28,838 nucleotides of DNA. It comes from a virus. The DNA is taken from positions 1-28,838 of the IMG/VR virus record IMGVR_UViG_3300042565_000366; one strand, written 5' to 3'. The position numbers were made by a program, and so were the translations under genes. Below the pieces are notes generated by a model. The model made no database searches, was not told where the DNA came from, and saw nothing but the letters and a program-made list of their open reading frames with translations. This document shows positions 1-28,838 of the stretch, piece by piece (the stretch's first letter is position 1; each line of letters opens with the position of its first letter).

Positions 1-324
1 CCGCAGCCGTGTTTCCAAAGCCTCCCGCGCTTCACGTTCCCGCCGCGCTTCATCTCGCGCTGCTTCCCGCTGCTTGGTTATCTCTGAAAACCGCCGTTCT
101 ATCTTAGGATTCGGCTTCTTTTCCTTAGCCTCATCTGTTGCTGTCGCGTCCTTCCCTTCCCCATCTTGTCCACTCTGATCTGCCTCGGCTTCCGGCTCGG
201 TAGCTTCAACGCTCACCGCCTCGTCTGCTGGCTTGTCAACTAGACCAAGTTTCTGGGCTGCGAATTCCGCTAGATTCTCACTGGTCACCACATTGGCGGC
301 CAATCGTTCTTGCACTTCAGACAT
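1..324 (-). CDS. Scaffolding protein (N-terminal part, runs off the window)
   Basis: The ATG at 322-324 opens 108 codons that continue past base 1 without a stop. The residues seen are polar and highly charged: an acidic middle rich in E, D, A and Q (about residues 33-65), then a Lys/Arg/Glu-rich stretch (about 70-108) that reads as a coiled coil starting with KIERRFSEITKQRE. No hydrophobic core is visible. That composition and the position immediately downstream of the portal gene match the internal scaffolding protein of P22-like phages, which sits 3' of the portal and 5' of the coat. The coat gene would be expected just beyond base 1. The role is inferred from position and composition, not from a recognised motif. 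A possible promoter (369-397) lies just upstream. Confidence 0.7.
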   Translation of the reverse strand, partial: MSEVQERLAANVVTSENLAEFAAQKLGLVDKPADEAVSVEATEPEAEADQSGQDGEGKDATATDEAKEKKPNPKIERRFSEITKQREAARDEARREREAREALETRLR

Positions 325-368
325 AGGTTTTCCCTAAGAATTGACCCGGTGTTCCCGCCGGTAGGTTT

Positions 369-397
369 ATTGTCATCCTGTATTCATTCGTTGTCAA
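369..397 (-). promoter_or_regulatory. Possible promoter ahead of the scaffold gene
   Basis: On the minus strand a perfect -35 box TTGACA (392-397) is followed after 17 bases by GACAAT (369-374), a 4/6 match to the -10 consensus. It overlaps the portal stop codon and would give the scaffold (and probably coat) gene its own transcript. This rests on sequence only, and the -10 is weak. Confidence 0.35.
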
Positions 398-2634
398 ACC
401 ATCGGCTGCTGCGGCATCTGCTCTGGCATTTGCTCTGGCATCGGCGGTTGCATCTGCGCCATCTGCTGCGCGGCGGCTTGTTGCATTTGTTGCGCTTGCA
501 TCGATTGCAAAATCAATTCCTGCCCCGCCTGAATGAACGGGTTGCCGGTTTCGTTGACCTCGCCCTCGGCAAACTGCATCTGTGCGCGTTGCTCGGCATC
601 TCGACGGGCGATCTCGGCATTCAGTACGCCCACCGGAACCCCAGCCAGCACCAGCCGCAGCATGGCATCGACCTCGACTTTGTTCTGGTCGGTGGTGGCT
701 TTCAGGTTGGCTTGGTTGATCTTGGCTTCATTAATCGTGTCGGTGTTGTAAGCGCGGCTGATGACGTCCATTAGCTTGCGGCGGCTTGAACCTTCCTCGC
801 GGATTTGCGCAACCTGACCACGGTTCTGAATCTCTAGCTGCATAGCCATCATTTGCTGTTGCATATCGGCAATTGTTTTCTGCGACTGCAATAGCTGCAT
901 CTGCGCTTGCGGTGGGATGTCAGACTTTGGATCAATCTGCGACATTGGGTTCATTGCGGCCAAGCGGTCGGCAATAATGTCTGCGCCTGGGAAATCCATG
1001 TTGCGGAACAGTAGGTCGCCAGCAGCTTGAAAAACCTGCGGGTCAGCCATCAGCGGCATCATGGTGTCCACAGCTTGCTGGCGCTTGCTGTTGTAACCAG
1101 GGCCGGTGTCCATCACCACATCGTACAGGCCGACGGTCACATCGTTTAAGACCTCGCCCGTGGCTTCGACTTGGTTAATCGTCACCATGTCAGGCTTGCC
1201 ATCGACCCCAATGATTCGCAGCACGCGCTGGGTGTCGTAAATCTTAGGGATCAGGTCGAGGATGATCTTGCCCGTGTGCTTGATGCTGCGGGTCATGTTG
1301 TCGTAAAAGTGAAAGTTCGACAGATCAACCTGCTGCTGCTGGCCTTGCAATGCTTTGCCCGATATATTGCCTGGCAACGCCTGCGACGGGTCAAATATGC
1401 CCAGCACAGTCTTTAGGTCATCGCTGATCGCGCTCGACGCAACCATGATGCCATCGGGCGGCGGCTCCGGCTGGATGCGGGTCGGCACCGGCGCAGGCAC
1501 GCCCTCGATGTCTTTTTGCTTATAGCGCAAGACCGGCGTTGACTTTAGGTTAGCCAGCGCCCATTCGCTTTCGTGGCCTTCGTCCTGCCCTTCGGCGATC
1601 AGCCACTTCGGTTTCGGTGCCAGCGCGATAGATTCGGTCAGCGCCGTGCGCCAGAAGTTAAACATCCGCTGCGGGTCTTTGGCAAATCGAACAAGCCCGT
1701 ATTTCTTGCGCTTGCCCTCGACCACGACCTGCGCACCGTAGCATGGGATGATCGGGATATATTTGCCCGGCCACTCGCGTTCCTCCAGCACTTCCATCGC
1801 GGTCAGCTTGCACCACTTAACCTTTTTGCGGAACGTCGGGCGCTTGTCCAAAATCGTGATCCCGCTGGCTTCCATCATTTCGGCGCTGGGCAGCTCATCC
1901 TGAAACACCTTCGTGCCGTCAGAAAGCAGGACTAGCGTGGCTTTCTCGCGCTCGATGTACCAATACTCAGCTAACCGAATGTCCTCTTTGGTCACCCACT
2001 CAGCGTCAGAATCGCCCGTTGCCCGTGCGCTAAAGTTCGCCCCATCGTCAGCGCCAGGATACTGCTGACGGAATAGCTCTTTGGCAACAACGCTGGTAAT
2101 CAGGCAACGCTCGGCATCCGATCCGTCAGGCAATACGCTGTTAGGGTCGAAATAGACCGAGAACGGATCATCAATCGCGTCGATAAAGATTTCCTGATCG
2201 AATGAATCGTCGGAAATGTAGTTCGTATTGACCCGCCAGTAACCCCAGCCCATCTTGACTGCGTACTCAAACGCGGTGTCGTAAGCGGTATCGGCGCTGG
2301 AATTGACCTCGATGTGCCGCGTGATCCCCTCAATAACTTCTGCGATCTTTAGGTCGCCCTCATTATTGACCGGATGCACCTTGATTCGTGGACGCTGCTG
2401 GCGTTGCTGGTTCGTCACCTGCCGCACATAAGCGTCAATCTTGTTGATGGTCAGGCAAGGTCTGGATTCTAGGTTGCGGCTGTTCTGAATCTCGACCGGC
2501 CATTGATCGCCGGCAGCAAACTTCAGGTCGCCCAGCGCCTCAGCGCGGTTTTGGCTGTCAGCGGTGCCGACCAACCGTAGGAATTTGATGGCCTCGCCAA
2601 TGCGCCCATCCATATCCATGTCTTGAAACGCCAT
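394..2634 (-). CDS. Portal protein, P22 gp1 family
   Basis: The portal forms the dodecameric ring at one capsid vertex through which DNA is packaged and ejected. At 746 aa it is close to P22 gp1 (725 aa) and far longer than portals of lambda- or HK97-type phages. Family-typical segments are visible near the N-terminus: FAAGDQWP (about residues 39-46) and RPCLTINKIDAYVRQV (about 58-73), followed by a TNQQRQQRPRIKV stretch. The C-terminus (about residues 560-746) is helical and Gln/Met-rich and ends in a Met-Pro-Gln tail; in P22 the C-terminal helices form the long internal barrel. The start has a good ribosome-binding site (GAAAGGACAATC before ATG). It lies 10 bases after the large terminase gene and before scaffold, the standard order. 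I am sure of the family from recognition of the sequence, not from a search. Confidence 0.93.
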   Translation of the reverse strand: MAFQDMDMDGRIGEAIKFLRLVGTADSQNRAEALGDLKFAAGDQWPVEIQNSRNLESRPCLTINKIDAYVRQVTNQQRQQRPRIKVHPVNNEGDLKIAEVIEGITRHIEVNSSADTAYDTAFEYAVKMGWGYWRVNTNYISDDSFDQEIFIDAIDDPFSVYFDPNSVLPDGSDAERCLITSVVAKELFRQQYPGADDGANFSARATGDSDAEWVTKEDIRLAEYWYIEREKATLVLLSDGTKVFQDELPSAEMMEASGITILDKRPTFRKKVKWCKLTAMEVLEEREWPGKYIPIIPCYGAQVVVEGKRKKYGLVRFAKDPQRMFNFWRTALTESIALAPKPKWLIAEGQDEGHESEWALANLKSTPVLRYKQKDIEGVPAPVPTRIQPEPPPDGIMVASSAISDDLKTVLGIFDPSQALPGNISGKALQGQQQQVDLSNFHFYDNMTRSIKHTGKIILDLIPKIYDTQRVLRIIGVDGKPDMVTINQVEATGEVLNDVTVGLYDVVMDTGPGYNSKRQQAVDTMMPLMADPQVFQAAGDLLFRNMDFPGADIIADRLAAMNPMSQIDPKSDIPPQAQMQLLQSQKTIADMQQQMMAMQLEIQNRGQVAQIREEGSSRRKLMDVISRAYNTDTINEAKINQANLKATTDQNKVEVDAMLRLVLAGVPVGVLNAEIARRDAEQRAQMQFAEGEVNETGNPFIQAGQELILQSMQAQQMQQAAAQQMAQMQPPMPEQMPEQMPQQPMV

Positions 2635-2644
2635 GATTGTCCTT

Positions 2645-3925
2645 TCAGCTCATCCAGCCGCCAGCGTAAGCGACCGCGGGCTTTTTCTTAACTTTTGCGG
2701 GTTCCCGCACCATCAGCGCGATATACCTAAATGCGTCAGCCCCGTGCGAATATCTGTCGTGCAGCGGGTTCCTGCTGAACTGGCCGGTATCAGGGTCAAC
2801 CTCATAGCGGTAATGGCGCAAGCAGTTTAGACCATCTGCGGTATTTTCTCTATCAAAGTAGCAATTTGGGAAGATAGTTCTCGCGGCGTTGATTGAGTCA
2901 ACTACCGGCACGCGCTCCAGCACCCGCGTCTTAAAGCCTGCGCTCCGCACAATGTCCTCGATGCTTCGACCTGCGGCGGCCAGCGTCTTGTTCTGCGCGT
3001 CGTGCGGCAGCCAGATCGTGTCGTACACATAGCCAAAGGATTGCAGGTCAGCCAGATAGCTGGTCATTGTGCGCTGGGTGTCCTCAAAGTATCGGATCAG
3101 CCGCGTTTCCATCCCAATAAATTGCACGAACCACCACGCCGTAGCGTCGGCCCACCCAAGATCGCAGACTGCGTGGACCGGCTTGGTCGGGTCATACGGC
3201 ACCTTCATGATGCGGTTCTCAGTCTCGGCTTTGGCCATCTCAGCGCCAAAAATTGCCCCGTCAACCGTCTGGCGGCACAGCCCTTCCCAAACCTGGTTAT
3301 ATGCTTCCTGATCCCGTGCCTTTAGCGAGTCTTTTTCAGACCGCAAGGTTTCAGGAAACCACGGGTTGTCCGACCAGTTAATCTTCTGAACCACAGCGTC
3401 AGCAGGCGGCTTGGCCACGAACCGCTGGTAAGTCTCATCCGTCTCCAACTCAGGGTTAAACGTGATCCATATCTCGCTGCTTTCCTTACGGATGGTCGGG
3501 ATCAGGATATTCCAACTGTTCCGGCTAACCGTCTGCGCTTCCTCAACCCAGCAAATGTCGATGCCCTCGTAGGATTTGACGTTAGCGATATTGTTCTTCA
3601 GCCCGACGAACGCAAACTCGCTGCCGTTCTTGCCCCGCAGCGCGTTCTGGGTAATCTCGAAGAAGCTAGTCATCTCCAGCGCAACGATCTGGTCGCACAG
3701 GAGTTTATGAACGCTGTCGCGGATCGATGTCTGAAATTCCCGTGCGCAGAGGATGCGCAGCGGTGTCTTGGCGGCTTTGATAAGCAATGCCCTAGCAACA
3801 GCCCAGCTCTTTGCCCCGCCCCGCCCACCGTATAGGACGCGATAGCGTGTCTTTGGTGGATTGAATAAGACTTGCGCCTTGCTGGGAAACTCAGCCTTGG
3901 CGACTATGCCCTGAAGGTCACTCAT
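2645..3925 (-). CDS. terL: Terminase large subunit (packaging ATPase/nuclease)
   Basis: This is the motor that pumps DNA into the prohead and cuts concatemers. With the ATG at 3925 it is 426 aa. Visible motifs are Walker A GGRGGAKS (residues 33-40), Walker B ICWVEEA (about 124-130), the coupling motif ITFNP (about 154-158), NWSDNPWFP (about 183-191), and the start of the RNase H-like nuclease domain with CDLGWADATAWW, whose Asp (about 255) is the first metal ligand. This resembles the PBSX/Terminase_3 type. An in-frame TTG three codons upstream (3934) would add three residues. I chose ATG 3925 because the preceding small gene (3922-4074) stops there in a coupled ATGA overlap. No strong Shine-Dalgarno is seen, which fits coupling. 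Confidence 0.95.
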   Translation of the reverse strand: MSDLQGIVAKAEFPSKAQVLFNPPKTRYRVLYGGRGGAKSWAVARALLIKAAKTPLRILCAREFQTSIRDSVHKLLCDQIVALEMTSFFEITQNALRGKNGSEFAFVGLKNNIANVKSYEGIDICWVEEAQTVSRNSWNILIPTIRKESSEIWITFNPELETDETYQRFVAKPPADAVVQKINWSDNPWFPETLRSEKDSLKARDQEAYNQVWEGLCRQTVDGAIFGAEMAKAETENRIMKVPYDPTKPVHAVCDLGWADATAWWFVQFIGMETRLIRYFEDTQRTMTSYLADLQSFGYVYDTIWLPHDAQNKTLAAAGRSIEDIVRSAGFKTRVLERVPVVDSINAARTIFPNCYFDRENTADGLNCLRHYRYEVDPDTGQFSRNPLHDRYSHGADAFRYIALMVREPAKVKKKPAVAYAGGWMS

Positions 3926-4074
3926 GCTGCCCAAGTCTTAGAAAAAATATGGCGACGCTTGCCTAGCCACGCGACTGTGAAGCCTTGCCGCGACCAGCCG
4001 TCCATGTTGATGTCATAGACCTTGCCGAGGCAGAAGTAGATTTGCAGGCGACTAGCCTTAATTACTATCTGCAT
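3922..4074 (-). CDS. Small protein encoded between the terminase genes (50 aa)
   Basis: An ATG at 4072-4074, inside the last codons of the upstream gene in another frame, opens a 50-codon frame whose TGA overlaps the TerL ATG (ATGA at 3922-3925). It exactly bridges what otherwise looks like a gap of more than 120 bases between the terminase genes. The protein is protein-like rather than random: MQIVIKASRLQIYF at the start, a middle with DINMDGWSRQGFTVAW, and a basic end with GKRRHIF. A single folded beta-rich unit is plausible, but I do not recognise a family. There is no clear Shine-Dalgarno; translation would be coupled to the gene upstream. Function unknown. The tight stop-start fit at both ends is the main support. 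Confidence 0.6.
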   Translation of the reverse strand: MQIVIKASRLQIYFCLGKVYDINMDGWSRQGFTVAWLGKRRHIFSKTWAA

Positions 4075-4342
4075 CGGGCTTGATAAATGTCACCTGAATG
4101 CCTGTCAGTATTGAACTGCCGTCAGCGTTTTCCAGCGCCACAGCCTGATGCGCCTTGCCGTCTACGCGGTCAATCAGCTCTTTGATCGCCCACGCTTCGC
4201 CCTGCTCGGCTTTGCTTACCAATTCCTCGGCGATCTTGCGCAAACGCTCTGGCTCTTGCGTCAATACCAGCCGCAGCTTGTCGTAGAACATCCTCGACTT
4301 CGCCGCGTTCTGATTGCCTATTGGTGCGCCACTGTTTGCCAT
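4058..4342 (-). CDS. Probable terminase small subunit
   Basis: The product is 94 aa. The N-terminus GAPIGNQNAAKSRMFYDKL is typical of small phage proteins placed directly before TerL, followed by a helical middle (LVLTQEPERLRKIAEELVSKAEQGEAWAIKE has family-like character), then DRVDGKAHQAV and a short beta-like end. The small terminase normally recognises the packaging site and activates TerL. It is smaller than P22 gp3 (162 aa) and no DNA-binding HTH is obvious, so the call rests largely on position and the GNQNAAK start. A GGGGATTGTGAC element lies rather far upstream of the ATG. Confidence 0.55.
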   Translation of the reverse strand: MANSGAPIGNQNAAKSRMFYDKLRLVLTQEPERLRKIAEELVSKAEQGEAWAIKELIDRVDGKAHQAVALENADGSSILTGIQVTFIKPDADSN

Positions 4343-4380
4343 ATTGTCACAATCCCCAAGTAATTGATTCCACGAAGGAA

Positions 4381-4527
4381 TTATTTCTTCGGCTTGTCTT
4401 TTTTCTCAGCGGCACGCTTCACGGCGTAGCTTATCGCCACGGCCTGCTTCACAGGCACACCAGCCTTGACTTCCGCTTTAATGTTCTTTTGGAAAGCCTG
4501 TTTACTGCTCGACTTGGTCAGCGGCAT
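4381..4527 (-). CDS. Small basic phage protein (48 aa)
   Basis: The ATG at 4525-4527 has an excellent ribosome-binding site (AAAGGAGCGAACG before ATG). The 48-aa product starts MPLTKSSSKQAFQKNIKAEV, contains KQAVAISYAVKRAA and ends in Lys-rich KKDKPKK. Short basic proteins with this start and the motif A-I-A/S-Y-xVK are common in structural regions of many phages, where their role is unknown. It shares its first 26 bases, in another frame, with the end of the gene upstream (4502-4666). Confidence 0.75.
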   Translation of the reverse strand: MPLTKSSSKQAFQKNIKAEVKAGVPVKQAVAISYAVKRAAEKKDKPKK

Positions 4528-4666
4528 CGTTCGCTCCTTTGCTCATTTCAGCTAGTACACGGTTGTACTCTTGGATTGCGCCGCTGATCTGCAACAGGAT
4601 CGATTCATGTTGCTTCGCCAGTTCTTGCAGTTCAGCCAGGCGTTTAGCAATTTGGTCAGGTGTCAT
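4502..4666 (-). CDS. Small helical protein, coiled-coil-like (54 aa)
   Basis: The ATG at 4664-4666 overlaps the TGA of the gene upstream (ATGA). The 54-aa product is almost entirely helical: MTPDQIAKRLAELQELAKQH followed by a heptad-like run to about residue 40, then a short acidic tail ending DQVEQ. The 3' end overlaps the next gene by 26 bases in a different frame. No family is recognised; a small oligomerising accessory protein is a guess. Confidence 0.65.
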   Translation of the reverse strand: MTPDQIAKRLAELQELAKQHESILLQISGAIQEYNRVLAEMSKGANDAADQVEQ

Positions 4667-4827
4667 TTCTTTTTCGCTGTTTTGGCGCTTTCTTTAAACG
4701 CTTTAGCCGTGGGTGCGCCTTCTGACCCAGGCTTGCGCATACGTTCAGGGGTCTTGCCTGCTTCCTTTTGGCGCTCTATCCGTTCACGCTTGGCGTGGAT
4801 GTTAGCGTATAGCCCTTTATTCGCCAT
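4663..4827 (-). CDS. Conserved small basic phage protein (54 aa)
   Basis: The product starts MANKGLYANIHAKRERIERQ and ends with GAPTAKAFKESAKTAKKK. Proteins with KGLYANIHAKR near the N-terminus and GAPT-AKAF near the C-terminus are, from memory, widespread in cyanophages and freshwater phages, with unknown function. The very high Lys/Arg content suggests nucleic-acid contact or a virion-internal role (inference). It overlaps the structural-looking gene upstream by 11 bases and is coupled by ATGA to the next gene. Confidence 0.75.
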   Translation of the reverse strand: MANKGLYANIHAKRERIERQKEAGKTPERMRKPGSEGAPTAKAFKESAKTAKKK

Positions 4828-5218
4828 GAATCACCGCATAATTGATGATGACAGCTTGAGACAAGTTGCCGCCAGTATTGTTGTACAGACCAATCATCGC
4901 CGACCCAGTAGCCTGAGATGCTACAAACGGCCAATATGCGCCAGCCGTGCCGCCGCCAGATACGCTAACAACTACCACATCTCTCGGCCCGATGGTGATG
5001 TTGTTCAATGTAAACAAAACTGATGCGCCACCGGCCAACAGCTCATTATTCATTGTGATGCGACCCATCGGCGTGTTCAGGGTCACCGCAGTGCTTTTGC
5101 TAGTGCCTTGAGTCACCGTGCCTTGGGCGCTTGCGGAATAGCCAAGTTCTTGACTAGCATAGCAAGTAGTAAATTCTGGGTCGCTATAAGCAACGCCAGA
5201 TGCAACGCTGTTAGACAT
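4817..5218 (-). CDS. Structural-looking protein with MSN-GVAY-DP start (133 aa)
   Basis: The product is 133 aa, rich in Gly, Ser, Thr, Val and beta-prone residues, with no signal peptide or membrane segment. It begins MSNSVASGVAYSDPEF, and the same N-terminal pattern opens the next structural-looking gene upstream (5378-5971). The C-terminal half (for example GRITMNNELL, SVLFTLNNITI, GAYWPFVASQ, MIGLYNNTGG) reads as a small beta sandwich of the kind found in capsid decoration or fibre proteins. A strong ribosome-binding site (GAAAGGATCAAATC) precedes the ATG. A virion surface or decoration role is inferred from composition and location in the late operon; no family is named with confidence. 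Confidence 0.75.
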   Translation of the reverse strand: MSNSVASGVAYSDPEFTTCYASQELGYSASAQGTVTQGTSKSTAVTLNTPMGRITMNNELLAGGASVLFTLNNITIGPRDVVVVSVSGGGTAGAYWPFVASQATGSAMIGLYNNTGGNLSQAVIINYAVIHGE

Positions 5219-5378
5219 GATTTGATCCTTTCACGTCATCCGGTGTGTCTAGCTTGGCTAGCAACATCCGGTAAATTGTTAATGAAGTTTCAGCCTGAAT
5301 CACAAAGGTGTGCGCCTTCTGCAACTCACGCTGAACCTCGCTAATCTCAGCTTCGATAAACTCTCGGCTTATTTCCAT
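5211..5378 (-). CDS. Small helical protein between two structural genes (55 aa)
   Basis: The product is 55 aa with a Glu/Gln/Lys-rich helix (EISREFIEAEISEVQRELQ region) followed by a second amphipathic helix and an acidic turn LDTPDD. The ATG overlaps the TAA of the 197-aa gene (TAATG), and the stop lies 8 bases inside the 133-aa gene, so it is tightly packed between the two. Its last codons carry the ribosome-binding site of the next gene. A coiled-coil accessory protein is plausible; no family is recognised. Confidence 0.65.
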   Translation of the reverse strand: MEISREFIEAEISEVQRELQKAHTFVIQAETSLTIYRMLLAKLDTPDDVKGSNHV

Positions 5379-5971
5379 TAAGCAATAGTGCTGACCATAA
5401 CGTAATAGGTCGTGCCGCCGCTGGTAACGGGAATAGTGTGCGTTACAACTGGCGAACCAACTTTGGCGCGGAATACACCGGTTGCGCTTACCGCGGGCAT
5501 GGCAGCAAAGTTACCGACTTCGCCGGTGCCAGAGTTAGTCACGCGCAGGAACGATGCGTTGCTCCATGTGCCGCCGGAAGCAAAGTCAGAATCCAGTTGC
5601 AGTGCAGCCAGGGTGCCGCCAGGGTTGGTCGAAGTCCCGCCGATGGTGGCTCTCAGAGCATTACCAGCACCGCTGATCGTGCCGCCAGTGTTTACCGATA
5701 AGCTAACGTGTGCGCCGTTCGTGGTCTGCCCAGCGCCTTGCGCAGCCGTTACACGGGACAAAGCCCGCAGAGTTTCACCAGCGCCAGCGCCAGCAAATTC
5801 CACACGGGAATACAGGCCACGAAAATCACCGGACGTGTGCGTGGTGCGCGAATAAATCTGGTTTAGATTGCCCGATGCAGTATTGGCAATAGGCACTGTC
5901 GCTGTGCCGACTTCAAAACTATTTAAGGCTGGGTCAGCGTATGCAACGCCAATGGCTTGCGTGTTAGACAT
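5378..5971 (-). CDS. Structural-looking beta-rich protein with MSN-GVAY-DP start (197 aa)
   Basis: The product is 197 aa, dominated by Gly, Thr, Ser, Ala and Val in alternating patterns typical of phage decoration or fibre proteins, with no membrane segment. It starts MSNTQAIGVAYADPALNSF, sharing its first ~14 residues with the 133-aa protein of 4817-5218. The body includes RGLYSRVEFAG, LRATIGGTSTNPGG and a C-terminus ending YYVMVSTIA. The ribosome-binding site is GAGAGGACTATC before ATG. A virion role is inferred from composition and from sitting in the late gene block. Confidence 0.75.
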   Translation of the reverse strand: MSNTQAIGVAYADPALNSFEVGTATVPIANTASGNLNQIYSRTTHTSGDFRGLYSRVEFAGAGAGETLRALSRVTAAQGAGQTTNGAHVSLSVNTGGTISGAGNALRATIGGTSTNPGGTLAALQLDSDFASGGTWSNASFLRVTNSGTGEVGNFAAMPAVSATGVFRAKVGSPVVTHTIPVTSGGTTYYVMVSTIA

Positions 5972-5981
5972 GATAGTCCTC

Positions 5982-6254
5982 TCAACAGTTCCAATTCTTA
6001 AGGGATGCCTTTGCCCGTTCTGCCGGGCCTTTGGCGTGCTTTACCACCCCTTCCATTCTCGCGCAAAAGCTCGCCTTGCGTCCAGCGTCAGCCTTCGTCT
6101 TTGGGTTTGGTGCTGGTGGTTTTAAGTTTGAATCATTCTTGCGGTTGTACTCTGCCCGACCCTTCGCGGTCATACCCGCGCCCTTCTCGGTCGGGTTGTA
6201 ATTCTTGCCCTTGCCGGTCGTGGTCTTAGGAATCGGCTTGTCGTGTTTAGCCAT
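5982..6254 (-). CDS. Conserved basic phage protein, KTTTGKGKNYNPTEKGAGMTAKGR type (90 aa)
   Basis: The product is 90 aa, starting MAKHDKPIPKTTTGKGKNYN and ending SLKNWNC. From memory, this pattern (I-P-K-T-T-x-G-x-G-K-N-Y-N-P, then GAGMTAKGRAEYNR, then SFCARM and a C-terminal WNC) recurs in many environmental phages and has no assigned function. The many Lys/Arg residues and low hydrophobicity suggest a disordered, possibly DNA- or capsid-binding protein (inference). It overlaps the GroES gene by 8 bases. Confidence 0.8.
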   Translation of the reverse strand: MAKHDKPIPKTTTGKGKNYNPTEKGAGMTAKGRAEYNRKNDSNLKPPAPNPKTKADAGRKASFCARMEGVVKHAKGPAERAKASLKNWNC

Positions 6255-6516
6255 TTTCAGCCTCGACGATCATGGCGATGTCGGCTTCCTGAATAATCTG
6301 GTAATCCTGCCCGTCCACCTCATGCACCGGCCAATCCAGATAAGTGCCGTTTCCGTATTTCACAAAGTCGCCAACCTGCGCGTCCCGCACCTGTGGGCCA
6401 ACAGCCACCACAGTGCCTTCGTTAAACTTTTCGTTGTTGGGGACGTACAGAATGTCCGACAAGCGACGCACCACAGGGCGCACCACGACGCGGTCACGCA
6501 ACGGTTTAATGTCCAT
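6247..6516 (-). CDS. Phage co-chaperonin, GroES (Cpn10) family
   Basis: The product is 89 aa, close to the ~95-97 aa of bacterial GroES. It starts with the hallmark MDIKPLRDRVVVRP, has a mobile-loop equivalent around residues 17-30 containing LSDILYVP (the ILY triplet replaces the GroEL-contacting IVL of E. coli GroES), then EGTVVAVGP (33-41), VGDFVKYG (48-55) and the C-terminal beta strand IIQEADIAMIVE. GroES caps GroEL during folding; phage versions such as T4 gp31 work with host GroEL to fold the coat protein. No GroEL is present here, so it would pair with host GroEL. I reject the start 23 codons upstream: ATG 6516 has a GGGAGA site and matches the family start. Confidence 0.9.
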   Translation of the reverse strand: MDIKPLRDRVVVRPVVRRLSDILYVPNNEKFNEGTVVAVGPQVRDAQVGDFVKYGNGTYLDWPVHEVDGQDYQIIQEADIAMIVEAENG

Positions 6517-6712
6517 TTTTGGGTCTCCCTCGTTTTTTGACTTCCGTTTGCGCCATAACGTCATAGACTGGAATAGACGCGACAACGGTTAGCTGGTGTT
6601 CGCCACACCAATCCATTTCGTGTTTGTTTTGAGTTTCGGGAAAACGACGACACAGGCCCATAACCTGGGCCTGCGTAAAGAAACGGCAGGATTTGCAACG
6701 GACATCGCTCAT
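6506..6712 (-). CDS. Small Cys-rich protein, putative zinc-binding (68 aa)
   Basis: The N-terminus reads MSDVRCKSCRFFTQAQVMGL and carries four Cys in a C-x2-C ... C ... C arrangement (C6, C9, C21, C36), consistent with a small zinc ribbon or iron-sulfur-like fold. Proteins with a CKSCRFF start occur in several phages with no known role. The gene ends 11 bases inside the GroES frame, and its last codons contain the GroES ribosome-binding site. The C-terminal KKRGRPKNGH resembles an AT-hook core but is partly dictated by that site. Confidence 0.75.
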   Translation of the reverse strand: MSDVRCKSCRFFTQAQVMGLCRRFPETQNKHEMDWCGEHQLTVVASIPVYDVMAQTEVKKRGRPKNGH

Positions 6713-6737
6713 AGGATGCCCGTTGTTTTATTGACAA

Positions 6738-6959
6738 TCACTTTTTCTGGTAAGACGAACGGTCGTGCGTATAGCACACGCCCTTAGAACGGCCACCGTT
6801 GAATTCTTTGTTGCTGCCGGTGCCATCAGCCATACCCATGCCTACGCCGTTCACAATCTTGCCACGGCGCTCACCCGACGAATCCGAAGCGGACGCGCCA
6901 GCAGGCGGCTTAGTGCCGGAACCGTAGCCTTTCGGGGTCATTTCTGCGTTGTCTTTCAT
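6738..6959 (-). CDS. Conserved Gly-rich phage protein ending in YTHDRSSYQKK (73 aa)
   Basis: ATG 6959 has the strong site GAAAGGACTATC, so I reject the start 16 codons upstream. The 73-aa product begins MKDNAEMTPKGYGSGTKPPA, has a Gly-rich middle GKIVNGVGMGMADGTGSN and ends with GVCYTHDRSSYQKK. From memory, this pattern recurs in environmental phages near DUF5856-like genes. It has no membrane segment and is probably disordered. Function unknown. Confidence 0.78.
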   Translation of the reverse strand: MKDNAEMTPKGYGSGTKPPAGASASDSSGERRGKIVNGVGMGMADGTGSNKEFNGGRSKGVCYTHDRSSYQKK

Positions 6960-6969
6960 GATAGTCCTT

Positions 6970-7329
6970 TCAGTCAAGGAATTTGAGTTTGTACAGCGTC
7001 GAATCAATCAATTCTGAAATTTCGTCAATGATATTCTGAATTTCACTGTCTTGGGGTAAATGTTCTCGCGCTTCGTCAACAAATTTCTGCATTTGTTTGA
7101 GATAAGCGATTGGGTCTTTGCCTGCGTGGAAATCATCGGGATATTTTTTGATCTTGGTATACCGCCCCTGATACGCCTCGGCAAAATTGTCGGTCAGCTC
7201 AATAATGTCCTCGTAATACCGCCCCAGCGCCTTGTGCGCCGAATAGGAATCCGTGGATAAGTGCATAAAATGCGCCACCGTGCTGCTGTGGAACAGCGTG
7301 GCAATAAATTCTGCGGCTTCTTCGTCCAT
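6970..7329 (-). CDS. Ferritin/Dps-like helical protein (DUF5856-like)
   Basis: The product is 119 aa and almost wholly helical, beginning MDEEAAEFIATLFHSSTVAH. It contains HFMHLSTDSYSAHKALGRYY and then DNFAEAYQGRY, a pattern of paired His and acidic residues reminiscent of the first two helices of Dps/ferritin-like four-helix bundles. I believe it belongs to the phage family DUF5856, whose function is unknown. Metal binding or DNA protection is inference only. It is the first gene after the terminator at 7339-7366, with AAGG directly before its ATG. Confidence 0.7.
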   Translation of the reverse strand: MDEEAAEFIATLFHSSTVAHFMHLSTDSYSAHKALGRYYEDIIELTDNFAEAYQGRYTKIKKYPDDFHAGKDPIAYLKQMQKFVDEAREHLPQDSEIQNIIDEISELIDSTLYKLKFLD

Positions 7330-7338
7330 ATCAGCCTT

Positions 7339-7366
7339 AAAAAAAAGACCGGGTTAGCGACCCCGG
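7339..7366 (-). terminator. Rho-independent terminator at the end of the leftward early operon
   Basis: Read on the minus strand, CCGGG (62-66), an 8-base loop and CCCGG (49-53) form a GC stem that is followed, after two bases, by eight consecutive T (7346-7339). It lies between the HNH gene (ends 7384) and the ferritin-like gene (starts 7329), and only about 9 bases separate the T-run from that ATG. It would stop early transcripts unless they are antiterminated. Confidence 0.82.
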
Positions 7367-7383
7367 CCAAAGCAGCGTCCCAA

Positions 7384-7743
7384 CTAGAGGAGCGAAAAGA
7401 GACGCTGCCATTCTGTGTCATTCGGCACGGGTACGTCAACTGGCCATAATCCCGCGTCCACCAAGTTCTCAACCGTCTTACGATGCGCCAGCCACCAGGC
7501 TTGCTGCCGTTCCTTACGCGACCATTTGCTGCCCTGATCGATGTCAAAGTGGCACGACGCACATAACGCCGCGATCAAATTGTCATCTGACTTAATCGAC
7601 CGGCCCTTGCCGCCGCCCCAGTTGGTGTGCGCCGCCTGAACAAAATCATACGACCCGCAGAGCTGGCATTCTAGCGTAGCCACCAACCGCAATAGCTTCT
7701 GGCTGCGCACATATTTGCGTTTAGGGATACTGATAACGGTCAT
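7384..7743 (-). CDS. HNH nuclease, YbcO-like, last gene of the nin-type region
   Basis: The product is 119 aa. Visible are C26-x2-C29 (ECQLCGS), H39 in VQAAHTNWGGGKG, a lysine/aspartate segment SIKSDDNLIAAL and C61-x2-C64-H65 (LCASCHFDID), which together match the zinc-bound HNH fold of the DUF1364/YbcO nucleases of lambdoid phages. These cut DNA and are thought to act in recombination or late processing. An 18-codon upstream extension in the raw frame is unlikely to be translated because it overlaps the preceding gene. ATG 7743 itself lacks a clear Shine-Dalgarno and is probably coupled to the gene upstream, which it overlaps by 23 bases. Confidence 0.75.
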   Translation of the reverse strand: MTVISIPKRKYVRSQKLLRLVATLECQLCGSYDFVQAAHTNWGGGKGRSIKSDDNLIAALCASCHFDIDQGSKWSRKERQQAWWLAHRKTVENLVDAGLWPVDVPVPNDTEWQRLFSLL

Positions 7744-7900
7744 TTTTGTCGTGGTTTTTGTAAATGCTTTCCGATCTGCGGTCCAAGCAAGCGGCACATA
7801 TCCAGCGTTTTGTGTTTCTAAAAACCCTTAATTCGCCTGTCGCTTCCTCGCGGTGCGCCTGGCAGCTTGTGCAAAACCGGCGCTTTGGTTCAGCTTCCAT
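7721..7900 (-). CDS. Small zinc-ribbon protein (59 aa)
   Basis: The product begins MEAEPKRRFCTSCQAHREEA and carries two C-x2-C knuckles: C10/C13 (FCTSC) and a second pair in WICAACLDRR about 25 residues later, the layout of a small zinc ribbon. I chose ATG 7900, not the raw frame start at 7990, because the 30 extra codons overlap another gene in a different frame and the domain starts here. It overlaps the gene upstream by 11 bases and the HNH gene by 23. It may bind nucleic acid; role unknown. Confidence 0.72.
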   Translation of the reverse strand: MEAEPKRRFCTSCQAHREEATGELRVFRNTKRWICAACLDRRSESIYKNHDKNDRYQYP

Positions 7901-8051
7901 TTTTCTTATGCTCACGGTCAAAATAGCCGTTTTCAGCCTCCAGCACCCGCAGATCATTAGCCGCATCTGATACGCCGTGCCAATCCGCACGCGTTACCAT
8001 CAATTGCAGATAGTCAATCAGGGTTTGTCGCTGCGCTTCGTAGTTTGTCAT
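7890..8051 (-). CDS. Small conserved phage protein (53 aa)
   Basis: ATG 8051 follows AGAGGAATCTAGG, a good ribosome-binding site, and matches the usual start of this small family: MTNYEAQRQTLIDYLQLMVT, then WHGVSDAANDLRVLEAE. From memory, proteins with DWHGVSDAANDLRVLEA are frequent in phages of beta-proteobacteria, always short and without known function. It is helical and coupled by ATGA to the gene upstream. Confidence 0.75.
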   Translation of the reverse strand: MTNYEAQRQTLIDYLQLMVTRADWHGVSDAANDLRVLEAENGYFDREHKKNGS

Positions 8052-8224
8052 CCTAGATTCCTCTGCCGAATCATGTCGGCCAGTTCCGCAGGCACCGCTG
8101 CGCGGCTGGCTTCTTCGCACAGCTTGGCGCACTCTGCGCGTTCTTGTTTTATCGCCCAGCGCACCGCGTCGCGGGTATCGCTGTGCAGCATGATGGCCGA
8201 CTTTAGGATTTCGTCGGTATTCAT
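8048..8224 (-). CDS. Small helical hypothetical protein (58 aa)
   Basis: The start is taken at ATG 8224, which overlaps the TGA of the gene upstream (ATGA at 8221-8224); the longer raw frame to 8341 lies wholly within that gene. The 58 residues (MNTDEILKSAIMLHSDTRDA at the start) are helical with two Cys in ECAKLCEEAS. No family is recognised. The tight coupling at both ends argues that it is real. Confidence 0.65.
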   Translation of the reverse strand: MNTDEILKSAIMLHSDTRDAVRWAIKQERAECAKLCEEASRAAVPAELADMIRQRNLG

Positions 8225-8403
8225 ACGCGAAGCATTAAACCTAAGACCTTCGACAAAAATGACTCGCGGCGCTGCTCGATGCCCAACAAAACAGCCTGCA
8301 TAAACTGTTCTTCTTTGCTGAAAAAGTTGGTTCGGTAGCACGGTGTGTAATGCGACCCGATTTTGATAGGTTCCTCTTTAATAAATTTTCCATCTCGTAA
8401 CAT
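8221..8403 (-). CDS. Small hypothetical protein (60 aa)
   Basis: The start is ATG 8403, with a near-perfect GGAGGTGACG site that lies in the last codons of NinB; the alternative ATG four codons upstream would destroy that site. The product begins MLRDGKFIKEEPIKIGSHYT and continues with a helical FSKEEQFMQAVLLGIEQRR. It has no membrane span or known motif. Confidence 0.7.
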   Translation of the reverse strand: MLRDGKFIKEEPIKIGSHYTPCYRTNFFSKEEQFMQAVLLGIEQRRESFLSKVLGLMLRV

Positions 8404-8405
8404 CG

Positions 8406-8810
8406 TCACCTCCATTCAATGCCTTTTTGCGCTGCCCACGCATCCAGCCATTCAATAAACTCGCCAGCATCCTCTACGGAAAACTTGGCGCTCTGAAGCC
8501 CTAGTTGTACCACCCGATGCCCGTCTAAGCTCGGCACCACCGACCCGATCCGGCGGTTAGTGTCCGCAGCCCACTGGTCAATTAATAATCGCTTCCAATC
8601 CTCTAGCGTCCAGCTCGACCCCGCTTCGCCCATCTGCTTTGCGATGTCGCCAATCATGGCGTGAAACTTGGCGTTCTGGTCAAGCGTACGGGTAAGCGGT
8701 CTAACCTCAACTGTAAATTCCTTTCCTACGTCCAACGCTGGCTTCAGCTTTACCCACAGGCGTTCCATAAATACTTTTGCCTGCGCAGGTGACCGTAACT
8801 CAACAATCAT
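8406..8810 (-). CDS. ninB: NinB-like recombination protein
   Basis: The product is 134 aa (lambda NinB/Orf is 146). It starts MIVELRSPAQAKVFMERL and has the characteristic RTLDQNAKFHAMIGDIAKQ (about residues 41-59), then LEDWKRLLIDQW and a C-terminal GEFIEWLDAWAAQKGIEW. NinB binds single-stranded DNA, helps RecA-like or Beta-like annealing past SSB and can replace RecFOR. It fits the recombination genes on the rightward operon. It overlaps the VRR-NUC gene by 4 bases. Confidence 0.88.
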   Translation of the reverse strand: MIVELRSPAQAKVFMERLWVKLKPALDVGKEFTVEVRPLTRTLDQNAKFHAMIGDIAKQMGEAGSSWTLEDWKRLLIDQWAADTNRRIGSVVPSLDGHRVVQLGLQSAKFSVEDAGEFIEWLDAWAAQKGIEWR

Positions 8811-9091
8811 AGCCCAATGACTTTCAACGCATCCTCAACCGATTCCACCACCGCCAGCGGTCCACCGTTCCAGTTGTAGTGCCAAATTACCTGCGCTGGG
8901 TTTAGCTTTTTTTCGCTTGGCGACGCTTCACCGTTTTTGATCTCGACCAGAAATGTTTGTTTCCTGAATCCGACCAGTAAATCCGGCACGCCGCTACCGA
9001 CCGTAGCCAAACTCTGAACCGTTGCGCCAGCAGCCCTAAGTGCCTCGACAATATCTTCATGGTTTTTGTCTACTCTTGCTGCTCTGCGCAT
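8807..9091 (-). CDS. VRR-NUC domain nuclease
   Basis: The product is 94 aa, the length of a stand-alone phage VRR-NUC. The PD-(D/E)XK signature is clear: GSGVPDLLV with Asp37 and FLVEIKNGEAS with Glu50 and Lys52, preceded by an N-terminal helix DKNHEDIVEALRAAG. Members of the family cut structured DNA such as Holliday junctions or flaps, and here the gene occupies the place where lambdoid phages often carry a junction resolvase. Coupled by ATGA to NinB. Confidence 0.88.
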   Translation of the reverse strand: MRRAARVDKNHEDIVEALRAAGATVQSLATVGSGVPDLLVGFRKQTFLVEIKNGEASPSEKKLNPAQVIWHYNWNGGPLAVVESVEDALKVIGL

Positions 9092-9278
9092 TCATGTCAC
9101 CAATTAAAATTTCGACTGCCTTCTGCCCACGCTTAACGGCAATCTGGCGCTTTATATCTTCCCACCACGTTACCGCCGCTTTCGCGCCATGTTCCTTTTT
9201 ATGCAATTTGTACTGTGCTACCCAAAACTTCGCTTCTGTAATTCGCCGCCATTCCTCAGACCAAGTGTATGCAGTCAA
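9057..9278 (-). CDS. Small hypothetical protein, TTG start (73 aa)
   Basis: The frame has no ATG at its head. The start appears to be TTG 9278, which overlaps the TGA of the gene upstream as TTGA. The residues begin MTAYTWSEEWRRITEAKFWV and contain AVTWWEDIKRQIAVKRG, rich in Trp and basic residues. The last 35 bases overlap the VRR-NUC gene in another frame. Proteins of this look (WRRI-EAK-W at the start) occur in phage nin regions; function unknown. Confidence 0.6.
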   Translation of the reverse strand: MTAYTWSEEWRRITEAKFWVAQYKLHKKEHGAKAAVTWWEDIKRQIAVKRGQKAVEILIGDMNAQSSKSRQKP

Positions 9279-9883
9279 ATTTTTTCTGCCACAATAATTT
9301 TGCGATATTGGTCTAAAACCTTGCCACGACTAAAACCTGTAATGAGTCCAGTTTGTTTGTTTTTGCGCCACAAAGTTGAATCTGTTTTGCCTATTGCTGG
9401 CTCAAGCCCTATGGTTTCAAATAATTCCGGCAATAGTTGTTTGCGCCAAACATTTATTTTTCTCATACGACGCACACCACCATCAACAATAGCAACCACT
9501 TCGTAGCCTAACGCTTTCCAAAATTTGTTGGCATCGATGTCGAATCCGCATCGCAAAGAAACGCAAGTTGCGTTGCCCTGATTTGCATATTCTTCCATAG
9601 CTGCAACCAACGCGGCTCCATGCATTTTTAATCTTGCATCATACTCAATGCAAACCTGATGACATTTAACAGCGTTGTTTTGCGCACCAACGTAAATGTA
9701 ACCACATGGTTGTCCATTTAATAAACCTAAAAATAATCGACCTTTTTCTTTTTCTCGTTCAAATACTTGTTTTGGATAAAACGACAATGCTTCTGCATTT
9801 TTTTTCTGCAAAAAATCAATATAAATCAACATTTCTGGATGATCTTGCACGACAACAAAATTATTCATAGCAAAATTACTCAT
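9275..9883 (-). CDS. GNAT-like acetyltransferase with C-terminal extension
   Basis: The product is 202 aa from ATG 9883, which overlaps the stop of the tiny membrane-protein gene (AATGAGTAA); ATG 9868 is an alternative. GNAT-like features are a substrate-binding N-terminal half, a strand with GRLFLGLLNGQPCGYIYVG, the helix MHGAALVAAMEEYANQG in the acetyl-CoA binding position, then VSLRCGFDIDANKFWKALGY, the typical C-terminal GNAT ending (N-x-A/K-FW-x-x-x-G-F/Y). About 70 further residues are unassigned. GNATs acetylate proteins or small molecules; the substrate is unknown. Base composition is clearly lower in GC (many AAAAA/TTTTT runs, some lines near 25-40% GC) than the flanking NinB and VRR genes, which suggests separate acquisition. 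Confidence 0.72.
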   Translation of the reverse strand: MSNFAMNNFVVVQDHPEMLIYIDFLQKKNAEALSFYPKQVFEREKEKGRLFLGLLNGQPCGYIYVGAQNNAVKCHQVCIEYDARLKMHGAALVAAMEEYANQGNATCVSLRCGFDIDANKFWKALGYEVVAIVDGGVRRMRKINVWRKQLLPELFETIGLEPAIGKTDSTLWRKNKQTGLITGFSRGKVLDQYRKIIVAEKI

Positions 9884-9995
9884 TCGGGTTATCAAGCAAC
9901 AGCACCGCCAACCAGCCAGCAATAAAAAAAATGACACCAGCGCCCATCAACCCACCTGCGACCAGCAAAATAATTTCAGCAAAGGTTACGTTCAT
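9876..9995 (-). CDS. Tiny single-pass membrane protein (39 aa)
   Basis: An ATG at 9993-9995 opens 39 codons: MNVTFAEIILLVAGGLMGAG followed by a hydrophobic run through IAGWLAVLLL and a polar end DNPNE. Nearly the whole chain can form one or two membrane helices. It starts 20 bases inside the HTH gene, preceded by GAGGGCAGAAG, and its stop overlaps the acetyltransferase start. It is too short to classify; similar tiny hydrophobic proteins in early operons act in superinfection control or host takeover, but that is not shown here. Confidence 0.6.
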   Translation of the reverse strand: MNVTFAEIILLVAGGLMGAGVIFFIAGWLAVLLLDNPNE

Positions 9996-10221
9996 CTTCT
10001 GCCCTCTGAATCAACATTTTGATTTCAGCCACCGACATACCAAACTTTTCGTGCATATCCAAAATCAGCGCCGCCGATACCTGGCAAGTGCCATGCCGAA
10101 ACTTTGAGATCATGCTAGGTGCGCAACCAATCTCACGCGCTAACTCACAATCGTTGACGCAATGCAACCTGTTGCGCAGATCGTCCATCAGCGCGTGCGG
10201 TGGTATTGGATTCTTTCTCAT
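9976..10221 (-). CDS. Helix-turn-helix regulator-like protein (81 aa)
   Basis: The product is 81 aa. The DNA-binding motif is seen at about residues 25-45: CELAREIGCAPSMISKFRHG, an XRE-type HTH, followed by helices ILDMHEKFGMSVAEIKMLI. It starts with a good AAGGGG site before ATG. It sits after the P-like gene, where lambdoid phages carry small regulators, and could control the late switch or host genes. It is not a CI-type repressor (no C-terminal protease or dimer domain). Confidence 0.72.
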   Translation of the reverse strand: MRKNPIPPHALMDDLRNRLHCVNDCELAREIGCAPSMISKFRHGTCQVSAALILDMHEKFGMSVAEIKMLIQRAEDERNLC

Positions 10222-10230
10222 TCTTTCCCC

Positions 10231-10908
10231 TTATGTCGGTGCGTTTAACGCTGCCTTAGCCATCGACACCTGAACCGGCAAAAGAGATTTATCGCCATGT
10301 TCGTGCCGTTCCATAATTTTTTTTGCCCATCGCTTATGGTCAATGTGGCTTGATTCTGACTTATGAACTTGCATCTTTGCAAGATATTTTTGTGCAACTT
10401 CAGCAGAAACCTTAACCGGCGGCAAAGAAACCACAGGTTTAGGTATTTCAGGCCATTGTGATTTTTCTAACTCATCACCGAGCGCGCTTTCCCACCGACC
10501 TTTAATTTGTAAGTAAGTTGCGTTTTTTATATCAAACGCACCAACGCGCACAGCAGCCCAAAAAACCGCCGGATGGCTCCATACCCCAACCTCGCCTCGA
10601 TCTCGCGCCATAAGCCCGTTTAATGCCTCTGTGAAGGCTTTTTGAGCGTCTAGCTTTGGGCGGCAAAGATTGATGAACTGCGGCAGGCTCGGCGGCCATT
10701 CCAAAGTCATTAGCGCTTGTGCGCCTTTGGTAACTTCCTCGCGGCTTAGTTTGCCCAGTTCTTGCGACCAAAGTGCCTTGACCTGCTCTGGGTCGGTGCC
10801 GCGCCACATATCGGCAAACTTGCTGCCATAAAGCGCTGCCATACGTTCAAAGAGCTTCTCAATCCAAGCGGTCGGTAGCGGTTCAGATGTCGATAATTGT
10901 GGTGTCAT
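10231..10908 (-). CDS. Replication protein, lambda P-like helicase loader
   Basis: The product is 225 aa (lambda P is 233). The N-terminal half has WIEKLFERMAALYGSKFADM, then LSREEVTKGAQALMTLEWPP and SLPQFINLCRP, which match the P/phage replication protein P family. The C-terminal half includes VAQKYLAKMQ and a basic KRWAKKIMERHEHGD. P proteins bring the host DnaB helicase to the origin bound by the initiator. It overlaps the DUF1376 gene by 26 bases in a lambda-like O-P arrangement. Confidence 0.82.
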   Translation of the reverse strand: MTPQLSTSEPLPTAWIEKLFERMAALYGSKFADMWRGTDPEQVKALWSQELGKLSREEVTKGAQALMTLEWPPSLPQFINLCRPKLDAQKAFTEALNGLMARDRGEVGVWSHPAVFWAAVRVGAFDIKNATYLQIKGRWESALGDELEKSQWPEIPKPVVSLPPVKVSAEVAQKYLAKMQVHKSESSHIDHKRWAKKIMERHEHGDKSLLPVQVSMAKAALNAPT

Positions 10909-11581
10909 GGCTTTTCTTTCCGGTTAATCCCTCGATGATTTCACGGCGGCTGCGGTCTTTGGCGCTTTCAAACGTCCGCGCCCCCTTTTCATTTCGCACC
11001 CACGTTTTCCAAACCCGCGACCAATCCATCTTGACGGCTTTGATGCCAGCCTGGGCCAGCCAGTAATCGCGGAAATTCTCGGCCACGCGCTGCCATTGCA
11101 GATCGGTTCTTTCTTTTTTGCAATAGGCAATATCCTCGGCGCTGGGTTCCCAGTTGGCAGGCAAGCGCGTCCCGCGCTGCTTCTCTACTCTTTTTATTGG
11201 TTCTTGTTTATTGGTTATTGGTTCTTGGTTTATGGTTGGTTGAACGTCCGTTGAACGGTCGTTGAACCGCCGTTCCGCAGAGGCTTTGCCAGCCCTTGAT
11301 GCTTGCTCAACTTTGCTGCGGTATTTTTCGATTTCGCGGTCAGCGCGATGGTGAATCCAGCCGCCTTCGGTCAGCTCAAAAAACTCATTCAGGATGGTTT
11401 TGACGGCTTCTTCGTTGGCACGCATGTTGATCTGGCGTGCAACGGACGTTGAACACTCGTTTAACGGGCGTTCTTGAAGATAGTAGGCATCAAGCAAGCG
11501 CCGGTAGGCTAAATCTTCAAGATCAGAAAGGTGGCGCGTATGGCTGGCGTAATCGCCAATATTAAATTGGTAATAGTGCAT
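10883..11581 (-). CDS. DUF1376 (YdaU-like) replication initiator candidate
   Basis: The product is 232 aa. The DUF1376 domain spans about residues 1-95: MHYYQFNIGDYASHTRHLSD, EDLAYRRLLDAYYLQERPLN, and GGWIHHRADREIEKY near its end. A low-complexity linker (about 100-130, with the repeated NQEPI/KQEPI) joins a C-terminal region with LPANWEPSAEDIAYCKKE and FRDYWLAQAGIKAVKMDWSR, as found at the end of many phage O-like proteins. Position before the P-like gene marks it as the initiator equivalent. Its coding DNA carries two clusters of 11-bp tandem repeats, as expected if the origin lies inside the initiator gene. Ribosome-binding site GGAGTTGAA before ATG, possibly masked (11585-11630). Confidence 0.85.
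   Translation of the reverse strand: MHYYQFNIGDYASHTRHLSDLEDLAYRRLLDAYYLQERPLNECSTSVARQINMRANEEAVKTILNEFFELTEGGWIHHRADREIEKYRSKVEQASRAGKASAERRFNDRSTDVQPTINQEPITNKQEPIKRVEKQRGTRLPANWEPSAEDIAYCKKERTDLQWQRVAENFRDYWLAQAGIKAVKMDWSRVWKTWVRNEKGARTFESAKDRSRREIIEGLTGKKSHDTTIIDI
11191..11239. other. T/G-rich low-GC tract, candidate DNA-unwinding element
   Basis: These 49 bases have only about 31% GC and just two C on the plus strand. ATTGGTT occurs at 11196, 11210 and 11217, twice extended to ATTGGTTCTTG. The tract directly abuts the three 11-bp repeats at 11240-11272, as the easily melted region abuts the iterons in the lambda origin. Part of the repetition is also seen in the protein (QEPI twice), so a coding origin cannot be excluded. 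Confidence 0.45.
11240..11272. repeat. Iteron cluster A: three tandem 11-bp repeats
   Basis: Units are TTGAACGTCCG (11240-11250), TTGAACGGTCG (11251-11261) and TTGAACCGCCG (11262-11272), all sharing TTGAAC and a final CG. The 11-base period is one helical turn and not a multiple of three, so it is not produced by a repeated peptide. It lies within the DUF1376 gene. Confidence 0.65.
11438..11470. repeat. Iteron cluster B: three degenerate tandem 11-bp repeats
   Basis: Units are TGCAACGGACG (11438-11448), TTGAACACTCG (11449-11459) and TTTAACGGGCG (11460-11470), degenerate copies of the cluster A unit (consensus TTGAACGGNCG). The cluster starts 198 bases from cluster A, exactly eighteen 11-base periods. 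It lies in the part of the gene that codes for the DUF1376 domain. Confidence 0.55.
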
Positions 11582-11584
11582 TTC

Positions 11585-11630
11585 AACTCCGCATCACTCC
11601 CAGAGAGAAACCAGCGGCAGGCGGGGAGTT
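11585..11630 (-). promoter_or_regulatory. Possible stem masking the ribosome-binding site of the DUF1376 gene
   Basis: On the minus-strand transcript, AACTCCCCGC (11630-11621) can pair with GCGGAGTT (11592-11585), leaving a two-base CC bulge. GGAGTT is the Shine-Dalgarno of the gene starting at 11581. Pairing would hide it; the loop is about 28 bases. Sequence-only inference. Confidence 0.3.
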
Positions 11631-11679
11631 CGCTTTTCGGTCGGGGGATCAATCCTAACCTAGCCGGGTTTATCTAATT

Positions 11680-11838
11680 TTAGCCAACAAACCAATCTGG
11701 TCGCAAGACCTGTAGCTGCCAAATCCGCTGTTGCGGCAGCTTTTCGCCCCACTGACTAATTGCCTGTCTGGTAACGCCTAGCAATCTGGCAAGTTCTGAC
11801 GCACTGCCAGCTAGATTAATTGCGGTTTTAGTATCCAT
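11680..11838 (-). CDS. cro: Cro-like repressor (P22 Cro family), 52 aa
   Basis: A 53-codon frame starts at ATG 11836-11838 and reads MDTKTAINLAGSASELARLL, then GVTRQAISQWGEKLPQQRIW and ends QLQVLRPDWFVG. The helix-turn-helix is residues 14-32 (ELARLLGVTRQAISQW), and the following Leu-Pro-x-x-R-x-x-x-Leu plus LRPDWF tail is typical of P22-type Cro proteins (P22 Cro is 61 aa). Cro proteins repress early promoters and help commit to lytic growth. It is the first gene of the leftward replication operon, as in lambda, and faces operator-like repeats. There is no Shine-Dalgarno before the ATG, and the predicted -10 box places the transcript start at about the ATG, so the mRNA may be leaderless. Confidence 0.85.
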   Translation of the reverse strand: MDTKTAINLAGSASELARLLGVTRQAISQWGEKLPQQRIWQLQVLRPDWFVG

Positions 11839-11844
11839 GCGCGA

Positions 11845-11873
11845 ATTTTAAGCTAGATTAAATTATTTTGCAA
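11845..11873 (-). promoter_or_regulatory. Predicted leftward early promoter for cro and the replication genes
   Basis: Minus strand: -35 TTGCAA (11868-11873), 17-base spacer, -10 TAAAAT (11845-11850, 5/6 to consensus). The expected start point is about 11838-11839, on or next to the cro ATG. Operator-like repeat O1 fills the spacer. The -35 is only a 4/6 match. Confidence 0.5.
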
Positions 11874-11909
11874 AGATAGCTTGACATGGGTGTAAAGCTG
11901 GCTTAAATT
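11850..11909. promoter_or_regulatory. Three operator-like repeats in the divergent control region
   Basis: Three related 15-mers lie at even spacing: O1 AAGCTAGATTAAATT (11850-11864), O2 AAGATAGCTTGACAT (11873-11887) and O3 AAGCTGGCTTAAATT (11895-11909). O1 and O3 match at 13 of 15 positions. The core is a palindrome AAGC-NN-GCTT, perfect in O3 and one mismatch off in O1 and O2. Spacing is 23 and 22 bases, two helical turns, like the lambda operators. A further copy of AGCTAGATTAA lies inside cro (11809-11819). They are the likely Cro targets, by position. Confidence 0.65.
11881..11908 (+). promoter_or_regulatory. Predicted rightward early promoter
   Basis: Plus strand: perfect -35 TTGACA (11881-11886), 16-base spacer, -10 TTAAAT (11903-11908). 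Repeat O2 covers the -35 and O3 covers the -10, so a protein bound there would block it. It drives the genes from 11946 onward. Only 7 bases separate its -35 from the -35 of the leftward promoter. Confidence 0.65.
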
Positions 11910-11945
11910 TGTCATACCGGCACAACATTATCAAAGGAGAAACAA

Positions 11946-12134
11946 ATGGACAACCAAATAAATAAGCAAGGTTCAGTAAAAATCGGCAGATCAGGAACAA
12001 AACTGCATCCAGCATTTATTGACCCACGATACGGCTTAATCATTCAATGTTCTTGCCCCGGAACTCAGCAAGGTAGCGCATACAAGGGAGCAAGATTTTT
12101 TGAAAACGTAGCGGCAAATTGCAACAAGCGTTAA
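11946..12134 (+). CDS. First gene of the rightward operon, hypothetical (62 aa)
   Basis: The ATG is preceded by a very good ribosome-binding site (AAAGGAGAAACAA). The 62 residues begin MDNQINKQGSVKIGRSGTKL and contain HPAFIDPRYGLIIQCSCPGT and KGARFFENVAANC. There is no HTH, so it is not the repressor that occupies the divergent position in lambda. Three Cys and a central hydrophobic strand suggest a small globular protein. First-gene position and strong translation signals imply abundant early expression. No family recognised. Confidence 0.7.
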   Translation: MDNQINKQGSVKIGRSGTKLHPAFIDPRYGLIIQCSCPGTQQGSAYKGARFFENVAANCNKR

Positions 12135-12140
12135 TCAACC

Positions 12141-12163
12141 AGCCGGGGAAACCCGGCTTCTTT
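12141..12163 (+). terminator. Hairpin with GAAA tetraloop, possible terminator or attenuator
   Basis: AGCCGGG (12141-12147) and CCCGGCT (12152-12158) form a perfect 7-bp stem closed by a GAAA tetraloop, followed by TCTTT. It ends just before the AGGAG of the next gene (ATG 12174). The T-run is short, so it may act as an attenuator or as an mRNA-stabilising or processing hairpin. Confidence 0.55.
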
Positions 12164-12173
12164 AGGAGCAGCC

Positions 12174-12350
12174 ATGTACACAGTTGAATACTACGACGAT
12201 GCCGACCAGCGCCCAACTTGGTGCGTGGTCGAGTGGACTATTAGCGAAAACCAGAAAACCGGCAAGACCATAGAACGCTGCGGCACGCAGGCAGAAGCCG
12301 AATCAATTGCTGTTGCTTATATATTGATTGACCGTTTGACCTTTGCGTAA
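12174..12350 (+). CDS. Small hypothetical protein (58 aa)
   Basis: An ATG preceded by TTTAGGAGCAGCC opens 58 codons: MYTVEYYDDADQRPTWCVVE at the start, then GKTIERCGTQAEAESIAVAY and a hydrophobic end LIDRLTFA. It looks like a small alpha/beta protein. Phages of this type often carry such 55-65 aa proteins near the recombination genes; function unknown. It is flanked on both sides by hairpin-plus-AGGAG leaders. Confidence 0.68.
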   Translation: MYTVEYYDDADQRPTWCVVEWTISENQKTGKTIERCGTQAEAESIAVAYILIDRLTFA

Positions 12351-12400
12351 ACCCAGCTTAATATCTACCCATGCCCTCACGGGTCTTTTTAGGAGTTTTT

Positions 12401-12583
12401 ATGTTTATCGATTTCGTTATCCTCCCCTCCGATTTCAACGACACCACGATCACCTTCGTGGCCGAAACCACCGCAGCCAAAGCTCGTTTCGACGGCGCAA
12501 TCAGCATTCAGGTACGCAAAAGCGCAGCCCCCAGCTTGGCCGACCAGCTTGAAGCGCAAGGTTTTACGGTGCGCACAGCATGA
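12401..12583 (+). CDS. Small hypothetical protein (60 aa)
   Basis: The start is ATG 12401 with AGGAG five bases upstream; an in-frame ATG at 12371 lies in the leader stem and is rejected. The protein reads MFIDFVILPSDFNDTTITFV and then ETTAAKARFDGAISIQVRKS, ending with a helix ADQLEAQGFTVRTA, a small beta-beta-alpha pattern. Its stop overlaps the next start (ATGA). Confidence 0.65.
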   Translation: MFIDFVILPSDFNDTTITFVAETTAAKARFDGAISIQVRKSAAPSLADQLEAQGFTVRTA

Positions 12584-12678
12584 ACCGCGAACCTAGCGAC
12601 CTCGTCCTGGCACTGGCGGCAGTCTGTATCGCCGCCGTTCTGTACTTACTGCTGTGGGTAGCAATGGCGATCTTCTAA
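12580..12678 (+). CDS. Tiny single-pass membrane protein (32 aa)
   Basis: The frame starts in an ATGA overlap and ends immediately before the ATG of the next gene. Its 32 residues begin MNREPSDLVLALAAVCIAAV and run on as a hydrophobic helix to MAIF, giving one membrane span (about 8-32) with a short charged N-terminus. Tight packing between two genes supports it; function unknown. Confidence 0.55.
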   Translation: MNREPSDLVLALAAVCIAAVLYLLLWVAMAIF

Positions 12679-12879
12679 ATGGAACTGCTCAAGTCAACCG
12701 CGTTTGTAGTAGCCGTGCCGGTATTCGTAGCTGGATACCTAGCGGTCTGGACGCTCGGCCAAAAGCCAGTTGACCCACCAGTAATTGAGCAACCCATCGA
12801 AGAAAAGCCAGCAATCGTAGACGCAGCCGTAACCGTCGAACCCGCCTCAGTAGGGCAAGAAATAATGGTGCAGCCATGA
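12679..12879 (+). CDS. Small membrane-anchored protein with Pro/Glu-rich tail (66 aa)
   Basis: An N-terminal membrane helix (about residues 5-26, including AFVVAVPVFVAGYLAVW) is followed by a Pro/Glu/Val-rich tail (PVDPPVIEQPIEEKPAIVD). There is no lipobox. It follows the 32-aa membrane gene with no gap, so the two may work together at the inner membrane (inference). It overlaps the ERF gene by four bases. Confidence 0.6.
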   Translation: MELLKSTAFVVAVPVFVAGYLAVWTLGQKPVDPPVIEQPIEEKPAIVDAAVTVEPASVGQEIMVQP

Positions 12880-13490
12880 CACAACAACAATTTTATGAAA
12901 CCGTACAGCGAGCAGAGGAATATATGGAAACCTTTAGCAAAGTAGCAGCAGCGTTTGTCAAAGCCCAGCGCGAATTCGGCCCTGCGCTTAAATCAGCCAC
13001 CAACCCGCATTTCCGGTCACGCTACGCCGACCTGTCGGCCTGCGTCGAAGCGGTCATCGATGCGCTAAATAACAACAATATCGCCATGACGCAGCGCACC
13101 AGTATGTGCAGCGACGGCATCATTATCGAAACCGTGTTTGTCCACGAAAGCGGTGAGATTATGTCCTGCGGCCAGCTCCACGTTCCGGCCAGCAAGCAAG
13201 ACCCGCAAGGCTACGGCTCGGCGTTGACCTATGCCCGACGCTATTCGCTGATGGCTGCCTGCGGTATCGCGCCCGAAGATGACGATGGCAATGCCGCCAG
13301 CCGCCGCAAGCCGCTGCCTGACATTACCGACCACCTGTCAGCCATCGAAGCCAGCGCTAATAGCGAGGAACTGGCGGTTGTATTTAAGGCTGCAATTGAG
13401 GCTTGCGGTGAGCATCAGGAATTGCAGGCCAAAGTAATCGCAGCAAAGAAAACCCGCGTCGAACGCGCTAAAAAGGAAAAAGCACAATGA
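12876..13490 (+). CDS. erf: ERF-family single-strand annealing protein
   Basis: The product is 204 aa (P22 Erf is 204). ERF proteins anneal complementary strands during recombination and genome circularisation. Family features are VAAAFVKAQREFGPALKSA near the N-terminus, HFRSRYADLSACVEAVIDAL (about 45-64) and the hallmark GSALTYARRYSLMAACGIAP (about 114-133) followed by an acidic EDDDGN. The C-terminus is helical and Lys-rich (VERAKKEKAQ). It pairs with the YqaJ exonuclease downstream as in lambda Exo-Bet. Confidence 0.92.
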   Translation: MTQQQFYETVQRAEEYMETFSKVAAAFVKAQREFGPALKSATNPHFRSRYADLSACVEAVIDALNNNNIAMTQRTSMCSDGIIIETVFVHESGEIMSCGQLHVPASKQDPQGYGSALTYARRYSLMAACGIAPEDDDGNAASRRKPLPDITDHLSAIEASANSEELAVVFKAAIEACGEHQELQAKVIAAKKTRVERAKKEKAQ

Positions 13491-13690
13491 AAGCATTTCC
13501 ATCAGCCACCGGTGCCGTAGGAATGGAACTACGCGATTACTTTGCAGCGCAGGCTATACCAGCAGTTATGGCAGACTCGGATACGCTAAAAACATCACAA
13601 AGAACTGGGGAGGATTTTACTGTTTGCGTTGCAGTTATTGCTTACCGTATAGCAGACGAAATGATGAAAGCGAGGCAACAAAATGGATGA
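13487..13690 (+). CDS. Small hypothetical phage protein (67 aa)
   Basis: The start overlaps the ERF stop (ATGA) and the end overlaps the exonuclease start by 8 bases. It reads MKAFPSATGAVGMELRDYFA, then AQAIPAVMADSD and a C-terminal helix AVIAYRIADEMMKARQQNG. From memory, small proteins with M-E-L-R-D-Y-F-A-A-x-A and a C-terminal AY-x-ADAM-like helix are very common in proteobacterial phages; no function is known. The setting suggests a link with recombination. Confidence 0.78.
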   Translation: MKAFPSATGAVGMELRDYFAAQAIPAVMADSDTLKTSQRTGEDFTVCVAVIAYRIADEMMKARQQNG

Positions 13691-14303
13691 GCAACGCACA
13701 GAAGATTGGTTTAGCGCCCGCCTGGGTAAGGTCACCGCATCTCGCGTGGCCGACGTACTAGCTAGGACCAAAACCGGCTACAGCGCCAGCCGTGCTAATT
13801 ACTTGACCCAGCTTGTATTGGAACGAGTAACCGGCACCAAATCCGAAGGGTTTACCAGCGCCGCAATGCAATGGGGCATCGACCAGGAACCCTTCGCACG
13901 GGCGGCTTACGAAGCCTCTAAGGGCGTTTTAGTGGATGAAGTGGGTTTCATACCGCACCCAACCATCGAAGCCTCTGGCGCCTCGCCTGACGGCTTGGTG
14001 GGCGCTGACGGCATGGTCGAGATTAAATGCCCCGACAGCAAGACCGCGTTGGAATGCTGGCTGTCAGCCGATCCGGTGGAATCCAAGTATTTCACGCAAA
14101 TGCAGTGGCAAATGGCCTGCGCTGGGCGGTTCTGGTCCGACTACGTTGTATTCGACCCACGGATGCCTGCCAAAGCCCAGCTTTTTGTCTACCGCGTCGA
14201 GCGTGATGATAAGTGGATCAAAGAAACAGAAATTGAAGTCAAAAAGTTTTTGGCTGAAGTCGATGCCAAAGTTGCAGCACTACGCAAAATCATAGGAGAG
14301 TGA
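13683..14303 (+). CDS. YqaJ/lambda-Exo family recombination exonuclease
   Basis: The product is 206 aa (lambda Exo is 226). It degrades the 5' strand from DNA ends so that the ERF protein can anneal the exposed 3' strand. Catalytic residues can be placed: Glu69 in WGIDQEPFAR, Asp103 in GASPDGLVG, and Glu113/Lys115 in MVEIKCPDSK, followed by QMQWQMACAGRFWSDYVVFD. The N-terminus DWFSARLGKVTASRV is typical. It stops two bases before the next ATG. Confidence 0.93.
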   Translation: MDEQRTEDWFSARLGKVTASRVADVLARTKTGYSASRANYLTQLVLERVTGTKSEGFTSAAMQWGIDQEPFARAAYEASKGVLVDEVGFIPHPTIEASGASPDGLVGADGMVEIKCPDSKTALECWLSADPVESKYFTQMQWQMACAGRFWSDYVVFDPRMPAKAQLFVYRVERDDKWIKETEIEVKKFLAEVDAKVAALRKIIGE

Positions 14304-14304
14304 A

Positions 14305-14565
14305 ATGTCGAAAGTTATCAAAGAAATTAGCTGCATTGTCGGTCAGTACACCAACGCACAGGGCCAGCAGAAAAACCGCTACCAGCGGATCGGCTCGGTC
14401 ATTGCCACGCGCAACGGTGAAATGCTCAAACTTGATGTCATACCGCTGAAGGAAGGTGGCTGGGACGGCTGGGCATATATGAACGACCCGAAGCCTAAAG
14501 AAGGTCTAACCGTGCCACAGCGTCAGCCGGTGGATTTTGACGATGACATTCCGGATTTCAACTAA
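14305..14565 (+). CDS. SSB-like protein with acidic C-terminal tail (86 aa)
   Basis: The product is 86 aa with a beta-rich body (EISCIVGQYTNAQGQQKNRY, then RIGSVIATRNGEMLKLDVIP) and an acidic end DFDDDIPDFN that resembles the DDDIPF tail with which bacterial SSB recruits partners. With the exonuclease and annealing protein next to it, a single-strand DNA-binding role is likely, but the body is shorter than a normal OB-fold SSB and I do not recognise the exact family. Ribosome-binding site ATAGGAGAGTGAA. Confidence 0.6.
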   Translation: MSKVIKEISCIVGQYTNAQGQQKNRYQRIGSVIATRNGEMLKLDVIPLKEGGWDGWAYMNDPKPKEGLTVPQRQPVDFDDDIPDFN

Positions 14566-14771
14566 TGAACGCCGCTAACTTCGACAAGTCGGACCGGCTC
14601 CAGCGGGTGTACAAACTGCTCAAAAAGGGCGGCGAGTACACCACACTGGAAATTATCCAACGCGCAGGGGTCTGCGCAGTCAACAGCATCGTCAGCGAAC
14701 TACGGCAAGCAGGGTATCAAATCACCTGCCAGCGCCGTGCTGATAAGTGGTTTTATCGCTTGGTTAAGTAG
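14565..14771 (+). CDS. Winged-helix protein (HTH_39-like), 68 aa
   Basis: The product is 68 aa. It starts MNAANFDKSDRLQRVYKLLK, followed by EYTTLEIIQRAGVCAVNSIV (the helix-turn-helix) and SELRQAGYQITCQRR with a wing strand WFYRLVK, the plan of the small phage HTH_39 family. Its ATG overlaps the previous stop (TAATG). It is the last gene of the rightward operon and faces the endolysin gene with one base between stops. It may regulate or help the recombination module. Confidence 0.75.
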   Translation: MNAANFDKSDRLQRVYKLLKKGGEYTTLEIIQRAGVCAVNSIVSELRQAGYQITCQRRADKWFYRLVK

Positions 14772-14772
14772 C

Positions 14773-15426
14773 TCAAGTGGCGGCTATGATGCGGTTGTAA
14801 AGCGCCTGACGTGCTTCCAGCCCAATGTAGCCGCCATTTATTTTTTTCGTCATACCTTTAACATCTCCGGCATCGGCAAATGGCGACAAGTTATTTGTTT
14901 TCCAAAACCAGCCAGCCGACCGCGCTGCAATCAAAGGCTCCAGCAACAAATCAGGATTACCGACCAAATCAATTCCCAGCGCATCACCACAACGTTTGTA
15001 GTTATCTTTGCCCGTGAGCTGTTTGGCACCCCTGCCGCGAAATTTCCAGCCCTCGCCTGACTGCGCAGGACCGTTACCCATCCTGCCGCCATACACCAAA
15101 TTCGCAATTTGCTCCGGCTTTCCGGCAATTGATAGGGCCAGCTTGGTCGGAATTAACGCACCCTTGTCGCCGCGCTTCGGCTTTTTATCTGGCCCCAGCT
15201 CGGCAAACCTGGTTGGCCAGCAGGCAGCTAAAGTCGCCGCCTTATAGTTTAGGTTTTCGGTCAGCATGGTGTAGCCGCCCGATTCGTGCGAAGTCTGCGC
15301 CAGAAATGCCGCAACCCGCTGCGGTGTGTTGATCTCAAATTCAACGCACGTTTCGATAATAGGTTGCAGCCATTTTTCTGCGTCTTTTATTTTGGCAGCA
15401 ACCAGCAAAGGGCTGGATGGTGTCAT
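14773..15426 (-). CDS. Endolysin, glycoside hydrolase family 19
   Basis: The product is 217 aa and degrades the glycan strands of peptidoglycan at lysis. GH19 features are AFLAQTSHESGGYTMLTENL with Glu48 as the catalytic acid and Glu57 as the probable second, then FRGRGAKQLTGKDNY (substrate-groove motif) and PLIAARSAGWFWKTNNLSPF, ending VKGMTKKINGGYIGLEARQ. There is no signal peptide or SAR helix, so it depends on a holin, and a holin candidate is directly upstream with an ATGA overlap. Its 3' end carries the probable terminator of the opposite operon. Confidence 0.92.
   Translation of the reverse strand: MTPSSPLLVAAKIKDAEKWLQPIIETCVEFEINTPQRVAAFLAQTSHESGGYTMLTENLNYKAATLAACWPTRFAELGPDKKPKRGDKGALIPTKLALSIAGKPEQIANLVYGGRMGNGPAQSGEGWKFRGRGAKQLTGKDNYKRCGDALGIDLVGNPDLLLEPLIAARSAGWFWKTNNLSPFADAGDVKGMTKKINGGYIGLEARQALYNRIIAAT
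14778..14847 (+). terminator. Probable terminator of the rightward operon, inside the endolysin gene
   Basis: On the plus strand TGGCGGCTA (14778-14786) and TAGCCGCCA (14828-14836) are perfectly complementary over 9 bp, with a 41-base loop, followed at once by TTTATTTTTTT (14837-14847). It lies just past the last rightward gene (stop 14771). The loop is longer than usual, so efficiency is uncertain. Confidence 0.45.
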
Positions 15427-15917
15427 TTAATGTCTTTCATTTTTTTGTCGGTATCTTCTTGGCCTTTGTTTGATGAACCGTACCAGAACCGAATTAGGCT
15501 GTTGATAGCCGTGCCGATCAAAAACCCCAAAATAATATTGATAAAGTCGCGGTTCTTGTTTTCCACCGGCATGAAAGAAACCATAAAGAAATACAAGAAC
15601 GAAACAATAGTTATGAACCAGCCATAAAGATACACATGGCGGCGAACTAGCGGATCAGGTGAATTCATCGCAGCCATTTGCATATCAGTTGCACGCTGGG
15701 CAGATTTCTCATCTAGCTCTGCCATAAATTCAGCGTGGCGATTGGCTTCCTCTTGTAGCTTGGCGTTGTACTCTGGCGTGGCTTCACCCTCTGGCTTTAG
15801 TTCCATGCCTAGCTTGTCTTGTACCGCGTCAATACCTTTTTCGATAACCTGATCCGCAACCTTGTGCATTCCGTTGTTAATCAAGTTTGAAACAATGCCA
15901 GCAACAATCGGCAACAT
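15423..15917 (-). CDS. Holin candidate, membrane protein with two spans (164 aa)
   Basis: A soluble N-terminal part (LINNGMHKVADQVIEKGIDA then a charged helix rich in Glu, Ala and Arg, about 45-90) is followed by two membrane helices: VYLYGWFITIVSFLYFFMVS (about 94-113) and DFINIILGFLIGTAINSLIR (about 123-142), then a polar, basic tail. The layout resembles the GTA-type 3TM holin family, in which the C-terminal half carries the spans. It is coupled to the endolysin gene by ATGA, the usual place for the holin. The site AGGGGAATAGT precedes the ATG. Confidence 0.68.
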   Translation of the reverse strand: MLPIVAGIVSNLINNGMHKVADQVIEKGIDAVQDKLGMELKPEGEATPEYNAKLQEEANRHAEFMAELDEKSAQRATDMQMAAMNSPDPLVRRHVYLYGWFITIVSFLYFFMVSFMPVENKNRDFINIILGFLIGTAINSLIRFWYGSSNKGQEDTDKKMKDIK

Positions 15918-15918
15918 A

Positions 15919-16212
15919 CTATTCCCCTTGCATCATCAGTAACATTTTTGCTCGTAACTCGCGCATCTTTTTAATTTCCTGAACCGCCGCGCCCGTGGCG
16001 TTGTTCATGTCCATGTACATTATGCCCAATAGCGGCAGCACCAAAACAAACGTCAACGCCATTATTGCGATACATAAAACGATAACGAGCGATACGTCTG
16101 ACTCATTCTTATTAGAATTATTAGTCCCCACATCCACGCGATTACGAACAGAACTGCCCCAACCCATGCCGCCATCGCTTTTGCCTTGTTTATTGTTTTT
16201 TTGCGTTGCCAT
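15919..16212 (-). CDS. Membrane protein of the lysis region (97 aa)
   Basis: A polar, Asn/Ser/Gly-rich N-terminus (about residues 1-38) is followed by one strong membrane helix (about 40-66, including LVIVLCIAIMALTFVLVLPL) and a charged C-terminal helix EIKKMRELRAKMLLMM. There is no lipobox, so it is not an outer-membrane spanin. Its first 151 bases overlap the next gene upstream in another frame. No good Shine-Dalgarno precedes ATG 16212; an internal ATG at 16167 is an alternative. A role in holin/antiholin control is inferred from position only. Confidence 0.55.
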   Translation of the reverse strand: MATQKNNKQGKSDGGMGWGSSVRNRVDVGTNNSNKNESDVSLVIVLCIAIMALTFVLVLPLLGIMYMDMNNATGAAVQEIKKMRELRAKMLLMMQGE

Positions 16213-16766
16213 AGCACTATCTGCGTCTTTCTTAATTCATCAGCCAGCGCCTCGCTTTGTTCCTCTACAATCTGTTGCCACATCTTCTCAAAGCGCGTCC
16301 ACACATCAGATAATTCCGCTGGGGTGTTATAAACCATTAATTCCCGCACCTCTACCAACGCCGCATCTAACTGCGTTCTAATTTGTATTCGCCTCAACGC
16401 CCTTCGCGCTACCGATTCACTGCCTCGGTAAACTTTTTTAGCGTTTGCTTCTTCTTCAATAAATGCTTTAGATAGCCTGTCGTATTCATCAACAAACGTA
16501 CCTAAGTGATCCCAAATACTGTTTAATGCGTCCTGCGGTGGCGTTTCTGCTAATTGTTGTACTCGTCTAACTTCTTCGTTGTATTGCTTGGTCTGATCTC
16601 TGCTTGGCTCGACAATCTTGTGATATTGCTCTTTTAAGTCTTTCAATACACCGCTGACATCGCCAGCAGTAGATTTCAAGTCCTTGTAAAACTTAACGCC
16701 CTTTTTTGCTAAATCAATTGCTGTGGTTGCAGCCTTGAAACAGGCAGCAATTGTGATCGGGTCAAT
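16062..16766 (-). CDS. Coiled-coil protein with C-terminal membrane anchor, start uncertain
   Basis: The frame is open from the TGA at 16773 to its stop at 16062. The first standard start is TTG 16679 (205 aa), but the 31 codons above it look genuinely coding (IDPITIAACFKAATTAIDLA, then KKGVKFYKDL), and many phage proteins of this kind begin M-x-D-P-I-T. An ATT codon at 16764-16766 stands exactly before DPITIAA, so I give the long version (234 aa). The protein is largely helical, with one membrane span near the C-terminus (MAAWVGAVLFVIAWMWGLII). The last 50 codons overlap the 97-aa gene. It lies between an XhlA-like gene and the holin candidate, so a lysis role is likely but unproven. Confidence 0.55.
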   Translation of the reverse strand: MDPITIAACFKAATTAIDLAKKGVKFYKDLKSTAGDVSGVLKDLKEQYHKIVEPSRDQTKQYNEEVRRVQQLAETPPQDALNSIWDHLGTFVDEYDRLSKAFIEEEANAKKVYRGSESVARRALRRIQIRTQLDAALVEVRELMVYNTPAELSDVWTRFEKMWQQIVEEQSEALADELRKTQIVLWQRKKTINKAKAMAAWVGAVLFVIAWMWGLIILIRMSQTYRSLSFYVSQ

Positions 16767-16772
16767 TTTGGA

Positions 16773-17000
16773 TCACTTGTGCATTAAATTAGCCACATAG
16801 CCTACAACGCTAGAAATTGCAGATACGACGGCCATGCCCATCCAAAACCCACCGCGCCCTTGATTGGCTAAAGCAACCAAGTGTTCGAGCTGGGTTTCCA
16901 TCTTGTCCATTTTCTTGTCCATTTGGTCAAACCGGCGCTCGTAGTCTTGGACCTTTTGCCACAGCACGCCGTATTTCACCGGATCAATTTGCTCATTCAT
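16773..17000 (-). CDS. XhlA-like coiled-coil membrane protein (75 aa)
   Basis: A heptad-rich N-terminal half (YERRFDQMDKKMDKMETQLE) is followed by GRGGFWMGMAVVSAISSVVG, a C-terminal membrane helix. This is the plan of the haemolysin XhlA family, small membrane-anchored proteins that assist phage lysis. It is the first gene of the lysis cluster after the ejection proteins. The stop (TGA, 16773) is in frame with the next gene, whose frame continues immediately. Confidence 0.68.
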   Translation of the reverse strand: MNEQIDPVKYGVLWQKVQDYERRFDQMDKKMDKMETQLEHLVALANQGRGGFWMGMAVVSAISSVVGYVANLMHK

Positions 17001-17006
17001 TTTAGT

Positions 17007-19538
17007 TCACTTGTTTCGTGGCAATAAATCACTAAGCGGCACAAACTTCTGTTCTTCAGAACGCAAAGCAGCAGCTTCAGCTTGCGCTTGCCGTTGCGCT
17101 TGTTTTTTGGCTAGACGCGAACCAATCAATTCATACGCTGCCATTGTAGCGGCGCTACCAGCAACGCCGCCAGTAGTGCCTAATGTAAGCCCTTCCGCGC
17201 CTCCACCAGCAACCACCGCGCCGCCTTTGTGTAACGCTTGCTCGGCAATTTTTGTTCCTAGTTTTTTCTCGACGTTAATCTTTTGGACAGCAGCGCCTTT
17301 GTAACCCGTATCTGTAGCCAGAATGTGTTTAGCGTTGTGGTAATCGCGTAGTCCGTTAATTTCTTTTTCTGAAAACAATCGCGTCATTACTTCACGATTG
17401 TCATTCATGTATTTGGTTAGCTGGGCTGGCGTTTTTTGCTCTGCAATTCTGTTTGCAAATTGCGCTTTAATTTCAGAAATTGCCTTTGTTGCTTGCGGCT
17501 GCAATTGTTGCGGCACGTTTCGCAACGTATCAATTACATGGGTAAATTGATCGACAGGCATATCAGCAATGTTTTGTGCAATCTTTTCAATTTGCACTTT
17601 GCGGTTAATGCCTTTTGGTCCTTCAGCATCAAGAATGTTGGAAATCCCTTTAGGATTGTCTAATGTGTTTTTGCGAAGTTCAACCAACGCACGCGCATCT
17701 TTATACAGCGGCGACGTTGTATCTAAATTTGCAATTACATCTTCATCAACTGCACTTTTTAACGCTTTGTGCAAATTGTTGTTTTTGCGATCCCAATTTT
17801 CATTGATGAACTTACGCAAATTTTCAGCAGTCTTTGCATTGGTTGGCAACAAATTGCCATTTTTATCGACCATGCCAAGTTGTTTCATTCGCGCTTCAAC
17901 AATTTTGGTCAGGCCAATTGTTTCAGTGTTAGCCAGCGTCAATGATTCGTCACGCAAAACATTCAATATGTTGTTGGCTTGCACCGGCACATTTTTGGCT
18001 ATTGCATCGCGGTCAGCATAAATTTTTCTGGTTGCGTCATCAAAATACGTTTGCAAATCCTTTAACGGTTGCAGGATAGTGTTGCCGCGCTTATAGACAC
18101 TGCTTTCGTCAAGGCCAACAGTGCCGCCGGTTTCTTTAATTTTTTCGTTAATGTAATTTGATAAACGGTTCTGTTCGTTTGTAAATTGTTCTTTTAAGAA
18201 ATTGCCCATCGGCGTGTCAGTATTTGACACTGCGTATTTGGTAGCGCGGTCTTTGCCGTGACCTTTAATGGCAGCCGTATCGACCCTAAAATCCGGCCCC
18301 ATCACGCGATTCAATGTTTGCGCTCTTGCGGCCTGCTCATCAACTGGCACACCAATTTCGCCATATTTAAGTTCAGAAAACGGCGCGTCTGGCGCAGCAG
18401 GTTTTGCAGTGCCTAATCCTTCTTCCGCAGGTGCGCCCGCCCTTTTTTGCTGTTGCTGACGTTGGAATTCCTCATACGTCATTCGAGGCTTTTCTAATGT
18501 CGGTTCAACTTTTGTCGTTGGCGGTTTAGGCTCACGCTTGATTGCGCCCGCAACCATTCTGGCTTCTGCCCCAATAGCTTTGCCGACACCAGGAATGGCA
18601 AACGCGCCAGTGGCAATCATGTTTTCAACGTCGGCTTTTGGAATGCCTAAAGTTTTTGAAATCCTGCCAGCATAGTCACTAATTGTTTCGCCAGCTAATC
18701 GCACGAGTTGTTGACTAGCTTCGCCCTTGTATTCAGGCGTTTCAGTGACACCCAACGCTTTACCGACCGGCTGGGTGTATGGCTCAACAAACTTTTTATA
18801 AACCGCAGCTTTGCCACGTTCAGCCGTGCCTGGCTCGACCAGCCCTAGTGCCTCACCAGCGCGAACACCGGCATAGCCCGTTTCTGCCAGCGCAGCGCCA
18901 GGAATTGCCTGAATTCCACCTAGCAAAGTGTCAGCTAAGCCAGCGCCCGACCGCAAAATGCGAGTGCCAATATCAGCAACTTTTGGTTGCGCGGCAGGCA
19001 CAACGGGCGCAGCGGCAGTAGGCGCAGGGGCGGCAGCTTGTTCCATAGGCTGCGCAGCATTTACTGGCTTGTTCATCAAAACAGCATGAACAGGGTCTTT
19101 TTTGTTTGGCCTGTGTAAACCAAATTCATTCAAAAACTTTTCAGGCACAGACGTTGAAATATCAACCGCATCCGTGTGAAAGGTTTTTTGATTTGGATAA
19201 TCGGCGGGATTCAGCGGCATATAAATGCCTTTTTCGCCAGACTTCCAACGGTTATATAAATTTTGCTGCTCTTCTCTCGTGCGAACGCCGCTAGTGATTG
19301 GTAATTCAGCGTTATATCGTTGTTTATATGCTGATTTTGCTTCTTGCAATCGTTGCGACAAATCAGCGTTCATTCCTTCTATGGTAGGCGTAGCCGCGCT
19401 ACCCTCTGGCGTTTTAGATGGTTCTCTTTTTTCTAGCGCACGCAAGAAAATATCATCTGAACCAGAAGGCTTTTTGTTTTCGACTTTGTTTAACGCACGA
19501 AGAAACAAATCTTCATCATCAACCGTAGCTGCTGCCAT
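17007..19538 (-). CDS. DNA ejection protein, P22 gp16 position, with N-terminal M15-like peptidase
   Basis: The product is 843 aa (P22 gp16 is 609). Residues about 60-155 look like an M15/D-Ala-D-Ala peptidase: SGVRTREEQQNLYNRW (83-98), FHTDAVDIS with His121 and Asp126, and DPVHAV with His151, a likely zinc site. Before it stand two similar short segments, DLFLRAL and DIFLRAL. The middle is Pro/Ala-rich with a hydrophobic Gly-Ala stretch (about 185-235); the rest is helical and polar, ending with a Gly/Ala-rich helix and a basic tail. In P22 the 7-20-16 products leave the head and cross the cell envelope; a peptidase would cut the murein. Ribosome-binding site AAAGGAAATAAAC. Confidence 0.75.
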   Translation of the reverse strand: MAAATVDDEDLFLRALNKVENKKPSGSDDIFLRALEKREPSKTPEGSAATPTIEGMNADLSQRLQEAKSAYKQRYNAELPITSGVRTREEQQNLYNRWKSGEKGIYMPLNPADYPNQKTFHTDAVDISTSVPEKFLNEFGLHRPNKKDPVHAVLMNKPVNAAQPMEQAAAPAPTAAAPVVPAAQPKVADIGTRILRSGAGLADTLLGGIQAIPGAALAETGYAGVRAGEALGLVEPGTAERGKAAVYKKFVEPYTQPVGKALGVTETPEYKGEASQQLVRLAGETISDYAGRISKTLGIPKADVENMIATGAFAIPGVGKAIGAEARMVAGAIKREPKPPTTKVEPTLEKPRMTYEEFQRQQQQKRAGAPAEEGLGTAKPAAPDAPFSELKYGEIGVPVDEQAARAQTLNRVMGPDFRVDTAAIKGHGKDRATKYAVSNTDTPMGNFLKEQFTNEQNRLSNYINEKIKETGGTVGLDESSVYKRGNTILQPLKDLQTYFDDATRKIYADRDAIAKNVPVQANNILNVLRDESLTLANTETIGLTKIVEARMKQLGMVDKNGNLLPTNAKTAENLRKFINENWDRKNNNLHKALKSAVDEDVIANLDTTSPLYKDARALVELRKNTLDNPKGISNILDAEGPKGINRKVQIEKIAQNIADMPVDQFTHVIDTLRNVPQQLQPQATKAISEIKAQFANRIAEQKTPAQLTKYMNDNREVMTRLFSEKEINGLRDYHNAKHILATDTGYKGAAVQKINVEKKLGTKIAEQALHKGGAVVAGGGAEGLTLGTTGGVAGSAATMAAYELIGSRLAKKQAQRQAQAEAAALRSEEQKFVPLSDLLPRNK

Positions 19539-19540
19539 GT

Positions 19541-21070
19541 TTATTTCCTTTGCTTAGGCGCTGAAACCAACTTGCCATCAACAATGTCAACATTTCCACT
19601 AATCAGATCATTATATAAATTTGCTCTTAAAACATAATTTATTGCTTCTTCGCCAAACAAACCTTTTTTGTCCATATAATCCAAAAACTTTTTTTGCTTT
19701 TGTTCATTAGTCAGCTTGTTGTCGCGCTTAATGTTGTTAATTTCCATTACTTCAAATTGATACGCATCATTCATAGCGGTGTCATACAGCGCCTTAGAGA
19801 ACGCACCGAACTGTGGATATTTCTGAATTAGCTTATCCATGCCTTGCGTGTAATCTTTTTGATGCTGCATCAACACTTTTGTGTCGGCAATAACTTTTCT
19901 AATTGCAGGGCCGGTCAACGAAGGATTCGCGTTTGCATTTTGCGTATTCGCCAAATCAGCAGCAAATTTGCCGTTGTTGGATGCGTTTTGATGCGTTACT
20001 AATGATGCAAGCGATTTGTTTACAATTTCTCGTGCTGCCGCTTTTTGTTCAGCAGCATCCAATCCAACAAATCCAAGCGCTGACAATGCTTCATTTATTT
20101 TTCCACTTCCAACGCCAGTTAAAGCATAATCAAGATAAGTTTCGACATTCTGAATGTCCTTCAGCGCATTGGCTGCGTTGGCAACGCTACCACGAGCGAC
20201 CGTGACTTGCGCTTGCAAATCTTTGTAGTCATTTGGCCCTAATCCAGCACCAACAGGCGCAGAAATAGCGCCGGGCGTTACTTGGCGCAAACGTGGTTCT
20301 TGAACGGCTTGCACGTTTTTGGGCGGCACGCGCTCAACAGCAGCGCCAATAGGCTGCAACTCTCGCCTTGCTTCTGGCAATTGCGATGCCAAAAGACCCG
20401 TCTGCACTACGTTGCCGTTTTGGTCAAGAATGTTGTACGTCGGATTACCGGCAGGATCGGTCGGGCCTTCCACCACTTGTTGCCCCGGCGACAATGTTTT
20501 ACGCGCAAACAATACCGACTCACCGCGAGGCTCACGAGCAAATTCACCCGCTTGAACATAAGTAGTGCCTGCGCCCGTTTCAACAGGCGACAAACTACCC
20601 GTCAACACCGAAGTGCGACTAGCTTGGTCAAGCCCTTGAATGTGACGCTGTTTTAAAAACGTGCGTAACTGCGCTGGATCGTTTTGCGCTTGCTCTAAAT
20701 ATGGGGTCAACAATTCGGTAATTTTATCTTCAGGCAATCCAAGATTTTTGCCTAATGTGCGACCACGTTTTTGCAGTAAATTGACCAATTGCGATTTATC
20801 AACGGCATTCGGATTTTCTTCTGCCATCAATACCAAAGGGTCGTTGATAAGCGAAATCTGGCTGTCAGCAATTGCTTTGAATCTATTTTGCGCAAGTTCT
20901 TGTTCTTTGCCAGCGGTAGCCAATTTTGCTTGTTGCACTTGTTCTGGCAAAATTTGACCTAACGCTTGGTATTCTTGAGCACCACGCGCAAAATTCATCA
21001 TTTCGCCCAAAGTCATTCCCTTAACGGGAGTAATGCTTGTGCCAACAGGCGTAACAGATAAATCAGCCAT
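19541..21070 (-). CDS. DNA ejection protein, P22 gp20 position
   Basis: The product is 509 aa (P22 gp20 is 471) and largely helical, with frequent Gln, Ala, Lys and Asn, and no membrane segment. It begins MADLSVTPVGTSITPVKGMT with LGEMMNFARGAQEYQAL, includes LQAQVTVARGSVANAANALK and ends in a basic VDGKLVSAPKQRK. I assign it by order and composition: between a gp7-like glycine-rich protein and the gp16-position protein. In P22, gp20 is an internal head protein ejected with the DNA. No enzymatic motif is seen. Confidence 0.65.
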   Translation of the reverse strand: MADLSVTPVGTSITPVKGMTLGEMMNFARGAQEYQALGQILPEQVQQAKLATAGKEQELAQNRFKAIADSQISLINDPLVLMAEENPNAVDKSQLVNLLQKRGRTLGKNLGLPEDKITELLTPYLEQAQNDPAQLRTFLKQRHIQGLDQASRTSVLTGSLSPVETGAGTTYVQAGEFAREPRGESVLFARKTLSPGQQVVEGPTDPAGNPTYNILDQNGNVVQTGLLASQLPEARRELQPIGAAVERVPPKNVQAVQEPRLRQVTPGAISAPVGAGLGPNDYKDLQAQVTVARGSVANAANALKDIQNVETYLDYALTGVGSGKINEALSALGFVGLDAAEQKAAAREIVNKSLASLVTHQNASNNGKFAADLANTQNANANPSLTGPAIRKVIADTKVLMQHQKDYTQGMDKLIQKYPQFGAFSKALYDTAMNDAYQFEVMEINNIKRDNKLTNEQKQKKFLDYMDKKGLFGEEAINYVLRANLYNDLISGNVDIVDGKLVSAPKQRK

Positions 21071-21073
21071 GTT

Positions 21074-21727
21074 TTACCCCTTACTAAATCTTGGATCAGT
21101 CATTAATGAATACATAAATGCGGTATTGCCCATACCACTTAATCCACCAGCATACGCATTTGCAGCGCCAATCTGACCGGCACCATAAGCAGTAGCGCCG
21201 CCAATCGCAGCTTGGCCAATATTAGTTGCGACATTTTGACCCATTGTTGACACTTGACCTTGCGCAGTTTGTCCAATGCCTGCAATACCTGCCAACGTGT
21301 TGTAAATGTTTTGCCGCTGCGAAATAACTTGCGGCATTGCTTGAGTTAATGTGTAATCCAAAGCAAACTTTTGCGCAGCCCGATCTACGTTTGACCCGCC
21401 GCCGCCCACATTCATAGTTTGCCGAGCTGCGCCGGTGCCTTGTTCAATCGCGGCCTGGTATCCTGGCAACCCCAAAATTTCTTCGCGAGTAACTGGTTTA
21501 GTCAGTCCTGGCAGCAATTCACGAATTCGAGATAATGATTCATATCCAGCAGCGCGGTATGGCTCTTGCTGTCTGTTTATGATGTCAAACATCTCACGCT
21601 GCTGTTGGGCAGCGTATCTGGATGCTTCTAATTGTCTTTCGCCAGCACGTTCTGCTGCGCTCGCTTGCATACCTGAACCAATTAACTGCGATCCGGCACT
21701 AATGATCGCAAACTTAACCCATGTCAT
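21074..21727 (-). CDS. DNA ejection protein, P22 gp7-like
   Basis: The product is 217 aa (P22 gp7 is 229). The first ~25 residues are hydrophobic (MTWVKFAIISAGSQLIGSGM), followed by a helix rich in Ala, Glu, Arg and Gln (ERQLEASRYAAQQQREMFDI) and PYRAAGYESLSRI, then LPGYQAAIEQGTGAARQ and a C-terminal half dominated by Gly/Ala (IGGATAYGAGQIGAANAYAG). This layout is common to short ejection proteins of P22-like and related phages. P22 gp7 is cut near its N-terminus and ejected early. It is coupled to the cupin gene by ATGA. Confidence 0.75.
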   Translation of the reverse strand: MTWVKFAIISAGSQLIGSGMQASAAERAGERQLEASRYAAQQQREMFDIINRQQEPYRAAGYESLSRIRELLPGLTKPVTREEILGLPGYQAAIEQGTGAARQTMNVGGGGSNVDRAAQKFALDYTLTQAMPQVISQRQNIYNTLAGIAGIGQTAQGQVSTMGQNVATNIGQAAIGGATAYGAGQIGAANAYAGGLSGMGNTAFMYSLMTDPRFSKG

Positions 21728-22191
21728 AGCTTTTCCCCTTGTAACGCTTTCATTTCGCCAACAATTTGCTTCAACTTATTTGACGAATCAAATAGCGCAG
21801 TTTCATCAGGCTCAATCAATTCTTGCTCAATTTCATCTAAATCGGTCTTATCTGTTAAATGCACTGTAACCCCAATTGAATCTGTTACTGACAGCGTGAC
21901 CCGTTTTGTACCGGGCTGCGATTCCACAACATCGCCAGCTTGCAACCGCCGCATTCCCGTTTCAGTCCAAGCAATTATCTCGCCTTTAGCGCATAGAAAA
22001 AAGTGCGCTTTCTTGTGAACCTTGCCCACAATTAACGTGCCAGCAGGCCGGTACACCCGACGCAGGTACATACCCGGACTAAAAAAATGCTCGGTTTCCA
22101 GCTCGGCTTGTGGCATTTGCGCCATTTCAGCCTGCAACCGGTCAATTTGCTCTCGCGTCGGCGTTTCTGCCGTTAGCTGTATATCAGTCAA
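21724..22191 (-). CDS. Cupin-fold protein in the tail module (155 aa)
   Basis: The start is TTG 22191, overlapping the TGA of the gene upstream (TTGA), with GGGGG six bases before it. After a helical N-terminus (TREQIDRLQAEMAQMPQAEL), a small beta barrel reads GTLIVGKVHKKAHFFLCAKG, then GEIIAWTETGMRRLQAGDVV and VTVHLTD, with the G-x-H-x4-H pattern and the late G-D-V of cupins. It may be a trimeric or dimeric structural barrel or bind a metal. By order it takes the place of P22 gp14, between needle and gp7. Function unknown. Confidence 0.7.
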   Translation of the reverse strand: MTDIQLTAETPTREQIDRLQAEMAQMPQAELETEHFFSPGMYLRRVYRPAGTLIVGKVHKKAHFFLCAKGEIIAWTETGMRRLQAGDVVESQPGTKRVTLSVTDSIGVTVHLTDKTDLDEIEQELIEPDETALFDSSNKLKQIVGEMKALQGEKL

Positions 22192-22427
22192 AACGTACCC
22201 CCGCCGATCCCATTTAACGCCGTCAGCAGCGTAAACGTACCCGCTGCCGGTGTGATGTTACCAATGACCGTGTTATTAATTTCACCGCCGTTAATAATTT
22301 GATACTCCACCGTGCTGCTGACAACGTTCGGGTTTTGCAGCCATTGAATCCACTCCCGCGACGGTCTGCCCGTGGCTGGCTCGATAAACGGGCTGGTCGG
22401 GAACCGGATGTTAGTCAGCGCAACCAT
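22188..22427 (-). CDS. Small tail protein in the P22 needle (gp26) position (79 aa)
   Basis: The product is 79 aa and begins MVALTNIRFPTSPFIEPATG, with REWIQWLQNP (a common N-terminal motif in small phage fibre proteins), then a beta-rich end with INGGEINNTVIGN and TPAAGTFTLLTALNG. The last part resembles repeats seen in tail fibres. It is much shorter than P22 gp26 (233 aa) and has no long coiled coil, so it is only a positional counterpart. It overlaps both neighbours (TAATG and TTGA). Confidence 0.6.
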   Translation of the reverse strand: MVALTNIRFPTSPFIEPATGRPSREWIQWLQNPNVVSSTVEYQIINGGEINNTVIGNITPAAGTFTLLTALNGIGGGTF

Positions 22428-23899
22428 TAGTTATCGCCTGCCGATGCTTTGAGATTTGCCGACACAATCACAGCCTTCACCGGATCGGTAATCGCTACCT
22501 CAAAAATACGATCCCGCGCCCAGCCCAGCCGCCGCCAGATCGCTCGGTTAACGTAATTACCCTGCCGCCCCATGCTGACCCAATGCTCATTAGACCAAGT
22601 AGAACCGCCGTCATTTGACCAACGTAACATCGCCTGCGGATTGTCGCCCTGCCCTGTGGTCAGCCCTACGCCAGGCTGGAATTGAATCTGAAATTCCTCG
22701 AAATACTGTCTTTGCAAATCTGTGGTCAGGTGCGGCGCACGGCGCAACCGACGGATCGGGTTGCCAGCATCGGTGTATTCGTCAAAGTCTAGGCTGTAAA
22801 TCTTGCCGTTTTCGTAATCGCCTACTAAGTTCTTATTAGCAAATGCGATGCAATTCTGCCCTCTGTGGCGCTTATAAACCGCGTTGGGCGCATCCCACCA
22901 CAGCCATTTGAACCACTGCTGGGTAGCCAAGTCATAAGCCCATGTTAGGTCGATAGATGGGAAATTAATCACATAAATTTCGTGGCCTTCAATCTGGAAC
23001 GACCATGCCCTAGCATCCGATACATCAACCCCGACCAGACTATTCTCGACCGCATGGGTCGAAAGCCTCTGAAATTCGTAGCCTTTCATCTGGCCGATGG
23101 TCGCGGTTCCCAACGTATCCCGCGCCAAAAACATGAAGGTTTCGGCAAAGCGAACAATCGAGAACGGCGCACCACAACCGTTCTGGCTGCTGGTTCCCGA
23201 TACTCGCTGAAACGGGAACGTAATGATGTTGGGTATCTGGCTCCCGACATCAATCCAAACCTCGGTCGTTACTTCGCCCAGCAGATAAACCTGCCGGTGG
23301 TCGATAATCAGCGCCACCAGCTTGTCAGGCGACCCATCCTTAGCGCCGTACAGCCCCGTGGTGGACAAGGGTGACCCCAAGTCAGTCACCGCCCAATTCT
23401 GCGTTCCTGGCTCGTTGTAGGCCACATAGTTGTCCACCGTATCGACCGTCGTGGCACCTTGCCAATCGCCATCGGTGCTAGGCAGGGTCACAAACGTATT
23501 GGTGGCCACAACGTAGTAATACCGATTGACCCCATCGACCAGATAAGCGGTCAGCCCTTGCGTGGTCATTACGTTGTCCGTAATAGACACCGGCCCTGAG
23601 TTGGTGGTCAGGGTGCCAACTTGAATGTAAGTCAGGTCAGTGGCGATGCGATAGACCCGACTACCGCAGACCGCGATGGCATATTGCAGGCCAGATAGCG
23701 CCCTCATCCCGCGAATCTCAGCAGGAATCGGGAACTGGATTTCGGTCACTAAACCTGGCGTTGGATACAGCGCGACAATACCGCGCTCACCCGGCTGCTT
23801 AGTTGGGTCGATTTCAGGGTAAAAATTAATGCACTCCTGATCGTTCTGATAGATCGACCGAGTGGTGTACGACGCGCCGACAAAGCCGAAATCTGCCAT
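22427..23899 (-). CDS. Tail accessory factor, P22 gp10 family
   Basis: The product is 490 aa (P22 gp10 is 472). It begins MADFGFVGASYTTRSIYQND, followed by QECINFYPEIDPT, the typical start of this family, then a beta-propeller-like body with YYYVVATNTFVTLP, DSRGVYLL-type strands (HRQVYLLGEVTTEVWIDVG) and AETFMFLARDT. gp10 hexamers close the portal-gp4 channel and carry the tailspikes and needle. The ribosome-binding site GGAGAGCTAA lies in the last codons of the HNH gene upstream. Confidence 0.92.
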   Translation of the reverse strand: MADFGFVGASYTTRSIYQNDQECINFYPEIDPTKQPGERGIVALYPTPGLVTEIQFPIPAEIRGMRALSGLQYAIAVCGSRVYRIATDLTYIQVGTLTTNSGPVSITDNVMTTQGLTAYLVDGVNRYYYVVATNTFVTLPSTDGDWQGATTVDTVDNYVAYNEPGTQNWAVTDLGSPLSTTGLYGAKDGSPDKLVALIIDHRQVYLLGEVTTEVWIDVGSQIPNIITFPFQRVSGTSSQNGCGAPFSIVRFAETFMFLARDTLGTATIGQMKGYEFQRLSTHAVENSLVGVDVSDARAWSFQIEGHEIYVINFPSIDLTWAYDLATQQWFKWLWWDAPNAVYKRHRGQNCIAFANKNLVGDYENGKIYSLDFDEYTDAGNPIRRLRRAPHLTTDLQRQYFEEFQIQFQPGVGLTTGQGDNPQAMLRWSNDGGSTWSNEHWVSMGRQGNYVNRAIWRRLGWARDRIFEVAITDPVKAVIVSANLKASAGDN

Positions 23900-24403
23900 T
23901 TAGCTCTCCGAGCGGACTTTGTGACGGTGGAACAAAGATTGTATTGTTGCGCGTTTTTTACTCATCATTTCTCCAATCTGTCGCGCCGTTTTCCCTAACT
24001 TGCGCAGCTCAATGGCTTGTTGAATTTCATCATTGGTAAACACTGACCTGTGATGATCTTCGCCTTTTGGTAATACTCTACGCCCTTTTTTTACGCAATC
24101 TTCGTTGTTTGTTTTGATGTCTGCAACTCGCAAATGTGCTGGATTGCAGCAGATTCGGTTGTCGCAGGTGTGCATCAAAAATCCATGCGCTTTTTTGTTG
24201 GCTGGCGCTCTCAATTCAATTTGATTGGGATGCGCCAAATCAAAAATTACGCGATGCGCATAGTAAGCAATGTCATTGATCCAAGTGCGCCCGTAACCCG
24301 AAGCAGTAACGTGTCCTTTCCATGCCCAACATTCTTGTTCGCCTTTTACATCAACTTTGCTCCACAACACTTCCGGCGTATTTTGCGGTCTACCTGCTTT
24401 CAT
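23900..24403 (-). CDS. Free-standing HNH endonuclease (HNH_3 type)
   Basis: The product is 167 aa from ATG 24403, which has the site AAAGGAGCCACCATT; the longer raw frame to 24487 runs back into the gp4-like gene and is rejected. Seen are ECWAWKGHVTASGYGR, HRVIFDLAHP, LMHTCDNRICCNPAHL (His78, Asn87 and His90 of the HNH core, with nearby Cys) and RVADIKTNNEDC, then GEDHHRSVFTNDEIQQAIEL leading into a C-terminal helix-turn-helix. Such genes spread by cutting genomes that lack them. It sits between gp4 and gp10 and is visibly lower in GC than both (about 40-45% in sampled lines). A hairpin overlaps its start. Confidence 0.9.
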   Translation of the reverse strand: MKAGRPQNTPEVLWSKVDVKGEQECWAWKGHVTASGYGRTWINDIAYYAHRVIFDLAHPNQIELRAPANKKAHGFLMHTCDNRICCNPAHLRVADIKTNNEDCVKKGRRVLPKGEDHHRSVFTNDEIQQAIELRKLGKTARQIGEMMSKKRATIQSLFHRHKVRSES

Positions 24404-24435
24404 AATGGTGGCTCCTTTCTTGTAAAGCCACCATT
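24404..24435 (-). promoter_or_regulatory. Perfect 10-bp hairpin at the start of the HNH gene
   Basis: On the minus strand AATGGTGGCT (24435-24426) and AGCCACCATT (24413-24404) are perfectly complementary, with a 12-base loop holding AAAGG of the Shine-Dalgarno. The ATG follows directly after the stem. There is no U-run, so it is not a terminator; it looks like a translation control element. Confidence 0.65.
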
Positions 24436-24452
24436 CTACACATTTATAAAAC

Positions 24453-25433
24453 CTAGTTGAAGCCTCCATCGAGGATAAAGGCCGCATCTTTCGGTCTGCC
24501 GGTCATCAATACGTCAGGATACTTGCTGACCTGTGGCGGCTTCATATTCGTGCGTTTAACCGTCGCCTTAGCTTGTGCTGCGTAGGCCGTGATCTGGCTT
24601 ACCTGAATCTGATTGATCTTGCCAAACATCGGCATTAGCCGTTCAGCCAAGCACCAGCGCAGGCACATGTTATAACCTTGTGGGAACTGAATCGACCCGT
24701 ACAAGTCGCCAAACTCGCGGAAAATGGTCTGCGTGAATAAGTGCATCTCGCCCTGAGCTGGGTTCGGCCACAGGTAGATCGTTCCCAGCAGCTCCGACGG
24801 CTGGTAATACAGCGACTTCGGCCACGGGCCATTTAAAGTCTTTAGGCCAATCGACTCGTATTCTTCGAGGCTTAGAATCGCAATCGGGTAATCCAGACCG
24901 CCGCCATAGATCGGCACGCCGTTGCTGGTCGTATTAACCCGCACAAAGGCCGATTCAATGGTCAGTGGGCGCTCATAGTAGGAATCGATAATTTGCAGCA
25001 CCACAGGCGTTGTATGCCCACGGCTGACCGTGTAAGTGCCGCCTTCGTTGACATTACCGCCCGCGCCCGTGCCAAACCCGACGATAGTAGTGCCAGTCAG
25101 CACGCCCGGCCCTGATAGAGTCATGCCCATCGTGATAGCGCCCTTTAGAACGCCGTCAGTCGGAACAGTTAAGGTCGTGCCGCTGATCGATCCGGTAAAC
25201 TGCGCAGATACGTTACCCGATGGGCCGATGGTGTATTGCACCTGATTCTGGACGCACGGAAACACAATCTCGGTGCGGTAGAACACCATCATGTTTTCGT
25301 TCGACCACTGCGCGATCATGTCGTTCAGCATATCCAGCCCGTCCTGGGCTTCGTCAGCGGTCGGGATTTCGCCAGCAGCTAACGCGCCGATGTCCTTCAT
25401 GGCGCGGGTAATAATGTCGTAAGGGGTGGTCAT
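24453..25433 (-). CDS. Head-tail adaptor, P22 gp4 family, with an inserted beta domain
   Basis: The product is 326 aa, about twice P22 gp4 (166). The N-terminal part MTTPYDIITRAMKDIGALAA, then EAQDGLDMLNDMIAQWSNEN is typical. An insertion of about 70 residues (about 77-147) has the form SGTTLTVPTDGVLKGAITMG, MTLSGPGVLTGTTIVGFGTG, GGTYTVSRG, a small beta domain seen in many phage structural proteins. After it the fold resumes (YYERPLTIESAFVRVN, then LYLWPNPAQGEMHLF-like LWPNP, and FPQGYNMCLRWCLAERLMP). gp4 forms the ring under the portal. Ribosome-binding site GTAAAGGATAACT. Confidence 0.88.
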   Translation of the reverse strand: MTTPYDIITRAMKDIGALAAGEIPTADEAQDGLDMLNDMIAQWSNENMMVFYRTEIVFPCVQNQVQYTIGPSGNVSAQFTGSISGTTLTVPTDGVLKGAITMGMTLSGPGVLTGTTIVGFGTGAGGNVNEGGTYTVSRGHTTPVVLQIIDSYYERPLTIESAFVRVNTTSNGVPIYGGGLDYPIAILSLEEYESIGLKTLNGPWPKSLYYQPSELLGTIYLWPNPAQGEMHLFTQTIFREFGDLYGSIQFPQGYNMCLRWCLAERLMPMFGKINQIQVSQITAYAAQAKATVKRTNMKPPQVSKYPDVLMTGRPKDAAFILDGGFN

Positions 25434-25442
25434 AGTTATCCT

Positions 25443-25667
25443 TTACAAACCGCAGATTAAGCCTACAACGCCGCCGATGACGGTTACCACCGCGTCCCAT
25501 ACGTCTGGCGTGTGCCGGTCACGGTGAAACCAATCGTACACTTCCTTGCCAACAGCCGCGATGGTTACCGCAATCATGCCCACAACGGGGCTGATGAAGT
25601 GCGCGGCAGCGTAAATGAGTACGCCAACAATAAAGTGCAGCGCCTTGTCGTGAGGTAAGTTAATCAT
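25443..25667 (-). CDS. Small two-span membrane protein with DKALHF motif (74 aa)
   Basis: The product starts MINLPHDKALHFIVGVLIYA, with a first span (about 10-40) and, after GKEVYDWFHRDRHTPDVWDA, a second (about 59-74, VVTVIGGVVGLICGL). The D-K-x-x-H-F...G-K-E-x-Y-D pattern recurs in small phage and bacterial membrane proteins of unknown function (YfiM/DUF2279-like in outline). It lies within the tail genes, away from the lysis cluster. It could be a lysis accessory or envelope-modifying protein; I cannot decide. ATGA overlap with the tailspike gene. Confidence 0.65.
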   Translation of the reverse strand: MINLPHDKALHFIVGVLIYAAAHFISPVVGMIAVTIAAVGKEVYDWFHRDRHTPDVWDAVVTVIGGVVGLICGL

Positions 25668-27139
25668 ACGGAAATTGTGACCCAGTTTGCGCCATCAGAA
25701 ATAATGGTTGCGATTTGGTATTGAGTGCTGATTGCCAAAGTCGCCGCGCCGTCAATGGTTTGTGCAGCGGCGGGGTCAATAGTCACCGCATTGACCGACA
25801 CATCTTTTTTCCCGATTCGATAAATTTTGCCTGGACAAGAAGCGGCAGAAGGTAAATTGATGGTAATCGCTCCTGCTGTCGCATCGCATAACACCGTGTC
25901 GTCATTAAAAGTCAACGTGGCTGTTGCCGTTACTGACAAATTATTTTGAACACCTTGTTTAAACAACATTGTCGGGTTGTTTACCCTACCAACATCAGCA
26001 TTAACGCATTGCGTGTAAGTATTGCCATCGCAAACAATATTTGTGCTTGCGTCCAGATATAGCCAATGTCTGGTGGCGCTATCGCCATCAATAATGTTTT
26101 CGCGCAAAGTAAATGCCGAACATTTTGTTAGGTTAATTGCGTCGTAAGAGGTAGACCCATCGCCAACATTTTTAAAATAGTTATTCGCAATTAAATAATC
26201 CGTTTGAATTGTGGCGGCAGAATTTACCGAAATCCCATGCCCATCAACATCTTTAATGGTGTTTCCAACCATTTGCACATCCACGCCAACTGTTGAAGCA
26301 TCAAAGTCAACTACCTGAATAGCTGGCGCGGCGGCATTTTGGCCTACATTAACAATTTGGTTATTGTTGAACCGGCTATATCTGGGCGAGGTTAGGCTAA
26401 GGCCTATACCGCCAAGTTCAAAAAAAGCGTTGTCTTCAACGACAACGTAAATTGGTTTTTTGAAACGCATCCCGATGACAGCGTTGGTTCCAGCGTTATT
26501 GCTAAACAACTTGTTTCCCGCTACTGTGCCGCCATCAAGGTAGCCAAAATCCATCATTGTGGTCGTGCAGTCAATAAACAGGTTGTCACGAATGACTGCA
26601 TCGGCCACGCGAGTGTCGCCACCTTTAAGGCCGTTAGCGGAACCCGCAAAAATACATTCGTGAATTTGCGGTTTAATGTCTGACTCAAGCGCGTTTTCGG
26701 ACATAAGCATTCCGTTCAACCCGCCAGCAATCGTGCATCGTATAACGCGCAAAAATTCAGTGTTTCTTGTACGAAGCGCCGTACCCGCAGCATTTGTATT
26801 GCGAATAGTAATGTCTCGCAGATATGGATACTGAAACGTATTCGCCACGCCTTTAACGTCAATCGTATCCACTGCTTGATCTGACCAAATATCCGTTGCT
26901 CTACCGTCACCAAACAAAGTAAATCTGTCAACGCTAGTACCGTCAATATCAATACCAGAGGCTAAATAGTAGGAACCCGCCGGAACGTAAAGCGCCTTGA
27001 AAGGCGAGGCGAGTGCTGCGGTAATAGCTAATGCAAACGCAGCAGAATCATCTGCTACGCCGTCACCCACTACACCATAATCGCGCACGTTAAGGCAAGA
27101 GCCATTAATCAACGAAAAAGTTGCTTTTGTTAAAGCCAT
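25664..27139 (-). CDS. Tailspike, pectate-lyase-type beta-helix
   Basis: The product is 491 aa. The N-terminal motif NVRDYGVVGDGVADDSAAFA (about 17-36) is the standard opening of the pectate lyase 3 superfamily in phage tailspikes. The body shows repeating short strands with Asn turns (DITIRNTNAAGTALRTRNTE; IVNVGQNAAAPAIQVVDFD; YLIANNYFKNVGDGSTSYD), typical of a right-handed parallel beta helix. The end (ATLTFNDDTVLCDATAGAIT, then INLPSAA and AQTIDGAATLAI) is the frequent C-terminal beta module. It is expected to bind or cut host surface polysaccharide. No P22-type head-binding domain is evident. Site AAAAGGAAAAAATT before ATG. Confidence 0.85.
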   Translation of the reverse strand: MALTKATFSLINGSCLNVRDYGVVGDGVADDSAAFALAITAALASPFKALYVPAGSYYLASGIDIDGTSVDRFTLFGDGRATDIWSDQAVDTIDVKGVANTFQYPYLRDITIRNTNAAGTALRTRNTEFLRVIRCTIAGGLNGMLMSENALESDIKPQIHECIFAGSANGLKGGDTRVADAVIRDNLFIDCTTTMMDFGYLDGGTVAGNKLFSNNAGTNAVIGMRFKKPIYVVVEDNAFFELGGIGLSLTSPRYSRFNNNQIVNVGQNAAAPAIQVVDFDASTVGVDVQMVGNTIKDVDGHGISVNSAATIQTDYLIANNYFKNVGDGSTSYDAINLTKCSAFTLRENIIDGDSATRHWLYLDASTNIVCDGNTYTQCVNADVGRVNNPTMLFKQGVQNNLSVTATATLTFNDDTVLCDATAGAITINLPSAASCPGKIYRIGKKDVSVNAVTIDPAAAQTIDGAATLAISTQYQIATIISDGANWVTISV

Positions 27140-27180
27140 AATTTTTTCCTTTTGCTATTACAGTGCGTAACGCGCTAAGT

Positions 27181-27498
27181 TTAAATACCCCAAGGCAAAG
27201 TTGGGTTGATGATCGGCGGGTTGATCTGATCTTCGATCTGCTGCTTGATATTAGCCTCAGTTGCGTCTTTGTCCACGCCGCTTGCCCAGCACCAGCCCAG
27301 CACATCATCCTGCGTCAGTTGGTCGTAAGGCGTAAAGTTACCGCCTTCTGTAAGCGTAAAACCAGCACTTCCATAGACAGTGCTTGAGTACTCACCGGCA
27401 AAACCAGTGCACCGCCAGGCAGCAGTAACTACTACGTTAGTTTGATTACCTTCTTGCGGTTTTGCCCACATTTGCTCAATTACCCAAGTAATATCCAT
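27181..27498 (-). CDS. Conserved small phage protein, DUF7936-like (105 aa)
   Basis: The product begins MDITWVIEQMWAKPQEGNQT, followed by TAAWRCTGFAGEYSSTVYGS and LTEGGNFTPYDQLTQDDVLG, and ends with INPPIINPTLPWGI. From memory, this pattern (a strand W-x-C, Y-S-x-x-V-Y-G, then F-x-P-Y-x-x-L-T and a C-terminal N-P-x-LPW) is common beside tail-fibre genes of cyanophages and freshwater phages. No enzymatic motif. A structural or tail-fibre-assisting role is likely but unproven. Confidence 0.72.
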   Translation of the reverse strand: MDITWVIEQMWAKPQEGNQTNVVVTAAWRCTGFAGEYSSTVYGSAGFTLTEGGNFTPYDQLTQDDVLGWCWASGVDKDATEANIKQQIEDQINPPIINPTLPWGI

Positions 27499-27530
27499 GC
27501 TAATCCCAATAAGTCCTTATCGACCTTAAA

Positions 27531-28838
27531 TTAACCTAAACGATACGCAGTAAATGTATTAGCAGCAGTTCTGCGGATACGAAAATGCGCTGACACGCCC
27601 GTTGCAATTGTCAGACCGCCAAGCGTTGTGTTGCCGTTAGCGGCGATAGTAATTGTGCCAGAAGCCGTGTTAATTACCCACCAATCAAGGGCTACGTTAT
27701 TAGCTGACCAAGACAATGCGCCTTCTATATCTGTCCCCGTGGGTAGGGTGATGGTGTACGTCGTACCTGTTGTGTTCAAAATGCCGGTAATTAATTCTGC
27801 TCCGGTCAAAGTAGCCGCAGCCGCTTTTGAAGCTGGCGTACCCTGATACGGCATAACAAGATTGCTGCTAAATTGCGTAAAACCAGCAGAATTAATACGC
27901 GCGCGTTCAGTGTTGTTAGTCCAAAATTCAACACCAAACGCATTTGTCCCCGCCGAAGAACCGCGAGTTATAACAGCGCCAGAATCTGAAATGCCCCCCG
28001 TAGCGCCGCCCGCGTAAATAAAACGCCCAGCAGCCGAACCGCTACCTATTGAACCGTTGCCAGAAACATCCCCAATAATCGCTAATGAGCCATTAACACT
28101 AAGTCTTTCTGAGCCCACACCTGCGGTTCGGTTAATTAAAACATTTCCAGCAAAGTAGTTTGCCGCCGTACCTGACGCATAGATGTTCCACTTGTTCGTG
28201 CCAGAGGAAACGAGCGACGTGATGCCGAAGTTGTTTGTGCCTTGAGTTTGATCTTCAACGAGGAACCCGTGTTGATTCGTTATAGTTGACCCAGCACCTT
28301 TAACAGCATCGGCTGCTAAATAAGCAGATAACCGCCCTACACTGTATGACGCTGCTGCTGTTTTTACACCACCATAAAACGCATTAACTTGGTTTGTACC
28401 TGCCGCAGAGCCAGTAATATTTCCGACTACGCCATATTGAATGGTTCCAGTAAGCGCGGCATTTACGACATTTATTGCGACGCTTGAAGCCGCCGCCCCA
28501 CCCACCCCCATATAACCATTCACCGTCACAATGTCGGTGGTTGCATCACCAAGCGTGGTGTTGCCGGTGTTGTTAATACCAGTAGTCGTTAACGTCGTGC
28601 CGTTAAACGTCAGGTTGGCGCTATCTATTAGATTGCCGCCTGTACCAGCGTAAGTAACTCGACCCGATGTCAAAGAAGAATCGGTAATATCGTTTGCGGT
28701 TAGCGTTGTGCCATTAAAAGTTAAATTGGCAGATTGCCCTATGGCGCTAGTGGACGAAGCGTAAAAAACCTGGTTGGCAGTGTAAGAAGCCAAACCCGTA
28801 CCGCCTCGGCTGGTCGCTAATTGACCCGTCCAGCCCAA
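27531..28838 (-). CDS. Tail fibre protein (C-terminal part, 5' end outside the window)
   Basis: At least 435 codons are open from base 28838 down to the stop at 27531. The first codon in the window is TTG and no ribosome-binding site can be judged, so the gene almost certainly begins further out. The sequence is full of short Gly/Ser/Thr/Asn repeats, including SANLTFNGTTLT twice and NNTGNTTLGDATTDIV, SRGGTGLASYTANQV near the front, then a more globular region (VLINRTAGVGSERLSVNGSL; GTNAFGVEFWTNNTERARIN) and a C-terminal module ending FRIRRTAANTFTAYRLG. This is typical of trimeric phage tail fibres. No intramolecular chaperone (S74) is seen. Confidence 0.8.
   Translation of the reverse strand: MGWTGQLATSRGGTGLASYTANQVFYASSTSAIGQSANLTFNGTTLTANDITDSSLTSGRVTYAGTGGNLIDSANLTFNGTTLTTTGINNTGNTTLGDATTDIVTVNGYMGVGGAAASSVAINVVNAALTGTIQYGVVGNITGSAAGTNQVNAFYGGVKTAAASYSVGRLSAYLAADAVKGAGSTITNQHGFLVEDQTQGTNNFGITSLVSSGTNKWNIYASGTAANYFAGNVLINRTAGVGSERLSVNGSLAIIGDVSGNGSIGSGSAAGRFIYAGGATGGISDSGAVITRGSSAGTNAFGVEFWTNNTERARINSAGFTQFSSNLVMPYQGTPASKAAAATLTGAELITGILNTTGTTYTITLPTGTDIEGALSWSANNVALDWWVINTASGTITIAANGNTTLGGLTIATGVSAHFRIRRTAANTFTAYRLG

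Follow-up and report, generated by a model that had tools for sequence, protein, structure and literature searches.

The question of what Cro contributes to lytic growth without an opposing CI is a long-standing one, and most work on it has used temperate phages or mutants. The locus considered here raises it again: in a 28,838-base stretch of viral DNA (the window), a cro-type gene lies in one of two early operons that leave a common control region in opposite directions. The original prediction took this for a lambdoid immunity region collapsed to Cro alone, perhaps in a virulent lineage. How such a region would work, and whether a repressor or integrase lies elsewhere, was addressed with profile searches and comparisons across related phage genomes.

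A P22 Cro-family gene at the head of an early operon

The start of cro (11838, minus strand) is separated by 107 bp from that of the first rightward gene (11946, plus strand), which confirms that two early operons diverge from a single 107-base region. The principal genes on either side are as follows.

11680–11838, minus strand: cro, predicted 52-aa P22_Cro-family repressor; ATG at 11838, no Shine-Dalgarno (SD) sequence
10883–11581, minus strand: DUF1376 primosomal/replication initiation protein, downstream of cro (PF07120, E = 4e-26; phrog_3992, E = 2.2e-37)
10231–10908, minus strand: lambda P-like helicase loader (phrog_109, E = 6.6e-14)
9976–10221, minus strand: 81-aa HTH regulator downstream of P, weakly CII-like (phrog_638, E = 3.8e-7)
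11946–12134, plus strand: first gene of the rightward early operon, 62 aa; SD AAAGGAG
12876–13490, plus strand: Erf single-strand annealing protein of the rightward operon (PF04404, E = 1.2e-21; phrog_2324, E = 6.3e-41)
13683–14303, plus strand: recombination exonuclease of the rightward operon (phrog_149, E = 4e-46)

The 52-aa protein belongs to the P22_Cro family (PF14549, E = 1.4e-13, 50.8 bits against a cut-off of 30.2), its nearest solved relative is P22 Cro (structure 1RZS, phmmer E = 7.9e-4), and its gene comes first in the early operon, before the replication genes. In the rightward operon, small genes precede those for Erf and the exonuclease. P22-type portal, terminase, head-completion and DNA-ejection genes are also encoded in the window. 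The second-best Pfam match of the 52-aa protein is YdaS_toxin (PF15943), with 34.5 bits over a cut-off of 30, and the homologue in MW202520 is annotated as a "putative antitoxin". That the gene encodes a YdaS-like toxin instead of a Cro repressor is nevertheless highly improbable, given that the YdaS score is well under that of P22_Cro and that the protein covaries with its putative operators (see below); moreover, YdaS itself has been argued to be a Cro analogue, binding operators between divergent operons, in the prophage CP-933P (PMC8630535).

Some additional features of the early region and its surroundings were recorded. A GNAT acetyltransferase (PF13673/PF00583) is encoded at 9275–9937 (minus strand) in a nin-like region, and between this region and terminase there are two minus-strand genes (6247–6585 and 6970–7329), a GroES-like co-chaperonin and a match to phrog_858, "starvation-inducible transcriptional regulator". 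The GroES-like assignment was made from sequence and from the annotation at the syntenic place in MW202520. In MW202520.1 (locus L153) the early module (4240–8056, equivalent to 9976–14303 of the window) is inverted relative to the late genes, and it is the erf operon that faces groES and terminase there, as opposed to the cro operon in the window.

Predicted promoters and operators of the control region

Two divergent sigma70-type promoter sequences and three palindromic candidate operators are found inside the 107-bp gap.

11845–11874, minus strand: predicted leftward early promoter (cro and replication operon), TTGCAA-17-TAAAAT, 9/12
11868–11873, minus strand: -35 of the leftward promoter, TTGCAA
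11845–11850, minus strand: -10 of the leftward promoter, TAAAAT, followed by 6 nt (TCGCGC) and the cro ATG
11881–11909, plus strand: predicted rightward early promoter, TTGACA-17-TAAATT, 10/12
11846–11863: candidate operator O1, ATTTAATCTAGCTTAAAA in the cro sense, an 18-bp palindrome over the leftward spacer and -10
11869–11886: candidate operator O2, TGTCAAGCTATCTTTGCA, covering the rightward -35 and extending to the leftward one
11891–11908: candidate operator O3, ATTTAAGCCAGCTTTACA, covering both the -10 and the spacer of the rightward promoter

The leftward promoter can also be parsed as TTTGCA-18-TAAAAT (11874–11845). Transcription of cro would start at 11838 or within 1–2 nt of it.

The operator cores are AAGCTAGATT (11850–11859), AAGATAGCTT (11873–11882) and AAGCTGGCTT (11895–11904), with 1, 1 and 0 mismatches, respectively, to AAGCNNGCTT, a perfect palindrome that occurs only once in the 28,838 bases. 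They are spaced 23 and 22 bp apart, as originally described, and the spaced triple scores 67 compared with 47.9 ± 2.9 in shuffles of the same region (z = 6.7). O3 is the nearest of the three to the operators of P22, differing by one letter from the P22 type A.T.AAG-N4-CTT.A.T.

Three predicted operators between divergent promoters are expected of a lambdoid immunity region, and the spacing is close to that of lambda OR (23 and 22 bp here, 23 and 24 bp in lambda). The centres of O1, O2 and O3 are 16.5, 39.5 and 61.5 bp from the cro ATG; those of lambda OR3, OR2 and OR1 are 19, 42 and 66 bp from the cI ATG. The likeness extends to lambda PRM, in which TAGATT is followed by six bases and then the cI ATG, the same 6-nt geometry as that of cro here. 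In its spacing, then, the region matches PRM-OR-PR, cro taking the PRM-like side, and the suggestion that the region merges PL and PR is not upheld. Unlike in lambda, the PRM-like side carries cro and the replication genes, the other side carries the recombination operon, and there is no CI.

A partial fourth copy of the repeat within cro (11808–11817) was rejected as a further operator: its bases code for N-L-A-G, conserved residues of Cro, and codon changes have removed it in relatives (TTCCCTAGCTGGC in L092 and AAACTTGCTGGT in L095).

Operators and the Cro recognition helix vary together

Operator spacing varies from class to class, and for this reason a generic test for palindrome triples, applied to all relatives, gives a clear result in the window class and in some others only. 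Operators in relatives were counted by class-specific consensus in its place. The comparison of operators in related phages proposed at the outset is favourable: loci with the recognition helix Q25..SQW carry 42 sites of the form TGTNAAGC-NN-GCTTNACA in 20 loci, where 1.0 would be expected. Several other recognition-helix classes have no clear operator triple. In many of the Q25..SQW relatives O1 starts 25 nt before the cro ATG, while O2 and O3 are found at -48 and -70 when the gap is short (107–113 bp, the window type) and near -69 and -91 when it is long (about 140–150 bp). An evenly spaced triple is therefore a feature of the short-spacer members only, O2 being about 44 bp from O1 elsewhere. 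As O1 is fixed near cro and O2 and O3 shift with the gap, the rightward promoter appears to be served by O2 and O3 and the cro promoter by O1, although O2 extends to the cro -35 as well in the short version found in the window.

The operator half-site changes in step with the residue at position 25 of Cro. Gln is found with AAG/CTT, while Gly, Ser or Ala mostly accompany another core, such as TAG/CTA (TGTATAG-N4-CTANACA); the association has a Fisher p of 3e-5 in the set with <60% upstream identity, without correction for phylogeny. This covariation is the strongest sign from sequence that Cro recognises these sites, and gives indirect support to the idea that it would bind the operators and repress the early promoters, including its own. 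Locus L002 shares the DUF1376 protein with the window at 92% and has a Cro that is 75% identical, in which the recognition helix is altered, and operators of another kind at comparable spacing, suggesting that Cro specificity can switch between near relatives.

The operator type GTAAA...TTTAC, with TH for SQ in the helix and similar spacing, is seen upstream of cro in the close relatives L002, L005 and L095–L097; such types resemble heteroimmune alleles, in a non-lysogenic group. The first gene divergent from cro also appears exchangeable around a constant control region. In the class with Gly25 (L116, L035 and L039) it is often a conserved 322-aa protein (MAHLIEN...), as against the 62-aa protein of the window class, and in L085 (IMGVR_UViG_3300046010_001584) a 195-aa ORF has apparently been inserted immediately on the divergent side of cro, in front of the small early genes normally found there.

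The cro mRNA is probably leaderless

Two features that the original prediction had missed are a probable leaderless cro mRNA and the conservation of the system across a large phage group. A TAnnnT hexamer is found exactly 6 nt before the cro ATG in 34 of 41 nonredundant loci, and at 6–8 nt in 40/41, while the best position in 2000 shuffled sets reaches at most 8/41. The loci were reduced to <75% identity over the upstream 60 bases, which leaves redundancy above 55%; at a stricter cut of 55% the same geometry is present in 22/23. A -35-like hexamer is found 16–18 bp from the -10 in 54% of loci (14% when shuffled). SD-like words precede cro in 1/41, compared with 35/41 for DUF1376, the next gene of the same operon, and 13/14 for the portal gene, the starts of these control genes being defined by homology. 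The window's own cro has the two marks of a leaderless gene, a -10 at 6–8 nt from the ATG and no SD, and is probably translated from a leaderless mRNA. Among 16 nonredundant temperate P22_Cro comparators, by contrast, a CI homologue is found upstream in 15 and an SD in 15, and none has the leaderless geometry; in relatives with CI, cro is preceded by a leader.

The -10 and O1 overlap, so operator conservation could account for part of the conservation of the -10. However, the distance from -10 to ATG is constant in classes with other operators, such as those with TGTATAG half-sites, and the placement of the -10 is therefore not merely a by-product of operator placement. No Rfam match was obtained, and the RNA fold of the cro start is not stabler than shuffles (z = 0.85), giving no sign of a special 5' structure.

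Being Cro-only and being leaderless do not always coincide, since MW202544 has a long cro leader and PdC23 has Cro without CI, yet a led cro. At least three changes of the leaderless/CI-less label are required on the Cro tree, a tentative count from 54 usable columns in which long branches meet. MW202520 and MW202674 fall within the P22-like part and PdC23, CI-less and led, within the leaderless part, again tentatively. The leaderless, CI-less state may thus occur in at least two separate parts of the tree. As to the proposed collapse to Cro alone, the Cro-only condition stands, and the direction of evolution that the word implies is conjectural.

Absence of lysogeny genes in the window and its relatives

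In the window, the profile search returned no match to PF00589, PF00717 or PF12844, in agreement with the earlier statement that it holds no CI-type gene; PF01381 (HTH_3) gave weak matches only, at Cro itself and at the 81-aa HTH protein. The search was extended to 29 virus records plus three circular GenBank genomes, and then to 20 further virus records. PF00589 (tyrosine integrase) and PF00717 (S24) are missing from all 49 related virus genomes, about 15 of which were counted as closed by end repeats of 52–211 bp, and from the three circular ones. PF00239 (serine recombinase) was found neither in the window nor in any of 15 closed relatives and two circular genomes. As positive controls, P22 and BUCT566 match both PF00589 and PF00717, and K242 matches S24. 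HTH_3 matches in the related genomes are mostly weak and often Cro itself; among family members only G026 and the 81-aa HTH protein of G029 exceed the cut-off. No CI-like gene lies upstream of cro at any of 136 Cro-only loci examined. Thus, of the features of a lambdoid immunity region, a CI gene divergent from cro and an integrase were both absent from the window and its relatives.

The closed relative G029 has 34,403 bases and a 127-bp repeat at its ends; it is collinear with the window, with a nucleotide identity per block of roughly 69–94%. Its additional stretch supplies the remainder of the scaffold and a 418-aa P22-type coat protein, along with small or tail-fibre-like proteins; these names come from sequence resemblance and from the order of the genes. 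As this stretch is structural and the genomes are collinear, the Cro-only state is not an accident of a fragmentary sequence. A CI or integrase gene in the missing part, the outcome that would have refuted the original prediction, was seen in none of these relatives.

It could be supposed that another protein, such as the 81-aa HTH protein (9976–10221), is the true lysogeny repressor and that the group is temperate. This protein has weak CII/repressor-like matches, and exceeds the HTH_3 cut-off in G029. However, it is encoded in the early operon behind P, HTH_3 matches at its position are limited to the close relatives G000, G001, G002, G003 and G029 and are not seen in other closed genomes, and no integrase or resolvase was found. 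A temperate group is extremely improbable, and the 81-aa protein, to judge from this distribution, is not the CI equivalent of the group.

Related Cro proteins are numerous in IMG/VR (121 and 362 stretches in two viral-contig scans), but only four, two of them weak, were found in one genome per species from 84,980 bacterial and archaeal species, which is not the distribution of a prophage family. These few matches hint, though no more than that, at Comamonadaceae as hosts. The phage group is probably virulent, as suggested originally, on the basis of the absence of lysogeny genes. That absence is one of recognisable profiles, and an unrecognised small repressor is possible.

Temperate P22-like relatives do exist: Xanthomonas phage PBR31 has an integrase, a c repressor and a portal protein that is 49% identical. 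Rhodoferax phage P26218 shares the portal and has a different replication module with no annotated Cro. The existence of PBR31 would fit a recently temperate P22-like phage that lost cI and int, leaving cro and its operators as fading remnants. This is very unlikely, as Cro is conserved down to about 55% identity across highly diverged genomes together with operators, promoter spacing and the leaderless start, and coevolves with its operators. Such conservation and coevolution indicate selection and not decay.

Relationship to known Cro systems

With Salmonella phage P22 (c2-OR-cro) the system shares a P22_Cro-family protein, A.T.AAG-N4-CTT.A.T operators (as read from the P22 record), the position of cro upstream of replication genes, and P22-type head genes. 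P22 differs in having c2, PL/OL and int, and in that its cro has a leader and SD. Leaderless repressor mRNAs are known from several systems. That of lambda cI is one (PMC8630535), and a leaderless cro mRNA has been shown by RACE in the immB region of the telomere phage PY54 (PMC4488713), although PY54 is temperate, has cI, and has a Cro that binds a single operator. The paaR2/ydaS region of CP-933P in E. coli O157:H7 has a 97-bp divergent region and a leaderless regulator (PMC8630535), but in that system it is the CI analogue that is leaderless, so that CI has not been lost.

Similar arrangements are found in PdC23 (OL396571) and in the metagenomic circular genomes MW202520 and MW202674, which have a Cro-type gene divergent from an erf-containing operon and no CI gene annotated or found adjoining cro. 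Pantoea phage PdC23 is an isolate, and differs in that its cro has a leader with SD; in MW202520 and MW202674 cro is leaderless, but the Cro proteins group with the P22-like set. In the literature searched there was no account of a phage group lacking CI and integrase with a conserved leaderless cro and coevolving operators. Leaderless cro is already known from PY54, and what is new is its probable occurrence in a phage group without CI. The system is a variant of the P22/lambda Cro-operator system, and is not classed as a CI/Cro lysogeny switch because CI and integrase were searched for and not found.

A probable Cro-only brake on both early operons

The reading that we consider probable is that no other switch controls the early genes of this virulent P22-like podovirus, in which both early operons are braked by autoregulated Cro alone. 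Once inside the cell, host RNA polymerase would start on the phage DNA in both directions from the back-to-back sigma70 promoters, transcribing cro and the replication genes leftward and the recombination genes rightward. With predicted start sites about 78 bp apart, two polymerases would hardly fit at once. The cro mRNA would begin at or next to the AUG, and Cro would be translated with no ribosome-binding site ahead of its start codon, whereas the later genes of the operon would use normal ones. Cro on O2 and O3 would cover the rightward promoter and on O1 the cro promoter, so that rising Cro would shut off the recombination operon through O2/O3 and damp its own operon through O1. Promoter activity, repression of both promoters and the order in which the operators fill are here what we infer from the arrangement of sites. 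Lacking CI and integrase, the circuit would be a plain negative feedback brake and not a bistable lysis-lysogeny switch.

The same layout, a counterpart of lambda PRM-OR-PR in which Cro stands where cI would be, could alternatively serve a carrier or pseudolysogenic state, in which Cro as sole repressor sustains its own leaderless expression without integration and excludes related superinfecting phages by cross-immunity. The L002-type divergence of specificity together with Cro, as in heteroimmune phages, would be in keeping with this. Yet no partition, integrase or plasmid-maintenance gene was recognised, and Cro relatives are almost absent from bacterial genomes. Lambda Cro, furthermore, is a weaker, non-cooperative repressor that favours lysis, and a carrier state in the phage of the window is unlikely. 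The broader proposition, that across a large uncultivated phage group Cro took over the expression mode of CI (leaderless and PRM-like) and became a stand-alone repressor setting a carrier state or cross-immunity, its heteroimmune-type specificities diversifying with no member lysogenising, is doubtful.

With the feedback brake as the preferred reading, these phages would constitute a widespread natural group with Cro alone, coevolving operators, and a cro mRNA apparently leaderless like that of lambda cI. The role of Cro in lytic growth, and the reason for leaderless repressor mRNAs, would thereby become directly testable with 107 bp of DNA and a 52-aa protein.
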